Assembly: GCA_017983635.1 (NCBI GenBank)
Contig: JAGOBA010000001.1
Location: 248,001-312,000, forward strand
Length of the DNA stretch: 64,000 bases
Source of the DNA: Alphaproteobacteria bacterium
GTDB taxonomy: Bacteria; Pseudomonadota; Alphaproteobacteria; Micropepsales; Micropepsaceae
Direction: 5' to 3'
Shown here: positions 1 through 64,000 of the stretch, one piece after another
Position numbering within the stretch: position 1 is the first letter of the stretch
How the letters are laid out: each line of letters opens with the position of its first letter
Program-made: the position numbers and the translations under genes
Notes under the pieces: model-generated
What the model was told of the DNA's origin: nothing
The model's input: the letters and a program-made list of their open reading frames with translations, nothing else
The model's database searches: none

Positions 1-810
1 CGCGACGACCAACGCGTTCCCGATAGTCCGAAGGGGGCCACGTATGGCCGCGCCTGGATCGGCTACCGGCAAGGCAGCACGTCGTTCGGTCCGGACACCG
101 GCATCGATGCCAGCGAAGATTTCAGCTGCACGACGGGCGGTATGGATTGGCGCATGGGCGCCGGTTGGATTGGCGGCGTTTCGGGTGGCTTTGGCGACGC
201 ATCCGGCGACCTGACGACGCCAGCCGGCGTTGGAGCGTTCACCGGCAACCTGCGCGTGGTCGAGGCGTACGCCGCGTTCACAAGCTCGGCGTTTTTTCTG
301 AACTTGTCCGGCGGCTACGCCGACATGGACTGGATTTACAGCGGCGCTCTCCTGGCTTCGACGAGGGCGTCGACGGGCGGGTTCATCGGCTCGGCTCAAG
401 CCGGCATCGGTCTCGGCGTGGAACCGATTGCGATGAAGCTCATGGGATCGGTGAACTATGACGGGACGGATTGCGGCGAGAGCTGCTTCGGCCTGGCGTC
501 GACCGAAGAGACCGGGCTGATTGAAGCCAAGGCGAGCTTGCGCTTCGATGGCATTACCTGGGGCGGTTCGGTGCGGCCGTGGGCGCAGGTGTCGTACTCA
601 ACCGTTCTGTCCGACGGCATCAACAAGGTGGCTATGGGTGCGGTCTCGGTGACGGCCGACACCAACGACGAGTTGCTGTCGATCGACGCCGGTATGCAGT
701 CGTATCTCGATCAGAACTTGGCCCTATTCCTCGACGGCGGGTATCACGAGAGCTTGCAGAAGGACGTCACGGGCTACCGGGCGGGGCTTGGGTTGAAGCT
801 CTATTGGTAA
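1..810 (+). CDS. Outer-membrane beta-barrel, autotransporter type (5' truncated)
   Basis: The frame is open from the first base, so only the last 269 residues are present. They show the Gly/aromatic alternation of an outer-membrane barrel: GRAWIGYRQG near the left edge, GMDWRMGAGWIGG, and a final strand GYRAGLGLKLYW ending in an aromatic residue, as expected for BAM-dependent insertion. This fits the C-terminal barrel of an autotransporter; any passenger domain would lie outside the window. A strong terminator follows 25 bp after the stop, so this is the end of its transcript. Family assignment rests on composition and strand pattern rather than a diagnostic motif. Confidence 0.65.
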   Translation, partial: RDDQRVPDSPKGATYGRAWIGYRQGSTSFGPDTGIDASEDFSCTTGGMDWRMGAGWIGGVSGGFGDASGDLTTPAGVGAFTGNLRVVEAYAAFTSSAFFLNLSGGYADMDWIYSGALLASTRASTGGFIGSAQAGIGLGVEPIAMKLMGSVNYDGTDCGESCFGLASTEETGLIEAKASLRFDGITWGGSVRPWAQVSYSTVLSDGINKVAMGAVSVTADTNDELLSIDAGMQSYLDQNLALFLDGGYHESLQKDVTGYRAGLGLKLYW

Positions 811-834
811 TCCGCAATCCCCTGAATTTTCCAA

Positions 835-860
835 GGGCCGCGAGCGATTGCGGCCCTTTT
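835..860 (+). terminator. Rho-independent terminator after the barrel gene
   Basis: Perfect 7-bp stem GGGCCGC / GCGGCCC with an 8-nt loop, followed directly by TTTT. It lies 25 bp past the barrel stop codon. Confidence 0.85.
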
Positions 861-924
861 CGTTGTCCCGCGAGCCTTCGAACATGATTAGATCGTGCCG
901 CTTAACACGGGAGCCGCGCGGGCC

Positions 925-1770
925 ATGGCGACAGTCCTCATCACCGGCGCTTCGGCGGGCATCGGCCGGGCGACCGCGATCAAGTTGGCGGCCCAGGGGC
1001 ACCATGTGATCGCGGCGGCGCGCAACCTAGCCGCGCTTGAGCACATCAAACGCACGGCGAAGGGCAAGGTCGATGTTCTTGCGCTTGATGTGACATCGCA
1101 GGAGTCGGTCGATGCGGCGAAGGCTGAGGTTCCCTCACTCGTCGGTCAAGACGGCTTAGACGTCCTGATCAACAACGCGGGCTACGCGCTGACAGGACCG
1201 CTTGAGCAGGTAACCGACGCGGATCTCAAGGCGCAGTTCGAGACCAACGTGTTCGGGCCAATGCGCATGGTCCGGGCGTTCCTGCCGCAGATGCGCGAGC
1301 GGCGGCGCGGGCGGATCATCAACATCTCCAGCGTCGTGGGGCGGCTCGCCCTGCCCTTTTTCGGCCCTTACAATTCGACGAAGCATGCGATTGAGGCGCT
1401 GTCGGATGCCTTACGCAACGAGCTCAGGCCGTTCGGGATCGAGGTCGTCATCATCGAACCCGGCGCGATCAACACCGGCTTCGGCGAGATTGAGCGCAAG
1501 AGCTTGGAGACGTATGCGACCGGCTCGCCTTACGCGGAGCAGGTGAAGAAGGTCATGGCGTTTCAACGGGAGCTGCATCCGAACGCGGCAAAGCCGGAAA
1601 CGGCGGCGGCAGCAATCGTGAGAGCGGTCGAAGCGCGCAAGCCGCGGGCGCGTTATGTCGTTCCGTTCCTGCCGAACCGGGCGTTCATCGCACTCGCTGA
1701 GTTTTTGCCGACGGAAGCCTCGGACGCGGTGATCCAAAACATCACGGGCCTGCGCGGCGTGCGGCCCTGA
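925..1770 (+). CDS. Short-chain dehydrogenase/reductase (classical SDR)
   Basis: A 281-aa NAD(P)-dependent oxidoreductase of unknown substrate. The Rossmann motif TGASAGIG lies near residue 7, NNAG near residue 80, the catalytic serine in NISSVVG, and the YxxxK pair in YNSTK. The ATG at 925 puts the glycine motif at the usual place and has GGGAG 11 nt upstream. A GTG at 895 in the same frame would add ten residues but has no ribosome binding site. Its C-terminal third is longer than in minimal SDRs, as in retinol-dehydrogenase-like members. It converges on the quorum-sensing operon. Confidence 0.9.
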   Translation: MATVLITGASAGIGRATAIKLAAQGHHVIAAARNLAALEHIKRTAKGKVDVLALDVTSQESVDAAKAEVPSLVGQDGLDVLINNAGYALTGPLEQVTDADLKAQFETNVFGPMRMVRAFLPQMRERRRGRIINISSVVGRLALPFFGPYNSTKHAIEALSDALRNELRPFGIEVVIIEPGAINTGFGEIERKSLETYATGSPYAEQVKKVMAFQRELHPNAAKPETAAAAIVRAVEARKPRARYVVPFLPNRAFIALAEFLPTEASDAVIQNITGLRGVRP

Positions 1771-1779
1771 GCCGAAGCG

Positions 1780-1989
1780 TTACTTTACCTTGTTCGGCTT
1801 GTCCGGGCCGTCGTCGAGCCGTGGCGGTTTGAACTGGCCGCGCCCGTTGTCGTGATCGAATGCCAGAATGGCCACACCGATCAGATACGCAACAAAGTGA
1901 CGGTTGTTGGCGATCGCCCAGCGCCACACCTCGTGGAGCTGAGCAATCGCCCACTTCTCGTCAACCTGAGGCTTGGTGTGCCTCGTCAT
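1780..1989 (-). CDS. 69-aa protein coupled to the AHL synthase, possibly membrane-associated
   Basis: A small protein of unknown function. Its ATG overlaps the synthase stop codon as ATGA, a typical translational-coupling arrangement. Residues about 28-43 (HFVAYLIGVAILAF) form one short hydrophobic segment, after a charged N-terminus and before a polar Pro/Lys-rich tail. I do not recognise a family. The coupling suggests it is made together with the signal synthase, so it could affect synthase activity, signal handling or localisation; that is inference only. Confidence 0.6.
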   Translation of the reverse strand: MTRHTKPQVDEKWAIAQLHEVWRWAIANNRHFVAYLIGVAILAFDHDNGRGQFKPPRLDDGPDKPNKVK

Positions 1990-2609
1990 GCGGCCAACTT
2001 CTCGTCGGCCGGCATGAGGTGGATGTGCTCAATGACGGGCTCTCTGATTTTGTACACGTCGCGGGTCCTTTGAAGAACGTCCGCATTCAAAGGAAACTGA
2101 AACGCGACGTTGGCTTCGCCGTCGATCATACGGGGTTGGCCCAGAGGTTTTGCGTCCGAACCGCCGCGCATTTGGCGCATGACGTGGTCGACCGTGAAAA
2201 GACCGCAGGCCTTCTTCACGCCGAACAGTAGTGCGGCCTCAACGAGGGCGCATTGCATTCGCCCCCAATAGCCGGAGCGCCGCAGGTTCTTGGAAAGCGC
2301 GCCGCGGGTGAGTTCCCAAGTGTCGCGACCGCTCGGCAGGCCGTTCTCGCACATGTCCGAGAACAAGTCCGCCAACATGAACGGTCCATCGGTCGTGTTC
2401 ATGCGCATCGAAGCCGCGATCTCTCCCTCTTCGTCGTGCTCTATGAGGTAGACCGACTTGCCGGTGTCGTATTGGTCGAACTCCAACCCGTTGTAAGTTT
2501 TGAGCTTCCAACCCTTTTCCTTGACGAAGATGTCGTATCTTTGCCGAAACATCGACGCCAGCAATTCGCGACAGTTTGGGTTCGTCGCACCAACCACCAA
2601 GTGAGCCAT
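1986..2609 (-). CDS. LuxI-family acyl-homoserine-lactone synthase
   Basis: A 207-aa autoinducer synthase, which would make an N-acyl-homoserine lactone from S-adenosylmethionine and an acyl donor. The LuxI invariant residues are visible at nearly canonical positions: R24, F28 and W34 in the N-terminal part, E43, D45 and D48, R69, then E99 and R102 in TWELTRGAL. Length is usual for the family. It is 64 bp downstream of a luxR gene on the same strand and overlaps a 69-aa gene at its 3' end. The acyl specificity cannot be read from sequence. Confidence 0.93.
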   Translation of the reverse strand: MAHLVVGATNPNCRELLASMFRQRYDIFVKEKGWKLKTYNGLEFDQYDTGKSVYLIEHDEEGEIAASMRMNTTDGPFMLADLFSDMCENGLPSGRDTWELTRGALSKNLRRSGYWGRMQCALVEAALLFGVKKACGLFTVDHVMRQMRGGSDAKPLGQPRMIDGEANVAFQFPLNADVLQRTRDVYKIREPVIEHIHLMPADEKLAA

Positions 2610-2670
2610 GTCTTACCCCCGTGTTCTCGTTGTGAGGCTTCAACATCGTTCCCGCGGTCCGGTGGGGCTA

Positions 2671-2686
2671 TCGTCAGTTCTGACGA
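2671..2686. promoter_or_regulatory. Inverted repeat upstream of the AHL synthase
   Basis: TCGTCAG-TT-CTGACGA is a 7-bp perfect inverted repeat. It overlaps the luxR stop codon and is centred about 69 bp before the synthase ATG. That is a plausible operator position for a LuxR protein controlling the synthase, though the sequence does not follow the classical CTG-N10-CAG lux box. Confidence 0.45.
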
Positions 2687-3423
2687 GTTGACGGGCTAAC
2701 CTTGAGATTGCCGTCGAGCATCGACAACACGACCACTTGCATCATCGTAGGAACGGCGTACTTGCGCTTGAGTTGGGTGAGATAGCAGCGCACCGTTCGC
2801 TCCGCGATCGAGAGTATTTTTCCGACCTCCCATGCGGTCTTTCCTTCAGCAGACCAGCGCAAGACATCGAGCTCGCGGCGGGTGAGCAGCGGTGGAACGG
2901 GTTTGAAGCCCTGCGTGACCCGGCGAAAGCCCTCATAAGCGAACGCCCCGACGAGCAGCAGCGACATTTGCGCTTCTTGCGAGAGGTCGGGTTTTGGGCC
3001 GCCGAATGTTACCACGCCCGGGACCTCGCCGAAGCCGTGCCAGGCTTTGGTGAATCCCTCGCGCACGCCGAATTCGCTCGCTTCGCCGAGTACCCGCCAG
3101 GCGCGTTTGTTCGATTTGTCGACGAACGCGGCTTTCTCGGACCAGCGAAATGGGCGCTCGGTCAGCTTTGCATGCTCGAAGATGGGGTCAACGTCGCTGT
3201 ACCGTTCGTCGGTGTAGCGTCGGCTCCATTCCGCAGATCCTTCATAGAAGCCAAATCCACTGCGAGGTAACTCGCTTTCGTGCAGCAGCGATCCTGCGTA
3301 CCAGGATGTGAGCCCCAAGGTGCCGGCGAGAATGCTGAGCGGCCTCGCGATCTGGTCAGGACGCGTAGCCTTCATGCAGGTTTCGCTAAACTCCTGTACG
3401 GAGCTGAACGGTACTTCGGCCAT
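2674..3423 (-). CDS. LuxR-family quorum-sensing regulator (autoinducer-binding + HTH)
   Basis: A 249-aa regulator. The N-terminal half matches the autoinducer-binding domain, with the W-x3-Y ... DP signature in EWSRRYTDERYSDVDPI. The C-terminal part, from LLTRRELDVLRWSAEGKTAWEVG on, is a LuxR-type HTH of about 60 residues with the usual ERTVRCYL recognition helix. It is the partner of the adjacent LuxI-type synthase on the same strand and very probably responds to its product. A 17-bp inverted repeat lies in its own promoter region. Confidence 0.92.
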   Translation of the reverse strand: MAEVPFSSVQEFSETCMKATRPDQIARPLSILAGTLGLTSWYAGSLLHESELPRSGFGFYEGSAEWSRRYTDERYSDVDPIFEHAKLTERPFRWSEKAAFVDKSNKRAWRVLGEASEFGVREGFTKAWHGFGEVPGVVTFGGPKPDLSQEAQMSLLLVGAFAYEGFRRVTQGFKPVPPLLTRRELDVLRWSAEGKTAWEVGKILSIAERTVRCYLTQLKRKYAVPTMMQVVVLSMLDGNLKVSPSTRQN

Positions 3424-3454
3424 CCCTCATCCCCACGCTCGCAAGCCGATTGAA

Positions 3455-3489
3455 TCTATACTGAATGACTTAGTCGCACGAGGTGCGAC
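3455..3489 (-). promoter_or_regulatory. luxR promoter with inverted-repeat operator
   Basis: GTCGCAC-GAG-GTGCGAC (3473-3489) is a perfect 7-bp inverted repeat. On the minus strand it is followed by a TATAGA hexamer (3460 to 3455) placed so that the repeat covers the -35 region. It lies 50 bp before the luxR start. Overlap with -35 is the usual position of a LuxR-activated box. Confidence 0.5.
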
Positions 3490-3546
3490 CTGCCCCTGGG
3501 TATTCTCGCGAACGGGGATTTCTGGGGACGGGGTTCGCTTGGTGGG

Positions 3547-4362
3547 TTACTGGCCTTCGCCTGAGGCTAGGCTTCGCAGCGCCGCAGCTGCCACTTCAAC
3601 AGGTTGGGACAAGAGGGCATCGAAGAACGCCTTCATCAGGCGGCATGCCTTGGTGGGGTCGCCTTGGGCGCTGAGGAGTTCGGGCATCTCTTCGGGCGGG
3701 ATGCCCGTGGCCTGCGAGGCGTCGGCGAACGACTTGTTGGTCAGTTGCGAGAACTCCTCCGCCGGCATCTTTGTCGCATCGCGGTTCGGGTCGGTGGTGA
3801 TGACACGCAAAATGTTGTTGTTGGTGCGCTCGACGAGTTCGGGTGTCAGCTTCGCGTCAATGTCGGATTTGGCATGACCGCGCGCGAGCTCGGCGCAGGC
3901 GGCGAACTCCTTCGTGGCGGCTAGATACGCCAGCGAATCGCGGGTCGTGGCGTAAACTTCGTAGGTGAGATCGTCGGGCAGGAAAGGAATTTTGTCCGCC
4001 ACGTAAGAAGTGACCAGGGACCGAGCGTTCGCACGAATCTCCTCCGGCTCCTTGCCGTCCTGGCGATCTCGGATGACAGACGTCTCGATACGTTCGTAGA
4101 GCGTGGGCTCGCGCGTCTGGATGGCCGCAATGTAGGGCAGCACGTTGGCGACCGAGACCGGTGCTTCCGAACGGAGTGCCGACGTCCAGTCGTTTATGAT
4201 CGCTAGGGCAACAAGCGCGCCGAGCGCCGCACTGGCGAGAGCGACCCAGCGGACCGGCAGTTGGACCTGGGCAAACCTGCCCGCCGCCCAGGTGAGGACG
4301 AAACCGAGCCCGGCACCGGCCACTACCGAAAGCGCGACGATGATGATAGCAGCCAGGTTCAT
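3547..4362 (-). CDS. Membrane protein of unknown function
   Basis: A 271-aa protein with two N-terminal membrane segments (residues about 3-27 and 38-58) and then a soluble, mainly helical, acidic domain that would face one side of the membrane. I recognise no family. It precedes luxR on the same strand with 123 bp between, and luxR appears to have its own promoter in that gap. Upstream, a divergent LOG-family gene starts 128 bp away. Confidence 0.7.
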   Translation of the reverse strand: MNLAAIIIVALSVVAGAGLGFVLTWAAGRFAQVQLPVRWVALASAALGALVALAIINDWTSALRSEAPVSVANVLPYIAAIQTREPTLYERIETSVIRDRQDGKEPEEIRANARSLVTSYVADKIPFLPDDLTYEVYATTRDSLAYLAATKEFAACAELARGHAKSDIDAKLTPELVERTNNNILRVITTDPNRDATKMPAEEFSQLTNKSFADASQATGIPPEEMPELLSAQGDPTKACRLMKAFFDALLSQPVEVAAAALRSLASGEGQ

Positions 4363-4490
4363 ATGCTCAGTATAATGATGATCGCGGCAAACACCAGGAA
4401 TCCCATTCGGGGACGGTATGGCTTATCAATCGCCGGTCAATGAATTGGCGGTAACATTCACCCTTTCCCAAGCGTCTCCAAACGGTCGCC

Positions 4491-5261
4491 ATGCGTCCAC
4501 GAAAGCCAAGTCATCCTAAAGCGTCAAGCGCCGCCGAGCAGCAGGCTTCACCAAGCTATCGGCTGCCGGCGCTCGACTCGGACTTCTTGCTCAGCGATTC
4601 CATGCGCGGCGTGCGGTTTATGCTTGAGTACGCAAAGGCCGAAGAGGCGTTGCGCGCGGCCGGGATACGCTCAACCATCGTTGTGTTCGGCTCCGCTCGC
4701 ACGCAGCCGTCGCATCGCTGGTACGTGGAGGCGCGTGCTTTCGGACGAATTGCATCGGAGCGTGGCGGCGCTCTCGACGGCAACGGCGTCGTGCGCGATA
4801 ACGTCATTGCAACCGGCGGTGGACCCGGCACCATGGAAGCCGCGAATCGCGGCGCCGCCGATGTGCGTGCCCCGTCGATCGGGTTCAATATCCGGTTGCC
4901 GCAGGAGCAGGCACCGAACCCCTATTCGACGCCGGAGCTGACCTTTCAGTTTCACTACTTCGCGATGCGCAAAATGCACTTGGCGATGCGGGCCAGCGGG
5001 CTTGTCGTATTTCCCGGCGGCTTCGGGACGATGGACGAGCTGTTCGAGATGCTCACGTTGCGACAGACCCGCAAGGTGCCACTGATTCCGATCGTGCTGT
5101 TCGACCGTGAGTACTGGACGAAGGTGATCAACTTCGATGCGCTTGTCGAAGCTGGCGTTATCGAGAAGAAGGACATGAAGCTGTTCGCGTTCGCTCAGAG
5201 CGCCGAACAGGTGTGGGAACGGCTGATCGCTGGTGGGTTGAAGGTGCCAAGGAAGAAGTGA
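4491..5261 (+). CDS. LOG-family protein (putative nucleotide 5'-monophosphate phosphoribohydrolase)
   Basis: A 256-aa Rossmann-like protein with both signatures of the LOG/TIGR00730 family: GGGPGTMEAANRGA (about residue 105) and PGGFGTMDE (about residue 179), which carries the catalytic Glu. Characterised members cleave the N-glycosidic bond of cytokinin or purine nucleoside monophosphates. This one has an extra N-terminal 40 residues, as in the larger bacterial subgroup. No strong ribosome binding site precedes the ATG, but no better start is available. Confidence 0.88.
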   Translation: MRPRKPSHPKASSAAEQQASPSYRLPALDSDFLLSDSMRGVRFMLEYAKAEEALRAAGIRSTIVVFGSARTQPSHRWYVEARAFGRIASERGGALDGNGVVRDNVIATGGGPGTMEAANRGAADVRAPSIGFNIRLPQEQAPNPYSTPELTFQFHYFAMRKMHLAMRASGLVVFPGGFGTMDELFEMLTLRQTRKVPLIPIVLFDREYWTKVINFDALVEAGVIEKKDMKLFAFAQSAEQVWERLIAGGLKVPRKK

Positions 5262-5310
5262 TTGGGTGATGGGCTCACCAATTCCTCTCCCCTACCACCA
5301 ATCTCTGTCG

Positions 5311-5760
5311 CTACCTCGGCTCGCACACTGGGTCGGCGGCGCCGTCGGGGAGAACGCAGTTGAGGTCGCGGTTCACCTCGGATGGGGCCTCGGGAAGGTG
5401 TGCTTCGAGAACGAGGCGCGTCGAGTCCTTGCTTACCGACTTCAGCAACTGCTCGATGCGCTTGGCGTCGGGCATCGGTGAATCTTTTGCGGCGAAGAAC
5501 CAGCTGCGACGCTTTTTCGGCTTCGGCGGGTTCAAGGCGCCGAGAAGACTGTGCAGCGGGTGCGCCTTTTTCGCCGGCACCGCGTGATCGAGGCTGGCGA
5601 GGAACGTGCCCGCGCGCGTCAGAGCTGAGGACATCTGTGCGTCGCGGCTGTAGAGCCCGGACGAGGGGCCATCGGCGCGACCGGCCTTCGCCATATCGAG
5701 GATCTCGTGCACGATCTTCACGACGGGTTTGCGGGTATCGGCGGGCTTGGACTTTTTCAT
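5311..5760 (-). CDS. Unknown protein, second gene of an Ntn-like unit
   Basis: A 149-aa, basic and largely polar protein with a lysine-rich N-terminus (MKKSKPADTRKP) and a KPKKRRSW stretch near the middle. No signal peptide, membrane segment or known motif. It begins nine bases after the stop of the 436-aa gene, with GAGGG upstream, so the two are almost certainly co-transcribed. Function unknown; the pairing suggests a shared role. Confidence 0.6.
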   Translation of the reverse strand: MKKSKPADTRKPVVKIVHEILDMAKAGRADGPSSGLYSRDAQMSSALTRAGTFLASLDHAVPAKKAHPLHSLLGALNPPKPKKRRSWFFAAKDSPMPDAKRIEQLLKSVSKDSTRLVLEAHLPEAPSEVNRDLNCVLPDGAADPVCEPR

Positions 5761-5769
5761 CGGGGACCC

Positions 5770-7080
5770 TCAACTCACCTTCGAGCCGCGGACCCATTCG
5801 GCCCGGCCCTTCTTCATATGGAGCGCCAGGATGGGTTCCGCCACCGATTGGCTGCCTGTCAATTCGTGCTCGATGACCGAGAGGCGGACCAGCTTGGCGG
5901 CGTAGCTTGCCAGCAACTCCGGCGCGGCGGAGTTAACCACCTCGGCCACGCGCATCTCCATCGCGTGTTTGGCTATGTCGTCCCCCGCCATGATGATCGC
6001 GCGCGCGACCGCGAGAGGCGCTTGGTCGAATGTTTGCAGCACTGACTTCGCCAGACCGGAGTCCTTCTTCGCGATCTCACCGCCGACGGCGTTGAGCAAC
6101 GCCGTGATGCCTTGGCGCATCAGCTGGAAGACGACGTATTTGTAGCCAGGTTGCGCACCGCGCAGCAACGCGTCGATCAGGTCGGCTTGCGCGAACGAAC
6201 GAATGATCGCGGGTTCGCGTTGGTTCGGGGCACCGCTGGTCACAAGCTGGTGTTTGACGATGCCGCCGAAGGCGCTGCCTATGCGCACTTCGATATAGAG
6301 CGGACGGACATCGCTGCTTCCATAACCGGCGAACACGATGCCGGTTTTCGGCACGCCCGGCGGAATCCAATCGGTGAGGCACGAGTTCACCGCGATCTCG
6401 GCGAGCGCCGCCTTCGTCTGATCGGGGATGCCGCCCTCGCCAAACATCGCCTTCAGCATGCCGGCAAGCAGGCGATCGAGGTATTCATCGAGCAGCGCGA
6501 CGAGGCGCTGCGAGCTGTCGCCGATGACCGGGCGGCGCGCAGGAGTCTCGCCGTGGGGCAGGAACAGGTTCTGGAAGTAGTCGCCGGAGAACTGGCTTTC
6601 GAAGCGCAGCATGTCGAGAGCGCGGGGGAGGACTTGCGCCTTCTGCGTGTTCTGTCCGCCGGAGAGTTCGGCGCATTGATAGAAGCGCTGCACAAGCGCT
6701 GCGACGTAGATGGCGAAGGAGAGGCGCTCTTGCCCTTCTTCCAACGGCAGCAGGGTTTGCAGTTTGCTGTCGGCACCGGAGGTCCAGCGCGCGAGGAACT
6801 CCATCAGCGACTGCGCGACCTTAGACACGGAGTTGCCAGGCGACGACGTCGTCGACTTGAACGCTTCGAAGATCGTGCCCCAGGGGTAGCGATAGAACTC
6901 CGCCACATCGAAGATCATCGAGGCCACGGGCAATGTGGCATTCATGACGAAAATCTTGTCGGCGCCGGTTTGGTAGCGAACCGAGGCGGTACCATCCTTG
7001 TGGTACTCGATAGCGGTGAGCGCGCTGTCGGCCGCCAGGGCGCCGCCCTGGGTGTTCAACAGCATGACTTCCGACGTCAT
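5770..7080 (-). CDS. Uncharacterised protein with proteasome-like (Ntn-type) N-terminus
   Basis: A 436-aa cytoplasmic protein without signal or membrane segments. The first 70 residues (LLNTQGGALAADSALT, then a strand with DKIFVMNATLPVASM and AEFYRYPWGTIFEAF) resemble a family of bacterial hypothetical proteins with a proteasome/HslV-like start. The remaining ~360 residues are helical and unfamiliar. No Thr, Ser or Cys follows the initiator Met in the way a mature Ntn nucleophile would, so catalytic activity is uncertain. It heads a two-gene unit with the 149-aa protein. Confidence 0.6.
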   Translation of the reverse strand: MTSEVMLLNTQGGALAADSALTAIEYHKDGTASVRYQTGADKIFVMNATLPVASMIFDVAEFYRYPWGTIFEAFKSTTSSPGNSVSKVAQSLMEFLARWTSGADSKLQTLLPLEEGQERLSFAIYVAALVQRFYQCAELSGGQNTQKAQVLPRALDMLRFESQFSGDYFQNLFLPHGETPARRPVIGDSSQRLVALLDEYLDRLLAGMLKAMFGEGGIPDQTKAALAEIAVNSCLTDWIPPGVPKTGIVFAGYGSSDVRPLYIEVRIGSAFGGIVKHQLVTSGAPNQREPAIIRSFAQADLIDALLRGAQPGYKYVVFQLMRQGITALLNAVGGEIAKKDSGLAKSVLQTFDQAPLAVARAIIMAGDDIAKHAMEMRVAEVVNSAAPELLASYAAKLVRLSVIEHELTGSQSVAEPILALHMKKGRAEWVRGSKVS

Positions 7081-7254
7081 CCGGACCCGCCCTACCCAAG
7101 CAGCTATCGCCCGGCCCCACCCGCGCGATTGCAGCCGCCTATTGAGACCACAAAGCGGTGGAAGGGCAATGGTGGCGGTTGCTTGGAGTTGCCGGGATTC
7201 CCAACGCCGTGCCCCGGCGGTAACGCCAGTGCACTCGCCTCTCGGGGGAACTTG

Positions 7255-7842
7255 TCAGGGCAGGAGCATCTCCTCGACGAAATCGAGGCGGTCCTGGCCG
7301 AAGAACATTTCGCCGTTGACGAAGAATGTCGGGGCGCCAAAGGCGCCGCGGGCGACCGCGCTCTCCGTGTTGGCTTTCAGCTTTTCCTTCACGTCGCTTC
7401 GTTCGATGCGCGCCATGAAATCGCCGGGGTCGATGCCGATGTCGCGCATGACGTGCGCGATCTCGCCTTGGTCATTCAGGTTGCGCGGATGCGCCCACAT
7501 CGCGTCGAAGACGGCGTTCACGTAGAGATCGAACTGGTTCGTCGATTGGTAGGCGACTGCGCCGCGCATCAGCGGGAGCGTGTTGACGGGGAAATGCGTG
7601 TTGAAGTTCAGCGTTACGCCATAGCGCTTCGCAAAGCGGGCGAGGTCCGCATTCATGTAGCGTGCCTTCGCCGGCACAATGACAGGCGATGAGTTGCCGG
7701 TCGCCTTGAAGACGGCGCCGAGCAGGATCGGCGTCCACAGGATGCGCGCGCCGTGGCGGCTCGCGATCTTGGGCAGTTGCTTGTAAGCGAGGTACGAGGT
7801 CGGGCTGCCGAAGTCGAACAGGAATTCCACCGCTTTGGTCAT
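7255..7842 (-). CDS. DsbA-family 2-hydroxychromene-2-carboxylate isomerase
   Basis: A 195-aa thioredoxin-fold protein with an N-terminal FLFDFGSPTSYLAYKQLP segment, the signature of the HCCA isomerase/GST-kappa branch, and no CxxC. The family is glutathione-dependent and acts on aromatic-ring degradation intermediates; the real substrate here is open. It starts ten bases after the SDR gene 7853-8581 and is likely co-transcribed with it. A 174-bp gap without recognisable features follows before the next gene on this strand. Confidence 0.88.
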   Translation of the reverse strand: MTKAVEFLFDFGSPTSYLAYKQLPKIASRHGARILWTPILLGAVFKATGNSSPVIVPAKARYMNADLARFAKRYGVTLNFNTHFPVNTLPLMRGAVAYQSTNQFDLYVNAVFDAMWAHPRNLNDQGEIAHVMRDIGIDPGDFMARIERSDVKEKLKANTESAVARGAFGAPTFFVNGEMFFGQDRLDFVEEMLLP

Positions 7843-7852
7843 TGCTTCGTCC

Positions 7853-8581
7853 TCACCATTTTTCGATCCAGGGTCTTAGGTCCAGCTCGTGCGTCCAGGC
7901 ATCGCGCGGCTGGCGGTGGAGCATCCAATACATGTCGGCGATGTGATCGGGCGAGAGAATCCCGTCCTCGGCCTTCTTCGCGTACATTTCGGGGAAGGTG
8001 TCGCGGATGAAAGCGGTGTCGATGGCGCCGTCGATCACGGTGTGGGCGACGTGGATGCCCTTCGGCCCGAGCTCGCGTGCCATGCTTTGCGCGAGCGCGC
8101 GCAGGGCGAATTTGGCGCCGGCAAACGCCGAGAAGCCGGCGGAACCGCGCATGCTCGCGGTCGCGCCGGTGAAGATGATCGTGCCCCGGCCCCTGGGCGT
8201 CATGCGCCGGGCCGCCTCTCGACCCATGAGGAAGCCCGCGAACGCTCCCATCTCCCAAACCTTCGTGTAGACGCGCGTGGTGGTTTCGGCGATCGGAAAA
8301 CGGACGTTCGCGCCGATGTTGAAGACGGCGACTTCGATCTCGCCGACGTCGCGTTCGATTTCATCGAGGAGTGCGATCGTTTCCTCTTCCTTGCGCGCAT
8401 CTGACCCGAAGGCGTGCGCCTTGCCGCCCGCAGCGCCGATTTGCGCCACGAGGTCGGCGAGCTTGTCCTTCTCACGCCGCGTGACGCAGGCGACATAACC
8501 CTCGCGGGCAAAGCGGCGTGCGATTGCACCACCGGTGGCGTCGCCTGCGCCGATGATCAGCGCGACGGGGGATTTGGACAT
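7853..8581 (-). CDS. Atypical SDR with the catalytic tyrosine replaced
   Basis: A 242-aa SDR-fold protein. The glycine motif is divergent (IIGAGDATGGAIA instead of TGxxxGIG), and the catalytic YxxxK reads F153-A-G-A-K157, so the general acid Tyr is a Phe. The serine position is occupied by an FTGATAS segment. Cofactor fold and length are otherwise normal. It starts from an ATG with AAGGAG seven bases upstream and forms an operon with the DsbA-type isomerase. It may bind a nucleotide without classical dehydrogenase chemistry, or use other residues. Confidence 0.85.
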   Translation of the reverse strand: MSKSPVALIIGAGDATGGAIARRFAREGYVACVTRREKDKLADLVAQIGAAGGKAHAFGSDARKEEETIALLDEIERDVGEIEVAVFNIGANVRFPIAETTTRVYTKVWEMGAFAGFLMGREAARRMTPRGRGTIIFTGATASMRGSAGFSAFAGAKFALRALAQSMARELGPKGIHVAHTVIDGAIDTAFIRDTFPEMYAKKAEDGILSPDHIADMYWMLHRQPRDAWTHELDLRPWIEKW

Positions 8582-8687
8582 GGGCGCTCCTTGTGAGGCC
8601 CAGGCAGTCTAGCCCCCCGCTTCGACGAAGCTCAACGCCTGATAGGCGACGAACATTTCGGGGAAGATGCTCGCACCTCGTGTTCTC

Positions 8688-8716
8688 TTGCTTTTCACAA
8701 GCCTTTGCTTTATTAA
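8688..8716 (+). promoter_or_regulatory. Sigma-70 promoter, probable leaderless transcript
   Basis: TTGCTT (8688-8693), a 17-bp spacer, and TATTAA (8711-8716). Only seven bases separate the -10 from the ATG at 8724, so transcription would begin at or next to the start codon. This also argues against the upstream in-frame ATG at 8667. Confidence 0.6.
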
Positions 8717-8723
8717 ATTCCGC

Positions 8724-9368
8724 ATGACCACGATCACAGCGTCGAGTTCGGCCAAGCAGGCGGTGCTCGAATTTCTCAAGCGCCATGGACCCAGCGAGGC
8801 GGCGGAGATTGCCAAGTCGCTCGACGTTACGCCGATGGCGGTGCGGCAGCACCTCTATGCGCTGGAGGACGAGGGGTTGGTCTCGTTCGCGACGGCGCCG
8901 AAGGACGGCGGGCGCGGGCGGCCATCGAAGCTTTGGCAGGTGGAGCAGCGCGCGGATGTCTTGTTTCCGGATGCGCATGCGGAGCTCTCCGTCGAATTGA
9001 TCGGTAACATCCGCGAGGTGTTCGGCGAACGCGGGCTCGACAAGCTGATCGAGAAGAGGACGGAGCATCAGATCGCGAGCTATCGCGCCGCGCTTTCGTC
9101 GGCAGCCACGTTGAAGGAGAAGGTCAAACGGTTGGCGCGGCTGCGCACCGAGGCCGGCTACATGGCAGAGGCGTCGAGCGACGGCGAAACATTCTTGCTT
9201 GTCGAGAACCACTGCCCCGTGTGCCGCGCGGCAGCTGCGTGTACCGGTCTTTGCCGCCAAGAGCTTGAGGTTTTTCGCGCAGCGCTGGGGCGAAACGTCG
9301 TTGTGCAGCGCACGGATCACATTCTGGCGGGCGCGCGGCGCTGTGCCTACCGGATCAGCGCTGCCTAA
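8724..9368 (+). CDS. SufR-like HTH regulator with cysteine cluster
   Basis: A 214-aa regulator. Residues about 8-70 form a winged HTH (AVLEFLKRHGPSEAAEIAKSL, then TPMAVRQHLYALEDEGLV). The C-terminal half carries C164-P-V-C167-x5-C173-x3-C177 and a further Cys in GARRCAYRI, a set compatible with an Fe-S cluster as in SufR and related DeoR/ArsR-like sensors. It is divergent from the atypical SDR operon, which is a natural target. The ATG at 8724 is chosen because the promoter lies between it and the alternative at 8667. Confidence 0.85.
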   Translation: MTTITASSSAKQAVLEFLKRHGPSEAAEIAKSLDVTPMAVRQHLYALEDEGLVSFATAPKDGGRGRPSKLWQVEQRADVLFPDAHAELSVELIGNIREVFGERGLDKLIEKRTEHQIASYRAALSSAATLKEKVKRLARLRTEAGYMAEASSDGETFLLVENHCPVCRAAAACTGLCRQELEVFRAALGRNVVVQRTDHILAGARRCAYRISAA

Positions 9369-9448
9369 ACTCGCGCTTCAATTGTTATTACAATCGTTAC
9401 TCTTGTGTGATTTCCCCGCTTCTCAGAAAGCGATTCTCGCGGTATTGG

Positions 9449-9464
9449 TTGCCAGGTTTGGCAA
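9449..9464. promoter_or_regulatory. Inverted repeat upstream of the cold-shock/VOC fusion gene
   Basis: TTGCCA-GGTT-TGGCAA, 6-bp perfect arms, centred about 70 bp before the fusion gene's ATG, inside a 158-bp AT-richer gap. Could be an operator or a short RNA hairpin in the leader. Confidence 0.35.
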
Positions 9465-9526
9465 ATCCCCCAGCGCGTGTGCTGGGTCGAGAGAGACTGT
9501 GACTATCGCAAGGGCTGGCGCGGACG

Positions 9527-10318
9527 ATGCGGAAAACTGGAACTGTTAAGTGGTTTAATCAGGCTAAGGGATTCGGTTTCATTCTACCTGATGGCGGCGG
9601 CGCCGACGTCTTCGTACATGTTTCCGCATTGACCAAGGCGGGTGTCCAAACTCTAGGCGAAGGACAACGCGTTTCATTCGATCTCGCTCAAGACCGCGGC
9701 AAGACGATGGCTGCGGAGTTGTCGCTCGACGGACCTGCACCCACGCCGCCGCCACGCGGTGGCGGCGGCGGCGGGTTTCGCGATCGCGATGATCGTGGCG
9801 GCGGTGGCGGATTTCGCGAGAGAGACGGCGGCGGACGACCGCCGCGCGGTGGCGGTTTCGGCGCCGGCGGTCATGAGGGTGGCGGACGGGGCGGCTTCGG
9901 CCCGCGCGGCGCAGGTCCCGGTGCAGGACCGCGGCCTCACGCTGGAATTTTCGATGCGTTGAATATGGTCGTCATGCGCGTGCGGGATCTGAAAATGGCT
10001 CGCGACTGGTACGAACGGGTGTTGGAATTGCACCCGACCGAGAACTCCATGGGGCCGACTGTGGTGCTCGATCTGGGGCGGGGCGCCAATCTGTGCCTTT
10101 GGCAGCTTGCCGAAGGCGAGACGCTGGCCAACACGCAGACGGCGAGTTCGTTCCCAAATTTTCGGACTGGCGACATCGACGGAATTCATAGCAAGCTGGA
10201 GGGACTCGGCGTCAGCGTCACCCCGCTTCAGGGTGGCGAGGGGTCGAAGTGGTTTTCGTTCTATGATCCGGACGGGAACCGTATCGATGTGATGCAGAAC
10301 CGCCCGCGTGCGTTTTAA
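9527..10318 (+). CDS. Fusion: cold-shock domain, glycine-rich linker and VOC (glyoxalase-fold) domain
   Basis: A single 263-aa reading frame. Residues 3-67 are a cold-shock domain with RNP1 KGFGFI (14-19) and RNP2 VFVHV (28-32), expected to bind single-stranded nucleic acid. Residues about 72-137 are a Gly/Arg/Asp-rich linker with RGG-like repeats. Residues about 143-258 are a VOC/glyoxalase-fold domain ([20 protein letters not shown] at its start, [16 protein letters not shown] at its end). I know no described protein with this architecture. The linker codons are GC-rich but in frame throughout, with no sign of a frameshift. The next gene encodes a second cold-shock-like protein 31 bp downstream. 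Confidence 0.88.
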
Positions 10319-10349
10319 CCGGGGGAGCTTCTAACAGTAGAGGTTCGTC

Positions 10350-10712
10350 ATGGCTCAACGCGCAATCCACTGGGACACCGCGCCCCAAAATAACGGCAAC
10401 GATCCAGACAATCTGGTGCCGTCGGTCTTGCCGATCGCGAAACCGCAAGTCACGCGACGCGTCGGGGTGATCAAGGCATATTCGCCGCGCAAATCGTACG
10501 GGCTCGTCGAGAGCGCGTGCGATGCGGGCGATGCGATCTTCAACATCGATGACGTCGTGCCGTGCGACCGGCCGAAGCTCGACAGCGGGCAAACGGTGAC
10601 GTTCCATGTTGTGGACGGGCCGGACGGATTGGCGGCGAAAGAGATTCGTATCGACGCCACCACCCTGCCCCCACTGCCCGACGAGACGCGGCTGCTCAAA
10701 GGTTGGCGTTAG
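10350..10712 (+). CDS. Diverged cold-shock-domain-like protein
   Basis: A 120-aa protein. Residues about 37-100 keep the outline of a cold-shock domain: RRVGVIKAYSPRKSYGLVES, then GDAIFNIDDV and a closing GPDGLAAKEIR strand. The RNP aromatic residues are largely lost (KSYGLV in place of KGFGFI), so nucleic-acid binding would be altered. A disordered N-terminal 35 residues precedes it. AGAGG lies before the ATG, and the short gap suggests co-transcription with the fusion gene. Confidence 0.75.
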   Translation: MAQRAIHWDTAPQNNGNDPDNLVPSVLPIAKPQVTRRVGVIKAYSPRKSYGLVESACDAGDAIFNIDDVVPCDRPKLDSGQTVTFHVVDGPDGLAAKEIRIDATTLPPLPDETRLLKGWR

Positions 10713-10737
10713 GTATCCGTTGCGCTTGCTCTTCGCC

Positions 10738-11106
10738 ATGCGGGTTTTTCAAGCGGCTGGGATTTGGGGCCTGCTTCTTCTCAGTGGGCTCTACCTCGCT
10801 TATCTAGCCGGCGCCGGCGAGTTTTCGGTCGTCACCAGCCATCCGCAATATGTGCACGGGTTCTTCTTGGTGGGGCTCGCGTGGCAGGTGGCGTTTCTGA
10901 TGATAGCGACGGATCCGATCCGCTACCGGCTGATGATGCTGGTGGCGATGTTGGAGAAATTTCCGTTCACATTGGCGACGTTGCTGCTCTATTCGAACGG
11001 CGACATTCCGGCGAGTGTACTTGGCGTCGGCCTTATCGACGGGCTGCTTGGCGTGCTGTTTGGGGTCTCCTACGCGATCACGGCAGATTCTGCCGACGCG
11101 GATTAG
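10738..11106 (+). CDS. Small four-helix membrane protein
   Basis: A 122-aa protein with four predicted membrane segments (residues about 4-22, 34-52, 60-82, 92-112) and almost no soluble part. No family recognised. An in-frame TTG at 10720 would add six residues. It starts 25 bp after the cold-shock-like gene and may be the last gene of that unit. A 157-bp gap follows. Confidence 0.7.
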   Translation: MRVFQAAGIWGLLLLSGLYLAYLAGAGEFSVVTSHPQYVHGFFLVGLAWQVAFLMIATDPIRYRLMMLVAMLEKFPFTLATLLLYSNGDIPASVLGVGLIDGLLGVLFGVSYAITADSADAD

Positions 11107-11263
11107 CAACACCGCAGCGTGACCCTGCGAATCTTTTCGAACCGTCGATCGCTTTTCAGCATTTCTTAGAGCGCCGTTCGTAGTGTCGTAACCGTACGAA
11201 GCGGCGTGCGGATCGCTTAACAGGCGTTCACGCGCACTAACAAAACCATAACAAGACTTTCGA

Positions 11264-12070
11264 ATGCGTGGGGCTCTTCTCATCTTGGCGATCGGCGCCA
11301 TGCTGGCGTGCGCGAATGCGCGCGCGAGGCAGTTCGACGCCGTTCAAGATTTGGCGCAAGAGAAAGCCGCCGCCGTTGCTTTGTTCAAACGCCGCGCCTC
11401 GAGCCAAGTTGCGACGCTGGCGCAGGACCGACTGTTCGCCGCCTACCTCACGGCCGCGACGCTTGGCGAAGGCGAACGGTTGCGCAGGCGCATCGAGGCC
11501 GCGCTCGGTACGTTGAACAAGCGCTTCGGCATCCGCGAGGTCACGCTCACCGATCGTTCCGGCGAGTTCGTTGTGCGCGTCGGCGACTACGACAAGTCGA
11601 TCGCCAAAGTCGATCCGAAATTGGACATGGTCACGATGGCCGGTTTTGCTGCGCCCGCACGCCGGACGGCGGTTCTGCATGGCGTGACGACGGTCGTTCA
11701 CGCGGCCGCGGTCATCTGGCGCGAACAGGCGGAGTTCGTGCTCAGCGCGACGCAACACTTCGCAGCCTATAAGACCGTTCTCGCGCGCGGCCTCGGCAGG
11801 CGGCAAGCGGTCGTACTGATCGACGAGAAGGGCGCGGTGCTCGCCGACAGCCGCCCTGGCACAAACACGAAAATTTTGGGCGGTATGTCGTTCGACGCGC
11901 TGCAACGCGCGCTTAAGGGGACGGCGGAGGCCGGCGCCGGCGAGGTCGTGCGCGGGCCGGAGCACTTCAACGTGAGTTACAAGGCGGTCGATGGATGGAC
12001 GGTGATTGCGGTTGAGACCGCAGAGCCGCTGCGCCGCTGTTCGAAGGATGGGGCGCGTCTATGTGGTTGA
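11264..12070 (+). CDS. Secreted sensor-like protein partnered with a kinase-like protein
   Basis: A 268-aa protein with a signal peptide (LLILAIGAMLACANARA) and a periplasmic body resembling a double Cache sensor: a long helix (residues about 25-85) followed by two alpha/beta lobes, with LTDRSGEFVVRVGDY and LIDEKGAVLADSRP strands typical of Cache/PAS-like binding pockets. Its 3' end overlaps the kinase-like gene by ten bases, so the pair is translationally linked. Probably a soluble extracytoplasmic partner of that sensor; no catalytic motif. Confidence 0.65.
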   Translation: MRGALLILAIGAMLACANARARQFDAVQDLAQEKAAAVALFKRRASSQVATLAQDRLFAAYLTAATLGEGERLRRRIEAALGTLNKRFGIREVTLTDRSGEFVVRVGDYDKSIAKVDPKLDMVTMAGFAAPARRTAVLHGVTTVVHAAAVIWREQAEFVLSATQHFAAYKTVLARGLGRRQAVVLIDEKGAVLADSRPGTNTKILGGMSFDALQRALKGTAEAGAGEVVRGPEHFNVSYKAVDGWTVIAVETAEPLRRCSKDGARLCG

Positions 12071-13887
12071 GGGGGAAGATCACGGCGGCGATCGCCGTTC
12101 TGATCGGGATGCCGTTGCTGTTGTGTCTGGGCATCATGTGGTTCAGCGCGAACGCGACGTTGCGCGAGGCCGGCACGAGCGATCTTGAGGCGGCGACGCG
12201 GTCGGTTGCGAACGCGATCGACGCGCGCATGGCGCTCGACCTCACGCACTTGAAGGCGTGGAGCGCGCTCCCCGTCATGCAGGATGCGCTTATTGCGGAT
12301 GATGGCGGAGACGTTGCGAGCACGATCGCCGCACTGAAAACGCAATATCGGGACTTCTCGAAACTCGTTGTTGCCGACGCCAGAGGCACCGTGATCGCCG
12401 CGACGGCCAAGGAAGACCGCGGCCTCGATCTTTCAACGGACGAGGGTCACGTTGCGGCGATGTCGGGTCGTGTGCAGCAGAGCGCTTACGGGATGCGGGC
12501 GCCCGGTGCGACCGAGACGATCGCCTTCACCGTGCCATTAATCGCGGCCTATGACCGGCAGAGCGTGATCGGGACGCTGACGGGAACGCTCGATGTCGAG
12601 GCGCTGATGTCGTCGGTTGTTGCGAGTTCAACGCTGGCGACCGCCGGACACAATGTGGTTGTGACGCGACGGAGCGATGGGCGGATCGTGTTTGCGGCAA
12701 AACGCGACGGGACGCTGTTCGATGCTCTGAAAGCCGCCGGGATCGGGCGCGGCGCCGGCGCGGCAACGATCGATTGGAAGGCCGAGCCCTATTTGGTTGC
12801 CAGTACCGTTCCGGCCGGTAAACCCCTGGTGCACGAGACAGGCTTTGCGGTGCTTGGGCTAGCCCCCGCGGCGGCGATCTTTACGGCGGCGGACAGGCTG
12901 TTGAATGTCACGATGCTTGGCGGCGCAATAGCTGCAGCGCTTGCGCTCTATCTTGCGTGGCATTGGTCGACGCCGCTGGTGCAGCTTGAGACCACGATGA
13001 GCCGGGTGGCGCGCGGCGATGTTTCGGCGCGCGCGGTCGCCGTGGCGGCGCAGCATACGTTTGCGCCGTTGGCGCGGTCGGTCGAAGTCTTCCGGCAGAC
13101 CAAGATCGTGCGCGACCGGCTGGTGGCGCGCGAGGCCGACTTGGCACGCGCCAAGGAGGACGCCGAGTCCGCGTTGCATAGGAAGTCGGAGCATTTGGCA
13201 AGCCTCGCGCTCGCGTTCAAGACGCAGATGTCGACGATCGTCGAGCTTGCGGACGCGATCAATCGCGAGAACCTGCAGGCGATCGCCGCCGGGCGCATAC
13301 CTTCGGGTCACGCTGGCGACATCAGCCGGGCGGGCGTGCAGTTGCTGGCGGTGATCAACGATCTGTTCGATCTCTCCGAAGCGGAGGCTGGGCATCTTTC
13401 GTTGGATGAGGCCGAAATCGATCTTTCCTTGCTCGTGCGTGACAGCGTGGGTTTGATGAACGACGCGGCCGCGAAGGCGAAGGTTTCGATGCGGATCGAC
13501 GGCGCGGACGGCGCCCTGCCCGTTCGCGCGGACGGACACAAGTTGCGGCAGGTGATGTTCAACCTGCTCTCGAACGCGATCAAGTTCACGCCAGAAGCCG
13601 GTCAGGTGAAGGTTTCGCTGCGCAGGGATGCCTATGGGCGTCCGGCGATCGCGATCGAAGACACGGGCATCGGCATGCCCGCGAACCTGTCGCCCGTCGC
13701 GTTCTCGAGCGATAAAACGGCGCATGGGCCGGGGCTTGGCCTGCCGCTCGTGCGGCGGCTGGTCGAGCTGCACCAAGGCTCGTTCGAAATCGACAGCGAA
13801 GTCGGCCGCGGCACGATCGCGACGGTGGCGCTGCCGGTGGAACGATTGGTGGCCGCGCCGGTTGAGGGTGAGCGTCTGAGCGCCTGA
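12061..13887 (+). CDS. Membrane histidine-kinase-like protein lacking the phospho-acceptor His
   Basis: 608 aa. An N-terminal membrane segment (about 6-28), a periplasmic dCache-type domain (about 30-270), a second membrane segment (about 280-305), HAMP (about 306-360), a coiled linker, then a dimerisation helix and a HATPase. The ATPase keeps the N box (NLLSNAIKFTPE), G1 (EDTGIGM) and G2 (GPGLGLPLVRR). The H-box is K375-SEHLASLALAFKTQ: the histidine position is L384, the Glu after it is A385 and the usual Pro is Q389. It therefore looks like a pseudokinase or ATP-binding scaffold. No response regulator is adjacent. Confidence 0.85.
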   Translation: MWLRGKITAAIAVLIGMPLLLCLGIMWFSANATLREAGTSDLEAATRSVANAIDARMALDLTHLKAWSALPVMQDALIADDGGDVASTIAALKTQYRDFSKLVVADARGTVIAATAKEDRGLDLSTDEGHVAAMSGRVQQSAYGMRAPGATETIAFTVPLIAAYDRQSVIGTLTGTLDVEALMSSVVASSTLATAGHNVVVTRRSDGRIVFAAKRDGTLFDALKAAGIGRGAGAATIDWKAEPYLVASTVPAGKPLVHETGFAVLGLAPAAAIFTAADRLLNVTMLGGAIAAALALYLAWHWSTPLVQLETTMSRVARGDVSARAVAVAAQHTFAPLARSVEVFRQTKIVRDRLVAREADLARAKEDAESALHRKSEHLASLALAFKTQMSTIVELADAINRENLQAIAAGRIPSGHAGDISRAGVQLLAVINDLFDLSEAEAGHLSLDEAEIDLSLLVRDSVGLMNDAAAKAKVSMRIDGADGALPVRADGHKLRQVMFNLLSNAIKFTPEAGQVKVSLRRDAYGRPAIAIEDTGIGMPANLSPVAFSSDKTAHGPGLGLPLVRRLVELHQGSFEIDSEVGRGTIATVALPVERLVAAPVEGERLSA

Positions 13888-13888
13888 C

Positions 13889-14713
13889 CTATCCCTGCAT
13901 TGCCATGAAGAGTTGCCGCGTTGCCTCGTCTGCCGCGTAGAGCGTTTCGATGCGGAGTTCGTCGGCGGTGATGTCTTGGGCGGTGCCGAAGGTTGCGATT
14001 ACCGTGAAGAGCGATATGCGTAGCCCGTCTTTCGTCATCTCCAGCGGCAGCACGGGGACAAGCGCCGCGTCTTCAGCGGCCCAAAGGGTTTCGGCCTCTT
14101 GGTACTGGCTGAGGTCGGCGAGAACAGCTTTCATTTCTTGACCGCCGAGCGCCTCGGCTTCGCGTTGGGCGCGGTGCCACAGTAGCGGGGCCACGGCCGC
14201 CCAGTTCGTCACGAGCGGCTTGATGCCGTTCGGGTGGAAGAAGAGGCGCATCAGGTTGCGCTCGGCGCCGCCGACGCGGGTCCAGAGATCGGGCCCGATC
14301 AATTCGCTCATCATGTCGAACGGTTTGTTCGAAAGGCGGATGTTCCAGGCGCGATCGATGGCGACGGCGGGGAACGGCGCGGCGCTGGTCAGCATCATGC
14401 GCACGGCGTGCATCACTTGCGTCATCTGTGGATCGTCCAAGGGTCTCGCGCGAAAGACGGGCGCAAAGCCCGCGGCGGTGAGCCAGTCGTTGCGTTCGCG
14501 CAAAGGCACCTCCAGCGTTTCGCTGAGCTGGAGGATCATGCTGCGACTGGGCTTCGCGCGGCCGGATTCGAGGAAGCTGACGTGGCGCTGCGAGACGCCG
14601 GAGGCGAGCGCCAGATCGAGTTGCGACATGCGCCGCTTCGAGCGCCAGGACTTGAGCAGATTTGGGAATTGCTCGCCGATGCGGCCGGTGGGCTCGAACG
14701 TGGAAAGGGACAT
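13889..14713 (-). CDS. XRE-family regulator with MmyB-like ligand domain
   Basis: 274 aa. Residues about 10-70 form a Cro/CI-type HTH (LKSWRSKRRMSQLDLALASGV, SQRHVSFLESGRAKPSRSM), and the rest matches the MmyB-like PAS-type ligand-binding domain (AIDRAWNIRLSNKPF, LMRLFFHPNGIKP). The ATG at 14713 is preceded by AGGAGG with five bases spacing, so the in-frame upstream start at 14761 is rejected. It sits between the kinase-like gene (convergent) and the DUF3604 operon (same strand). Target unknown. Confidence 0.88.
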   Translation of the reverse strand: MSLSTFEPTGRIGEQFPNLLKSWRSKRRMSQLDLALASGVSQRHVSFLESGRAKPSRSMILQLSETLEVPLRERNDWLTAAGFAPVFRARPLDDPQMTQVMHAVRMMLTSAAPFPAVAIDRAWNIRLSNKPFDMMSELIGPDLWTRVGGAERNLMRLFFHPNGIKPLVTNWAAVAPLLWHRAQREAEALGGQEMKAVLADLSQYQEAETLWAAEDAALVPVLPLEMTKDGLRISLFTVIATFGTAQDITADELRIETLYAADEATRQLFMAMQG

Positions 14714-14785
14714 GTTGCCTCCTGCTGACCCCATTGTCGGCCGTCGGCGGCGGGTATTCAATGACCTCGGAGGTAATCGGAGCGC

Positions 14786-15976
14786 CTACGCGAGGGCTCG
14801 CGACACGAACCAGAAGGTGCCCAGAGCGAAAAGGAACGCGGCAGTGGCGTCGAATGCCACAGAGGGCACTTCCTTGAGGGTGCGGTGGAGCGCCCAGAGG
14901 ACCGCGGCCAAGATCGCGAGCGCCGTTAACTGGCCGAGCTCTACGCCGACGTTGAAGGCGAGCAGTGTCCAGATCAGGCTGCCGGACGGGATGTGCAGCG
15001 CAAGCAATGGGCCCGCGAATCCTGCGCCGTGGGCGAGGCCGAAAACAGTGGCGATGACCGGCGCGACATACGGGGCGTCGATGCCGCGGGCGTAGGACAT
15101 CGTGACAGCGAAGAGCGCGATGCCGCCGATGACAATCCACGGAAGCACCGGCAAGCCGAGGATATGCGCGAGCGGTGGCAATAGAAGAATCCCGGCGGCG
15201 CCGATCAGCGCGTAGGATCGCGGGATCGCTCGTGCGCGGGCGAGCGCGTCGCCCGCTGCCCACGCGACAGTGAAGCCGATGAGGGATTCGATCGTTGCCG
15301 TTTCGGGCTTCAGGATTCCGAGCGCTACCAGGGCCAGCGTCAGCGAGTGGCCAAGCGTGAATCCGGTGACAGCGATCAAGATGCGCCACACGCCGCCGGC
15401 GAGCATAACGAGCGCGATCAAGAACGCGATGTGGTCGAGGCCGGAAAGGACGTGTTCGTAGCCGAGGGCGAGGAAGCTCAAGAACGTGTTGGCTTGCTGC
15501 GTCGATGGCGCGCCGATTTCGACGGTCGTGTGGCCTTCGGTCAGAATTGCCTCATGCGCGCCGGCCGCGTCGGTCAGGCGGATGTAGTGCACGTGGCTGA
15601 TCGATACTTCGAAGAAGGCGCCGACGGTCAAGGTGGCGGGGCTTTGCCCGAACGGCTTCGGGCAGCCGATATGCATGGCAACGCGAATGTCGCCGCGCGG
15701 CGCCGGGATCGCGCGCGGCGCGACCGCGGCGCAGGGCGCCCCGTCTTGGGTAAGCTTCACCGTGCGGGCCAAATGGGTCGCGACGAGCGTGGGTAGGTCT
15801 TGGGGCGTTTCGCTGAGCTGCGTCGCGCGGTAAGCGTCGACCTGAAAGACGCCGTCGAGCGAGTCCGCGCCGACCGTCCAGGTGGAAAAGCTTTGGCTGC
15901 GCGTGTGGGCTTGCACGGGCGCCGCGAGCGCCGCCATCAGCCATGCGATGAGGACAAGCAGAGCCCTACTGCGCAT
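14786..15976 (-). CDS. HupE/UreJ-family membrane protein
   Basis: 396 aa: signal peptide (about 1-23), an extracytoplasmic domain to about residue 170, then seven or so membrane helices. The family signature is clear: YEHVLSGLDHIAFLIAL followed by TGFTLGHSLTLAL, with His/Asp residues inside the membrane, and a third His in FGLAHGAGFAGP. Characterised HupE and UreJ proteins take up nickel or another divalent metal. It overlaps the PPIase gene by 11 bp and closes the DUF3604 operon. Confidence 0.9.
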   Translation of the reverse strand: MRSRALLVLIAWLMAALAAPVQAHTRSQSFSTWTVGADSLDGVFQVDAYRATQLSETPQDLPTLVATHLARTVKLTQDGAPCAAVAPRAIPAPRGDIRVAMHIGCPKPFGQSPATLTVGAFFEVSISHVHYIRLTDAAGAHEAILTEGHTTVEIGAPSTQQANTFLSFLALGYEHVLSGLDHIAFLIALVMLAGGVWRILIAVTGFTLGHSLTLALVALGILKPETATIESLIGFTVAWAAGDALARARAIPRSYALIGAAGILLLPPLAHILGLPVLPWIVIGGIALFAVTMSYARGIDAPYVAPVIATVFGLAHGAGFAGPLLALHIPSGSLIWTLLAFNVGVELGQLTALAILAAVLWALHRTLKEVPSVAFDATAAFLFALGTFWFVSRALA

Positions 15977-16838
15977 CTGGCTTGGGCGCTGTCGGGGCGT
16001 AGGAGATACGGGCGCGGGAGCGGAGCTCCTTGACGTAGGCTTCGAAGGCTTCTTCGGTTTTGCGTTTCCGCCATTCTTCGGCGACGACGGCGCGGACTTC
16101 TTCGAGCGGCGGCGGCGGGACTTCGGCGCGGTCGACGACGTGGACGAAGACGACGCGGCGGCCGATCGGGATCGGCCCTGCGGTGCGGCCGATGCTCAGC
16201 TGCAGCGCGGTGTCACGGACGGTGGGGCCCGCGTACTCGGCGATTTTTGAGGGGATGATCGGGCCGTTTGGCAGCAGGATCGGCGTGGCGCCGGCGATAT
16301 CGGTGGCCGTTTTGAAATCTCTGCCGGCTTGGATCGCTTCGGCGAACTTCTTCGCGCGATCGAGTTCACCTTGGTCGATCGAGACCGCTCGCACGGTTAT
16401 CAGCGGCTGCGGCGCGATCAGTTTCGGGCGGTCGGCGTAGAATTTGCGCAGATCGTCGTCGCTGGGTTCGAGCTTGGCGGCATCGGCGACAGAGAATTGC
16501 AGCATGGCGTTGACGAGCGCCTTGCGGGAGGGCGGGTCGGACTCGGCCAGGCCAAGTTCCAGCGCCCGGCGGAGCAGCAGTTCCTCGTCGACGATGCGTT
16601 CCAGCGCTTCGCGCTTCTCCGCGCCGGTCAGCGGATTGATCTTTGCCTCGCCCAATCCGGTGATCGCCGTGTCGTAGACGGCGTTTGGGATCGGGACACC
16701 GTCGACGACTGCGATTGCGTCGCTGTACTTGCCGATTGCATCGCCGACGCCCAGTGCCGACCACATCGCGGCGCCGAGCCCAAAGGCGGCGCCGGCGATC
16801 AGGAGATAGTTCGAGAGCTTCGCCTTCGTCTCAGCCAC
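15966..16838 (-). CDS. Membrane-anchored parvulin-type peptidyl-prolyl isomerase
   Basis: 290 aa. An N-terminal anchor (about 10-30), a SurA-like N domain (VDGVPIPNAVYDTAI, VDEELLLRRALELGL) and a parvulin/PpiC domain at about 140-240 (LPNGPIIPSKIAEYAGP, GPIPIGRRVVFVHVVD). It is expected to fold exported proteins at the outer face of the inner membrane. It is sandwiched between the DUF3604 gene (8-bp overlap) and HupE (11-bp overlap), which implies it is the chaperone for one of those two. Confidence 0.85.
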   Translation of the reverse strand: MAETKAKLSNYLLIAGAAFGLGAAMWSALGVGDAIGKYSDAIAVVDGVPIPNAVYDTAITGLGEAKINPLTGAEKREALERIVDEELLLRRALELGLAESDPPSRKALVNAMLQFSVADAAKLEPSDDDLRKFYADRPKLIAPQPLITVRAVSIDQGELDRAKKFAEAIQAGRDFKTATDIAGATPILLPNGPIIPSKIAEYAGPTVRDTALQLSIGRTAGPIPIGRRVVFVHVVDRAEVPPPPLEEVRAVVAEEWRKRKTEEAFEAYVKELRSRARISYAPTAPKPDAQ

Positions 16839-19128
16839 CGCTGTTTCCGGGCGCGGCCGGCGCAGCGGGCGCGGGCAGCGCCGCAGCCGAGGTGCCGTAG
16901 TCGAGGTAGATGGGCGACGACCAGGCGCGGTGCTCCGACGGCGAGGTGCAGGCGCTTTCGCCGGAGCGATAGTCGCCGTAGCAGAGCGTCGCCTTGATGC
17001 ACTTACCGTTGCCGTCGCGCTCGCACTTCACGGGCTCGGCGTTGATCGTCGGTTCGGCTTCTTGGATCGCCTTGACGTAGTAGATCGCGTCCCGCTTGCC
17101 TTTCGTGTATGCGGGATCGGTGAAGGTGAACGTGCAGCCGTCTGCGCTCGGCTTACAGGTGTGGATCAGGTAGCGATCCTCGATCAGATCGGCGAGCTTG
17201 TCCGTCGCACTCGATTGCGGGCGGATTTTCACGACTTCGATGCGCGTGATCTGACGGCGTTCGTCGGACGGGTTGTAACACTCGCCCGAGCAGATCGTCT
17301 TGATGCGCTTCTCGTCCAAGCCCGCCTTGGCAAAATCGGGGCAGCCCGGCTTTTGTTTGAAGGCGCCGACGGCTTTGACTTCGAAGGTCGGCGCAACATC
17401 GGTTTGGTCGCGGCTGCCCATCGCAATTCGATTGCCCTGCGCATCGATGGCATGGAACCAGAGCAGAATGCGTGGACCGGAGGTCGCGTAGACCTCCCGG
17501 CGCTGCAGCGAGTCCCAAATCGCATCGCGCGAGCGGTCGGCGGCGTGTACGGCGGCGAGACCCCCGGCCATCCAAAACGACGACTGACGTTCGAACTCGG
17601 TCAGCTGGAAGCCTGCAACAGCGGTCAAGTCGTCGCGCGAGAGGCGATGCGACAGCGCGTCGGGCTTGCCTTGATCGGGCAACAGACGATCCCGCCACGC
17701 CTCGCTCCGCGCGCCGCCGGCCTCGGTGTTCTTGCGGCGGTCGACGGCCTTGTAGCCGGTGCCGGGGCGGGCGCGGTGGTTGTCGGAAGAGCCGATAAAG
17801 CCCCACTGGAAACGCGTCGCCTTGCCGGAAGGATCGTCGAAGGTCGAGGTCGCGAGCGCCGCTTGGACGGATGTCGCAGCGCGATGGTTGAACGGCGGCA
17901 TGAAGCAGTCGGTGCACTGGCCCGCGTCGAGCCAGTCTTCCGGCGTCTCGCCGCCGATGGCGAGGTGGCCCGCCACGCCCATGTTGGCGTAGTCGTCACG
18001 TGCTTGGGCGGCCCGCTTGGTGCAGTCGGCCGCAGCAGTGCCCTCTTTCAAGCAGCGGTCCATGATGATTTCGCCGGCGCGCCAGCAGCTGGGCGTGTAG
18101 TTCGCGGTCGGCTGCGGGCAGGTTGCCGATTGGCCATCCGGATTGGGGATCACATCCTGCCAAGAGCGATATTCTTCCGAATTGCCGTGGCCGGAGTAGA
18201 CTTCAACGAGGCGGAACTTGTCGGAACGCTCCGCCGCCGTCAGCGACTTGTTCCAGGTGGTGCCGGGCGGCGTGTAGAAGCCCCAGCTTGAACCGTGCGG
18301 GATGATGAGCGGGTTCAGCTTTTGCTCGTCAAAGAGCTTGCGCACCAGATCGCCCGGCGTGTTCGCCGCTTCGTAGCAATATTGCGGCAGCTCGTTCGAA
18401 GCCGTCTTTGTATTGCATTCCGGCACGGCCTGCGTCAGGCGCATGAAAGTGTTGAAGTCGAAATACGGTTGCCGGTTGGCGAAGTCGAGCAGCGGGATCG
18501 TCGGCGGAATGCCGCGGAACGAACGCAGCGCCGTGGAAGCGACGCCACCAGCGCCGATGGCGCGCGCGGAGACCTTGTCGTCGTCGAGATCTTTGAAGAT
18601 GACGTTCTTGTGGCCGAAGTGTTCGCTGGGCAGGCGGCCGACTTGCGTCCACTCGAAGCCGACGAAGGAGACGAGGTCGGGATTCGGTCCATCACCCGCG
18701 ATCTTCTGGCAGGCACGGATCGAATCTTTTGTGCGCTGCCAGCGGAGCGGCGTCACGGTCTCGGCGTGGTCGGTGATCGACCAGAAATCGAGCGCGGAGC
18801 AGTAGCGGGCGAAATCGCAAGCGTCCGCAACGGGATGCACCCCAGCCCCGCCCAGCATCGGCAGCGAGAACTGGAACGCGTCGGCGGAGAAGGTCGTGTG
18901 GACGTGGAGGTCGCCGAACAGGATTTGGTCGTTCTCGCCCTCTGGCGCCATCGCCTTCGTGGCGGCCATCCTGCCGGTGACGATGTCATCGGGGATCCGC
19001 TTGCCTTGGATGACACCTGCGTCGCGCTCGGCGCCGAACCAGCCTTCGGTCGCGCCGTACCAGAAGACGCCGAAGGCGGCGCCCAGGATGAGCGCCAGCA
19101 CGACCAACCAACCGATTATCCGCAGCAT
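16831..19128 (-). CDS. DUF3604 protein (PHP-like, membrane-anchored)
   Basis: 765 aa with an N-terminal anchor (MLRIIGWLVVLALILG). The body matches DUF3604, with PHP-like metal-site segments in order: GDLHVHTTFSADAF, DFWSITDHAE, SFVGFEWTQ and GSSDNHRARPG. Several Cys pairs in the second half fit an extracytoplasmic location. The reaction is unknown. The ATG at 19128 follows GAGGGGGG; in-frame upstream starts (to 19245) have no such site. First gene of an operon with the PPIase and HupE, divergent from the M13 peptidases. Confidence 0.9.
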   Translation of the reverse strand: MLRIIGWLVVLALILGAAFGVFWYGATEGWFGAERDAGVIQGKRIPDDIVTGRMAATKAMAPEGENDQILFGDLHVHTTFSADAFQFSLPMLGGAGVHPVADACDFARYCSALDFWSITDHAETVTPLRWQRTKDSIRACQKIAGDGPNPDLVSFVGFEWTQVGRLPSEHFGHKNVIFKDLDDDKVSARAIGAGGVASTALRSFRGIPPTIPLLDFANRQPYFDFNTFMRLTQAVPECNTKTASNELPQYCYEAANTPGDLVRKLFDEQKLNPLIIPHGSSWGFYTPPGTTWNKSLTAAERSDKFRLVEVYSGHGNSEEYRSWQDVIPNPDGQSATCPQPTANYTPSCWRAGEIIMDRCLKEGTAAADCTKRAAQARDDYANMGVAGHLAIGGETPEDWLDAGQCTDCFMPPFNHRAATSVQAALATSTFDDPSGKATRFQWGFIGSSDNHRARPGTGYKAVDRRKNTEAGGARSEAWRDRLLPDQGKPDALSHRLSRDDLTAVAGFQLTEFERQSSFWMAGGLAAVHAADRSRDAIWDSLQRREVYATSGPRILLWFHAIDAQGNRIAMGSRDQTDVAPTFEVKAVGAFKQKPGCPDFAKAGLDEKRIKTICSGECYNPSDERRQITRIEVVKIRPQSSATDKLADLIEDRYLIHTCKPSADGCTFTFTDPAYTKGKRDAIYYVKAIQEAEPTINAEPVKCERDGNGKCIKATLCYGDYRSGESACTSPSEHRAWSSPIYLDYGTSAAALPAPAAPAAPGNSGG

Positions 19129-19285
19129 CTGCCCCCCTCGTCCGGTCGCATCGAAAGTTGCGCCGAAGTTGTTCCTTGTTTTCGATTCGTACCGAGAATC
19201 CATGGCTTTTCCAAGCCGCCTGCGGCAATGCACCCCCAAAGGCACCCCTATCGCGGCTTCGTGATGGGGATTCTTGGGCCGGGCC

Positions 19286-19350
19286 GTTGCGTCCGGGCCG
19301 CACGTCTAGGACAACGGACGCCGCTCCCAATCAGGGGACAGAGGATTTTC
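19286..19350 (+). repeat. Duplicated leader, copy 1 (M13 peptidase 1)
   Basis: The 65 bp before the first M13 start align without gaps to the 65 bp before the second. Shared blocks include GTTGC, ACGTCTAGGACAA (19302-19314) and TCAGGGGACAGAGGA with the ribosome binding site. Likely contains the promoter. Confidence 0.8.
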
Positions 19351-21414
19351 ATGACGATCAAGTTGACTGTGGCCGCCCTAGCGCTGGCCGGAACCGCGCT
19401 GACCGCGGGCGTACTCGCGATCAATGCCACCGCGAAAAACGGGGCCGTAATCGCGCCCTGGGGATTCGATGCCGCCGGCATGGATAAGGCCGTCAAGCCC
19501 GGCGACGACTTCTTCCGCCACGTTGGCGGTACCTGGATGAAGAACACGCCGATTCCGCCCGACCGTTCGCGCTGGGGCTCGTTCAACATGCTCGCCGCGA
19601 AGTCGGAAGAGGACGTGAAAAACCTGGTCGAAGCGGTTGCCAAGGGCAGCAACCGGCCGGGCTCGATCGAACAAAAGGTCGCCGACTATTACAGATCCTA
19701 TCTCGACACTGCGAAGATCGACCAGCTGGGTCTGAAGCCGTTCGAAGCCGACCTCGCGCAGATCGCAAGTTTGAAGACGCATGAAGAGTTCGTGGCACTC
19801 GCCGGCGAACCGGGTTTCCCCGGCAACACGCCGATCGGATGGGGCATCGGCCTCGACGAGAAGAACCCGGACCGCTACGCGCTCAACGTCGGTCAAGCCG
19901 GCCTCGGCATGCCCGATCGCGACTACTACCTGAAGCCCGACGCAAAGATGGCCGAAAGCCGCGCGGCCTATAAGGCCTACGTCGCGCAGATGCTGGGCTT
20001 GGCAAACTACCCCAACGCGGCCGCAGCAGCGGACGCGATCATGGCGTTCGAAACGAAGATCGCCGAACTGCAGTGGCCGATCGAAAAGCTGCGCGACCGC
20101 GACGCGAACTACAACGCGATGACGCGCGCGCAGCTGAAGGCCTTTGCGCCGGAGTTTCCGTGGGAGGCAGGACTCGCCGCCGGCAATCTCGCCAACCAAG
20201 ACCACTTCATCGTCAGCTCGCCGGACGCCATCGTGGCCCTAGCGAAGCTCTTCCGTGCAACGCCGGTCGAAACACTGCGCGCCTACGGGACGTTCCACTA
20301 TGTGAACGCGCAATCCGGTATCATGCCGACCGCATTCGACGACGCCGCGTTCGCCTTCAACGGCAAGCAGCTCACCGGCCAGCCACAAAAGCGCGACCGC
20401 TGGAAGCGTGCGACGATCGCACTCTCCGGCGCAGCGTTCTTGGCGCCGATGGGTGAGGCCGTTGGCCAACTCTATGTGAAGAAGCACTTCACTCCGCAAG
20501 CCAAAGCAGAGATGAAGAAGCTGGTGGGCAACCTGCTTCAAGCCTATCGCGAACGCATCCAGACTCTCGAATGGATGTCGCCGGAGACCCGCGTGATCGC
20601 AATGCGCAAGGCGCAAACCGTGCGCGTCAAGATCGGCTATCCGGATCGTTGGCGCGATTACTCGAGCCTGGAAATCAAAGCAGGCGACATCTACGGCAAC
20701 CAAAAGCGTGCCGCGATCTGGGACTACAATCGCAATGTCGCGCGGATCAACCAGAAGACCGACAAGGACGAATGGGGCATGGCGCCTCAGACGGTGAACG
20801 CCTACTACAATCCGGTGTGGAACGAGATCGTATTCCCGGCCGCGATCCTGCAGGCGCCGTTCTTCGACCCGAACGCGGATGCCGCGGTCAACTACGGCGC
20901 GATCGGCGGCGTCATCGGCCACGAAATGGGCCATGGCTACGACGACCAAGGTGCGAAGTCGGATGAGAACGGAGTGCTACGCTCGTGGTGGAAGAAGGAA
21001 GACGAAGAGCGCTTCGCCGTGAAGGTGAAGGCACTGGCCGCGCAGTACTCGCAGTTCGAACCGCTGCCGGGCGTGAAGGTCAACGGTGACTTCACCTCGG
21101 GCGAAAACATCGGCGACCTGGGCGGCGTGGCCGTAGGCCTGCACGCCTACAAGCTCTCGCTGAATGGCAAGCAGGCCCCGGTGATCGACGGCTACACGCC
21201 GGAGCAGCGTTTCTTCCTCGGCTGGTGCCAAGTCTGGCGCACCAACATCCGCGAAGCGGCGTTGCGCCAGCAAGTAACCGCGGACGTCCACTCGCCGGCC
21301 GAATATCGCTGCAACGGTGTCGTGCGCAATGTCGACGCGTGGTACGACGCGTTCGGTGTGAAGGAAGGCGACAAGCTCTACCTTAAACCGGAAGACCGCG
21401 TCCGGATTTGGTAA
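19351..21414 (+). CDS. M13 family zinc metallopeptidase, copy 1
   Basis: 687 aa, exported (MTIKLTVAALALAGTALTAG signal or anchor). Neprilysin/PepO-like: zinc motif H524-E-M-G-H528, the third ligand E585 in ENIGDLGG, and the substrate-binding NAYYNPVWNEI segment, all expected for an active enzyme of usual length. GAGG precedes the ATG at 19351; the frame is open further upstream only because it shadows the divergent DUF3604 gene. The next gene is a close tandem paralogue with its own leader and terminator. Confidence 0.95.
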   Translation: MTIKLTVAALALAGTALTAGVLAINATAKNGAVIAPWGFDAAGMDKAVKPGDDFFRHVGGTWMKNTPIPPDRSRWGSFNMLAAKSEEDVKNLVEAVAKGSNRPGSIEQKVADYYRSYLDTAKIDQLGLKPFEADLAQIASLKTHEEFVALAGEPGFPGNTPIGWGIGLDEKNPDRYALNVGQAGLGMPDRDYYLKPDAKMAESRAAYKAYVAQMLGLANYPNAAAAADAIMAFETKIAELQWPIEKLRDRDANYNAMTRAQLKAFAPEFPWEAGLAAGNLANQDHFIVSSPDAIVALAKLFRATPVETLRAYGTFHYVNAQSGIMPTAFDDAAFAFNGKQLTGQPQKRDRWKRATIALSGAAFLAPMGEAVGQLYVKKHFTPQAKAEMKKLVGNLLQAYRERIQTLEWMSPETRVIAMRKAQTVRVKIGYPDRWRDYSSLEIKAGDIYGNQKRAAIWDYNRNVARINQKTDKDEWGMAPQTVNAYYNPVWNEIVFPAAILQAPFFDPNADAAVNYGAIGGVIGHEMGHGYDDQGAKSDENGVLRSWWKKEDEERFAVKVKALAAQYSQFEPLPGVKVNGDFTSGENIGDLGGVAVGLHAYKLSLNGKQAPVIDGYTPEQRFFLGWCQVWRTNIREAALRQQVTADVHSPAEYRCNGVVRNVDAWYDAFGVKEGDKLYLKPEDRVRIW

Positions 21415-21437
21415 GATCAAACGCAGCGATGATCCAA

Positions 21438-21462
21438 GGGGCGCCAACAGGCGCCCCTTTTT
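21438..21462 (+). terminator. Rho-independent terminator after M13 peptidase 1
   Basis: Perfect 8-bp stem GGGGCGCC / GGCGCCCC with loop AACA, then five T. The same stem recurs after the second copy. Confidence 0.9.
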
Positions 21463-21525
21463 GTTGGTTCCTGCGGCAGCCCAGGCCCTCTCGCAGGATC
21501 GTGAAAGGAAACACCCGACTGGTCT

Positions 21526-21590
21526 GTTGCACCGGATTGCTACGTCTAGGACAAGGGCAGCCGCTCCATTTCAGGGGACAGAGGACTTCC
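21526..21590 (+). repeat. Duplicated leader, copy 2 (M13 peptidase 2)
   Basis: Aligned without gaps to 19286-19350; ACGTCTAGGACAA is at 21542-21554, at the same distance from the ATG as in copy 1. Being downstream of a strong terminator, it must carry an independent promoter. Confidence 0.8.
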
Positions 21591-23660
21591 ATGAACATCA
21601 AAATGACTGTGGCGGCCGTAGCGGTCGCCGGCACCGCGCTGACCGCCGGGTATCTGGCGATGAATTCGGGTGCGGCCGCGAAGGGTAAGGCACAGATCGG
21701 GACTTGGGGTTTCGACCTTACGGCCATGGATCGTTCCATGAAGCCGGGGGATGATTTCTTCCGGCACGTCGGCGGCACCTGGATGAAGAACACGCCGATC
21801 CCGGCCGACCGATCGCGTTGGGGCGCGTTCGACGTGCTGCGCGCCAAGTCGGAAGAGGACGTGAAGAACCTCGTCAATGAAGTATCGAGCCGGAAACAAC
21901 CCGCAGGTTCGCCGGAGCAGAAGGTCGCGGACTTTTACGCTTCGTACATGGACACGAAAGCTATCGATGCACAGGGGTTGAAGCCGTTCCAAGCGGATCT
22001 CGACCGCATCGCTTCGTTCAAGACGCATGAAGATGTCGCGGCCTTCGTCGGCGAACCCGGTGTTCAGACGAACTCGCCCATCGTGATTTTCTTCGGGCTA
22101 GACGACAAGAATCCCGACCGCTATTCGGTCGACGTCGTGCAGGCGGGCCTGGGCATGCCGGAGCGCGACTACTATCTGAAGCCGGATGCGAAGTTCGCAG
22201 AAACCCGGACTGCCTACCGCGCCTATATCGAAAAGATGCTCGGCTTGGCGAGTTACACCAACGCGGCAGGCGCAGCGGACGCGATTATGGCGCTGGAAAT
22301 GAAGATCGCCGACCGGCATTGGCCGGTCGAGAAGCTGCGGGATGTCGAACTCGCTTACAATCCACGATCGCTTGCCGACCTGAAAGCGTCGGCGCCGGAG
22401 TTCGCTTGGGACGCGGTCCTGAGGTCGGCGAATTTGCAGAACCAGAACTTCTTCATCCTGCGCAATCCTGAACCGGTCGCCGCGCTTGCAAAACTCTTTC
22501 GGGAGACGCCAGTCGAGACGTGGCGCGCCTATATGACGTTCCACTTTCTGAATGCGCAGGCCGACATCATGCCGACCGCGTTCGACGATGCCGCGTTCGG
22601 CTTTAACGGAAAGGTTCTAAGCGGCACGCCGCAGAAGCTGGACCGTTGGAAGCGTGCCGTGACGGCGCTGAGCGGCAATTTCGGCGAACAACCGCTTGGG
22701 CCGGCCGTCGGGCAAATTTATGTGAAACGCCATTTCACGCCGGAGGCAAAAGTGCAGATGCAGGCGCTCGTCGGCAATCTTCTTGCCGCCTATCGCGAGC
22801 GCATAGCGAACCTCGAGTGGATGTCGCCAGAGACGCGCAAAGTTGCGATGCGTAAGGCTGAGACGGTGCGCGTGAAAATCGGCTACCCCGACAAATGGCG
22901 CGACTATTCGGCGCTCGAAATACGCCCCGGCGATGCCTACGGGAACCGCAAGCGGGCCATTGCTTGGGATTGGAACCGCCAGGCGTCGCGCGTCTCAAAC
23001 AAAACCGACAGGACCGAGTGGGGCTTGGCGCCGCAGATCGTGAACGCGCAGTACAATCCGGTCTGGAACGACATTACGTTCCCGGCCGCCATTTTGCAGG
23101 CGCCGTTCTTCGATCCGAATGCCGATGCCGCCATCAACTACGGCGCGATCGGCGGCGTGATCGGGCACGAGATGGGCCACGGCTACGACGACCAGGGTGC
23201 GAAGGCCGACGAGAACGGCATTCTTCGCTCATGGTGGAAGAAGGAAGACGAAGAACGCTTTGCGGTGAAAGTGAGGGCGTTGGCAGCGCAGTATTCGAAG
23301 TTCGAGCCGCTGCCTGGTTTGCATGTCAACGGCGAGCTCACGTCGGGCGAGAACATCGGCGATCTTGGCGGCCTGAGCGTGGCGCGGCACGCATATTTGT
23401 TGTCGCAAAAGGGCAAGACGCCGGTCGTGCTTGATGGATATACGGGCGAGCAGCGCTTGTTCTTGGGCTGGTGCCAGGTGTGGCGTGCAAATATCCGCGA
23501 CGAGCGGCTCAGGGCTCAGGTGACGAGCGACCCGCACTCCCCGGCCGAGTATCGCTGCAATGGCGTGGTCCGGAACGTCGACGCTTGGTACGACGCGTTT
23601 GGCGTGAAGCCCGGCGACAAGCTCTACCTGAAGCCGGAAGATCGCGTGCACATCTGGTAA
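21591..23660 (+). CDS. M13 family zinc metallopeptidase, copy 2
   Basis: 689 aa, exported, collinear with copy 1 over its whole length. Zinc site H526-E-M-G-H530, ENIGDLGG third ligand and NAQYNPVWNDI substrate strand are all intact, so both copies should be active. Divergence is greatest in the N-terminal lobe and smallest around the active site, which points to an old duplication with retained function and perhaps changed specificity. Start ATG 21591 follows GAGGACTTCC. Confidence 0.95.
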   Translation: MNIKMTVAAVAVAGTALTAGYLAMNSGAAAKGKAQIGTWGFDLTAMDRSMKPGDDFFRHVGGTWMKNTPIPADRSRWGAFDVLRAKSEEDVKNLVNEVSSRKQPAGSPEQKVADFYASYMDTKAIDAQGLKPFQADLDRIASFKTHEDVAAFVGEPGVQTNSPIVIFFGLDDKNPDRYSVDVVQAGLGMPERDYYLKPDAKFAETRTAYRAYIEKMLGLASYTNAAGAADAIMALEMKIADRHWPVEKLRDVELAYNPRSLADLKASAPEFAWDAVLRSANLQNQNFFILRNPEPVAALAKLFRETPVETWRAYMTFHFLNAQADIMPTAFDDAAFGFNGKVLSGTPQKLDRWKRAVTALSGNFGEQPLGPAVGQIYVKRHFTPEAKVQMQALVGNLLAAYRERIANLEWMSPETRKVAMRKAETVRVKIGYPDKWRDYSALEIRPGDAYGNRKRAIAWDWNRQASRVSNKTDRTEWGLAPQIVNAQYNPVWNDITFPAAILQAPFFDPNADAAINYGAIGGVIGHEMGHGYDDQGAKADENGILRSWWKKEDEERFAVKVRALAAQYSKFEPLPGLHVNGELTSGENIGDLGGLSVARHAYLLSQKGKTPVVLDGYTGEQRLFLGWCQVWRANIRDERLRAQVTSDPHSPAEYRCNGVVRNVDAWYDAFGVKPGDKLYLKPEDRVHIW

Positions 23661-23684
23661 GGCGTGCCGCGCTATTGATTGCGA

Positions 23685-23710
23685 GGGGCGCCCATTGCGG
23701 CGCCCCTTTT
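23685..23710 (+). terminator. Rho-independent terminator after M13 peptidase 2
   Basis: Same 8-bp stem as after copy 1 (GGGGCGCC / GGCGCCCC) with a 6-nt loop and TTTT. The T run touches the stop codon of the convergent FAD oxidoreductase gene. Confidence 0.88.
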
Positions 23711-24840
23711 CACTGATGCAGACGCTGCGGCGACAAAGCCACGGCGGTTACCCCTTCGGCGCGAATGTCTTGAGGCAGGTCCTCGCCGCGGACGAGGGCG
23801 GCGGCGGTGCGGGCCATGGCGGATGAAGTCTGCATGCCATAGCCGCCTTGGCCCGCCAGCCAAAAGAACCCATCCGTGTACGGATCGAATCCCACGACCG
23901 GCGTTTTGTCGCGCGCGAAGGTGCGCAGGCCCGCCCATTTGTGCACGACGCGGCGCACGTTCATCGTGGTCATGGACTCGAAGCGGTCGATCGCGAGCGC
24001 TATGTCGATTTCTTCCGGTTGCGCGTCGCAGGGCGGCGACGGGGTTTCGTCGGCGGGTGTCACCAGGATGCGGCCGGCGTCGGGCTTGAAGTAAAACGTT
24101 TCGTCGGCGTCGATCGTGAGCGGCCAGGCGCGGCTGTCGACGCCTGCCGGTGGATCGATGAGGGCAACCGTGCGGCGCTTTGGTTCGATGCCGATCGGAC
24201 GGGCACCGGCGAGCTTCGCGGTTTCATCTGCCCAGGCGCCGGTCGCGTTGACGACAATCGGCGCCTCATAGATGTCGTCGCCGGCGATCGCGCGCCAGGT
24301 TTTGCTTTTGCGGTCGAGCGCCTGGATACGCACGGCGCAGACGAGTGTGCCGCCGCGCGCCTTGAAGCCGCGCAGGAAGCCTTGGTGCAGAGCGTTGACA
24401 TCGATGTCGCTCGCGCCCGGTTCGTACAGTGCTTCCGCCACGCGGTCGCGCCGCAAGATGGGCACGCGCGCGAGCGCTTCTTCGACGCTCAAGGGTTCGG
24501 TGCCGGCGGCGACGTCGGCGTCGCGGCGCATGGCGTGCAGCGCTTCGACTTGCTCGGTCGGTGCCACGAACAGCGTGGCACGCGGGCTGACCAGCGGTGC
24601 GCCGGCGAAGCCTTGTGGCGGCGAAAACAGAAACGCGCGGCTCGCGCGGCTCAAGCCGCGGACGACGGCGTTGCCGTAGATCTCGGAGAAGATCGCGGCG
24701 GAGCGGCCCGTTGCGTGCAAGCCGGGCTGGCTCTCGCGTTCGAGCAGAAGCACGCGGTGCGTGGCAGCGAGCTCATACGCCGCCGATGCGCCCGCGATGC
24801 CTGCGCCCAGGATGATCACGTCGGCGGTGTGGGGGGGCAT
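23710..24840 (-). CDS. FAD-dependent oxidoreductase, DAO family
   Basis: 376 aa. The N-terminal dinucleotide fold is VIILGAGIAGASAAYELA, followed by the GRSAAIFSE segment common to D-amino-acid/glycine oxidase-type enzymes. The C-terminal FAD-contact segment is FFWLAGQGGYGMQTSSAMA. Expected to oxidise an amine or amino acid in the cytoplasm; the substrate is not predictable. Single gene, convergent with the M13 pair. Confidence 0.88.
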   Translation of the reverse strand: MPPHTADVIILGAGIAGASAAYELAATHRVLLLERESQPGLHATGRSAAIFSEIYGNAVVRGLSRASRAFLFSPPQGFAGAPLVSPRATLFVAPTEQVEALHAMRRDADVAAGTEPLSVEEALARVPILRRDRVAEALYEPGASDIDVNALHQGFLRGFKARGGTLVCAVRIQALDRKSKTWRAIAGDDIYEAPIVVNATGAWADETAKLAGARPIGIEPKRRTVALIDPPAGVDSRAWPLTIDADETFYFKPDAGRILVTPADETPSPPCDAQPEEIDIALAIDRFESMTTMNVRRVVHKWAGLRTFARDKTPVVGFDPYTDGFFWLAGQGGYGMQTSSAMARTAAALVRGEDLPQDIRAEGVTAVALSPQRLHQ

Positions 24841-24945
24841 TGCGGCTCCGGTGGTGGCGGGATGTGTTTAGAGCAAGAGGTGGAACTGTCGCTAGTCTTC
24901 CTGGGACCGGGCATAGGATGCCCGCGGTCCCGGGAAGAAAGTCAC

Positions 24946-26181
24946 TCACCTTGCCTGGTTCACTTGTGCTTGCGCCACCGATGCGCGCACGACCGGGATT
25001 TCGTGGTCGGCTAGTGGTTTCATTCGCGGTTTGCGGGCTAAGGCGGCTTCGATGAAGGGCCTTAAGCGTTTCGCTTTGGCGGCTTCGCGTTCGGCGACTT
25101 CTTGCTTGAAGCCCGGCATCACCTCGGCGGCGAAGAGCTCGAGCGATTGGCAGATGTGGTCGTGGCGGTTGCGGCCCGCCTGCTGCATGAAAATGACTTG
25201 GTCGACGCCGCTATCCTGGAATGCGCGCAGATGGACGCGCATGTCGTCGGGGGTGCCGATGCCGCCGCCTTGCGGGGCGTTGGCCGCCGCGGCCGCGAGT
25301 TCTTCGGTCCGGTTGCCGCGGAGTGCCAGGTACTCGCCCCAGAGGTTCGTGCGCCCGGGGATCGTGTCGCGAGCGACGAGAGCGTTCAGCGCGTAGCCGA
25401 AGAATTCGAAGCCTTCGTGACCGCGGCGTATCGCCTCCGCGCGGTCGTGGTGGATCGAGAAGGACGAGACCATCGCGATGTTCGCGTTCACGCTGTGGCC
25501 GAGCGGCACGCATTGGTCGGAGGCGATGATGCCGTAGTAGATGTCGGCCCAGGCACGGGCTTCATCGGGGTTCACGAACGCGAAGGCGAGCGCGCCGACG
25601 CCGAGACTTGCCGCCACCTTGATCGTGTCCCTGTTCGTGCAGGCCATCCACATCGGCGGGTGCGGGCTCTGCACCGGCTTCGGCAGCACGTTGCGGCACG
25701 GCATCTTGAAGGACTTGCCGTCAAAACCCGGGTACGGGTCCATGACCATCATGTTCGCGACCTCGCCCGCCGCCTCGATCGCCAGCGCGCGCTTTTCCTT
25801 CGCGGGAATGCCGAAGCCGCCGAGCTCCAGGCGCGTTGCGCCCTCCCCGATCCCGAAATCGACGCGCCCGTCCGACATGATGTCGAGCGTTGCCAGCGTC
25901 TCCGCCGTCCGCGCAGGGTGATTGTAATTCGGGATCACCTGACGAATGCCGTGGCCGAGCCTGATGCGCTTCGTACGCGCGGCGGCGGCGGCGAGGAAAA
26001 CTTCGGGCGCGGAGGAGTGCGAGTACTCGTCGAGGAAGTGATGCTCCACCTCCCAGGCGTAGTCGTAGCCGAGGCGGTCGGCGAGTTCGACTTGAGCGAG
26101 GGCCTCGTGAAACAACCGGCGTTCATCGCCGGGGGCCCAAGGCTTGGGCAGTTGCATTTCGTAGAAGACGCCGAATTTCAT
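24946..26181 (-). CDS. LLM-class flavin-dependent oxidoreductase
   Basis: 411 aa luciferase-like monooxygenase. Typical landmarks: N-terminal FGVFYEMQLP, the YAWEVEHHF segment, RIRLGHGIRQVIPNYNHPAR and ILDIMSDGRVDFGIGEG-like core, and the MWMACTNRDTIKVAASLG strand. Uses reduced FMN supplied by a separate reductase; substrate unknown. TGAGG lies before the ATG. A 105-bp gap without features separates it from the FAD gene downstream. Confidence 0.9.
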   Translation of the reverse strand: MKFGVFYEMQLPKPWAPGDERRLFHEALAQVELADRLGYDYAWEVEHHFLDEYSHSSAPEVFLAAAAARTKRIRLGHGIRQVIPNYNHPARTAETLATLDIMSDGRVDFGIGEGATRLELGGFGIPAKEKRALAIEAAGEVANMMVMDPYPGFDGKSFKMPCRNVLPKPVQSPHPPMWMACTNRDTIKVAASLGVGALAFAFVNPDEARAWADIYYGIIASDQCVPLGHSVNANIAMVSSFSIHHDRAEAIRRGHEGFEFFGYALNALVARDTIPGRTNLWGEYLALRGNRTEELAAAAANAPQGGGIGTPDDMRVHLRAFQDSGVDQVIFMQQAGRNRHDHICQSLELFAAEVMPGFKQEVAEREAAKAKRLRPFIEAALARKPRMKPLADHEIPVVRASVAQAQVNQAR

Positions 26182-26297
26182 GGAATTGCCTCAATGTCGT
26201 GGTGAGGCAGTATGGGCACGGCACTCCGCTGCCGCGCAAGGCCGCTCCAGCAATGCGCTGTCCATTCTCAAATGACCGCTGGAGATCTACCGCCAGA

Positions 26298-27011
26298 TCA
26301 CGATGCCAGCCTCAGAATCGTTTCGGCCAATTTGTCCGGCTCGGAGAAGTACGCCGAGTGGCTAGCCTCGATGTTCTCCACGCGATCGACTTGCGTTTCG
26401 GCGAGCAGTCGATCCTGCAACGCGACAGACACCGCCTTGTCTTGCGTCAAGCGGATGTAGGCGCGCGGAACACGGCCGTAGCGGCCCTGCGAAAGCCGAA
26501 GGCGGGTCAATGCCGGCCGCACCGGCTCGCGCACCAGAAGCGCGTTCGCCAGCGCCACATCGTCGGCGCTGCAATCGGCATAGAGCGCTTCGCGATACGC
26601 GGCCGGCTTCAACCAATCCCACATCGCCAAGCGATTGACCGTCACGTTGCCGGGCATCAGCGATTGTTTGTCGGGCAGGTAATCGAGAACGCGCCGGCCG
26701 TTCGGCAACATGAATGACGCAAGATAGATCGTGCGCGCAATCCGTTCGGGCGCGCGTTCGGCCAGCGCCGAAGCGACAATACCGTTGCGGCTGTGCACGA
26801 CGATCGTCGTCTTGCTCTGTGGAGCAAGCGCTCGCTCAGCCGTATCGACCATCGCTTTGAGACTGACGAATGCGGGGGCCGCCGGCGCGCGACCGCGACC
26901 GGGTAGGTCGATCGCAACCGCTTCATGCCCGGCGGCTGCAATGCGCGGTAAGACTTTGTGCCAGCACCAAGCGCCGTGCCAACTGCCGTGCGGAAACAGA
27001 AATCGAGACAT
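26298..27011 (-). CDS. Alpha/beta hydrolase, SABP2/EstC-like
   Basis: 237 aa. HGSWHGAWCW near the N-terminus gives the oxyanion-hole segment of the plant-esterase-like branch. The nucleophile elbow is atypical, VHSRNG rather than GxSxG, but keeps the Ser; the catalytic His is in EASHSAYFSEP near the C-terminus. Probably a small-ester hydrolase. Upstream 93 bp are featureless. Confidence 0.8.
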   Translation of the reverse strand: MSRFLFPHGSWHGAWCWHKVLPRIAAAGHEAVAIDLPGRGRAPAAPAFVSLKAMVDTAERALAPQSKTTIVVHSRNGIVASALAERAPERIARTIYLASFMLPNGRRVLDYLPDKQSLMPGNVTVNRLAMWDWLKPAAYREALYADCSADDVALANALLVREPVRPALTRLRLSQGRYGRVPRAYIRLTQDKAVSVALQDRLLAETQVDRVENIEASHSAYFSEPDKLAETILRLAS

Positions 27012-27104
27012 CTGGAAGGCTCCGTCGTGTTGAACAGAACCATCGCCTCATCGTGCGCCGGCGCGCACTCCGAAAGCTGACCGCGAACTGCGTCGGCCGC
27101 CGCT

Positions 27105-27506
27105 CTACCCCGGCAACTTCTCGAATGTCGGGATCCCTTCCGGTACGCGGTGGAAGGGTTGCTTGTCGCAGGTGTAGATCGCCATCTTTGGGGCGAACAC
27201 TTTCGGGTCGTCGAGGGAGCCGACCTTCAGGATCACGGCGGGGAACCCTGGGGCGCGGGTGACGATGTGGGTGCCGCAGTCGGAGCAGAACTCACGCGTC
27301 ACCGAGCGTTCGAGGTCTTTTCGGGCGAACTGCTTGGGAGCGCCCTTCGTGTACTTGAAGCCCGGGATCGGCATCGCGATAAAGACGTTCGGGCTGCCGC
27401 CTGTGATGTATTGGCATTCGCGGCAGTGGCATTGGGCCTGCATCATCGGCTCGCCCTCCGCGTCGTAGCGCACGGCTTTGCAGTAGCATCCGCCCTGGAG
27501 TTTCAT
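27105..27506 (-). CDS. GFA-family zinc protein
   Basis: 133 aa. Zinc-binding cysteines GGCYCKAVRY, QCHCRECQ and FCSDCGTH define the glutathione-dependent formaldehyde-activating (GFA) family; most members have no proven activity. GGAG seven bases before the ATG marks the start. Its first 215 bp overlap the open frame of the phytanoyl-CoA dioxygenase gene on the same strand. A second GFA gene lies at 37845. Confidence 0.88.
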   Translation of the reverse strand: MKLQGGCYCKAVRYDAEGEPMMQAQCHCRECQYITGGSPNVFIAMPIPGFKYTKGAPKQFARKDLERSVTREFCSDCGTHIVTRAPGFPAVILKVGSLDDPKVFAPKMAIYTCDKQPFHRVPEGIPTFEKLPG

Positions 27507-28317
27507 GGTCGTCTCCGTTGTGTCGTAAGATCAGATATTGTCTCGCGGGATCGTCTTGCGGCACGGCGTTGGCGCTGCCGTGCGGGTAGGCGACGGCGCC
27601 GTCGGGGGCGTATTGGAGGATGTAACTTTTGCGCACGCTGCCGGTCAGGTTGGGGCCGGTACGATGCGGCGTGAGCGACGAAAACACGACGATGTCGCCG
27701 CGCTTGGCGGGGACCGCAATCGCGCCTTGCGGGTTGCGCAGGCATTGCCAGCCGAGCGGGGTTGCTTCGTGGGCGAGCGTGCCGCGTTTGTGGAGGCCGG
27801 GTACGACCCAGGGGCAACCGTTGTCGGCGGTGGCGTCGTTCAACGCGACCCAGCAGGTCAGGTACTGCTGCGGCTCGGTGTAGGTGTAGCCGTTGTCTTG
27901 GTGCCAGGGGAACTCTTCGGGGTTGCCGGGTTTCTTGTAGACGGCTTGGTCCCAGTAGAGGCGGCTTCGTGTCCCCATGATGTCGTGGCAGAGATCCTGG
28001 AAGACCTTATGCGTGCTGAAGGTCTGCAGCGCGGACGACTTCGTGACCAGGTGAACAGTGAAGGTGATCGCGTCGGCTTTCGCGATCAGGAAGCGGCCGT
28101 CGGGTTGGCGGCGGAGGAACGCCTCACCCTCTTGCTCGAACGGATCGATCGCGGCGGCGACGGCATCCATCTCGGCAGCGGTGAACGCGCGCTCAAGCAG
28201 GAAGAAGCCGTGCTCGTCGTATTGGGCGGCCTGGGCTGGCGCGAGGATGCGGTACGGCGGCGTGGTCGGGCGCCACTCGAACGATCGGTTGCGCGGGTGC
28301 GGCGTGGGCGTGGACAT
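27292..28317 (-). CDS. Phytanoyl-CoA dioxygenase-family protein with run-on C-terminus
   Basis: 341 aa as read. Fe(II)/2-oxoglutarate oxygenase with H139-Q-D141 and the distal H218 in SSLTPHRTG, followed by the 2-OG-binding RTGPNLTGSVRK region. The natural protein should end near residue 265-270; after that the frame continues for about 70 residues that are only an out-of-frame reading of the GFA gene (Arg-rich, low complexity). A lost stop codon or a sequencing indel is likely. The first 270 residues are secure. Confidence 0.8.
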   Translation of the reverse strand: MSTPTPHPRNRSFEWRPTTPPYRILAPAQAAQYDEHGFFLLERAFTAAEMDAVAAAIDPFEQEGEAFLRRQPDGRFLIAKADAITFTVHLVTKSSALQTFSTHKVFQDLCHDIMGTRSRLYWDQAVYKKPGNPEEFPWHQDNGYTYTEPQQYLTCWVALNDATADNGCPWVVPGLHKRGTLAHEATPLGWQCLRNPQGAIAVPAKRGDIVVFSSLTPHRTGPNLTGSVRKSYILQYAPDGAVAYPHGSANAVPQDDPARQYLILRHNGDDHETPGRMLLQSRALRRGGRADDAGPMPLPRMPIHHRRQPERLYRDADPGLQVHEGRSQAVRPKRPRTLGDA

Positions 28318-28419
28318 CGTGGGATGATCGCGGAGGTAAGTCCGCGGCGCAAGTGGCCGCGGAGCCGCCGAAGAAAGGGCCGGCAGGATGTCGGCGGTCC
28401 CCGGGGAGTGCCAGGCCTG

Positions 28420-28956
28420 CTAAGCTTTTGCGGGTAGGAACTTCGGCAACCGCAGCAGGGCGGCGGAGATCAGGGAGATGACCAGGCCGACGGGGAAGAT
28501 TTCCAGGAAGGTCATCGGCAGGCGGAACAGTGGGTTCGCGTATTGAACTTTGAAGGCTTCCATTTCGGCGATCATCTTGTCGAGGGCGGCGCCGGTTAGG
28601 CCTTTGGCTTTTTCGGCCTCGATCGCGTGGGTGATGAAGGCGTTGATGTAGCTGTGGTTGGTGGCGGCCATGTAGACCTCCCAGACGGCCACGTAGATGA
28701 TCCCTGCCACGACCGAGATCGCGACGCCCATCATGAGCGCGGGCAGGAACTTGATCACGCCGCCCAGTTCATGGTCGCGGTAGCGCTTGATCCCGAAGAA
28801 GATCATCGAAAGCGCGACAATCATGATCAGGTAGCCGAGAAAGAGCGAGTGGTCGCTCATTTCCGGGTTGCCGCCCGAGGCCGCGATCACGGCGATCATG
28901 GCGCCGATGACGATGAGGCCGGCGAAAGTGCCGAAGAGGAAGATGATGTTGGTCAT
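28420..28956 (-). CDS. DUF4199 membrane protein
   Basis: 178 aa with four membrane helices (about 4-26, 40-60, 72-95, 148-170) and an extramembrane helix (AIEAEKAKGLTGAALDKMIAE) between helices 3 and 4, the DUF4199 layout. Function unknown. Third gene of the membrane-LuxR unit; a copy of the 21-bp repeat lies 68 bp before its ATG inside a long hairpin. Confidence 0.8.
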   Translation of the reverse strand: MTNIIFLFGTFAGLIVIGAMIAVIAASGGNPEMSDHSLFLGYLIMIVALSMIFFGIKRYRDHELGGVIKFLPALMMGVAISVVAGIIYVAVWEVYMAATNHSYINAFITHAIEAEKAKGLTGAALDKMIAEMEAFKVQYANPLFRLPMTFLEIFPVGLVISLISAALLRLPKFLPAKA

Positions 28957-29023
28957 GAGAGTGTTGCCCTATGCTTCACGGTGAAACGGTGCTTCGTGGC
29001 TACCGGTCCGGCCGCGGAAAATG

Positions 29024-29064
29024 TATCGCCCGAAAGGGTGATTTGGCCCAAATCAGCCCTTCGG
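29024..29064 (-). promoter_or_regulatory. Repeat operator copy 2 within a 16-bp hairpin, upstream of DUF4199
   Basis: 29024-29044 is identical over 21 bp to 29607-29627 (core ATCACCCTTTCGGGCGAT on the minus strand, itself a near-palindrome). Here it is also one side of an imperfect 16-bp stem (29030-29045 with 29049-29064, two mismatches, loop GCC). No T run follows, so an operator or attenuator fits better than a terminator. Confidence 0.6.
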
Positions 29065-29071
29065 GGAGACC

Positions 29072-29554
29072 TTATTCCTCGCCCTTGCCGCGCGGTTCCC
29101 ATAGTTGGATCGGGTTGCCTTCGGGGTCCACGACTTTGGCGAAGAGGCCGTTCGGGTAGGTCTCCGGGTCGACCTCTACCGCGATGCCGCGCGCTTTCAG
29201 CTGCGCCGCCATCTTCTCCAGGCTTCTGACACGGAAGTTCAGCATCCACATCTGTTTCGGGTCGCCGAAGTAGGTCGTGTCCCACTTGAACGGCTCGAAG
29301 ACGGTGGTGCCGGCTTCCTGGCGCCAGGCCGGGTCGTCGTAGTTGCTGGGGGTCAGCGCGACGCCGAGGTTATCGGCGTACCACTTGGCGAGGCCCTTCG
29401 GGTCTTTCGCCCGGAAGAAGAAGCCGCCTATTCCAGTCACTCGTTCCATTGGTTGGTCGCCTTTCGTGGTTGGTGCTGCGCTTGCGCTAAGGGCCACGGC
29501 CGCGCCGGCGGCGATGCCGATCGCGGTGCGGCGGGTGAGGTCGCTTGGGGACAT
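29072..29554 (-). CDS. Exported VOC-family protein with twin-arginine-like signal
   Basis: 160 aa. The N-terminus has R8-R9 followed by a hydrophobic Ala-rich stretch ending ASA, a Tat-type export signal. The remainder is one VOC/glyoxalase-fold unit (GIGGFFFRAKDPKGLAKWYADNLG, then VVDPEGNPIQLWEP). VOC proteins are normally cytoplasmic, so an exported one is unusual. GGAGG precedes the ATG. The 21-bp repeat lies 53 bp upstream, between this gene and the membrane LuxR regulator. Confidence 0.82.
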   Translation of the reverse strand: MSPSDLTRRTAIGIAAGAAVALSASAAPTTKGDQPMERVTGIGGFFFRAKDPKGLAKWYADNLGVALTPSNYDDPAWRQEAGTTVFEPFKWDTTYFGDPKQMWMLNFRVRSLEKMAAQLKARGIAVEVDPETYPNGLFAKVVDPEGNPIQLWEPRGKGEE

Positions 29555-29606
29555 CGGTTCCTCCGGTCGCTGGCCGGTTTCATACGTCAGGACGAGGCCG
29601 TTCCGA

Positions 29607-29627
29607 TATCGCCCGAAAGGGTGATTT
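29607..29627 (-). promoter_or_regulatory. Repeat operator copy 1, upstream of the exported VOC gene
   Basis: Perfect 21-bp match to 29024-29044, same orientation, ending on the stop codon of the membrane LuxR gene. The core ATCACCC-TTTC-GGGCGAT is an inverted repeat with one mismatch, suiting a dimeric HTH protein. Confidence 0.62.
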
Positions 29628-30055
29628 CAGGGGATGAGGCGCAGTTCGCGCGCTTTTTGGATCGCTTGGGTGCGGCGCTGGACTTCCAGCTTCTGGAACA
29701 GATTCGCGATGTGGGTTTTGACGGTGTTAGGGGAGATGTCGAGGGCGCGGGCGATTTCTTTGTTGGCGTCCCCGGCCGCCAGACGCTCCAGCATCGTCAG
29801 TTCGCGGTCGGTGAGGCCCAAGGACTTGATCGCTGCGTCGTTGCGCTCGAAAGGTGCGGCCACGGTCTTGGGGGTCAGGCGATAGCCTGCCCAGATGCCG
29901 AGCCCGGTGAACCCAAGCGCGATCAGGACGACGTAAATCTCCGGCGCGAAGGCACGGACCACGTATTGATACTGCAACCACTGCAGCACAAACGCCCCGG
30001 CGGCGAGGGCCAGGGCGTAGAAGAGGACGGGCTTGAGCATGGTGCGCGGGAACAT
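29627..30055 (-). CDS. Membrane-anchored LuxR-type regulator
   Basis: 142 aa. Two N-terminal membrane helices (about 8-27 and 38-58), a short linker, then a complete LuxR HTH (LTDRELTMLERLAAGDANKEIARALDI, SPNTVKTHIANLFQKLEV). There is no receiver or autoinducer domain. It would bind DNA from the membrane and probably senses the envelope. First gene of a unit with the exported VOC protein and DUF4199, each preceded by the same 21-bp repeat. An in-frame ATG at 30040 is an alternative start. Confidence 0.85.
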   Translation of the reverse strand: MFPRTMLKPVLFYALALAAGAFVLQWLQYQYVVRAFAPEIYVVLIALGFTGLGIWAGYRLTPKTVAAPFERNDAAIKSLGLTDRELTMLERLAAGDANKEIARALDISPNTVKTHIANLFQKLEVQRRTQAIQKARELRLIP

Positions 30056-30058
30056 CCA

Positions 30059-30078
30059 GCGACGGTATCAGCCGTCGC
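30059..30078. promoter_or_regulatory. Inverted repeat at the start of the membrane LuxR gene
   Basis: GCGACGG-TATCAG-CCGTCGC, 7-bp perfect arms, four bases before the ATG at 30055 and after the TPR gene stop. Could block ribosome access or act as an operator; it does not resemble the 21-bp repeat. Confidence 0.35.
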
Positions 30079-30100
30079 CGGAGCATGCCAACATTGCCTG

Positions 30101-31327
30101 CTATGCCGCGATGCGAGCGACCGGTTGGGTGCCGCGGTTCGCGTCGGCCAAGGTCGCTGCGATCACGTCGCGCTGGATCGTGCTGCCGCCGATGAGGTGG
30201 AGGCGTGGGAGCAGCGGGGCGATAAGGGTGGCGGCGTCCGTGTAGCGGCGCTCGGCGTGCGCGATGAGGCCGCTGGTACAGGGGATGACGAGGCTTTCCC
30301 AGACGCCGGTCGTGTCCTTTGCACCGTGGCGGATGAGCGAGGCCATGAATTCGCGCAGCTCGTCTGTGCGGCCGCCGCGCGCGAGGGCGTAGGCGAAGTG
30401 CACGTCGTGGAACGGCAGGATGTGTTCGTGCCAGCGCTCGACGACTTTCGCGACAACGGGGTCCCAGCGGCGGCCGACGTCGACGCCGCGCAGTTCCATG
30501 CGCCAGAGTGCGCTGATGGCACCTAGTTGTTCTTGGGCGAACTCGCGCCATTCACCCCAGAGGTGTTTGTCGAAAATTTCGAGGGCGCGGGCGTGGTCGC
30601 CGCGATCGAGGTGGAAGAGTGCGAGGTGCCAAAAATTGTGCTCGCGGACGAACACGCTGCGGTTCGACCAGCCGATGGATTTCTCGGTCAGGAACGCGAT
30701 CGCTTCGTCGGTGCGGCCTTGGCCGTCCATGATGTGCGCCATAGCGTGGTGCGCCCATGGGTCGGCGGGGTTGAGGCGGAGCGCTTTCTCGACCGCGCCC
30801 TCGGCGCGTTCTTCGTCGCGGCATTGATCGTGCGCGAAGGCGGCCATCGCCCAGGCTTCCGAGGCCGAGGCGTGGACCGGCAGAACCGTCTCGGCGATGT
30901 CGCGCATAGCGCGGGCGTCGCCCATGTTGAAGGCGTGATACTGCGCCCACTTGGCCGCGACGATGTCGGCGGGGTTTTCGTCGACGATCTTGCGAAGGCG
31001 TTTCAGTGTGCCCGCGGTGTTGCCGCGCCACCAGTCGGCGATGGCGGCGACGAAGGCTTGTTCGCGCGAGCTCGCCTCGCGCTGCGTCTTGCGGGCGCGG
31101 CGGAGATAGGTGCGCGCGGTCTTGAAGCCGGGGGCCGCTTCCAGCGCCATGTGGACGGCGGCGGCGTGCGCATTCACCAGCGCGCAGTGCGGATCGGCAT
31201 CGGCGGCGGCGAAGATCGAGCGGACGCGGGGGCCGTGGCCGATCCAATCGGTGGCGTAGGCGTTAAACGCGGCCACTGTTTCGGCGCGATCGGTCGTAAG
31301 CGTCAGGTCGTGGAGATCTTTCGGCAT
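30101..31327 (-). CDS. TPR protein, TTC38-like
   Basis: 408 aa built of TPR-like helical pairs throughout (for example ASEAWAMAAFAHDQCRDEERA, DPWAHHAMAHIMDGQGRTDEA, HNFWHLALFHLDRGDHARA), matching the tetratricopeptide-repeat-38 family. No signal or membrane segment; a scaffold or unknown enzyme. The ATG at 31327 with GAGG ten bases upstream is preferred to the one at 31369. Confidence 0.85.
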   Translation of the reverse strand: MPKDLHDLTLTTDRAETVAAFNAYATDWIGHGPRVRSIFAAADADPHCALVNAHAAAVHMALEAAPGFKTARTYLRRARKTQREASSREQAFVAAIADWWRGNTAGTLKRLRKIVDENPADIVAAKWAQYHAFNMGDARAMRDIAETVLPVHASASEAWAMAAFAHDQCRDEERAEGAVEKALRLNPADPWAHHAMAHIMDGQGRTDEAIAFLTEKSIGWSNRSVFVREHNFWHLALFHLDRGDHARALEIFDKHLWGEWREFAQEQLGAISALWRMELRGVDVGRRWDPVVAKVVERWHEHILPFHDVHFAYALARGGRTDELREFMASLIRHGAKDTTGVWESLVIPCTSGLIAHAERRYTDAATLIAPLLPRLHLIGGSTIQRDVIAATLADANRGTQPVARIAA

Positions 31328-31405
31328 GGCGCGCGCCTCATGGTTCGCCGGTGAGGGTCGCCCGCTCACCGGTGTTTGAGAAGGTATGGGATCGATAGCT
31401 GGCGG

Positions 31406-31864
31406 TTAGTTGCCGAGGACGGACGGCCAGTTCTTGTCGGCTTTGGTGATGAAGCCCGGGATGTCCTTCTCCCACTTCGCCTGAACCGAGGTGTCGTAGT
31501 TCAGGTAGAGCTTGCCGTTCACGATCTTCCAAACTTGGGGGTCGCCCGAGGCCGTATAACCTTGCGCGACGGCCCAGGAGCAGTAGCCGCCATATTGGGG
31601 CGCGTAGGCGGTCGGGTTCGCTTTGAACGCATCGAGGTTTTCCTTCGAGGCAAAGCGCCAGGTCGCACCTTTGTAGTCGGTCGTGAATTGGGCCACGCCC
31701 TGTACCGGTTTGCTGGCCTTGAAATAGGCAACGGCGTCATAGCCGCCGACGGCGAGGGACGAGAAGGTGCCGGTATAAACCTCGGCGTCGCGGGCTGAGG
31801 CGGTGGTCGCGGTCATGAAAAGCGCGCCGATCAGGGCGGCGACGCGTAGGAATTGGCTGAGCAT
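31406..31864 (-). CDS. Exported YHS-domain protein
   Basis: 152 aa with a signal peptide ending TASA. The mature part has a YHS-like domain (AVGGYDAVAYFKASKPVQG, WRFASKENLDAFKANPTAYAPQYGGYCSWAV), with a conserved Cys and Tyr, often linked to metal binding. GGAGGA precedes the ATG at 31864. Divergent from the ECF sigma factor, and so a possible member of its regulon. Confidence 0.88.
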   Translation of the reverse strand: MLSQFLRVAALIGALFMTATTASARDAEVYTGTFSSLAVGGYDAVAYFKASKPVQGVAQFTTDYKGATWRFASKENLDAFKANPTAYAPQYGGYCSWAVAQGYTASGDPQVWKIVNGKLYLNYDTSVQAKWEKDIPGFITKADKNWPSVLGN

Positions 31865-31994
31865 GGGGTCTTCCTCCGGTTGGTCTGATGGGGAGTTCGC
31901 CAGGTTAACGGCAAAAGTTGCGCCGGTCACAGACACGTGATCGGCGCACCGAATGACCCTCGGCAAGCGAATATGTGGGGGAGAGGAAGAACCT

Positions 31995-32645
31995 TTGCCC
32001 ATCGCACTTGCAGACCGGCGCGCCATTGACGCGGACCATACGTTCGTGATCATCGCGTTCGCGCGCGATCTTTGGGAACAGGTCTTGCCCCCTTCGACAG
32101 AGTCCGGACGCTGGCAGGAGATGATGGTCGCGGCGCAAGGCGGCGAGCAGCGTGCCTATGCGTCGTTGCTCAAGGAAGCGGTGCCGTTCGTGCGCGTGAT
32201 TGCGCGGCGCTATCACGGCGACCACGGGGCGGTCGAAGATGTGGTGCAGGAGACGCTGATCAGCCTGCATCGCATGCGCCACACCTATGAACCCGGCCGG
32301 CCGGTCGAGCCTTGGATCGCGGCGATCGCGAAAGCACGGGCGATCGATGCGCTTCGGGCGCGCAAACGGCGCGCCGCGGTCGAAAGCGAGATGACGGACG
32401 CGGTCGCGGAAACGTCGGCGAGCGATGCGCGTGCGGAGGAAGCGCTCGCCGCGCGCGGCGACATCGCGGCGGCGCTCGCGACGCTGCCCGAGGGGCAGCG
32501 GGCAGCGCTTCGGATGCTCAAAATCGAAGAGATGTCGCTCGCCGAAGCGTCGGCTGCCAGCGGACAATCGGTATCGGCGCTGAAGTCGCTTTTGCATCGG
32601 GCGATGCAAACGCTACGCGGCGCGAAGGACAACAGTGATGCGTGA
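31995..32645 (+). CDS. ECF sigma factor paired with NrsF
   Basis: Sigma-70 family ECF protein. Region 2 is GEQRAYASLLKEAVPFVRVIARR to VEDVVQETLISLHR, region 4 is ALATLPEGQRAALRMLKIEEMSLAEASAASG. The start is uncertain: TTG at 31995 has AGAGGAAG upstream (216 aa), ATG at 32121/32124 gives the more usual 173-174 aa, and an ATG at 31953 is also in frame. The anti-sigma gene overlaps its stop by eight bases. Confidence 0.85.
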   Translation: MPIALADRRAIDADHTFVIIAFARDLWEQVLPPSTESGRWQEMMVAAQGGEQRAYASLLKEAVPFVRVIARRYHGDHGAVEDVVQETLISLHRMRHTYEPGRPVEPWIAAIAKARAIDALRARKRRAAVESEMTDAVAETSASDARAEEALAARGDIAAALATLPEGQRAALRMLKIEEMSLAEASAASGQSVSALKSLLHRAMQTLRGAKDNSDA

Positions 32646-33285
32646 AGACACGGACCGGATGATCGAACGATTGGCGCGCGAGGCCGCGCCGGTGAAGGCG
32701 CTTGCGTCGCCGTGGGTGCGGGCGGGGGCGTTCCTCGCGCTCGTTCTTGTGGCGATGGGGACGCTGGCGGCGCTTGGCGGCCACGTCGCGGCGACGTTCG
32801 ACGCGATTGCGAGTGGGCCGTTCGCGGCAGAGCTTCTCGGCGCGCTCGTCGCGGGGGTGAGTTCGGTAGTTGCGGCCGTGATGCTCTCAATCCCGGGGCG
32901 GTCGCCGAACTGGTTCTACCTCCCCCTGCCCGGCCTCGCGTTGTGGCTGATCGGCGGCGCAGTGGGGTGTTATCGGCAGGTGGCGCAACTTGGATACCAG
33001 CCGACATCGATCTTCGACAGCAAGGACTGCTTCTTCTTCATCCTGAGCGCCGGCCTGCCGACGGCGGTCGCCGCGTACTTCCTTGTGCGGCGGAGTTTGT
33101 CGGTCGATGTGATGCGCGTGTTGGCGCTCGCGGGGCTCGGCGCGGCGTTGCTGGCGGCGACGCTGCTGCAGTTCGTCCATGCCCACGGCACGAACCCGGT
33201 AGACTTCGCGACGCATGTGGTGGCGGTCACGCTGATCGCGCTTGCCGCCATGGCGAGTTCCGGGATCGAGTCCCGGCGGCGGTAA
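32638..33285 (+). CDS. NrsF-family (DUF1109) anti-sigma factor
   Basis: 215 aa with a short cytoplasmic N-terminus and six membrane helices, beginning RAGAFLALVLVAMG as in DUF1109/NrsF. Cysteines in VGCYRQ and SKDCFFF correspond to the pair thought to sense the signal in Caulobacter NrsF, where sigma F responds to heavy metals such as chromate and cadmium. Translation is coupled to the sigma factor gene by overlap. Metal or oxidant sensing here is inference. Confidence 0.88.
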   Translation: MREDTDRMIERLAREAAPVKALASPWVRAGAFLALVLVAMGTLAALGGHVAATFDAIASGPFAAELLGALVAGVSSVVAAVMLSIPGRSPNWFYLPLPGLALWLIGGAVGCYRQVAQLGYQPTSIFDSKDCFFFILSAGLPTAVAAYFLVRRSLSVDVMRVLALAGLGAALLAATLLQFVHAHGTNPVDFATHVVAVTLIALAAMASSGIESRRR

Positions 33286-33286
33286 T

Positions 33287-34354
33287 TCAACTCGTCAGCA
33301 TGTCTTCCGGCGTGATCGCGTAAGCGCCGTCAAGCCAGGCGGTGATTTCTTGGGCCGCGGGGTGAGCATGGGCGGACCAGCGGGCGCGGAGGCGCGCGGC
33401 GCGGTCGCCGAGGTGATCGAGGCCTGCGTCTTGTAGGCTCAAGAGATCGTTCTCTAGGAGGCGGGCCCGTTCGTCGCCCATGATGGTAGGGGCAGCTTTG
33501 CGGAAGGCGCTCATGTAGCTGTAGCGGTCGCCCTCGCGATAGCTGTCGGCGAGTGTGAGGGCGGGGATCATGCTCAGATGCGGTTGGAGCGCGGGGTTGA
33601 TGGCGTGGGCAGCGACGTGTGATGCGATGCTCGCGGGCCTGCCGGTGAAGCCGCGCAAATGCAAGAAACGCGACATGCGCGGACCGTCGTTGACGGGGTA
33701 GTTGTCCCAGAGGAACGGTTTTCGGCCGAGGCGCTGCGTGACGTCGACCAGGTGGCCGGGCGAGAACGCGCGGGCGCATACTTCTTCGCCGGTCCAGAAT
33801 ATCTCGATCTTCTTGTCGAGGCGGCGGCCAAGGTCCTCCAGGTAGTTCGCGGGGCGTTGACCGAAGACGCGATCCAAGACGGCGTCGTCGGTGTAGTAGC
33901 TTGGGCACATGATGAGGCGCGACGCCCTCGTGCAGCCGGCGACGAAAGCCATGATCGTCGCCTGGCGCTCCGCGAGGTCGGGGATGTCGCCGCGCATGTC
34001 GTCGAACAGGATTGCGAGGTCATCGAGGCCGAGCGACTCCAGCTGTGCGATGCGGTTACGGAGCGTGGCGCGCGCGTTGTCATCGAAGTTGCGGTAGACC
34101 TCATACGGGCTCAAGCCGACGCCGAAGCGCACGCCCTTCGCGCGGCAGGCCGCGGAGAAGGCGGTCAGTGCGACCTGTGCTTCTTGCGGATGCGGCTCCT
34201 GCCAACGACGGCGGAGGAACGTGTCGGCCTTTGGTGCATAAATGAAGAAGCGATAGCCGTGCGTGCTAAGCGCCTGCATCACCGCGGCGCGATCCGCGAA
34301 CGACCAGGGACGGCCGAAGTAGCCTTCGATGATGCCGAGTTCGGGGAGTAACAC
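33287..34354 (-). CDS. GH84-like beta-N-acetylglucosaminidase
   Basis: 355 aa, cytoplasmic (no signal). Matches the O-GlcNAcase/hyaluronidase catalytic domain: GIIEGYFGRPWSF at the N-terminus, YAPKAD, and the Asp pair D118-D119 in AILFDDMRGD that performs substrate-assisted catalysis. Later WDNYPVNDGPRM fits the same family. Begins with GTG, six bases after the DUF5615 gene on the same strand, so it may be co-transcribed with the toxin-antitoxin-like pair. Confidence 0.88.
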   Translation of the reverse strand: MLLPELGIIEGYFGRPWSFADRAAVMQALSTHGYRFFIYAPKADTFLRRRWQEPHPQEAQVALTAFSAACRAKGVRFGVGLSPYEVYRNFDDNARATLRNRIAQLESLGLDDLAILFDDMRGDIPDLAERQATIMAFVAGCTRASRLIMCPSYYTDDAVLDRVFGQRPANYLEDLGRRLDKKIEIFWTGEEVCARAFSPGHLVDVTQRLGRKPFLWDNYPVNDGPRMSRFLHLRGFTGRPASIASHVAAHAINPALQPHLSMIPALTLADSYREGDRYSYMSAFRKAAPTIMGDERARLLENDLLSLQDAGLDHLGDRAARLRARWSAHAHPAAQEITAWLDGAYAITPEDMLTS

Positions 34355-34360
34355 GATTTT

Positions 34361-34729
34361 CTACTCGTTGCGACTTTGGTGAATACGCAATCTAGCGGGT
34401 TCAACGATCCAAAGATGACCGCGAATGTCGTTCCCCTCCAGCAGCGACGCCAGTTCCTTGATACGGGCACGAATTGCGATTGCCGACAAACGCCCCCGAC
34501 AATCTAACACAACAATACCGGCGGTAGGTTCCGGCGGGAAGCGAATGACTTCGCCAAAATCGCGATCGAGCGTTACCAGCACTTGGCCAGCGGCCTTGCA
34601 AGACCTGTAGACATCGACGTCAGGGATGCCGCTGAATTCTTGCTTGAGGATTGTCGATACGTCGTGACTAGCCGCCGCCAGAATGTCGGCGCCGATGTCG
34701 CCAATGTTCTCGTCCAGTTTGATCTTCAT
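34361..34729 (-). CDS. DUF5615 PIN-like protein (putative toxin)
   Basis: 122 aa. Starts with the typical KIKLDENIG strand and has LVTLDRDFGE, the acidic residues of the PIN-like DUF5615 fold; ends in a conserved WIVEPARLRI strand. Members are commonly encoded next to DUF433 proteins in pairs regarded as toxin-antitoxin modules. Its ATG overlaps the DUF433 stop as ATGA. Confidence 0.85.
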   Translation of the reverse strand: MKIKLDENIGDIGADILAAASHDVSTILKQEFSGIPDVDVYRSCKAAGQVLVTLDRDFGEVIRFPPEPTAGIVVLDCRGRLSAIAIRARIKELASLLEGNDIRGHLWIVEPARLRIHQSRNE

Positions 34730-34968
34730 TTGCCTGCGGAAACCGGCACCGGCACCATGCGCTCGCGGGCCATCTCGGCGCCGTAGGCGATTGCCGCCCG
34801 TATGTCATCCGCGACGAGTTGCGGATAGGCGACTAGTACTTGTTCCGGCGTCTCGCCAGATGCCAGAAAATCCAAGATCAACGATACCCAAATGCGCGTG
34901 CCTTTGATGCACGGCTTGCCGAAGCAGACGTTGGGGTCGATTGAGATGCGATCGAGGGGCGATGTCAT
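34726..34968 (-). CDS. DUF433 protein (putative antitoxin)
   Basis: 80 aa from ATG 34968. DUF433 signature: DRISIDPNVCFGKPCIKGTRIWVSLILDFLASGETPEQV split as an N-terminal strand, the CFGKPCIKGTRI turn and a short HTH-like helix pair. Expected DNA-binding antitoxin of the adjacent DUF5615 protein. A TACAAT hexamer ends seven bases before the ATG, so the transcript may be leaderless. A longer in-frame start at 35007 lacks a ribosome binding site. Confidence 0.85.
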   Translation of the reverse strand: MTSPLDRISIDPNVCFGKPCIKGTRIWVSLILDFLASGETPEQVLVAYPQLVADDIRAAIAYGAEMARERMVPVPVSAGK

Positions 34969-35068
34969 GGGCTGATTGTACCAGCTTCGGCGGCCTCGCA
35001 ACAGCAACCTTCCTCAAGGGTGCCGGCTTCGGTTAGGCTAACGCCAACGAGAAACTGGAGGAAATGGC

Positions 35069-36676
35069 ATGGGTGTCTGGAACTACGGCGACATTATTGA
35101 TGCCGTGGCAAAGGTGGTGCCGTCGGGGGCGCCGGCTTTGATGCATGGGGAGCGGGTTGTTTCCTGGCTTCAGTTTCAGGGGCGAACGAATGCGTTGGCG
35201 CGGGGGTTGATCGCGGCCGGACATGCCGCCGACGACAAGCTTGCGATCCTGATCCGCAACCGGCCGGAATACATGGAGGCGACGATTGCCGCGTTCAAAG
35301 GGCGGTTCGTGCATGTGAACGTCAACTACCGGTACAAAGCGGAGGAACTGCACTATATCTTCGACAACTCCGACGCGCGGGCCGTCGTTTATGGCAGTGA
35401 GTTTGCACCGCTGGTCGCGTCGATCCGCGACCGGTTGCCGGGCGTGAAGACATGGCTGCAAGTTGCGATCGACGACACACCCCTGCCCGGCTTTGCACAG
35501 GACTATGAGGCATTCATCGCCGCCCATGGGTCGGGCGATTTGGAGATCAAGCGGTCGCCGGACGATCTCTTCTTTCTCTACACGGGCGGCACGACCGGCA
35601 TGCCGAAGGGCGTGATGTGGCGGCAGCATGATTTGCGCGCGGCGCAAATGAATCCGGCGCTGATGCCGGTGATCCCGACGACAATTGCCGAACATGTTGA
35701 GATCGTGCGGTCGACGCCGGGCAACCGCTTCATACCGGTCTGTCCGCAGATGCATGGCACGGGGTTGCTGACGTCGTTCGGTGCGCTCGTGGGCGGTGGG
35801 TGTGTGATTACACTGGAGAACCCGACATTCGATCCCGTCGAGCTTTGGGAGGTGACGGCGCGGCGCAAGGCGACGCAGATGGCGATCGTCGGCGATGCGT
35901 TTGCGCGGCCGATGCTACGCGCACTCGACGAGAACCCAGGGCGTTGGGACCTCACGTCGGTCGCGATGATCGTTTCTTCGGGCACGATGTGGAGCCAAGA
36001 GGTGAAGCACGGGATGATCAAACACCTGCAGCAGGCGACGCTGCTCGACTCGTTCGGATCGTCGGAGGCCGTTGGTTTTGCGTTGTCCGCGACGACGAAG
36101 GATGGCGAGGTAGCGACGGCAAAGTTTACGTTGGGCGCGGACGTCGCGGTGTTCGCGCCCGATCACAAGCCGGTGGCGCCGGGCTCGAACGAACCGGGCT
36201 TCATTGCGCGCGGTGGAAATATTCCGGTCGGCTACTGGAAGGATCCGGAGAAGACTGCGCGGACGTTCTTCACGATCGAGGGTAAGCGGTGGTCGATCCC
36301 AGGCGATTTCTGTCTGCTGCATGGCGACGGATCGATCACGCTGCTGGGTCGCGGGAGCGCGTGCATCAATACAGCGGGCGAGAAGGTCTATCCGGAGGAA
36401 GTCGAGGAGACGCTAAAGCTGCACGAGTCGGTCGAAGATGCGCTCGTTGTAGGTGTGCCGGACGAGAAGTGGGGGAACGCGGTCACGGCCGTGATCGAAC
36501 TGGCCCCGAGCGCACGGTTCGACGAGGCGGCGCTTCGGGCGCATGTGCGGGAGCACTTGGCGGGGTACAAGACGCCGAAGCGGATTCTGCCAGTGCCGGT
36601 GATGTTCCGGGCGCCGAACGGCAAGGCGGACTACAAGGCTGCCACCGAACATGCAAAGCGATTGTTGAACGTTTGA
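35069..36676 (+). CDS. Acyl-CoA synthetase (AMP-forming)
   Basis: 535 aa ANL-family ligase. The P-loop-like AMP motif is YTGGTTGMPKGVMW (about residue 171), with DSFGSSEAVGF, and the C-terminal domain hinge GRGSACINTAGEKVYPEEVEE. The conserved Lys of the C-terminal domain lies in PNGKADYK. Activates a carboxylic acid, probably a fatty or aromatic acid, to its CoA thioester. GGAGG precedes the ATG. An acyl-CoA dehydrogenase gene follows 55 bp downstream. Confidence 0.93.
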   Translation: MGVWNYGDIIDAVAKVVPSGAPALMHGERVVSWLQFQGRTNALARGLIAAGHAADDKLAILIRNRPEYMEATIAAFKGRFVHVNVNYRYKAEELHYIFDNSDARAVVYGSEFAPLVASIRDRLPGVKTWLQVAIDDTPLPGFAQDYEAFIAAHGSGDLEIKRSPDDLFFLYTGGTTGMPKGVMWRQHDLRAAQMNPALMPVIPTTIAEHVEIVRSTPGNRFIPVCPQMHGTGLLTSFGALVGGGCVITLENPTFDPVELWEVTARRKATQMAIVGDAFARPMLRALDENPGRWDLTSVAMIVSSGTMWSQEVKHGMIKHLQQATLLDSFGSSEAVGFALSATTKDGEVATAKFTLGADVAVFAPDHKPVAPGSNEPGFIARGGNIPVGYWKDPEKTARTFFTIEGKRWSIPGDFCLLHGDGSITLLGRGSACINTAGEKVYPEEVEETLKLHESVEDALVVGVPDEKWGNAVTAVIELAPSARFDEAALRAHVREHLAGYKTPKRILPVPVMFRAPNGKADYKAATEHAKRLLNV

Positions 36677-36731
36677 ATGGTCTCACGCGAAGCCGCTAAG
36701 ATCGCGCAGCAACTGATCTTGAGGTGACACT

Positions 36732-37844
36732 GTGAACGAGATTGTCGAACGAGCTGCGCGGTTTGCGGAGGCTTATGTTGCGCCGCGGGCAGCTGGGTGG
36801 CATCGCGAGGGGCGGATGCAGGTTGAGGGGCTGCAGGCTGCCGCGGCCGACGGGTTGCTCGCGTTTCAGGCGCCGCGGGCATGGGGCGGGCATGAGATCG
36901 GGTTTGCGGACAAGTTGCGGCTGCTCGAAGTGTTGTCGCGCCACTCGTACGACTTCGCTTTCAGCCTCACGAATACCGCCGGGGCCGCCGCGCATATCGC
37001 TGAGGCGATGCCGCGTTCGGTTGCCGAGCGCTATGTGCCGGCAATGTTGAAGGGTGAGCGGTTTGGCGGGAGCGCGCTGAGCGAGCCGGGGGCCGGGAGT
37101 GACTTTGCCGGAATCAAGACGCTGGCGACCAAGGACGGCGACGGCTGGGTGCTGAACGGCGAGAAGGGGTGGATCACGAACGCGGCGTTCGGCGACGTGT
37201 ACATCACTTATGCACAGACCGATCCAGCGCAAGGTTGGCGCGGAATCGGATGCTTTCTGGTTGACGGGCAACGCGATGGGTTTCGGCGCTCGAACGCGGA
37301 AGCGCTTGCCGGCGGTGGCGTGATCGGCGCGGGCGGATTCAAGCTGCAGGACTATCGCGTGCGAGCCGATGAAGTTGTGGCGCCGCCGGGCCAGGCTTTC
37401 CGGCGAGCGATGGCAAGCGTCAATCAGGCGCGCACCTATGTCGCCGCGATGTGTGTGGCGATGGTCGATGCGTGTCTCGATACGGCGGTAACATACGGCA
37501 AGGCTCGGCATGCGTTCGGTGCACCGCTGTCGGCCAAGCAAGGGTGGCGGTGGATGGCGGCCGATATCGCGACGGACGCGGAGGCGGCGCGGCTTCTTGT
37601 GAAGGGCGCTACGGACAAGATCGTTCGGCAAGAGGACGCCGCGCTCGCCTCGGCGCATGCGAAAAAGTTCACGACACGCATGGCGGTCGCGCGCATCTCG
37701 GACGCGTGTCAGCTGATGGGTGCGGCGGGGTTGCGCGAGGACTATCCGTTCTTGCGGCACCTCGCGTCGGCGCGGGTGGCGAGTTACACGGACGGCTCGA
37801 CAGAGATGCAGAACGAGCGGATTGCGGCGATCATGCTCGGCTAG
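36732..37844 (+). CDS. Acyl-CoA dehydrogenase
   Basis: 370 aa FAD flavoprotein of the ACAD fold: ALSEPGAGSDFAGIKTLATKDGDG in the middle domain and QLMGAAGLREDYPFLRHLASARVASYTDGSTEMQ at the C-terminus. It would introduce the 2,3-double bond in an acyl-CoA, following the ligase encoded upstream. GTG start with GAGG eight bases before. It converges on the GFA/MFS pair with no gap. Confidence 0.93.
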   Translation: MNEIVERAARFAEAYVAPRAAGWHREGRMQVEGLQAAAADGLLAFQAPRAWGGHEIGFADKLRLLEVLSRHSYDFAFSLTNTAGAAAHIAEAMPRSVAERYVPAMLKGERFGGSALSEPGAGSDFAGIKTLATKDGDGWVLNGEKGWITNAAFGDVYITYAQTDPAQGWRGIGCFLVDGQRDGFRRSNAEALAGGGVIGAGGFKLQDYRVRADEVVAPPGQAFRRAMASVNQARTYVAAMCVAMVDACLDTAVTYGKARHAFGAPLSAKQGWRWMAADIATDAEAARLLVKGATDKIVRQEDAALASAHAKKFTTRMAVARISDACQLMGAAGLREDYPFLRHLASARVASYTDGSTEMQNERIAAIMLG

Positions 37845-38279
37845 CTACTCGCGCGGGCCGGACGGATGCGCGAGGAACGCATCCGCGGCGTCGATCGGTG
37901 CGACCCAATGATGGCGCGTGACGCCAAAAACCGAGCGTGTCGGCTTGGTGAAGCCGGGGTCGGCGAAGGCGCCGACGGCGATGCCGACGATGCCGGGCTC
38001 GAGCGACAGGTCCCAATACACCGACGAGCCGCATTTCGGGCAGAAATGGAATGTGACGCGGCCGCCGCGTTCGGTGGCGCGCACGAAATCCCTCGACTCG
38101 CCCTCGACCGCCGCTAGGGCGTTGCGTGGGAAGAACGCGTTGTCGCCGAAGACGCTGCCGGAGCGGCGCTGACATTGGAAGCAATGGCAAACTTCTACAC
38201 GCGACGGCTCGCCGTTGATCTTCAGACGTAGGGAACCGCAGCAACAACTGGCGGTGCGATGCATGGTGGCCTCGCTCAT
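37845..38279 (-). CDS. GFA-family zinc protein, second in window
   Basis: 144 aa. Zinc ligands CCCGSLRL, VCHCFQCQRRSG and FCPKCGSS. Longer and different from the GFA gene at 27105. The ATG at 38279 overlaps the MFS stop as ATGA, fixing the start; an internal ATG at 38264 is possible. Co-translation with an exporter suggests a role in handling or expelling a small reactive compound, but this is inference. Confidence 0.85.
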   Translation of the reverse strand: MSEATMHRTASCCCGSLRLKINGEPSRVEVCHCFQCQRRSGSVFGDNAFFPRNALAAVEGESRDFVRATERGGRVTFHFCPKCGSSVYWDLSLEPGIVGIAVGAFADPGFTKPTRSVFGVTRHHWVAPIDAADAFLAHPSGPRE

Positions 38280-39424
38280 TCGGGTTTGAGATCGCTTAGG
38301 CGGTCGATCTTTCTGAGTTCCGGAAACACATACGCGCCCATGCCGACCACCGCCAGTGTGCCCAAGCCGCCAACAATTACGGCGGGAACCGCGCCCCACC
38401 AGGCGGCGGTCACGCCGGATTCGAACTCGCCCAGTTCGTTTGAGGCGCCGATGAAGAGCATGTTCACGGCGCTAACGCGGCCGCGCATGTGGTCGGGAGT
38501 AGCCAGTTGGGTCAGCGAGTGGCGGACATTGACGCTGACCATGTCGGCGGCCCCCATCGTGATCAGGGCTGCGAAGGAGAGGTAGAAGTTCTCGGACAGG
38601 CCAAAGACGACAGTTGCCAGGCCGAACACGGCCACACAGAGGAACATCTTCATGCCGGCGTTGCGGTCGAGGGGACGCATCGTGAGCGCGACCGACATGA
38701 CGGCGGCGCCGATCGCTGGCGCGGCTTTCAAGAAGCCGAAGCCGAGCGGGCCGACGTGCAGAATTTCGGTCGCAAAGATGGGGATTAGCGCGGCGGCGCC
38801 GCCGAGCAGCACCGCGAAGAGGTCGAGCGTGATCGCGCCCATGATCTCGCGACGGCGCCTGACGTAAGCGATACCTTCGACGACGCGCTGCAAGAGCGTG
38901 CCGCCGATCGGCGCGACCTCCCGCTTGATCAACGTGATCGCGTACACGGCCGCAGCCGTGACCAGGAACAACGTGAGGCAGATGCCATAAGCGGCGGCGG
39001 GGCCGGCCAGAAGCGCTGCGCCACCGAGGGCTGGACCGGCGATGACCGCGATTTGAAACACGGTGGAGGAGACGGAAATAGCGCGCGGTAGATCTTCCAA
39101 CGGCACGATCTGCGGCAAGAACGATTGCGACGCTGGCGCGGAGAAGGCACGAGCGGTGCCGAAGAGGACAAGCGTTGCGAAGAAGGGCCAGACGTCGGTT
39201 GTGCCATTGAGCGTCAGGCCTAAGAAGATCGCGGCGCAGATACCCTCGACGATGTAGCTTGCCGCCAGAATGCGGCGACGCTCGAAGCGATCGGCGATAT
39301 CGCCCGCGTAGAGCGTGAAGGCGAACATCGGCACGAACTGGGCGAGGCCCACGAAGCCCAGCATCAGTGGATCTTCGGTGAGCCTCCAGAGTTGCCAGGC
39401 TACCGCCGCCGACTGCACTTGCAT
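38276..39424 (-). CDS. MFS transporter, N-terminus possibly longer
   Basis: 382 aa from the first ATG, 11 or so membrane helices. The A-loop motif between helices 2 and 3 is GDIADRFERRRI. The first helix looks cut: in the same frame directly upstream the bases 39425-39496 encode FTRNLLLFLGGRLAGNIA, which is the expected start of helix 1, but there is no ATG, GTG or TTG before the TAG at 39497-39499. The start is therefore uncertain. Coupled to the GFA gene downstream. Confidence 0.82.
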   Translation of the reverse strand: MQVQSAAVAWQLWRLTEDPLMLGFVGLAQFVPMFAFTLYAGDIADRFERRRILAASYIVEGICAAIFLGLTLNGTTDVWPFFATLVLFGTARAFSAPASQSFLPQIVPLEDLPRAISVSSTVFQIAVIAGPALGGAALLAGPAAAYGICLTLFLVTAAAVYAITLIKREVAPIGGTLLQRVVEGIAYVRRRREIMGAITLDLFAVLLGGAAALIPIFATEILHVGPLGFGFLKAAPAIGAAVMSVALTMRPLDRNAGMKMFLCVAVFGLATVVFGLSENFYLSFAALITMGAADMVSVNVRHSLTQLATPDHMRGRVSAVNMLFIGASNELGEFESGVTAAWWGAVPAVIVGGLGTLAVVGMGAYVFPELRKIDRLSDLKPE

Positions 39425-39496
39425 GGCTATATTGCCGGCAAGGCGGCCGCCGAGAAAGAGGAGCAGGTTGCGGGTAAAGATGGCTGGGTGCTCGCG

Positions 39497-39709
39497 CTAG
39501 TTCTTGCGGGTGGCGAGGAGCGCTCTGATGACCGCCGTAATCAAAACGGCGCCACCGAGCACGGCAATGACGAACCAAGAGCCGACGTCGAAGCGCTTGC
39601 CTTCTTCCAGGTAGCGCGCGAGGCCGAAGCCTAGGAGCGACACGACGACGAAGACGGCACCGATCTTCAGTGTGCTGATGAAAGTGGCGCGGGGCGTGTC
39701 GGGCGTCAT
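39497..39709 (-). CDS. 70-aa two-helix membrane protein
   Basis: Two membrane segments (about 12-32 and 44-64) joined by a charged loop EEGKRFDVGS. Family unknown. Its TAG stop is in the same frame as the MFS transporter that follows; readthrough would give one continuous protein. Ten bases downstream of the 150-aa membrane gene, so probably in one operon with it. Confidence 0.6.
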   Translation of the reverse strand: MTPDTPRATFISTLKIGAVFVVVSLLGFGLARYLEEGKRFDVGSWFVIAVLGGAVLITAVIRALLATRKN

Positions 39710-39719
39710 GTTCGACGTA

Positions 39720-40172
39720 CTACTGTTGTTGCGGCCGCGTCATCATCGCGAAGACGAGACCAGCGATCAAACCAGCCGTCATCTGCGCGCCGAGGCCAAA
39801 CATGCCGCGGGCGCCAAAGACACCTACCGTGCCAAGGACCATCTTCAGGATCGTGAACAGGGCGAAGATGGCGACGGCTCCGGCGACGGCGAAGACGATT
39901 GTGCGCAGGCCGGTGAAGCGAGCGACGAGGCCGGCGGTCAGAAACGCGCCGGCAAGGGCAATCGCGCTCAAGGCACCAAAGAGCGGTTGAAGCCCTACGA
40001 GGTCGTGGGCGATCCATTCGACCCGGTCGCCCATCGCCAGCGCAGCGGGCGCGCCTTCGGCCATCCCGGCGGCCTGAGCCCAGGCGGCTTGCACGAAAAG
40101 CGAATGGGCGATCGAGCCCAAGATCACCATGACAATGAGGGCGACGACGAACGCGATCACTCTCCGCAGCAT
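39720..40172 (-). CDS. 150-aa four-helix membrane protein
   Basis: Four membrane helices (about 5-26, 62-82, 88-112, 122-144) and a short polar segment after the first. No family recognised. Divergent from the PQQ sugar dehydrogenase gene; first of a run with the 70-aa protein, MFS transporter and GFA gene. Confidence 0.7.
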   Translation of the reverse strand: MLRRVIAFVVALIVMVILGSIAHSLFVQAAWAQAAGMAEGAPAALAMGDRVEWIAHDLVGLQPLFGALSAIALAGAFLTAGLVARFTGLRTIVFAVAGAVAIFALFTILKMVLGTVGVFGARGMFGLGAQMTAGLIAGLVFAMMTRPQQQ

Positions 40173-40272
40173 CGAAACGAACCTCCCCTTTCACGCTCTT
40201 TGCTTATGCCCTGAAATAGGGTCAGATGTCTCTATCGATGAATTGTCCGTCAATCGATGGAGATTAAGTTTG

Positions 40273-41445
40273 ATGCGCACTTTGTCGCCCCTGTTCGGCG
40301 CCGCGATGTTCATTGCTTTGGCCGGTTCGGCGCTCGCCGACGTGCCCCCCGTCAGCGAGCGGCCACCGCCGCCGCCTGCGCCGGGGGACGAGCTTAAGAC
40401 CGGCTACAAGGTCACGGAAGTAGCGACAGGGCTCGACCATCCTTGGTCGATCGCATTCTTGCCGGATGGGTCGATGCTGGTGACGGAGCGCGCCGGGCGG
40501 CTGCGACTCATCAAGGACGGCAAGCTTCTCGCAGAACCGATCACCGGGGTAGCGCCGGTGCACACCAAGAGTGGTAGCCAAGCGGGCCTTTTCGATGTGG
40601 TGCTGCATCCGAAGTACCAGGAGAATCAGATTCTCTATCTGACCTATGCCAGCGGCACCGCCGCCGCCAATGCCACGCGGGTAGCCCGTGCACGATTCGA
40701 CGGCGTCGTGTTGCAGGACTTCAAGGTGATCTTCGAGGCGAAACCCTTGAAGGATACGAGCAATCACTTTGGCGCGCGGATGGCGTTCCTGGCCGACGGA
40801 ACGTTTGCGCTCACCATTGGCGACGGGTTCGAGTATCGCGAGAAAGCGCAGGACCTCGGCACTCACTTGGGCAAGACAGTTCGCTTGAATGACGACGGCA
40901 GCGTGCCGCCGGACAATCCGTTCGTGAGCAAAGCGGGTGCGTTGCCGGAGATTTTTTCTCGAGGTCACCGCAACGAGCAGGGCCTCGCGTTCGATGCGCA
41001 GACCGGGTTGCTCTATCAGCACGAACACGGACCCCAAGGCGGCGATGAACTCAACATCATCCGACCGGGGCACAACTACGGTTGGCCGGTGATCACGTAC
41101 GGCATGGATTATTCCGGCGGTTACGTCTCGCCTTACAAGGCGCGGCGCGGGATGGATCAACCGATCCTGCAGTGGACGCCGTCGATTGCACCGTCGGGGC
41201 TTGCGATCTATCGCGGCGACAAGTTTCCGGCGTGGAACGGCGATGCGTTCGTCGGAGCGCTGGCGTTCAAGTATCTCGCGCGTGTGGACTTGGACGAGTC
41301 CGGCGAGAGCGTATTGGGCCAGCAGCGGTTGCTCACCGATCTCAAAGTGCGCATTCGCGACGTGCGCGTCAGTCCGGACGGCTACATCTATGTGACGACG
41401 GATGATGCGGCGGGCAAAGTCTTGAAGATTGAGCCCGCGCCATGA
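40273..41445 (+). CDS. PQQ-dependent sugar (aldose) dehydrogenase
   Basis: 390 aa, exported (signal ends ALA, residues about 1-20, then a Pro-rich stretch). Soluble-GDH-type six-bladed propeller: GLDHPWSIAFLPDGSMLVTER, GRLRLI, SRGHRNEQGLAFD, HGPQGGDELNII and the final SPDGYIYVTTDD strand. Oxidises an aldose or related sugar in the periplasm with PQQ. The stop overlaps the next gene's start as ATGA. Confidence 0.9.
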   Translation: MRTLSPLFGAAMFIALAGSALADVPPVSERPPPPPAPGDELKTGYKVTEVATGLDHPWSIAFLPDGSMLVTERAGRLRLIKDGKLLAEPITGVAPVHTKSGSQAGLFDVVLHPKYQENQILYLTYASGTAAANATRVARARFDGVVLQDFKVIFEAKPLKDTSNHFGARMAFLADGTFALTIGDGFEYREKAQDLGTHLGKTVRLNDDGSVPPDNPFVSKAGALPEIFSRGHRNEQGLAFDAQTGLLYQHEHGPQGGDELNIIRPGHNYGWPVITYGMDYSGGYVSPYKARRGMDQPILQWTPSIAPSGLAIYRGDKFPAWNGDAFVGALAFKYLARVDLDESGESVLGQQRLLTDLKVRIRDVRVSPDGYIYVTTDDAAGKVLKIEPAP

Positions 41446-42290
41446 GCATCAAAATCGCGAAGATCGCCGGAGCACTGGGTGCCGAGGTCCGTGGGCTCGA
41501 CCTCACGCGGGAGCAAACGCGGGCTGAGATTTTGGAGTTGCAGCGCGCGCTGGCGGAGCACCTTGTCGTCTCGGTCCCTGATCAGGCGATGACGCTCGAC
41601 GATCTGGAGCGGTTGACGGATCAGCTTGGCGGGCGCGCGGTGACGCCGTTCGTGAAGCCCCTGCCCGACCGGCCTTATGTCATTCGCGTGCTTAAGGAGC
41701 GCGAAGATAAGCTGAACTTCGCGAACGCTTGGCACTCCGATCTTTCGTATCTGCCGCAACCGCCAAGCTTCACGCTGCTCTATGCGCATGAGGTGCCGGA
41801 CTATGGCGGCGACACGTTGTTTCAAAATCAGTATCTCGCCTACGAAACGTTGTCGGACGGATTGAAGGCGACGCTGCGCGGGTTGCGCGCGGTGCATTCG
41901 GCGGGTGCAGCCTACGGCACGGGCGGCTACCTCGACCGGGTGAAGGATAAAATGTCGACGGAGATCGTGCCGTCGGCGGACGCGTTTCAGGAGTGCGTTC
42001 ATCCGGCAGTGATCCTGCATCCGGAAACGAAACGCGCGGCGCTCTATCTGAATGCCGTCTACACCATGCGGTTTGAGGGTTGGAGCATGGCCGAGAGCCA
42101 GGCGCTGCTGCAGCACATCTACCGCCATGCGACGAACGAGAACCTGACCTGCCGCGTACGCTGGGCGAAGGGTACGCTGACCATCTGGGACAACCGCGCG
42201 ACGCAGCACAATGCGCTAAACGACTATCACGGGCAGCGCCGCGAGATGTTCCGCACGAGCGTCGCCGGGGCTGCGCCGGTCGCGGCTTAG
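41442..42290 (+). CDS. TauD/TfdA-family dioxygenase
   Basis: 282 aa Fe(II)/2-oxoglutarate oxygenase. Iron site H98-S-D100 in AWHSDLSY and the distal H256 in WDNRATQHNALND; the 2-OG-binding Arg follows in GQRREMFRTSV. Substrate unknown (sulfonates, aryloxy acids and others in the family). Translationally coupled to the sugar dehydrogenase, which is an odd combination. Confidence 0.92.
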   Translation: MSIKIAKIAGALGAEVRGLDLTREQTRAEILELQRALAEHLVVSVPDQAMTLDDLERLTDQLGGRAVTPFVKPLPDRPYVIRVLKEREDKLNFANAWHSDLSYLPQPPSFTLLYAHEVPDYGGDTLFQNQYLAYETLSDGLKATLRGLRAVHSAGAAYGTGGYLDRVKDKMSTEIVPSADAFQECVHPAVILHPETKRAALYLNAVYTMRFEGWSMAESQALLQHIYRHATNENLTCRVRWAKGTLTIWDNRATQHNALNDYHGQRREMFRTSVAGAAPVAA

Positions 42291-43117
42291 TGGTCCGATT
42301 GGTCGACGGGCTTGTCGCCCACGTAGACGGCGGCGCGGTCGAGTTGTTTGAGCGAGGCGTGGAGCGAGGCCATCAGGCGCGCGTAGGAACGAGAAGTGCC
42401 GCTTTTCTGTTCGCCGTTCGCGCCGAGCTGCATGATGGCGGTCACGCCGCTCGAGAGATCGTGACGCCAGAGTTCCTTGCGGAAGAACGGCGGACCACCG
42501 GCGAGACCTCGCATGAGCTCGTCGGCGGCTTGTTTGGTGAGTGCGCCCGCTTCGAAGAGATCGCCGATCGCGTGGGCAATCCTGCCGTCGGCCATTGACG
42601 CATGGTCGAAGGCGGCGTTGTTCGTTTTCGTTTCGACGGCGAGCGCCTCGAAACCGCCGCCGCCGCGGACCTCGCGCACGAAGAGGCCGTCCAGGCCCCG
42701 CCCGCCGATGGATTTCGACGGCAACTTCTTCCAACCTTCTTGTGCAAGAATGATGTTCGTCAGCGTTTCGCCGAAATCGCCCTGAACGTGAGCGTCGCGG
42801 AAGTCACCGGCCTTGAGGTCAGGACGGTCAGCGAAGCTGAGTTGCAACGGCGATGGCTTTGCGGGCTGCTGCGGCCGCGGTTCTTTCTTCGGTGGCGCCG
42901 GTGTCGGCTGGAGCGGGCTGCCTGGCGCCACGGCTTTGGGCGGCGAGACTGGCGCGGGCTCCGGCGCGGGCTTGCGGCGCCAGCGTTCCAAGAACTGGAG
43001 CGCGAAGCGGAAGGCGACCAGAAACACCACGATGCCGAGCAGCACCGCGATGATCCACGGGAAGCTGGAAATCGCGCAGCCGAAGATGCTGCCGGAGTCA
43101 CATGCTGAAGGCATCAA
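42287..43117 (-). CDS. Membrane-tethered protein with PD-(D/E)XK-like domain
   Basis: 276 aa. One N-terminal membrane helix (about 18-42), a Pro-rich linker (about 48-92), and a soluble domain beginning HVQGDFGETLTNIIL with GGRGLDGLFV and ALAVETKT, the order E, D, E-x-K of a PD-(D/E)XK nuclease fold. No helicase or methylase nearby. It could be a degenerate nuclease or a structural use of that fold. Converges with the TauD gene, overlapping four bases. Confidence 0.65.
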   Translation of the reverse strand: MMPSACDSGSIFGCAISSFPWIIAVLLGIVVFLVAFRFALQFLERWRRKPAPEPAPVSPPKAVAPGSPLQPTPAPPKKEPRPQQPAKPSPLQLSFADRPDLKAGDFRDAHVQGDFGETLTNIILAQEGWKKLPSKSIGGRGLDGLFVREVRGGGGFEALAVETKTNNAAFDHASMADGRIAHAIGDLFEAGALTKQAADELMRGLAGGPPFFRKELWRHDLSSGVTAIMQLGANGEQKSGTSRSYARLMASLHASLKQLDRAAVYVGDKPVDQSDH

Positions 43118-43282
43118 GCCCCACCGTTTGATGCGTACTCAAAAGAGCCCCATAAGCCGCCGCCGCGCAAGCCCCGAATGGCTCACATTTGAGCGGGTTT
43201 GGGGCGGCGACTGGAGGAAATTGCGGCGCAAAAGGCTCCGCTTGCTAAACTGACGCGGAATCGGCGGCGCGGAGGGACCTCT

Positions 43283-43969
43283 ATGTCTGGTGTCGGTACG
43301 CGGATCAAGAAGGCGCGTGAGGCTGTGAACATGACTCAGGTCACGCTCGCGAATGCGGTTGGGATCAGTCAGCAAGCGGTTATGGAACTGGAGTCCGGGC
43401 GCGCCAAGGGTACGAAGCACACGGCGAAGTTCGCGCGGGCGTTGGGCCAGGATCCGCTATGGCTGGAGACGGGTGAAGGGCGGATGCGCGAACCCTCCCG
43501 GGCGAAGCGTCAGGCGAGGGCGGAGCCGCAAGAGCGCGCGCCGGAGCTTGCCGACTATGAGCGAATCCCGGTGTTCGATGCGCGCGCTTCGGCCGGGCGG
43601 CGGCCGTTCGGGGAGTTCGACAATGCGGTAGGCTTTAGCTTGTTTGCGAGCGCTTGGTTGCGCGCGTTGACGCCGACGCCGTTTTCGCAACTCGCCGTCA
43701 TTGCGATGTCGGGGGACTCGATGGAGCCGACGCTCGCGAACGGCGATCACGCGCTGGTCGACACCGCGCAACTTAACTTGCGCCGCGAGGGAATTTTCGT
43801 TCTGCGTCTGGAGGACACATTGCTGGTCCGGCGGGTGACGATGCATCCGGCGACGAAACTGGTGACGATTAGGTCGGACAACCCGCGCTATCAGCCGTAC
43901 GAGAATCTGGACCCCGACGCACTGGAAGCGCTGGGACGGGTGCTCTGGATCGGGCACACGCTCGGCTGA
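43283..43969 (+). CDS. XRE/S24 LexA-like repressor with altered catalytic Lys
   Basis: 228 aa. An N-terminal HTH (RIKKAREAVNMTQVTLANAVG, SQQAVMELESGRAKG) and a C-terminal S24 peptidase domain with the nucleophile S146 in SGDSMEPT. The position of the general-base Lys is R183 (LLVRRV), so self-cleavage may be impaired. GGAGGG before the ATG at 43283 sets the start. No phage genes around it. Confidence 0.88.
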   Translation: MSGVGTRIKKAREAVNMTQVTLANAVGISQQAVMELESGRAKGTKHTAKFARALGQDPLWLETGEGRMREPSRAKRQARAEPQERAPELADYERIPVFDARASAGRRPFGEFDNAVGFSLFASAWLRALTPTPFSQLAVIAMSGDSMEPTLANGDHALVDTAQLNLRREGIFVLRLEDTLLVRRVTMHPATKLVTIRSDNPRYQPYENLDPDALEALGRVLWIGHTLG

Positions 43970-43973
43970 ACGA

Positions 43974-44297
43974 CTACTCGCGGTTGCGGTAGAGCGCGTA
44001 GAAGACCGGCAGCAACAGGACTCCAACCACGGTCGACAGGGCCATGCCACCAAGTGCGACTAGAACCAAGACGGCGTAGAGGTTCTTCGCCCATCGCGGG
44101 ACATCAAAGGGAGCCACCATGTCGAGCATCGAAACCAGGAAGCGTTTTGAGGGTTCGATGACGGTCGCGTCAGCGACCGCGATCTGGGCGTCGACACGAC
44201 CGGGGCCGATGCCTGTCAGCGCGGTCAACAGCGTGAAGAGCCCGAGCAGCAACAATACGATCGCGAGTATCGCGTATGGCCAGAACCAGCGTCGCAC
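43974..44297 (-). CDS. 107-aa two-helix membrane protein
   Basis: Two membrane helices (about 5-28 and 72-98) flanking a 40-residue loop. No motif recognised. Convergent with the S24 repressor gene (four bases apart) and downstream of the LuxR solo on the same strand. Confidence 0.6.
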   Translation of the reverse strand: MRRWFWPYAILAIVLLLLGLFTLLTALTGIGPGRVDAQIAVADATVIEPSKRFLVSMLDMVAPFDVPRWAKNLYAVLVLVALGGMALSTVVGVLLLPVFYALYRNRE

Positions 44298-44363
44298 GTC
44301 TGCCCCCCCCCTCCTGAGGCGTTTCTAGCAGAGTTTGGGCAGCGCAATCTCAGCTGAGTGCGA

Positions 44364-45122
44364 TCAGACGGCGATAATCCGCTCGCGCAGCGCCTTGGCC
44401 ACGGCTTGGATGCGGGTTGAAACGCCTAGTTTCGCTTTGGCGCTATCGACGTGGAAGCGGACCGTGCGGGGACTGATCCCCAGCAATTGGCCGATTTCTG
44501 CGTCGGGGTGACCTATCGCGACGTGGCGGAGGCATTGCGCCTCCCTGACCGACAACCCCAGGAGTGATGAGGCCGGTTGCCCGCTGCGCAGTTCGAATGC
44601 CCGATCAATCGCTGCGTGGCTGACCACTTGGATCATGCCACGTGCCAGGGTCGAGGTATCCGGCGTCAGGCCGCCGTAGTTGATGCCGCCGCGTGGCTCA
44701 ATGCCTTGGTAAACGGGAACGGCCAGTCCGTCACCACGTCTAACCACGTCCGCCAACAGTTCAGTCCAAGGCTTGCCGCGCTCGGCAGGGTCGTCGCGGA
44801 GCTCGGAAATCAGGAAGGGCGACGGATTGCGCAAGCTGCGCAGGACAATCGGGTGTTCCGCGTAGACCAGTTGACTATCGATCGCCTTCAATAACTCAGG
44901 CGGCGTGTCGCTGTACAGGACGGCGCCACCGACGCCGGCCGCAAGCCGGGCGGCATCTACGGCAACAACGTTCGTGTAGCCCAACTGGCCGACGAAGTCC
45001 TTAACGCTCGCCCAGAGCACGGCGTGCGATGAGGCCCTCGTCACCCGGGAGAGGGTCTCAGCCAAGTTTGCGTAAGGATTAGCGCTTTCAGTCGACTGGA
45101 GCGGGAGGGTTTGAAGTCCCAT
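44364..45122 (-). CDS. LuxR-family solo regulator
   Basis: 252 aa. The C-terminal HTH (LSVREAQCLRHVAIGHPDAEIGQLLGI, SPRTVRFHVDSAKAKLGV) is canonical. The N-terminal half fits an autoinducer-binding fold, but the W/Y/D-P set is degenerate (YAEHP in place of YxxxDP), so its ligand may not be a standard AHL. No synthase is adjacent. The ATG at 45122 has AGGTGG eight or so bases upstream and is preferred to GTG 45134. A lux-box-like repeat lies in its promoter. Confidence 0.88.
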   Translation of the reverse strand: MGLQTLPLQSTESANPYANLAETLSRVTRASSHAVLWASVKDFVGQLGYTNVVAVDAARLAAGVGGAVLYSDTPPELLKAIDSQLVYAEHPIVLRSLRNPSPFLISELRDDPAERGKPWTELLADVVRRGDGLAVPVYQGIEPRGGINYGGLTPDTSTLARGMIQVVSHAAIDRAFELRSGQPASSLLGLSVREAQCLRHVAIGHPDAEIGQLLGISPRTVRFHVDSAKAKLGVSTRIQAVAKALRERIIAV

Positions 45123-45182
45123 AGGGGGTGCCACCTGACTTTACGGACCGGACTCTTATGTCAGTAACTCACACGCGCGTCG

Positions 45183-45202
45183 CGCTGGCAATGCCGCCAG
45201 CG
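45183..45202 (-). promoter_or_regulatory. Lux-box-like inverted repeat upstream of the LuxR solo
   Basis: GCGCTGGC-AATGCC-GCCAGCGC (45182-45203), 8-bp perfect arms, containing CTG-N10-CAG with exact lux-box spacing. It lies about 60 bp before the ATG. Suggests autoregulation or control by the LuxI/LuxR pair. Confidence 0.5.
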
Positions 45203-45203
45203 C

Positions 45204-45835
45204 AAGATTTCGTGCGCGACAGCTAGGAGCACTGACGTCTTGGTAAGCAGCGCCGACATTTTGTCATTCTAGCGTTATCTCATTGATCGTTTTGCGCTCG
45301 CTGCAGTGCGGAAACACGTTCTGCGATCAGGAGATGAGTCTTGCGCCTCGCGTTCAGCGTTAATTCGGATGCATGCGAGTTAGACGCGTGACTTGATCGT
45401 CAGTACACGCCGTAACCATGTCGACGATCACTCACTGATACGAAGCGTTACAGAGCGCGAGCGCGCCTGCGTGCATGTTGCAACACGCCCGCCTGGGAAA
45501 TTAGTCCGCATGCGGAAAAATTTTCGAATCCCTCTGTTGCAAACTCGAAAGTGGACATACGCTTCTTGTTCGAGTAGTCGCGCGATTCGCAACCAAACGT
45601 GAGTGAGTGCTTTGGGGACTTGCGCGATGATCGCCTAGGGAGGGCGGCTAGTATGCGTAAGGGGCAACGGTGCCGGTTTGGCACCATCGGGCGGTGGTCC
45701 GCGTTATCTAGTGTCATCTGCAGCGACGAGAAGAAGGTTTAACGACGCGGTTTCATTACCGCGGCGTGGTTTCTCTTTCGCGCTGACGGACGGTATTCCC
45801 TCTGTGGCGCGACTCTTGCGGAGCACAAGATCGCC
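45204..45835. other. Long non-coding stretch between the LuxR solo and an outer-membrane gene
   Basis: About 630 bp without a credible gene: short open frames lack ribosome binding sites and known motifs. It is more AT-rich than its surroundings in places. It holds a perfect 12-bp palindrome TCCGCATGCGGA (45505-45516) next to an AT-rich run, and an inverted repeat GGTGCC-GGTTT-GGCACC (45669-45685) about 150 bp before the downstream ATG. A small RNA or a complex promoter could lie here. Confidence 0.5.
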
Positions 45836-47470
45836 ATGGAACATCGTTCACCACCTCGATTGACGCCAGGCCGTTTGAGCACCTTGCTTTTGGCCGGCAC
45901 CGCGCTTTGCGCGTCTTCAACGGCCAGTGCCGAACCGATACAGGCGAGCTGGCTTGCTCCCACTATGATCGCCGCCAATTTGGGACTCGAGAGCTCCACC
46001 GCAGCGCAGCAAATTAAGACACTGCGATCAAAGGCATTCGGGCAGCAGGCGGTTAACCTGTTCGTCGCGCCAGAGCCAGATTGGAAGGGCCTTGCGCCCA
46101 CGTTGACCGGTTACGAGGCGCCGATCGCGTTTACAGACGAAGAACTCCGCCAGGCACCGGTCGCGCTCAAGCTGCGCGGCGGGACGTTCGATCTCGAGCC
46201 CTCGGTGAACGCGAAAGTCGATCGGCTGGCGGACGGCGCGCACTTCTCAAGCGTGCCGACGAAGAGTGCGGGCTTCGACGCGCAGATCTCGAACGGCCGT
46301 TTCACCTTCAGCACCGATGTCGCGCAAACGGTGGATGAGACCGACACACGCGATTTCCGCGACCCGCAATTGCGCGAGAGCGAACGCTCGACACGGCTGA
46401 GCGACATCTCGCGGCGGCATCGCTTCTCGGCGAAGGTCATCGACACCGAAAACTTGAAGCTGATGGTGGACGGCGATTTCGGCCAGACGTCGGAGGGGTT
46501 TGCTGCGAGCTTGCGCGAACTGCCTACGGGGCGGCTGGTATTGCCGGAATCGTGGTCGAATGTTTCTTCGAGCTTGGAACTCGGGCAGACGCGGTTTTCG
46601 GTCGACTACCGGGACTACGTGTCGAGCCGCGAAGCGGTGCGCCGGTCGGGTTTCCGCGTCGGCTACGGCGCATCGGGCCTGTCGGTGTATCGTAAGGAAG
46701 GCATGGAGTTCAACCTGACCCAAGGCGGTCAATGGCTGAAGCGGACATCGTTCTCAGGCATTAATGCCGACGTCATCGTCGCCGACGTATTGCCTGATGC
46801 GGTCGCCGACGCGATCGATCCGATCCGGCCGTTCCTGCCGACATCTGTTTCAGGCGGCTACGAAAAGGGCGACGTGATCCGCTCCGAATTGCTGCCGGGC
46901 CCGCGCGATCGCGTAGCGACGGCCACGGGCGCGATGCAGTGGGACACGCGGCTCGGCGAAACGACCGCAAGTTTCTGGGAACGCCGGGTCACCACCGACA
47001 TCATGCTGCCGGGCGGCGAAGACAAGATTCCGTTGTCGCGCTCGCGCGACCGGTTCGTGGACGTCTCGCACAAAGTGCGCAGCGGCAACTGGCAGTTCGG
47101 GGCCGGCCTCTCGATGATCGAGACCGACGACACTCTGCTCGAGAACCGCAACGCGCAACGCGAGATCGCCCCCCACGTGTCCATCGCCTATGCGCCGGAA
47201 CGCGGACCAAAGGTGGAGCTGCGCTTCGGCGCGGCGGATGCGCAATCGCAAATCGTCGACGACAACCTGGCGGCCCGCGCGAAAACGAAGCAGTTACAGC
47301 TCAGTGTCGATCTGTCGTCGTTCGCACAGGACGAACTGAACAAGCCCGATGCGAAGCTCAAGCTTGAGTATCGCTATGACCTTAACGGTAGCGACAAGGA
47401 TCCGGTGAGCGGCCGCGAACGCGGCGGCGGACATGCGCTTCTGCTGACGTTCTCGACGCCGCTGAATTAG
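45836..47470 (+). CDS. Putative outer-membrane protein of unknown family
   Basis: 544 aa with a signal peptide (LSTLLLAGTALCASSTASA, cleaved near residue 33). The mature part alternates polar and aromatic/Gly residues in many short strands (for example RFSVDYRDYVSSREAVRRSG, SGNWQFGAGLSMIE, KLKLEYRYDLNGSD), as in a beta-barrel, and ends ALLLTFSTPLN. No domain recognised. A long upstream region suggests controlled expression; a terminator follows. Confidence 0.65.
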   Translation: MEHRSPPRLTPGRLSTLLLAGTALCASSTASAEPIQASWLAPTMIAANLGLESSTAAQQIKTLRSKAFGQQAVNLFVAPEPDWKGLAPTLTGYEAPIAFTDEELRQAPVALKLRGGTFDLEPSVNAKVDRLADGAHFSSVPTKSAGFDAQISNGRFTFSTDVAQTVDETDTRDFRDPQLRESERSTRLSDISRRHRFSAKVIDTENLKLMVDGDFGQTSEGFAASLRELPTGRLVLPESWSNVSSSLELGQTRFSVDYRDYVSSREAVRRSGFRVGYGASGLSVYRKEGMEFNLTQGGQWLKRTSFSGINADVIVADVLPDAVADAIDPIRPFLPTSVSGGYEKGDVIRSELLPGPRDRVATATGAMQWDTRLGETTASFWERRVTTDIMLPGGEDKIPLSRSRDRFVDVSHKVRSGNWQFGAGLSMIETDDTLLENRNAQREIAPHVSIAYAPERGPKVELRFGAADAQSQIVDDNLAARAKTKQLQLSVDLSSFAQDELNKPDAKLKLEYRYDLNGSDKDPVSGRERGGGHALLLTFSTPLN

Positions 47471-47493
47471 TCGTTCGCTTTCGCTGAATGGCG

Positions 47494-47519
47494 AACCGCC
47501 CCCGCTGCGGGGCGGTTTT
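47494..47519 (+). terminator. Rho-independent terminator after the outer-membrane gene
   Basis: Stem CCGCCCC / GGGGCGG with a 6-nt loop, flanked by AA and TTTT. Lies 26 bp past the stop. Confidence 0.85.
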
Positions 47520-47562
47520 GCGCGGAGTCGCGGCGGGACGGAAATCTGCTACATTCCCAGCC

Positions 47563-48378
47563 ATGAGCACCATCGACGATATCCGCGTTCGGCCGAAGGC
47601 GTTTGCGCGCGACGCGCTGCCCTCGTCGCGCCGGCATATTCCTTACGGGCCGCAGCGGCGGCAGCAGCTTGACCTTTACCTACCGCGCAAGGGCGCGGTG
47701 CGAGCGACCATCCTCTATCTCTACGGCGGCGGTTGGGTGAGTGGCGCGCGCTGGTACTACTGGCTGTTCGGGCGGGCGATGGCGGCGCGCGGGTATGCTG
47801 TCGTGGTGGCGGACTACCACCTCTATCCAACGGCGAAGTTTCCGGCGTTCGTCGAGGACGCCGCGCTGGCGCTCAAGTGGACGCGTGAGAACGCGTCGAA
47901 ATGGGGCGGCAGTTCGTCGAAGATCTTCGTGATGGGTCATTCGGCGGGTGCGCACAGTTCGGCACTGTTGGCGCTCGATCCGCGCTATCTGCGCGCGCAC
48001 GGGTTAGAGCCCGCGATGATCAAGGGCGTGATCGGACTGGCGGGGCCCTACACACTCGATCCGCTGAAGTGGCCCGGGGTGAAGGACATTTTCGTAGCCT
48101 CCGCCGCCGAACCGCACGGCGCGCGGCCGATCAAACTGGCGCGCAACGGTGCGCCACCGATGTTGTTGCTGCACGGCGCACGCGACAGGATCGTGAAGAG
48201 CGACGCCAGCGTGAACCTTACAAGCGCACTGACGAGCGCTGGCTCGAAGGCGGACGCGAAGATTTATCCGAGCATCGGGCATTTCGAGATCTTTGCAGCC
48301 TATCTTTGGGGTTGGCGCTGGCGTGCGAGCGTCCTGAAAGACACCGAGGCCTTCATCGAGGCGCAACTCGAAGCCTAA
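47563..48378 (+). CDS. Alpha/beta hydrolase, esterase/lipase-like
   Basis: 271 aa. The oxyanion motif YGGGWVSG is the GGGW variant of the HSL/carboxylesterase group; nucleophile S in GHSAGAHSSAL; acid D in HGARDRIV; catalytic His in SIGHFEIF. Cytoplasmic. Start ATG 47563 rather than 47488, which would overlap the terminator. Its 3' end overlaps the convergent thioesterase gene by four bases. Confidence 0.88.
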   Translation: MSTIDDIRVRPKAFARDALPSSRRHIPYGPQRRQQLDLYLPRKGAVRATILYLYGGGWVSGARWYYWLFGRAMAARGYAVVVADYHLYPTAKFPAFVEDAALALKWTRENASKWGGSSSKIFVMGHSAGAHSSALLALDPRYLRAHGLEPAMIKGVIGLAGPYTLDPLKWPGVKDIFVASAAEPHGARPIKLARNGAPPMLLLHGARDRIVKSDASVNLTSALTSAGSKADAKIYPSIGHFEIFAAYLWGWRWRASVLKDTEAFIEAQLEA

Positions 48379-48776
48379 AGCACCATCTGCGTTTGCGTGA
48401 CGAGGGCGACGAGTTTTCCGTCCTCGCGCGTGATGCGCGTTTGCCAGACTTGCGTCTTGCCACCGCGATGAACGGGCGTCGTCGTGGCGCGAACGGTGGT
48501 GCCGCTTTGCGCGGGCGAGAGGAAGTTCGTCTTGCTTTCGATCGTGGTTGTGCCCTTCGCGCCTTCGGGCAGGTTCAGGAACGTCGCAACCGCGCCAGCC
48601 GTGTCGGCCAGCGCCATCGCTGCTCCGCCATGCAGGATCGGCATCGGCGCGGTGCAGAGATCATCGCGGACTTTGAGTTCGGCGATCACTTCATCCTTGG
48701 TGACGGTCACGAAGCGCACGCCCATCAGCTTTGCAAACGGGAGCGGGTTCGCGTTGAGTTGGTCGGCGGTGAGCAT
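48375..48776 (-). CDS. PaaI-type hotdog thioesterase
   Basis: 133 aa single hotdog domain: APMPILHGGAAMALADTAGAV with the substrate-binding His-Gly-Gly, then KTNFLSPAQSGTTVRA and VWQTRITREDGKLVAL. Hydrolyses an aryl- or acyl-CoA. ATG 48776 chosen; 48830 in frame lies inside the upstream gene's end. Follows the GST gene by about 50 bp on the same strand. Confidence 0.88.
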   Translation of the reverse strand: MLTADQLNANPLPFAKLMGVRFVTVTKDEVIAELKVRDDLCTAPMPILHGGAAMALADTAGAVATFLNLPEGAKGTTTIESKTNFLSPAQSGTTVRATTTPVHRGGKTQVWQTRITREDGKLVALVTQTQMVL

Positions 48777-48826
48777 GGTTCTACCAAACGGGAGAAGATC
48801 ACTTGTGTCGATTACTCGGGAGGTAA

Positions 48827-49441
48827 TCACCCTTCCCTCATCGCCCTCGCCGTCTTGGCGGCGGGACGGTCCCAGCAGCGTTTGAGCCAGGCTTCGAGGT
48901 TAGGTTTTCCCGCGAGGTCGACGAAGAGCAAACGGTAGAGTACCGAGGCGACGTTGAGGTCGGCGACCGTAAATGCGTTCGGGTCGGCGAGGTATTGGCG
49001 GCCCTTGAGTTCGCCGTCGAGGACCTGCAGCGGCCATTCCATTTCTTCGCGCGCCGCGAGTGCAACGCGGGCCGAACGTTGCTCGACGGGGAAGATCATC
49101 GTGTTCAGGATCCATTGTACGATGGGCTTGTCGAGCTCGCTCATCGCCCAGAAGCTCCACTGCAGCGCCTTCGCTTCCGCGCGCGGATCGGCCGGGTAAA
49201 GCTTACCGTGCTTCTTGGCGAGATAGAGGTTGATCGCCATCGACTCCGAGAGTTTGAAGCCGTCGTCGTCGATCGCCGGAACGTGGCCGGCCGGGTTGAT
49301 CTTGAGATAGTCCGCCGTGCGCGTCGAGCCGGGCTGCGCGCCGGTGTCGAATTGCTCGTAGGGCAGGCCAAGTTCCTCCAGGAGCCATATCGTGCGAATC
49401 GCGCGCGATCTGTTGTAGCCGTAGAGCTTCAGCTTGCTCAT
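48827..49441 (-). CDS. Glutathione S-transferase
   Basis: 204 aa. Thioredoxin-like N-domain with KLYGYNRSRAIRTIWLLEELGLPYE and the cis-Pro/SES glutathione site (GHVPAIDDDGFKLSESMAINLYL), then a helical C-domain (TVADLNVASVLYRL). Start ATG 49441 overlaps the SodC stop as ATGA, so it is translated with it. Likely an oxidative or xenobiotic defence role. Confidence 0.92.
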   Translation of the reverse strand: MSKLKLYGYNRSRAIRTIWLLEELGLPYEQFDTGAQPGSTRTADYLKINPAGHVPAIDDDGFKLSESMAINLYLAKKHGKLYPADPRAEAKALQWSFWAMSELDKPIVQWILNTMIFPVEQRSARVALAAREEMEWPLQVLDGELKGRQYLADPNAFTVADLNVASVLYRLLFVDLAGKPNLEAWLKRCWDRPAAKTARAMREG

Positions 49442-50067
49442 TGCGCGCTCACCACGCCGCAAGCGATGCGCGCGCCGCTGCCGCCTAGGGGTTTGGGCTG
49501 GTCGGAGAAATTGTCGGGGTTCTCGTGGATGACGAAGCTCCGGCCGCGCACGTCGTTGACGGTGAGATGCAGCGCGTTCATGGCGGCGGTGGCATTGCCG
49601 TTGGCGTCAACGAGGAGCATGGGCAGATCACCGCGGTGGCCGTTGGCGAAGGGGCCTTCGTGCTTACCGGTAGCGTTCGGATCGTAATGACCGCCGGCGG
49701 CGATACCCGCTTGCATCTTGCCGTCCTTCATCCCCGGACCGCAGTTCGGGTTCTCATGCACGTGGAAGCCGTGCTCGCCCGGCGGCAGGCCGCCCAGCGC
49801 AGGTTCGATGCGCAACCCGCCGCGGCCGTCGCGCAGCATGAGCGTGCCGATTTCCGGTCCGACACCGTTTGCGTCGATCTTGAACATCGAAACGGTGAGC
49901 TGCGCGGGGCCGCTGCGTTGATCGCCGCCGGTAATGGGGATGTTGGCCGAGGCGCCGACACCGACATTGCCGGAGCCGCCGCCGACACCCACGCCGACGG
50001 AGAGGCCTCCGCCGCAGGCCGTGAGGAGCGGTAGGGCTGCAATCGAAATGACTAGAGCTTTGCGCAT
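49438..50067 (-). CDS. sodC: CuZn superoxide dismutase, lipoprotein-type
   Basis: 209 aa. A lipobox LLTAC-G (residues about 14-18) implies lipid anchoring; a Gly/Val-rich tether follows. The catalytic domain has GEHGFHVHENPNC, AGGHYDP, GHRGDLP and GRSFVIHENPDNF, the His ligands of copper and zinc, and GGSGARIACGVV with the second Cys of the disulphide. Removes superoxide outside the cytoplasm. Head of a unit with the GST gene. Confidence 0.93.
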   Translation of the reverse strand: MRKALVISIAALPLLTACGGGLSVGVGVGGGSGNVGVGASANIPITGGDQRSGPAQLTVSMFKIDANGVGPEIGTLMLRDGRGGLRIEPALGGLPPGEHGFHVHENPNCGPGMKDGKMQAGIAAGGHYDPNATGKHEGPFANGHRGDLPMLLVDANGNATAAMNALHLTVNDVRGRSFVIHENPDNFSDQPKPLGGSGARIACGVVSAQ

Positions 50068-50079
50068 GGACTTCTCCTG

Positions 50080-52476
50080 TTAGGTCGCGATCCGCAGATG
50101 TCGGATCGGGCGGCCGGGGGCGATCGCTTGGGCCGCGCGAATGATGGCGTTGGCGTCGATACCGTAGTGCTTATACAACTCCGCAAGTGAGCCCGTCTGG
50201 CCAAAATGTTCGACGCCGAGCGCGCGGACACGGTGGCCGTGCACGGAACCGAGCCAGGCCAGCGTTGCGGGGTGGCCGTCGAGTACTGTGACGAGCGCAC
50301 AGTCTGTTGGGATTTCGGCGAGCAGGCGCTCGATGTGCGACTGCGCGCCGACGAGGCCGCGCTCGCGCGCACGTTGCGCTGCGGTCCAGCCGGCGTTCAG
50401 GCGATCGGCTGAGGTGACCGCGAGCAAGCCGACATCGCGACGGTCTTCGGCCATGAGGCCCACGGCTTCGATCGCCTCGGGCGCGATGGCGCCGGTGTAG
50501 GCGACGACGATCTGTGCGTTGGCGCCCGGCTTGCGCTGCCAGTAGGCGCCGTCGATGATGCCTTGCGCCGTGTCTTGCGTCATCTCGCGCTTCGGTTGTT
50601 CGAGCGGGCGCGTCGAGAGGCGCAGGTAGACCGAGCCGCCGGTTTGATCGCGCAGCCACGTGCGCTCGTCGGCATCGCCGTCGCCGTTGCGTTGGATGTA
50701 ATCCATGGCGAAGCGCAGCATCACCGCAAGCTCATCAACATAGGCGGGCTCAAACGAACAGAGGCCGTCTTGCGACATGCCGATGAGAGGCTGGGCGATC
50801 GATTGGTGCGCCCCGCCCTCCCCCGCCAGCGTGATGCCGGACGGGGTCGCGACAATGATGAAGCGCGCGTCTTGGTAGCAGGCATAATTCAAGGCATCGA
50901 GGCCGCGAGCGATGAAGGGGTCATAGAGCGTGCCCACGGGGATGAGGCGCTCGCCGGTCAACGAATGCGAAAGACCGAGGGCGGAGAGCAGGATGAACAG
51001 GTTCATCTCCGCGATGCCGAGTTCAATGTGCTGGCCCTTCGGACCGAACTCCCAATTGAAGGTCGAGGGAATACGCTCTTTCTTGAACGTATCGGCCAGT
51101 GCCTCGCGGGCGAACAGGCCGCGGCGGTTGACCCAGGCGCCCAGATTCGTGGACACGGTGACGTCGGGCGAACAGGTGACGATGCGGGCGGCGAGCTCTG
51201 TCTTCTCGCGGCCGATTTCGTTCATCAGATTGCCGAAGCCGGCTTGAGTGGACATCTCGCCCGCGATCGGCACTTTCAGCGTCGGCGGCACGTCGATGTG
51301 CGGCGCGGTGAACCGGCGGCGACCTTCGCGCGCGAAGGGCACCTGGGCGAGGAACTCTACAAGCTTTTCCTCGGGCAGACCCAGGCCTTCGAACTTGTCC
51401 CATTCGTGGCCTTCGCGGATGCGTAGCGACTGACGCTGGCCTTCGACTTGCGCCGGCGTCATCAGGCCAGCGTGGTTGTCCTTGTGGCCCTGGAACGGCA
51501 GACCGTGCCCCTTGATCGTGTAAGCGATGAAGCAGGTCGGGCGGTCGTGATCGATCGCTTCGAACGCTTCGAGCAGATGCGGCAGGTCGTGGCCGCCGAG
51601 GTTCGTCATCAAGGCCGCGAGTTCGGCGTCGTTGCGCCTTTCGATCAGTTTTGTGATCGGCCCTTGATCGCCGATGTCATCAAGCAAGCGTTTGCGCCAA
51701 GCCGCGCCACCTTGATAGGTGAGCGCGGAGAAGAGCTGGTTCGGGCAGTTGTCGATCCAGGCGCGGAGCTTTTCGCCGCCCGGTTCTTTGAAGGCCGCTT
51801 CCTGCAGCGAGCCATATTTTAGGATCACGACGTCCCAACCGAAGTTACGGAACATGGACTCGAAACGCGACCAAAGGCCCTCGCGCACGACGGCGTCCAG
51901 GCTTTGGCGATTGTAATCGACGATCCACCAGGTGTTGCGGACACCGTGCTTCCAGCCTTCGAGCAGGGCTTCGAAGATGTTGCCTTCGTCCATTTCGGCG
52001 TCGCCGATGAGCGCGACCATGCGGCCTTCGGGTTTGTCTTTTGCCCAGCCGTGGGCATGCACGTAGTCCTGCACGAGCGACGAGAATAGTGTTTGCGCGA
52101 CGCCGAGGCCCACCGAGCCGGTCGAGAAGTCGACGTCGTCAGTGTCCTTGGTGCGCGAGGGGTAACTCTGCGCGCCCTTGTAGCCGCGAAAGTTTTGCAG
52201 CTTGTCGAGCGTTTGGTGGCCGAGCAAATATTGGATCGCGTGGAAGTTCGGGCTGGCGTGCGGCTTGACGGCGACGCGGTCTTGCGGGCGCAGCACGGCG
52301 AAGTAGAGCGCGGTCATGATCGAGGCCAGCGACGCCGAGGAGGCTTGGTGGCCCCCAACCTTCAAGCCATCGCCGTTGTCGCGCAGATGGTTCGCGTTGT
52401 GGATCGTCCACGACGCGAGCCAGAGGATCTTCTTCTCGAGTTCCGTCAAAAGCCGGAGTAGTTCGGTTCGGGACAT
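50080..52476 (-). CDS. Transketolase/AceE-like ThDP-dependent enzyme
   Basis: 798 aa. The N-terminal half has GHQASSASLASIMTALYF and the thiamine-diphosphate motif GDAEMDEGNIFEALLEGW ending in DYNRQSLD; the middle Pyr domain has QHIELGIAEMNLF; the C-terminal domain is transketolase-like. Length and the ThDP motif resemble homodimeric PDH E1 (AceE) and large transketolases; no lipoyl or E2 gene is adjacent, so the reaction is open. The ATG at 52476 is chosen; the longer frame is only the shadow of the LysR gene. Divergent LysR likely regulates it. Confidence 0.85.
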   Translation of the reverse strand: MSRTELLRLLTELEKKILWLASWTIHNANHLRDNGDGLKVGGHQASSASLASIMTALYFAVLRPQDRVAVKPHASPNFHAIQYLLGHQTLDKLQNFRGYKGAQSYPSRTKDTDDVDFSTGSVGLGVAQTLFSSLVQDYVHAHGWAKDKPEGRMVALIGDAEMDEGNIFEALLEGWKHGVRNTWWIVDYNRQSLDAVVREGLWSRFESMFRNFGWDVVILKYGSLQEAAFKEPGGEKLRAWIDNCPNQLFSALTYQGGAAWRKRLLDDIGDQGPITKLIERRNDAELAALMTNLGGHDLPHLLEAFEAIDHDRPTCFIAYTIKGHGLPFQGHKDNHAGLMTPAQVEGQRQSLRIREGHEWDKFEGLGLPEEKLVEFLAQVPFAREGRRRFTAPHIDVPPTLKVPIAGEMSTQAGFGNLMNEIGREKTELAARIVTCSPDVTVSTNLGAWVNRRGLFAREALADTFKKERIPSTFNWEFGPKGQHIELGIAEMNLFILLSALGLSHSLTGERLIPVGTLYDPFIARGLDALNYACYQDARFIIVATPSGITLAGEGGAHQSIAQPLIGMSQDGLCSFEPAYVDELAVMLRFAMDYIQRNGDGDADERTWLRDQTGGSVYLRLSTRPLEQPKREMTQDTAQGIIDGAYWQRKPGANAQIVVAYTGAIAPEAIEAVGLMAEDRRDVGLLAVTSADRLNAGWTAAQRARERGLVGAQSHIERLLAEIPTDCALVTVLDGHPATLAWLGSVHGHRVRALGVEHFGQTGSLAELYKHYGIDANAIIRAAQAIAPGRPIRHLRIAT

Positions 52477-52557
52477 CACGTTCTCAATGGGATAGCGGCC
52501 AGGACTATAGCGGGCCGGGGCTGGATTGTCAGAGGCCGAACGGGCTAGAGTGTTCCC

Positions 52558-53439
52558 ATGGAGATGCACCAAGTCCGATACTTCCTGGCCGTGTGCCGCA
52601 CGCTGAACTTCACCAAGGCGGCCGAGGAGTGCAATGTCGCGCAGCCGTCTTTGACGCGCGCCATTCAGAAGCTTGAGGAAGAGTTCGGCGGACTGCTGTT
52701 CCACCGCGAGCGTGCGAACACGCATTTGACCGACCTCGGCCGGGCGATGCAGCCGCATCTGGAGCGCACGTACGACGCTGCGCAAACGGCAAAACAACTC
52801 GCCACGTCCTATAAGAAGGGCGATGTGGTGCACCTGCGGCTTGGCGTGTCGGCCACCGTCCCATCGGACACGGTGACCAGCGTTCTGGGCGGCGTCAGGC
52901 AGTCGATGCCGGGCTTCGAGCTCACGCTCGACGGCGGCGCGGACACGAAGCTGCTGGACGGCGCGGTGGCAGGCGATCTCGATCTTATTCTGGTCGGTGA
53001 CGATCACGAGCTTCCCGAGCGCGTGCGGTCGTGGACGCTGCACCGCGAACCTCTGCTCGCCGTGATGACGAAGACGCACAAGCTTGCCGGGCAGGCGTCG
53101 GTCGCGATCGGCGACTTGGACGGGGTCGAGATGATCCAGCTGAGCAACTGCCCGATCGCGGCACGTATTCGCCAGATGTGTCTGGATGCGGGCGTGAAGC
53201 CGGTTTTCAACGTGCGGGTCGCCAACTGCGAGCAGATTGTGGCGCTCATCCGCGAGGGGCTTGGGATTGCGACACTGCCGCAGACGCTGGCCGCGGGATC
53301 CGGTTTGGTGGCGCTGCCGATCGAAGGGTTGAACATTGAGCGGGCGATCACTCTGGGCACCGTCGCGGGTCGCCGGTTCTCACCGGCGAGCGACGCGTTC
53401 ATCAAGCTGGCGCGCACGCGAGATTGGGGTAAGGCTTAG
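52558..53439 (+). CDS. LysR-family regulator
   Basis: 293 aa. HTH MHQVRYFLAVCRTLNFTKAAEEC and AQPSLTRAIQKLEEEFGG, followed by a periplasmic-binding-protein-like effector domain (VHLRLGVSATVPSDTV, REGLGIATLPQTL). Divergent from the ThDP enzyme with 81 bp between starts, the standard arrangement for LysR control of the neighbour. The long subgroup resembles those sensing oxidants or aromatic ligands; effector unknown. Confidence 0.92.
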   Translation: MEMHQVRYFLAVCRTLNFTKAAEECNVAQPSLTRAIQKLEEEFGGLLFHRERANTHLTDLGRAMQPHLERTYDAAQTAKQLATSYKKGDVVHLRLGVSATVPSDTVTSVLGGVRQSMPGFELTLDGGADTKLLDGAVAGDLDLILVGDDHELPERVRSWTLHREPLLAVMTKTHKLAGQASVAIGDLDGVEMIQLSNCPIAARIRQMCLDAGVKPVFNVRVANCEQIVALIREGLGIATLPQTLAAGSGLVALPIEGLNIERAITLGTVAGRRFSPASDAFIKLARTRDWGKA

Positions 53440-53444
53440 TCGCG

Positions 53445-54410
53445 CTATGGCGTTTGCGCCACCGTGTTGAGGCTTTCCCATTTGCCGGCGAGAACCGCCA
53501 AGACGACGCCTGCGGTGTCGTTGACGGCGTCGGCGAGTTCGGCCCGGATGGTGCCTTCGCGGATTTTGTTGGTCCAAAGGTCCGGCCGGTTCTTTAGCTG
53601 ACGGAACCAGTAGTGCAGCGCCTTCGTTGCGCGTTCGGGTGTCGCTTTGGAAAAATCGACGATGAGGGGATCGCGCTCCGTACTCGTGGCGCCGCCCGAC
53701 GGCCAGGTGATCAGGAGCGGACCCGATAAACCGGCGACACCCGCTTTCGATGCGAGCTTGCGCGCCAGGGAATGGTCGTACCAGGCGAGCAGCTTCGTGC
53801 AGTCGCGCGCGTTGAACGCATCGATGATCTCGAAGGAGGTGCGCGTGCTTTGGATCGGCCAATAGGTCGCGAGGATTTGGGCGGGCGCGGTTGAGGCGAC
53901 GGCCTCTGGCGTCATGAAGTCGAGCGAGGAGAGAAGCAAATCGCAGAACGACTTCTGCGTGGCTTTCTCCTCGACAGTGACTGCAGCCTTTGGCAAGAGC
54001 ACGAAGCCGAAGGCGCGCGCTGTGTCGATTCTAGTGAGCGACGACAGGAAGAAGCTGATGACCTTGGCGCCGCTGTGTCCGCTGGTTGTCGGCGGATCGC
54101 CGGCGGCGGCCGGCGGGAGCGGATCATGCATCGCAGGTCCCGCGCCCGGCGGCGGACCGCTGCCGGGTGGTGTGGAGACTGGCGCCCCGGGGACGCCCTC
54201 CGGCATTTCAACGGCGCGCGGTACGGGCGCCTCGGCGGGCTCGGCGGACAAATCGTCAGTTGTCTTGGGCGCTTCGACAGTCGCCGTTGGCGCTGGTGGT
54301 GGAGGGGTGCCGGTCTCGACTGACGCCGGCGCGTTCTTCCACTGCGTGAACGCGTAGCTCGCCGCGAACACGGCAAGAAAAACGCCGACGACGATCAACG
54401 AGGTGCGCAT
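53445..54410 (-). CDS. Membrane-anchored protein with Pro-rich linker, unknown
   Basis: 321 aa: one N-terminal helix (about 4-22), a Pro/Ala/Glu-rich linker (about 28-112), and a soluble helical domain with two cysteines (FCDLLL, DCTKLL). No known motif. The ATG at 54410 lies at the start of the anchor; the longer frame to 54731 reads through the small gene upstream. Converges with the LysR gene. Confidence 0.68.
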   Translation of the reverse strand: MRTSLIVVGVFLAVFAASYAFTQWKNAPASVETGTPPPPAPTATVEAPKTTDDLSAEPAEAPVPRAVEMPEGVPGAPVSTPPGSGPPPGAGPAMHDPLPPAAAGDPPTTSGHSGAKVISFFLSSLTRIDTARAFGFVLLPKAAVTVEEKATQKSFCDLLLSSLDFMTPEAVASTAPAQILATYWPIQSTRTSFEIIDAFNARDCTKLLAWYDHSLARKLASKAGVAGLSGPLLITWPSGGATSTERDPLIVDFSKATPERATKALHYWFRQLKNRPDLWTNKIREGTIRAELADAVNDTAGVVLAVLAGKWESLNTVAQTP

Positions 54411-54424
54411 CCCCTGCCCCGGCC

Positions 54425-54610
54425 TTAAGACTTGCCGCCGCGCGACACTAATGCGGCGATGCCGTTGAAGACGGCCAGAAACAGGATGAACACCAGCGCG
54501 ATGCCGGCCGCGCTTAGCGTTTCCAGGTACCAGTTCGTCGCCACAGTCGCCGGGATCGCACCGGCGGTGGCCAATGAGTGCTTCAGAGCGAAATCGGTGG
54601 GGCTTGCCAT
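54425..54610 (-). CDS. 61-aa single-helix membrane protein
   Basis: Starts MASPTDFALKHSL; one membrane helix (about 33-53, AAGIALVFILFLAVFNGIAAL) and a basic end SRGGKS. Lies 14 bp before the Pro-rich anchored protein and is probably co-transcribed. Function unknown. Confidence 0.5.
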   Translation of the reverse strand: MASPTDFALKHSLATAGAIPATVATNWYLETLSAAGIALVFILFLAVFNGIAALVSRGGKS

Positions 54611-54705
54611 CTTCGTTCCTCGCGCGGTCGCATAGAGAATCAATGGCGAGGATGAGACAAGGCCCGCGCGCGCGCAACGTTGGAGGGCGTGTCCGCTGTG
54701 AACGA

Positions 54706-55350
54706 TTACACCAAACGGCGCAGTATTCCAACGATTTTCAGTGGTTCCAAGCGGTAGCGGAAGTCGGCGTCCACGTGGGCGTAGGCAATCGTGGCGTCGG
54801 GGCGGACGACGAAGGCGGCTGGCGCGGGCAGCATCCACGCGTCGTTGCCGTAGAGACGCTCAAGGTCGATGCCGCGTTCGAGATATGCCTTGCGCAACTC
54901 GTCGGAAGCAGGAAATGCGAGGCCGCACTGATGCGCGAGGACGTGATCTAGGTCGCACAGAATTTCGAATTGCAGGCCGCGTTCGTGCTTCATGCGCAAT
55001 GTGCGACCGCCCGCTTCCGGCGTGATCGCGAAGAGTTTCGCCCCGGTCGCCATGATCTGCGGCGCGGCGTCCTCGAGTGCGCCGAAGGCGATAGTGCAAT
55101 ACGGGCACCAAGCACCGCGATCGAACACGAAGACCGCCGGGCCATCGGCGAGCGCCTGACCGCGCGTGATGAGGCTGCCCTCCGCGCTTGCCAATTGGAA
55201 GTCGGGGAATGTCTCGCCCTCTTTCAACACGCCAGCTAAGGCGCCGCTATCTCTCAAATGCGTCACGAGCGCGTCGTAGAGACGGCGGCTTTGCTCACTT
55301 GCGGCTTCTCGCAAGGCGGCCATGCGATCGCCGAGCACGGGGGCGGCCAT
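54706..55350 (-). CDS. AhpC/TSA-type peroxiredoxin-like protein, copy 1
   Basis: 214 aa thioredoxin-fold protein. RGAWCPYC holds a CxxC where peroxiredoxins have the peroxidatic Cys, after a 60-residue helical N-terminus. Probably a thiol peroxidase or disulphide reductase. It follows a close paralogue by one base on the same strand; the two share the LYGND/FYGND and RxGxWCPxC blocks. Confidence 0.85.
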   Translation of the reverse strand: MAAPVLGDRMAALREAASEQSRRLYDALVTHLRDSGALAGVLKEGETFPDFQLASAEGSLITRGQALADGPAVFVFDRGAWCPYCTIAFGALEDAAPQIMATGAKLFAITPEAGGRTLRMKHERGLQFEILCDLDHVLAHQCGLAFPASDELRKAYLERGIDLERLYGNDAWMLPAPAAFVVRPDATIAYAHVDADFRYRLEPLKIVGILRRLV

Positions 55351-55351
55351 A

Positions 55352-55996
55352 CTACTTCAACTCCCGCAGCAGCTTGACGATTTGCACCGGATCAAGCCGC
55401 TCGCGAAAGTCGGGTTCAATGTGTGCGTGGGCAATCTCGCCGCCCTTGCGGATGATGTAGGTCGCTGGGATCGGTAGGAACCAACTATCGTTGCCGTAGA
55501 ACAGCGGGAAGTCTGTGCCGTCTTTCGCGAAGACGGCAATCAGGTCGTCGGACAAGCGAAAGACAAGTCCGCAGGCAAGAGCGAGGCCGTTGTCGAGATC
55601 AGACAGAATTTCAAATGCGAAATGGCGCTCTCGCTTGACTTTGAGCGGCAGGCCACCCGCTTCCGGGCTCACAACGACGAGCGTTGCGCCGGTGCCGGCG
55701 ATTTCGGGCGTAGCGCGATGAAGGGCTTCAAGTTCCATCGAACAGAACGGACACCAGAGACCGCGGTAGAAACTCATGACAACGGGGCCGTCGGAGAACA
55801 TCTCCTCCGAGCGAACGAGCGCGCCTTCAGCGTTCGTCAGTGCAAAGGCCGGGAATTCGTCGCCCGCTTTCAACGCGTGCGAGGCGACTTCGGTTTCGAC
55901 CAAACGTCGGACAAGCCGGTCGTTCAACGAGCGGTACGGCTCGCCAATCTTCGTGCTGAGATCGGCCAGGGCTTCGGTTAACGAAAGAACTTTCAT
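55352..55996 (-). CDS. AhpC/TSA-type peroxiredoxin-like protein, copy 2
   Basis: 214 aa, same architecture as the downstream copy (identical length), with RGLWCPFC. Tandem duplication within one operon. Divergent from the cupin gene, whose upstream region holds a bipartite repeat element at 56051-56083. Confidence 0.85.
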   Translation of the reverse strand: MKVLSLTEALADLSTKIGEPYRSLNDRLVRRLVETEVASHALKAGDEFPAFALTNAEGALVRSEEMFSDGPVVMSFYRGLWCPFCSMELEALHRATPEIAGTGATLVVVSPEAGGLPLKVKRERHFAFEILSDLDNGLALACGLVFRLSDDLIAVFAKDGTDFPLFYGNDSWFLPIPATYIIRKGGEIAHAHIEPDFRERLDPVQIVKLLRELK

Positions 55997-56050
55997 ACCC
56001 TCACTTTAAAGAATCGTTCGGTCACACGGCAATCACATCGCAATAGCGAC

Positions 56051-56083
56051 CGGCTATCCAATCGCAAGGCAAACGGCATTTTA
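56051..56083 (+). promoter_or_regulatory. Bipartite element CGGCTATCCAA-N12-CGGCATTTTA, copy 1
   Basis: Both halves are identical to those at 59320-59352, with the same 12-bp spacer length but different spacer sequence. It lies 84 bp before the cupin ATG. The spacing suits a promoter or a two-site operator. Confidence 0.6.
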
Positions 56084-56167
56084 GTTCGTGACCGGGTTCG
56101 ACGATGTTGGCTTCCGAGGTTGAGGCACACGCCCAGCCAGTTTTCGGAGCCCTCCAAGGAGAACCCT

Positions 56168-56638
56168 ATGACCAAGATTTCCAAACTGCGGACGATGACA
56201 TTGGTAAGCACGCTGGCGCTGGCGTTCGCGCCTGCCGCTACGGCCGGCGACTGCCCAGCTGGCAAAGCCGGTGCGAGCCCGCTCGCCGTCGAAACCGCAC
56301 CGAAAAACGTCACCGACAACGTGATCGGTTCGATCGACCTCGGCAACGGTTACAACATCGCCGGCAAAACGATGCGCCTGCGTAAGCTGGTGTTGCAACC
56401 GGGCGGCATTGTGCCGAATCACAGCCACGCCGAGCGTCCGGCGAACATCTATGTCGTCGACGGCGCGGTCACCGAGTACCGTTCGACCTGCACGGTTCCG
56501 ATCGAACACAAGACGGGCGACGTTGCAGTCGAATCCGGCAACCTCTCGCATTGGTGGCGGAACAATACGACGAAGCCGGTCACGTTGATCTCGGCCGATA
56601 TCGTCCCGACGCCGATGATGACGGAAGGCGGCATGTAG
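56168..56638 (+). CDS. Exported cupin
   Basis: 156 aa with a signal peptide ending ATAG or TAGDC. Cupin motif 1 NHSHAERPANIYVVDG, motif 2 SGNLSHWWRNNT; metal-binding His-x-His is present. AAGGAG before the ATG at 56168. Function unknown; the exported single-domain cupins are often linked to stress or signal binding. A terminator follows. Confidence 0.85.
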   Translation: MTKISKLRTMTLVSTLALAFAPAATAGDCPAGKAGASPLAVETAPKNVTDNVIGSIDLGNGYNIAGKTMRLRKLVLQPGGIVPNHSHAERPANIYVVDGAVTEYRSTCTVPIEHKTGDVAVESGNLSHWWRNNTTKPVTLISADIVPTPMMTEGGM

Positions 56639-56696
56639 TCTCTTAGGTCCTCGCGCGTCCCCAGCCCCCCTCCCTCCCCAAGCGCGAGAACCGAAA

Positions 56697-56731
56697 AAGC
56701 GGCGTCCGCTTTCCCCGAGCGGACGCCGCTT
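56697..56731 (+). terminator. Strong hairpin terminator after the cupin gene
   Basis: Perfect 14-bp stem (56697-56710 with 56718-56731), 7-nt loop, preceded by an A run so that it could act on both strands. Confidence 0.8.
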
Positions 56732-56761
56732 CGCTTTCAGCTGCACACAAGGAACAATGCG

Positions 56762-57952
56762 ATGACAAATGCGCCCGCCGCTACAAGCATGACAGATGCC
56801 GGCCAAGCGAGCCTTCCGTTTCGCCTAATCGTGATCGGCGTGATTAGCTTTCTGACGCTGGTAGATCTGTTTGCGGCGCAGGCGATTCTGCCGTCGTTGA
56901 CGAAGGCTTATGGCGTGACGCCCGCGCAGATGGGTTTCGCCGTGAACGCGAGCACGCTGGGGATGGCGGCGGCGGGAATAGTGATGGCGTTTCTGGCGTC
57001 GAAGATCAATCGGCGGCAAGGAATTTGGATCAGCCTGGCACTGCTCGCGATACCGACGACGTTGCTTGGGATGATGCCGGACTTGGCGACGTTTACTGCG
57101 CTGCGCATTGTGCAGGGCGTCTTCATGGCATCGGCGTTCACGCTGACTATGGCTTACCTGGCCGAACAGTACAGCGCGAGCGATGTGGCGAGCGCGTTGG
57201 CGGCCTACGTCACGGGCAATGTTGCGTGCAATTTGTTCGGGCGGCTGATGTCGGCGTCGCTGGCGAGTACGTTCGGGCTTGAGGTCAACTTTTACGTCTT
57301 TGCCTTGCTCAATCTGACTGGCGCGGCGGTCGTCTTCGTTGCCTTGAAACGGATGGCGCCGATGAGCGCGATGTCGCATTCGGTGTTTTCTGCTTGGATC
57401 GAGCACTTCAGAAACCCACCGCTGCGCGCTGCGTTTGGGTTGGGGTTTCTGATCTTGTTCGTGTTTCTGGGCACGTTCACGTACGTCAACTTCGTGCTCG
57501 CACGGCCGCCGATCGCGGTGTCACCGATGACTTTGGGGTTCGTCTACTTCGTGTTTCTTCCCGCGATTTTCACGACGCCGTTGGCCGGACGTGCGGCGGT
57601 TCGCTTTGGCAGCCGGCCGACGTTCATTGCATCGTTCGTCGTCGCAGCGCTTGGGTTGCCGCTGCTGCTGATGCCGGAGCTCAACTACGTGTTGGGTGGG
57701 CTCGCTTTGATCGCGGTTGGTACGTTCTTCGCGCAAGCTGCGGCCACCGGCTTCGTCAGCCGAACGGCGACTGTCGAGCGCGGTGCGGCAAGCGGGATCT
57801 ATCTCGCCTCCTACTATCTCGGCGGACTCCTCGGCAGTGCGGTGCTGGGGTACGTGTTCGATTCGTTCGGATGGGAAGCCACGATTGCGACGCTCGGCGT
57901 TGCGTTGCTGCTGGCGGTTGCGTTGAGCTTACAGATCAAGGATGCGCGTTAA
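56762..57952 (+). CDS. MFS transporter
   Basis: 396 aa, 12 membrane helices. A short polar N-terminus, then VIGVISFLTLVDLFAAQAILPSL, the DHA1-type substrate-binding start, and ASKINRRQGIW loop between helices 2 and 3. Likely a drug or metabolite exporter. AAGGA before the ATG. Starts 31 bp after the terminator hairpin. Confidence 0.9.
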   Translation: MTNAPAATSMTDAGQASLPFRLIVIGVISFLTLVDLFAAQAILPSLTKAYGVTPAQMGFAVNASTLGMAAAGIVMAFLASKINRRQGIWISLALLAIPTTLLGMMPDLATFTALRIVQGVFMASAFTLTMAYLAEQYSASDVASALAAYVTGNVACNLFGRLMSASLASTFGLEVNFYVFALLNLTGAAVVFVALKRMAPMSAMSHSVFSAWIEHFRNPPLRAAFGLGFLILFVFLGTFTYVNFVLARPPIAVSPMTLGFVYFVFLPAIFTTPLAGRAAVRFGSRPTFIASFVVAALGLPLLLMPELNYVLGGLALIAVGTFFAQAAATGFVSRTATVERGAASGIYLASYYLGGLLGSAVLGYVFDSFGWEATIATLGVALLLAVALSLQIKDAR

Positions 57953-58019
57953 CCGCTGATTTGCGGCTGGCGGCGAGAGCTATCATATCTATATCAAAGC
58001 AAGAGGGAGCCTAAGGCCC

Positions 58020-59315
58020 ATGAGCGCAGTCGGTAAACCACGTGTCGTGATTGTCGGCGCCGGATTTGGCGGACTCTCGGCTGCGAAAGCGCTGGCGCAT
58101 TCGCCGGTCGAGGTTACGATCGTCGATCGCGCAAACTACCATCTGTTTCAGCCCTTACTCTATCAGGTGGCAACAGCATCGTTGTCACCGGCGGAGATTG
58201 CGCAACCGATCCGAAGCATCTTGCGGCACCAGAAGAACGCCAAGGTTCTGCTCGGAGAAGTCACCGGCGTCGATAGCGCGCGAAAGATCGTGCGCATCGA
58301 TGGCAGACGCAGTGTACCGTACGATCATCTAATCATCGCGACGGGTGTCCGGCACAGCTATTTCGGCAAAGATCAATGGGAAACGGTCGCGCCGGGGATC
58401 AAGTCGGTCGACGATGCTACCCGGGTGCGGGCGAATATCCTGGTCGCGTTCGAGCGGGCGGAAGTCGAGGAGGACAAACTCGCGCGCGATGCCTTGCTCA
58501 CCTTCGTCATCGTTGGTGGGGGGCCGACGGGCGTCGAGATGGCGGGCGCGATCGCGGAATTGGCTCGACGCTCGATCATTGCCGACTTTCGGTCGATCAC
58601 ACCGCATTGTTCGAAGATCATTCTCGTCGAAGCTGGGCCGCGGTTGTTGCCGAGCTTTCCGGAGGCGCTGTCCGCGGAGGCGAAGCGTGCTTTGGAGAAG
58701 ATGGGTGTGGAGGTGCGCCTCGGCGTGCCGGTGACCGACATCACCTCGGATCATGTGATGATCGGCACGGCTTCCGTTCCCGCGCGAACCGTCATTTGGG
58801 CCGCCGGCGTGCGCGCATCGCCTGCCGGCGAATGGCTCAAAGCGCTGTGCGACCGCGCCGGACGCGTGATCGTGAAGGGCGATTTCTCCGTACCCGAGCA
58901 TGAGAATGTGTTCGTGATCGGCGACACTGCCGCTTTCAAGTCGGCGAAGGGCGTCGCGTTGCCCGGCGTCGCGCCGGCGGCGAAGCAGGCGGGCCTCTAT
59001 GTTGGACGCTTGATCGACGCGCATGTGCGCGGCCTCGCTTTACCCCACTCGTTCAAATATGCGGACTACGGGAACTTGGCCACGATCGGGCACTCGAAGG
59101 CAGTCGTCGATTTCGGATGGCTGCACGTGAAAGGCTTCATTGCGTGGATGCTATGGTCGGTGGCGCACGTCTACTTTTTGATCGGATTTCGTAACCGGTT
59201 CTTCGTGGCGGCGAGTTGGGCATGGTCGTACCTGACCTACCAACGTGGCGTGCGTTTGATCACGGGGCCCGCCGACAAGTCCGAGGCCGCGAAGGCGTTG
59301 AGCGAGGCTGCATAG
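58020..59315 (+). CDS. ndh: Type II NADH dehydrogenase (NDH-2)
   Basis: 431 aa monotopic FAD protein. FAD fold VVIVGAGFGGLSAAKALA, NADH fold FVIVGGGPTGVEMAGAIAELA, the ATGVRHSYFG segment and VFVIGDTAAF; the quinone-site helix region KFADYGNLATIGHSKAV and a C-terminal amphipathic helix (AWMLWSVAHVYFLIGFRNR) anchor it. Oxidises NADH to reduce quinone without pumping protons. Likely monocistronic or linked with the next gene. Confidence 0.92.
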   Translation: MSAVGKPRVVIVGAGFGGLSAAKALAHSPVEVTIVDRANYHLFQPLLYQVATASLSPAEIAQPIRSILRHQKNAKVLLGEVTGVDSARKIVRIDGRRSVPYDHLIIATGVRHSYFGKDQWETVAPGIKSVDDATRVRANILVAFERAEVEEDKLARDALLTFVIVGGGPTGVEMAGAIAELARRSIIADFRSITPHCSKIILVEAGPRLLPSFPEALSAEAKRALEKMGVEVRLGVPVTDITSDHVMIGTASVPARTVIWAAGVRASPAGEWLKALCDRAGRVIVKGDFSVPEHENVFVIGDTAAFKSAKGVALPGVAPAAKQAGLYVGRLIDAHVRGLALPHSFKYADYGNLATIGHSKAVVDFGWLHVKGFIAWMLWSVAHVYFLIGFRNRFFVAASWAWSYLTYQRGVRLITGPADKSEAAKALSEAA

Positions 59316-59319
59316 CTCC

Positions 59320-59352
59320 CGGCTATCCAAAGGCTACGCAATCGGCATTTTA
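59320..59352 (+). promoter_or_regulatory. Bipartite element CGGCTATCCAA-N12-CGGCATTTTA, copy 2
   Basis: Identical half-sites and spacer length to 56051-56083. Begins five bases after the ndh stop and ends 65 bp before the 3-hydroxybutyrate dehydrogenase start. Confidence 0.6.
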
Positions 59353-59417
59353 AGCGGAGCGGCGGAAGCGTCAATGTAGGCGGTGAGAGATCACCCCACC
59401 GGCCAGGAGCCCGCCCG

Positions 59418-60239
59418 ATGCAAACCCAACTCGACGCCAACACCAAATTGCAACGCATGCTCGCAGGCAAAGTTGCCATCATAACGGGGTCGACCTCCGG
59501 GATCGGACTTGGCATCGCGCGCTCGCTGGCCGAGGCCGGCGCGAACGTCGTGCTGAACGGGCTCGGCGATATGGACGAGATTAAGCGCACGCGTGTGATG
59601 TTGGAGCAGGCAACGGGCGTCACCGTCGCGTTCGACGGTGCCAATCTGATGGACGCCGGCGAGACGGCCGCGATGGTCCAGCGCACCGAGAAGCAGTTCG
59701 GCGGTGTCGACATTCTCGTCAACAACGCGGGCATTCAACACGTTTCGCCGATCGAGGCGTTTCCGGCGGCGAAGTGGGACGCGATTTTGGCGTTGAACTT
59801 GTCGGCGGTATTTCACGCAACCAAGGCCGCCTTCGCCGGCATGAAGGCGCGCAAGTTCGGACGCGTGATCAACGTGGCTTCGGCGCACGGGATTGTCGCC
59901 TCGCCGTTCAAGTCGGCTTACGTCGCGGCAAAACACGGCGTTGTCGGCTTAACCAAGGTGACGGCACTTGAGGGCGCGGAGTTCAACGTCACTGCGAACG
60001 CAATCTGCCCGGGCTATGTTTACACACCGTTGGTCGAGAAGCAGATCGACGATCAAGCGAAGGCGCACGGCATTCCGCGCGAGCAAGTGATCCGCGACGT
60101 GCTCTTGGTCAATCAGCCGAACAAGAAATTTGCGACCGTCGAGGAGATGGGCGCGCTCGCCGCGTTTTTGGCCAGCGATCTCGCGGCCTCGATCACCGGC
60201 GCGGCGTTGCCGATCGACGGCGGCTGGACCGCACATTGA
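59418..60239 (+). CDS. bdhA: 3-Hydroxybutyrate dehydrogenase (SDR)
   Basis: 273 aa. SDR with TGSTSGIGLGIAR, NNAG at about residue 106, catalytic SAHGIVAS and YVAAK, and the family-typical FNVTANAICPGYVYTPLVEKQI with NQPNKKFATVEE. Interconverts 3-hydroxybutyrate and acetoacetate, as in PHB or ketone-body use. AGGAG lies ten or so bases before the ATG. A bipartite promoter-like element is upstream, and a 57-aa gene follows. Confidence 0.9.
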   Translation: MQTQLDANTKLQRMLAGKVAIITGSTSGIGLGIARSLAEAGANVVLNGLGDMDEIKRTRVMLEQATGVTVAFDGANLMDAGETAAMVQRTEKQFGGVDILVNNAGIQHVSPIEAFPAAKWDAILALNLSAVFHATKAAFAGMKARKFGRVINVASAHGIVASPFKSAYVAAKHGVVGLTKVTALEGAEFNVTANAICPGYVYTPLVEKQIDDQAKAHGIPREQVIRDVLLVNQPNKKFATVEEMGALAAFLASDLAASITGAALPIDGGWTAH

Positions 60240-60263
60240 ACCAACTCAAGCAGGAGCACCGAT

Positions 60264-60437
60264 ATGATCAAGTTCATTCGCGAAAGCCGGCGCAACGCCT
60301 ACTGGCTTGCAGGACAGTTCGATCGCAACGCCAATCCCCTCGCCGACAGGGCGATGGCGGCGTGGAGCGAAATTCTCGGGCACGAACAAGCGCGGCTCTG
60401 GCTGAATGCGCGCGCGAGCGATGAGCGCGGCCGGTAA
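60264..60437 (+). CDS. 57-aa small protein downstream of bdhA
   Basis: A short gene beginning MIKFIRESRRNAYWLAGQF and ending RASDERGR. CAGGAG lies nine bases before the ATG and the gap to bdhA is 24 bp, so it is probably co-transcribed and translated. Basic and amphipathic with no membrane helix; tryptophan-containing helices (AAWSEILG, RLWLNAR). Family unknown. The next 300 bp hold no gene but carry the OmpA promoter. Confidence 0.7.
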   Translation: MIKFIRESRRNAYWLAGQFDRNANPLADRAMAAWSEILGHEQARLWLNARASDERGR

Positions 60438-60653
60438 CTCGCGTTGCGCACCGTGTGCGCCATGAAACACGGTTAACGAGAGCGGGGGCGAACGATCTCA
60501 GCGCGTTGTTTTGCTTGCCATATCCACGCCCAGTTATCCAAAAGTGGTAGTTCGATAGGATCAGATTCCTTCAGTGAGCTGCACGCAGAACTGGCAGCGC
60601 ACATCTATCGCGTGAATCGCGTGCGGCATCGTGTACCCGAAACCTCTTTTGCG

Positions 60654-60682
60654 TTGACGCGAAATCCTGTGCCGCTACTTAA
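60654..60682 (+). promoter_or_regulatory. Promoter of OmpA-family gene 1
   Basis: TTGACG (60654-60659), 16-17 bp, TACTTA/ACTTAA (60676-60682). The sequence TTGACGCG...CCT..G.CGCTACT is shared with the promoter of the second OmpA gene. Confidence 0.65.
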
Positions 60683-60735
60683 CCCAGCAACTGGCGCCTG
60701 CCCCTCCGCAGGGCGCGAGATCAATTGGGGTTCTC

Positions 60736-61815
60736 ATGAAATACAAATCAGCATTGCTCGTCACGGTCGCAGCCGTGTCGATGGGCGCCGCCTCGCAGGG
60801 CCAAGCGCGTCACAACGGTTGGTACATCGGGCTCGAAGCCGGCGCGAACTGGATCGACGATACGGATGTGCTCAACTCGTACTTGCCGCCGATCGACGAG
60901 GAGTTCAGCGAGGTCGCCTTGGTGGCACCGTCGTTCGCGCAGACGCAGATCGAGTTTGACACCGGCTGGGCAGGCTTCGTCACCGTCGGCTATGCGTTCG
61001 ACAACAATTGGCGCATCGAAGGCGAGGTCGGATACCGGCAGAACGACTTCAGTGTCGACACCTTCTTCGTTGGGAAGGCTGCGCGCATCGCGCCCAACCT
61101 CAGCGGCGATTTGACGGAATACACGGCTATGGTCAACGTCATCTATGACGTTCCGCTGACGGACAAATTGAACCTAAACCTCGGTCTCGGCGCCGGCGTC
61201 GACTACGCCGACCTCGATGTGAATGGTGTCGGCAGCGACAGCGACACGAACTTTGCCTATCAAGCGATCGCGGGCGTGACGTATGAAGTCAGCAAGCGGC
61301 TCGATCTGACTCTGACCTATCGCTACCTGCATGTGGATTCGCCGGAGTTCTCGAATGTGAGCGGCGCGGTGCGGGTCGACGATCTTGAGAAACACTCGGT
61401 GACGATCGGCTTGCGCTACGACCTCTATGAGGATGAAGCGCCGGTGGTGGCACCTCCGCCGCCGCCGCCCCCACCGCCGGGGCCGCAGCAGTTCATCATC
61501 TATTTCGGCTTCGACAAGTGCAACATCACGCCGGAAGCCGACAAGGTGTTGGGCGAAGCGGCGCAGGCCGCCAAGACGCAAGGCTCGGCAGCGGTTACGA
61601 TCGTCGGTCACACCGACACGATGGGATCGAACGAGTACAACCAGCGTCTGTCCGAGTGCCGTGCGAATGCGGCGAAGACGAACTTGGTCGATAGGGGCAT
61701 TGGCGCGGGTTCGATTTCCACGAGCGGTCGCGGCGAGGCCTTACTCCTCGTCAAAACCGGGGACGGGGTGAAGGAACCGCAAAACCGCCGGGCAACGATC
61801 GACCTGAACAAGTAG
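60736..61815 (+). CDS. OmpA-family porin, copy 1
   Basis: 359 aa. Signal peptide (MKYKSALLVTVAAVSMGAASQGQA), an eight-stranded barrel (GWYIGLEAGANWID to SVTIGLRYDLYED), a proline-run hinge (APPPPPPPPPG) and a C-terminal peptidoglycan-binding OmpA domain (QFIIYFGFDKCNITPEADKV, TIVGHTDTMGSNEYNQRLSECRANA) with the Asp and Arg that bind diaminopimelate. A Cys pair (CNI/SEC) fits a disulphide. Has its own promoter and terminator. Confidence 0.94.
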   Translation: MKYKSALLVTVAAVSMGAASQGQARHNGWYIGLEAGANWIDDTDVLNSYLPPIDEEFSEVALVAPSFAQTQIEFDTGWAGFVTVGYAFDNNWRIEGEVGYRQNDFSVDTFFVGKAARIAPNLSGDLTEYTAMVNVIYDVPLTDKLNLNLGLGAGVDYADLDVNGVGSDSDTNFAYQAIAGVTYEVSKRLDLTLTYRYLHVDSPEFSNVSGAVRVDDLEKHSVTIGLRYDLYEDEAPVVAPPPPPPPPPGPQQFIIYFGFDKCNITPEADKVLGEAAQAAKTQGSAAVTIVGHTDTMGSNEYNQRLSECRANAAKTNLVDRGIGAGSISTSGRGEALLLVKTGDGVKEPQNRRATIDLNK

Positions 61816-61839
61816 GGTCGAACAAGCGTTGATCTAATG

Positions 61840-61870
61840 AAGGGCGGGACCGCAAGGTTCCGCCCTTTTT
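61840..61870 (+). terminator. Rho-independent terminator after OmpA copy 1
   Basis: Stem AAGGGCGG.ACC / GGT.CCGCCCTT with loop GCAA and a run of five T. Confidence 0.85.
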
Positions 61871-62011
61871 GCTGTTTGATGTTGACCCACGCTGGAATAG
61901 ATTCCTCTTTCTGCTGCACGCAGGGCGAGCATTTTTGCTGCGGCGGCGACACACCGCCCACACCATTGTGTTTCCGCATTCCATAATTCAACGGTCCGCA
62001 CAGGATTCCCG

Positions 62012-62039
62012 TTGACGCGCAAACCTAGGGCGCTACTAG
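62012..62039 (+). promoter_or_regulatory. Promoter of OmpA-family gene 2
   Basis: TTGACG (62012-62017), 16 bp, TACTAG (62034-62039). Near-identical to the copy 1 promoter. Confidence 0.6.
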
Positions 62040-62096
62040 AGAAAGTGATGGGTCGGCGCCGGTATTGCGGCGCTCAAAACGAAGAATGGGGTCGCC

Positions 62097-63149
62097 ATGT
62101 ATTCCAAAATTGCACTGCTCGGCGCCGTTGCCGCGCTCTCCCTCGTCGCCGCGGGACAATCCCAGGCGCATCATCAAGGTTGGTATGTCGGGCTCGAGGG
62201 CGGTGCCAATTGGGTGGACGACAACACATTCGCCTACGACACCGGCAATCCGCCCGGTGGCGCGCCACTTGCCGTTCGGGAGATGGAGTTCGACACCGGG
62301 TGGGCCGCGCTGGGCACTATCGGTTATGGGTTCGAGAAGAACTGGCGGGTGGAACTGGAGCTCGGCTACCGCCAGAACGATGCCGACTTCACGCTGCCTG
62401 TCGGGGCCGCGCTTCCGACGAATGGCGAGTTGACCGAATACACGGCGATGATCAACGTCATTTATGACGTGCCTCTCTCAGAGCGCTTCGACCTCAACGT
62501 CGGCTTGGGCGCGGGCGCGGACTATGCGCAATACAATGACGACCGCATCGTCGATGATGCCGACACGAACTTTGCCTACCAAGCGATCGCCGGTCTCACC
62601 TACAAGCTGACGAGCCGGCTCGACGTAAGTTTGACCTATCGGTTCTTGAACGTGGACTCGCCGAACTTTGCCGACGCGGTGCCGGGCCGTGGCGACACGT
62701 ATGCCTTCGACGATGTCGAGAAGCACACGGTCACTGTCGGGCTGCGCTACGACCTGTTCGAGGACGCGGCGCCGTATGTGGCACCGCCACCGGCGCCCCC
62801 GCCCGCGCCGCCAACCGAGGCGCGTCAGTTCATCATCTATTTCGGCTTCAACAAGTGCAACATCTCGCCGGAAGCGGACACGGTTTTGGGCGAGGCTGCC
62901 TCGACTGCGAAGACGGCGGGCTCCGCGTCCGTTGTGATCGTCGGCCACACGGATACGGTCGGCTCGAACGCGTACAACCAAAAGCTCTCGCAATGCCGCG
63001 CGAACGCTGCAAAGACGAACTTGGTTGCCAAGGGCATCAGCGCCGGCTCGATCTCGACCAACGGCCGCGGCGAGGACGAACTTCTCGTCAAAACCGGCGA
63101 CGGCGTGAAGGAACCCCAAAACCGCCGCGCGACGGTCGATTTGAATTAG
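62097..63149 (+). CDS. OmpA-family porin, copy 2
   Basis: 350 aa, collinear with copy 1: signal peptide (MYSKIALLGAVAALSLVAAGQSQA), barrel GWYVGLEGGANWVDD, Ala/Pro hinge (APPPAPPPAPP) and the same OmpA domain (FIIYFGFNKCNISPEADTV, IVGHTDTVGSNAYNQKLSQCRANA). The barrel loops differ most, as expected if surface exposed. Separate promoter and terminator. Confidence 0.94.
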   Translation: MYSKIALLGAVAALSLVAAGQSQAHHQGWYVGLEGGANWVDDNTFAYDTGNPPGGAPLAVREMEFDTGWAALGTIGYGFEKNWRVELELGYRQNDADFTLPVGAALPTNGELTEYTAMINVIYDVPLSERFDLNVGLGAGADYAQYNDDRIVDDADTNFAYQAIAGLTYKLTSRLDVSLTYRFLNVDSPNFADAVPGRGDTYAFDDVEKHTVTVGLRYDLFEDAAPYVAPPPAPPPAPPTEARQFIIYFGFNKCNISPEADTVLGEAASTAKTAGSASVVIVGHTDTVGSNAYNQKLSQCRANAAKTNLVAKGISAGSISTNGRGEDELLVKTGDGVKEPQNRRATVDLN

Positions 63150-63177
63150 AGCGCCGAGCACTGCAATCGGTTTGACG

Positions 63178-63202
63178 AGGCGGGGCCGTAAGGCTCCGCC
63201 TT
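63178..63202 (+). terminator. Rho-independent terminator after OmpA copy 2
   Basis: Stem AGGCGGGGCC / GGCTCCGCCT with loop GTAA and a T-rich tail. Confidence 0.75.
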
Positions 63203-63270
63203 CTTCTTTCTGGCTTGCAGCGCACCCCGCTGCTGAGGATCATGGCGACTTGACCTTTGAGGCGCTGCTC

Positions 63271-64000
63271 ATGACCGGTTTCCTGTTTCGCAATCTGTCT
63301 CTGCTCGATCCGCGCTGGGAAGCCGCGCGGGGCGGGTATGAGGTGTTGGTCGAAGGGGACCGGATCCGCGAGCTTTCGGATCGGCCGATCAAGGCGGCTG
63401 GTGCCAGCGTCGTCGATTGCGGCGGGCGGACGTTGATGCCGGGGCTGATCGACTGTCACGTGCACATCTATCTGGTGGAGCTGGGGTTGCACCGGCTCGA
63501 GTCCATGCCGCTGACGTTGCTCACGGCGAAGGCGTCGAAGTTGATGCGCGACATGCTCGACCGCGGGTTTACGACCGTGCGCGACACGGGCGGAGCGGAT
63601 TGGGGGATCAAGGAGGCGGTCGAGACCGGCGTGCTGGCAGGGCCGCGGTTGTTCATCTCTGGGCGGCCGATTTCGATGACCGGCGGGCACGGGGATTCGC
63701 GGCGGCGCACAGCGGGCGACGAGCCCTGCAAGTGCTGCAACGCGCTGTCGTTCGTGCTAGAAACGGCCGACGGCGCGGACGGCGTGCGCAAGGCGGTGCG
63801 CGAGCAGATGCGGCAGGGCGCCGATCAGATCAAGATTTTCGTGTCCGGCGGTGTCGCCTCGCCGTGGGACCCGCTCGAGAGTCTGCAGTATTCGCCCTCC
63901 GAGATCGCCGCTGCCGTCGAAGAGGCGCACAATTTCGGGCGCTATGTGCTGGCGCATGCGTATTCGCCCGAAGCGATCACGCGCGCGGTCGCGAACGGTG
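63271..64000 (+). CDS. Amidohydrolase-family enzyme (3' truncated)
   Basis: The first 243 residues of a metal-dependent hydrolase. DCGGRTLMPGLIDCHVHI gives the H-x-H metal ligands, TGGHGD and the candidate carboxylated Lys in QIKIFVSGG, and AHAYSPEAI a further His; these fit the imidazolonepropionase/prolidase-like branch. It begins from ATG 63271 with GAGG upstream and runs off the end. No signal peptide. Confidence 0.88.
   Translation, partial: MTGFLFRNLSLLDPRWEAARGGYEVLVEGDRIRELSDRPIKAAGASVVDCGGRTLMPGLIDCHVHIYLVELGLHRLESMPLTLLTAKASKLMRDMLDRGFTTVRDTGGADWGIKEAVETGVLAGPRLFISGRPISMTGGHGDSRRRTAGDEPCKCCNALSFVLETADGADGVRKAVREQMRQGADQIKIFVSGGVASPWDPLESLQYSPSEIAAAVEEAHNFGRYVLAHAYSPEAITRAVANG

Follow-up and report, generated by a model that had tools for sequence, protein, structure and literature searches.

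Why should a DUF3604 protein, a parvulin-type protein and a HupE/UreJ permease be encoded by overlapping genes, and what might the three do together at the cell envelope? We approached this question from a 64,000-nucleotide stretch of the genome of an alphaproteobacterium of the Micropepsaceae (assembly GCA_017983635.1, contig JAGOBA010000001.1, positions 248,001 to 312,000), here called the window. The literature searched describes anglerase-HupE proteins and not the DUF3604/parvulin/HupE trio, and on DUF3604 itself there is almost none, beyond an incidental mention. The original prediction had taken the three genes to be functionally linked, as a secreted metalloenzyme with its folding catalyst and its metal supply.

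Organization of the locus

The three reading frames of the trio are intact, and the overlaps of 8 and 11 bp that had been predicted are exact when read from their coordinates, falling at 16831-16838 between the DUF3604 and parvulin genes and at 15966-15976 between the parvulin and hupE genes.

16831..19128, minus strand: DUF3604 protein, 765 aa (ATG at 19128, stop ending at 16831; PF12228, AF2 model, 3E38 fold match, transmembrane segment)
15966..16838, minus strand: SurA/PpiC-type membrane-anchored protein, 290 aa (GTG at 16838, stop ending at 15966; PF13145)
14786..15976, minus strand: HupE_UreJ_2 permease, 396 aa (ATG at 15976, stop ending at 14786; PF13795, fold)
13889..14761, minus strand: XRE-type regulator with an MmyB-like ligand-binding domain, MLTR_LBD (PF17765, 82.3 bits, and PF01381; probable start ATG 14713)

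The regulator gene lies downstream of hupE and is co-directional with it, a position kept across the genus, that is, in all 4 genus relatives with contigs reaching that far. Rfam and tRNA scans of the 64-kb window were empty. Upstream of the operon no zinc-regulator-like palindrome was seen, and nothing convincing emerged when AT-rich regulator palindromes were sought there and in the divergent promoters of SAR11.

Genomic linkage of the three genes

Among 398 genomes sampled from the phylum, 34 have DUF3604, and 33 of these 34 carry HupE_UreJ_2, as against 71 of the 364 others (Fisher p = 2e-20). The two genes stand within 2.4 kb of each other in 30 of the 34 (p about 1e-61 under random placement). 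Both co-occurrence and adjacency thus reject a chance neighbourhood, and the functional link proposed for the three genes is borne out. Carriers of the trio include Alphaproteobacteria, SAR11, Gammaproteobacteria and Deltaproteobacteria, and the cultured strain Maricaulis maris DSM 4734 (locus L103) is one of them. Four or more different arrangements of gene order or orientation preserve it, overlapping co-directional genes being the commonest; in SAR11 the parvulin gene adjoins the DUF3604 gene at 9 of the 9 loci seen, and hupE does so at 8 of 9. That the three travel together across such distant bacteria points to a shared, not yet described, cell-envelope job.

Within the trio the tightest pair is parvulin-HupE, and not DUF3604-parvulin: wherever the two genes occur together, the parvulin gene comes directly before hupE and on its strand. 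The pair occurs without DUF3604 at 6 loci and DUF3604 of the long type lacks a partner within 8 kb at 54 of 80 loci (some on short contigs), so that neither unit is strictly dependent on the other. The window genome itself has two more DUF3604 genes, both without the parvulin-HupE pair. Among the other neighbours, secreted zinc enzymes of different families (M13 peptidases, MBL hydrolases) recur near the trio, and no outer-membrane receptor or metal-ligand gene was found to recur beside it. Membrane proteins beside the pair at two loci (L061 and L062) resemble Ni/Co transporters by eye and have no Pfam match.

The DUF3604 protein

No true relatives came out of the PDB when it was searched by sequence with DUF3604 or HupE (each as a single sequence and as a profile, A1 and A3 respectively) or with the parvulin-type protein, and fold comparison was therefore needed; the fold matches obtained for the trio proteins are by domain only, at low sequence identity (12-15%). 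DUF3604 matches PF12228 with 87.4 bits (curated cut-off 20.4), in two partial stretches only, and its full-length relatives, at 40-83%, are of a longer, Cys-rich type. Of its 20 cysteines, 19 reach 90% conservation or more among 46 relatives. The protein consists of a probable N-terminal transmembrane anchor (residues 1-27), a PHP-like metal-binding domain and a beta-rich C-terminal region. All nine PHP ligands (HxH, D/E, H, E, H, H, DxH) are kept: the two motifs listed below together with D83, H121, E159, H173 and H278, which are the likely further ligands.

18898..18906, minus strand: PHP motif I, H75-x-H77 of DUF3604, invariant in 128 relatives
17776..17784, minus strand: PHP motif IV, D449-x-H451 of DUF3604, present in 128 of 128 relatives

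The remaining ligands are invariant in the same 128 relatives as well (H173 in 127); H75 and H77 were part of the rule by which this set was selected, and both are invariant also in alignments A1 and A2. The AF2 model (pLDDT 94, pTM 0.94) has as its best PDB match, a modest one, the PHP phosphoesterase 3E38 (prob 1.00, E 1e-3, TM 0.51 of target), the sole entry below E 0.001, with the PHP domain of PolIII lower in the list. Ligand set and modelled fold support the assignment of DUF3604 as a PHP-type metallohydrolase, as had been predicted. The suggestion that the enzyme is secreted fared less well, since residues 1-27 form a single strongly hydrophobic stretch that is a helix in the model, which makes membrane anchoring more likely than free secretion.

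The parvulin-type protein

The second protein matches PF13145 (Rotamase_2) with 37.5 bits (cut-off 27) and has a hydrophobic segment at residues 11-31, followed by the Rotamase_2 (parvulin) domain at 125-249. Its active-site positions were mapped by alignment of clades, the canonical clade keeping its His motifs, and not from a structure; this alignment was used because an E. coli PpiC sequence aligned unreliably with the parvulin set.

16386..16388, minus strand: A151, site of the first-strand parvulin His (clade alignment)
16149..16154, minus strand: V229-V230, site of the last-strand parvulin His (clade alignment)

In the canonical clade the first-strand site is Q or H in 31 of 31 members and the last-strand site is His in 30 of 31. 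The window protein has a residue other than His at both positions, and neither is conserved within its own clade. The membrane-anchored folding catalyst of the original prediction finds no support in its catalytic part, and the absence of both active-site histidines makes a role as non-catalytic chaperone or adaptor more likely, as judged from sequence.

The HupE_UreJ_2 permease

HupE matches PF13795 with 122.5 bits (cut-off 24.5). No other family, and none of the ZrgA/PA4063 kind, came up when the full protein was scanned against Pfam at E up to 0.1. A signal peptide is followed by a beta-sandwich N-domain of metal-binding type and a multi-TM domain, with invariant membrane motif residues H175, D181, H182, H210, E230, H316, N342, E346 and Q349. 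The N-domain together with the conserved membrane His, Asp and Glu upholds the view that this is a probable metal permease. That it supplies metal, as the original prediction had it, is an inference, and published anglerases are proposed importers of metal (PMC12537917).

15908..15976, minus strand: signal peptide of HupE, ending V-Q-A (Ala23 in 94% and His24 in 100% of 36 clade members)
15905..15907, minus strand: His24, predicted mature His1 of HupE, invariant
15587..15595, minus strand: H128-x-H130 of HupE, a conserved feature solely of the clade found alongside long-type DUF3604

Cleavage, read off the AxA pattern, is predicted at VQA|HTRSQS, leaving as the mature N-terminus His24, which is present in 36 of 36 clade members. 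Besides the conserved H-x-H (H128 in 100% and H130 in 94% of the 36, not conserved in the other 43), the clade has an added motif, H-x-x-S-x-S-x-S-x-W. The N-domain model matches the anglerase Ang-1 (9GCE; prob 1.00, E 7e-5, TM 0.50 of target) and the zinc proteins PA4063 and ZrgA (each prob 1.00), the latter two with the highest TM-scores (0.55-0.71 of target); the resemblance of the modelled domain to ZrgA and PA4063 is one of fold only.

Discussion

We think it quite possible, if short of probable, that the operon encodes a single envelope system consisting of a PHP metalloenzyme, a metal-capturing permease and a non-catalytic chaperone. Computation shows, in favour of this model, that the genes are linked, the metal ligands conserved and the parvulin active site lost, that the folds match and that an exposed His1 is predicted. 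DUF3604 would be a membrane-anchored PHP metalloenzyme facing the periplasm, with a two- or three-metal centre and, as we infer, phosphoesterase activity, most likely that of a phosphomono- or diesterase. In mature HupE the N-terminal His on the beta-sandwich domain would capture a transition metal beside the membrane permease, zinc or copper being the best candidates and zinc the likeliest of all. The parvulin-like protein may be a chaperone or adaptor of the PpiD style, serving HupE first and also assisting folding and metal acquisition by the Cys-rich DUF3604 at the inner membrane; the 19 conserved cysteines make such a folding helper plausible. Metal would pass from HupE to DUF3604, and the three proteins would presumably be in physical contact. 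Against the model, HupE family members are known or proposed importers, and a periplasmic enzyme has no need of metal brought into the cytoplasm; to our knowledge, outward delivery of metal is unprecedented in the HupE family. The loci where the pair or DUF3604 occurs apart, the low identity of the domain-wise fold matches and the lack of a zinc-regulator-like palindrome upstream also count against it. A more specific form of it is distinctly doubtful, namely a dedicated metalation machine in which the His1 domain of HupE hands metal through the dead parvulin adaptor to the exported PHP hydrolase as this folds in the periplasm.

The direction of metal flow is reversed if the substrates that DUF3604 cleaves outside the inner membrane are phosphorylated organic ligands, whose hydrolysis frees bound metal (and phosphate); the His1 domain of HupE would then catch the metal and the permease import it, the parvulin-type protein aiding HupE assembly. 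This scavenging would agree with the import model published for anglerases (PMC12537917), with retention of the trio in nutrient-starved SAR11 and with a parvulin-HupE pair that can stand alone; we nevertheless consider it rather unlikely, as outer-membrane receptor or metal-ligand genes do not recur beside the trio and no metal- or phosphate-regulator site was seen upstream of the operon or in the SAR11 divergent promoters. The three genes might instead share only a regulon, parvulin-HupE being a unit for metal uptake and DUF3604 a metalloenzyme in its own right, both required under the same condition, with no direct contact between them. Both units do occur apart (6 and 54 loci), the window genome has its two unaccompanied DUF3604 genes, and divergent arrangements have only a promoter region in common; yet the prevalence of overlapping co-directional genes and the rebuilding of the trio in several orders make this unlikely, and the M13 peptidases and MBL hydrolases nearby suggest a common metal theme that fits either way. 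Ordinary nickel uptake for hydrogenase or urease, with DUF3604 incidental, would follow the HupE/UreJ annotation and the report, cited in PMC12537917 and PMC4771312, that Rhizobium HupE takes up nickel. It is very improbable given a DUF3604 linkage far above chance and the N-domain signature peculiar to this HupE clade, and in its simple form it was rejected, since those HupE_UreJ_2 genes that neighbour the nickel-binding DUF4198 are a set apart, in which parvulin and DUF3604 are absent.

The linkage gives DUF3604, a family with a complete metal centre and scant literature, two partners and testable predictions, and it puts many annotated nickel permeases in a different light; in SAR11, for example, hupE/ureJ has been counted as nickel uptake (PMC4771312). 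Were the metalation machine true, a secondary permease would take the place of a P-type ATPase in inserting metal outside the cytoplasm, and SAR11 hupE, now labelled 'nickel', would be reassigned. Through the trio it could become testable how the correct metal reaches enzymes whose folding takes place outside the cytoplasm.

The members of the trio can be compared with the closest known systems. PpiD is a periplasmic, membrane-anchored parvulin-like chaperone with one N-terminal TM anchor, and the window protein resembles it in having such an anchor, a region like that of SurA and a parvulin domain that lacks the catalytic residues, although it is much smaller and is tied to a single operon, whereas PpiD is tied to general export. 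DUF3604 shares the PHP ligand set and a second domain with 3E38 (BVU_3505, a PHP-like metal-dependent phosphoesterase), at about 12% sequence identity, and differs in being larger (765 aa), membrane-anchored and Cys-rich. An exported PHP enzyme to which it can be likened by description is Sb-PDE of Sphingobium TCM1, a phosphodiesterase with 2.1 Zn (PMC5460133), classed in PF02811. ZrgA and PA4063 (PDB 8F1B and 7BGO) bind zinc, the conserved site of ZrgA being built on N-terminal histidines (PMC9820375); ZrgA combines these with a disulfide, and window HupE has His1 and two conserved Cys. Both stand alone in the periplasm and are associated with ABC importers, whereas the HupE domain is fused to its permease. 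That two-part design, a His1 beta-sandwich N-domain followed by a HupE_UreJ_2 permease, is common to the Ang-1 anglerase-HupE/UreJ_2 proteins (Franco Cairo et al. 2025, PDB 9GCE; PMC12537917). Ang-1 binds copper at 74 nM and nickel at 220 nM, and its second ligand, Asn41 (RbAng-1a), is poorly conserved by the paper's own account (PMC12537917). The gene neighbours named for anglerases are DUF4198, indigoidine A-like proteins and PfkB, and the main text mentions neither parvulin nor DUF3604 neighbours (PMC12537917). The window HupE clade is set apart from Ang-1 by its extra H-x-H and Ser/Trp motifs, and by its linkage to parvulin and DUF3604.

Results

Operon structure

The three genes predicted to form an overlapping operon are intact, and their reading frames overlap by 8 and 11 bp in a window of 63% G+C (G000:C10:248001-312000), whose closest named relatives indicate an alphaproteobacterium. 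The operon and its surroundings comprise the following features:

19128-16831, minus strand: DUF3604, intact ORF, 765 aa (PF12228, 87.4 bits, above cut-off)
16838-15966, minus strand: parvulin-type protein, intact ORF, 290 aa, GTG start (PF13145, 37.5 bits, above cut-off)
15976-14786, minus strand: HupE_UreJ_2, intact ORF, 396 aa (PF13795, 122.5 bits, above cut-off)
13889-14761, minus strand: XRE/MLTR_LBD regulator, downstream of the trio and co-directional
12061-13887, plus strand: histidine kinase of dCache-HAMP-HATPase_c domain architecture
11264-12070, plus strand: 268-aa exported protein, overlapping the kinase gene by 10 bp (12061-12070)
19351-21414 and 21591-23660, plus strand: two M13 zinc metallopeptidases in tandem, sharing 72% identity, upstream and divergent from the operon

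The regulator and the M13 pair are retained beside the operon in other members of the genus, across which the exported protein and histidine kinase are also kept downstream. The regulator is listed with a TTG start; the ATG at 14713 (residue 17) is likelier, because alignments with two genus relatives begin at that residue. M13 genes also adjoin DUF3604 at three other scanned loci (L013, L028, L045) and lie within 8 kb of it at L095. About 125 kb away, the same genome carries two further tandem DUF3604 genes (L064, G000:C10:392258-396744), approximately 63% identical to that of the window. They lack the parvulin-HupE pair, and an acyl-CoA dehydrogenase-like gene comes next on the opposite strand.

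Conservation of the gene linkage

In an even sample of 398 genomes across the phylum, DUF3604 is encoded by 34 and HupE_UreJ_2 by 104; the latter is found in 33 of the 34 DUF3604 genomes versus 71 of the 364 others (Fisher p = 2e-20, a value that overstates independence, as the sampled genomes are related). In 30 of the 34, no more than 2.4 kb separates the two genes, DUF3604 being merely a fragment in two of the 30 (G090, G209); random placement would give such proximity in roughly 0.7% per genome, by a rough estimate. Nearly all of these also have a PF13145 match next to the two genes. In a tree built from 128 DUF3604 proteins, the "linked" label changes 17 times, compared with 42 in shuffles. 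Chance co-occurrence is thus not the explanation, and the grouping extends more widely than originally supposed.

The commonest gene orders at 140 loci, scanned with models built in this analysis, were DUF>PPI>HUP (35), <DUF PPI>HUP (14), PPI>HUP>DUF (7) and PPI>HUP<DUF (2), where PPI is the parvulin-type gene and HUP is hupE, together with a few duplicated variants. Retention of the trio across such changes is stronger evidence of linkage than inheritance of a single operon. At every locus holding both, the parvulin gene lies 5' of hupE on the same strand (median of 7 bases between its stop and where the match to the HupE domain begins), so the core of the grouping is an invariant parvulin-HupE pair, with DUF3604 as the usual companion. 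In G090, a single 333-aa frame (C2:46141-46476) matches the DUF3604 N-terminus, followed by the HupE_UreJ_2 C-terminal half, and is likely a deletion remnant of the operon.

The 80 named-genome loci, which are mainly of the long, Cys-rich DUF3604 type, hold both partners in 22 cases, parvulin alone in three, hupE alone in one and neither in 54, some single-partner loci being at contig ends. The linked trio occurs in Maricaulis maris, OCS116, Rhodobiaceae, Parvularculaceae, Caulobacteraceae, SAR11 (parvulin 9/9; hupE 8/9, one contig stopping earlier), Salinisphaerales and several Deltaproteobacteria; DUF3604 without partners is found mainly in SAR86, Myxococcales and other Deltaproteobacteria. 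At eight SAR11 loci (L125, L131, L133, L136, L140, L142, L144, L145), hupE and parvulin run in one direction and DUF3604 in the other, and an alkyl-sulfatase-like MBL lipoprotein adjoins hupE. A second MBL-fold hydrolase family lies no more than a few kb from the trio in unrelated genomes (L053, L062, L094, L117, L120). At L061, DUF3604 and the parvulin gene flank a gene (6821-7642, minus strand) for a multi-TM protein of 273 aa, which has a His-rich loop and resembles a Ni/Co transporter by eye, yet has no Pfam match. Acyl-CoA dehydrogenase genes adjoin long-type DUF3604 in several Alphaproteobacteria (L085, L092, L098, L100, L102), possibly a hint that its substrate is lipid-derived.

Properties of the three proteins

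Ten DUF3604 residues (H75, H77, D83, D120, H121, E159, H173, H278, D449, H451) are kept in 14 sequences, down to 22% identity. All but D120 are predicted metal ligands, and together these correspond to the PHP set. The nine predicted ligands are invariant across 128 sequences, H173 excepted (127/128), although H75 and H77 formed part of the rule by which that set was selected. The long type also conserves 19 cysteines in at least 90% of relatives. An AlphaFold2 model of the window's DUF3604 from a 46-row alignment (pLDDT 94.1, pTM 0.94) retrieved 3E38 as the sole PDB entry with E < 0.001, PolIII PHP chains appearing lower in the list.

The parvulin-like protein has a single hydrophobic segment (11-31), a Rotamase_2 domain and a weak SurA_N-like region below the Pfam cut-off. 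In partners of the canonical DUF3604 clade, the active-site position on the first strand is occupied by H or Q in 31/31 and that on the last strand by H in 30/31; the window protein has A151 and V229/V230, and neither position is conserved in its clade (37 rows). With these positions lost, the sequence makes catalysis of prolyl isomerisation unlikely, and the protein may instead serve as a chaperone or adaptor.

HupE is predicted to be cleaved after VQA, giving a mature N-terminus HTRSQSFSTW. The first residue, His24, is kept in 36/36 members of the clade and S27, S29, S31 and W33 in 97-100%, together with two cysteines (82, 105) and H128-x-H130 (100%, 94%); HupE partners of canonical DUF3604 have His after AxA in most cases, without H-x-H. 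The membrane part retains H175, D181, H182, H210, E230, H316, N342, E346 and Q349. When the mature protein is modelled (pLDDT 85), its N-domain matches the zinc proteins PA4063 and ZrgA and the copper-binding Ang-1 (9GCE), each with probability 1.00. Such His1 HupE proteins were named anglerases in 2025 and bind Cu (74 nM) and Ni (220 nM) via His1 (PMC12537917). The main text of that paper mentions neither DUF3604 nor peptidyl-prolyl isomerase, and names DUF4198 as a HupE_UreJ_2 neighbour. HupE_UreJ_2 directly adjoins DUF4198, without parvulin or DUF3604, at L081, L083, L084, L087, L088 and L089, a second, separate gene context among the scanned loci.

Discussion

Of the original prediction, a secreted metalloenzyme with its folding catalyst and a metal permease, the metalloenzyme and the permease stand and the catalyst does not (A151, V229/V230). 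Our preferred, tentative reading is a joint system in which DUF3604 would be an envelope PHP phosphoesterase, the parvulin-like protein a membrane-anchored, non-catalytic chaperone and HupE a putative metal-capturing permease. Zinc is the favoured metal by analogy, because the fold neighbours and the exported PHP phosphodiesterase Sb-PDE (2.1 Zn; PMC5460133) use it, with copper and nickel as alternatives.

The same genes could serve scavenging and import, which we consider a lesser possibility. That the three merely share a regulon, without contact, we regard as slightly less likely again. Plain nickel uptake, the class to which SAR11 hupE/ureJ has been assigned (PMC4771312), is highly improbable.

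A literature search confined to freely accessible, published papers gave no description of the trio, which by that measure is apparently undescribed so far. Among PHP enzymes, histidinol phosphatase has nine described ligands (PMC5460133). Sb-PDE is, by class, the nearest characterised enzyme to DUF3604, and the best fold match to our model, 3E38, is a PHP-like phosphoesterase carrying a second domain.
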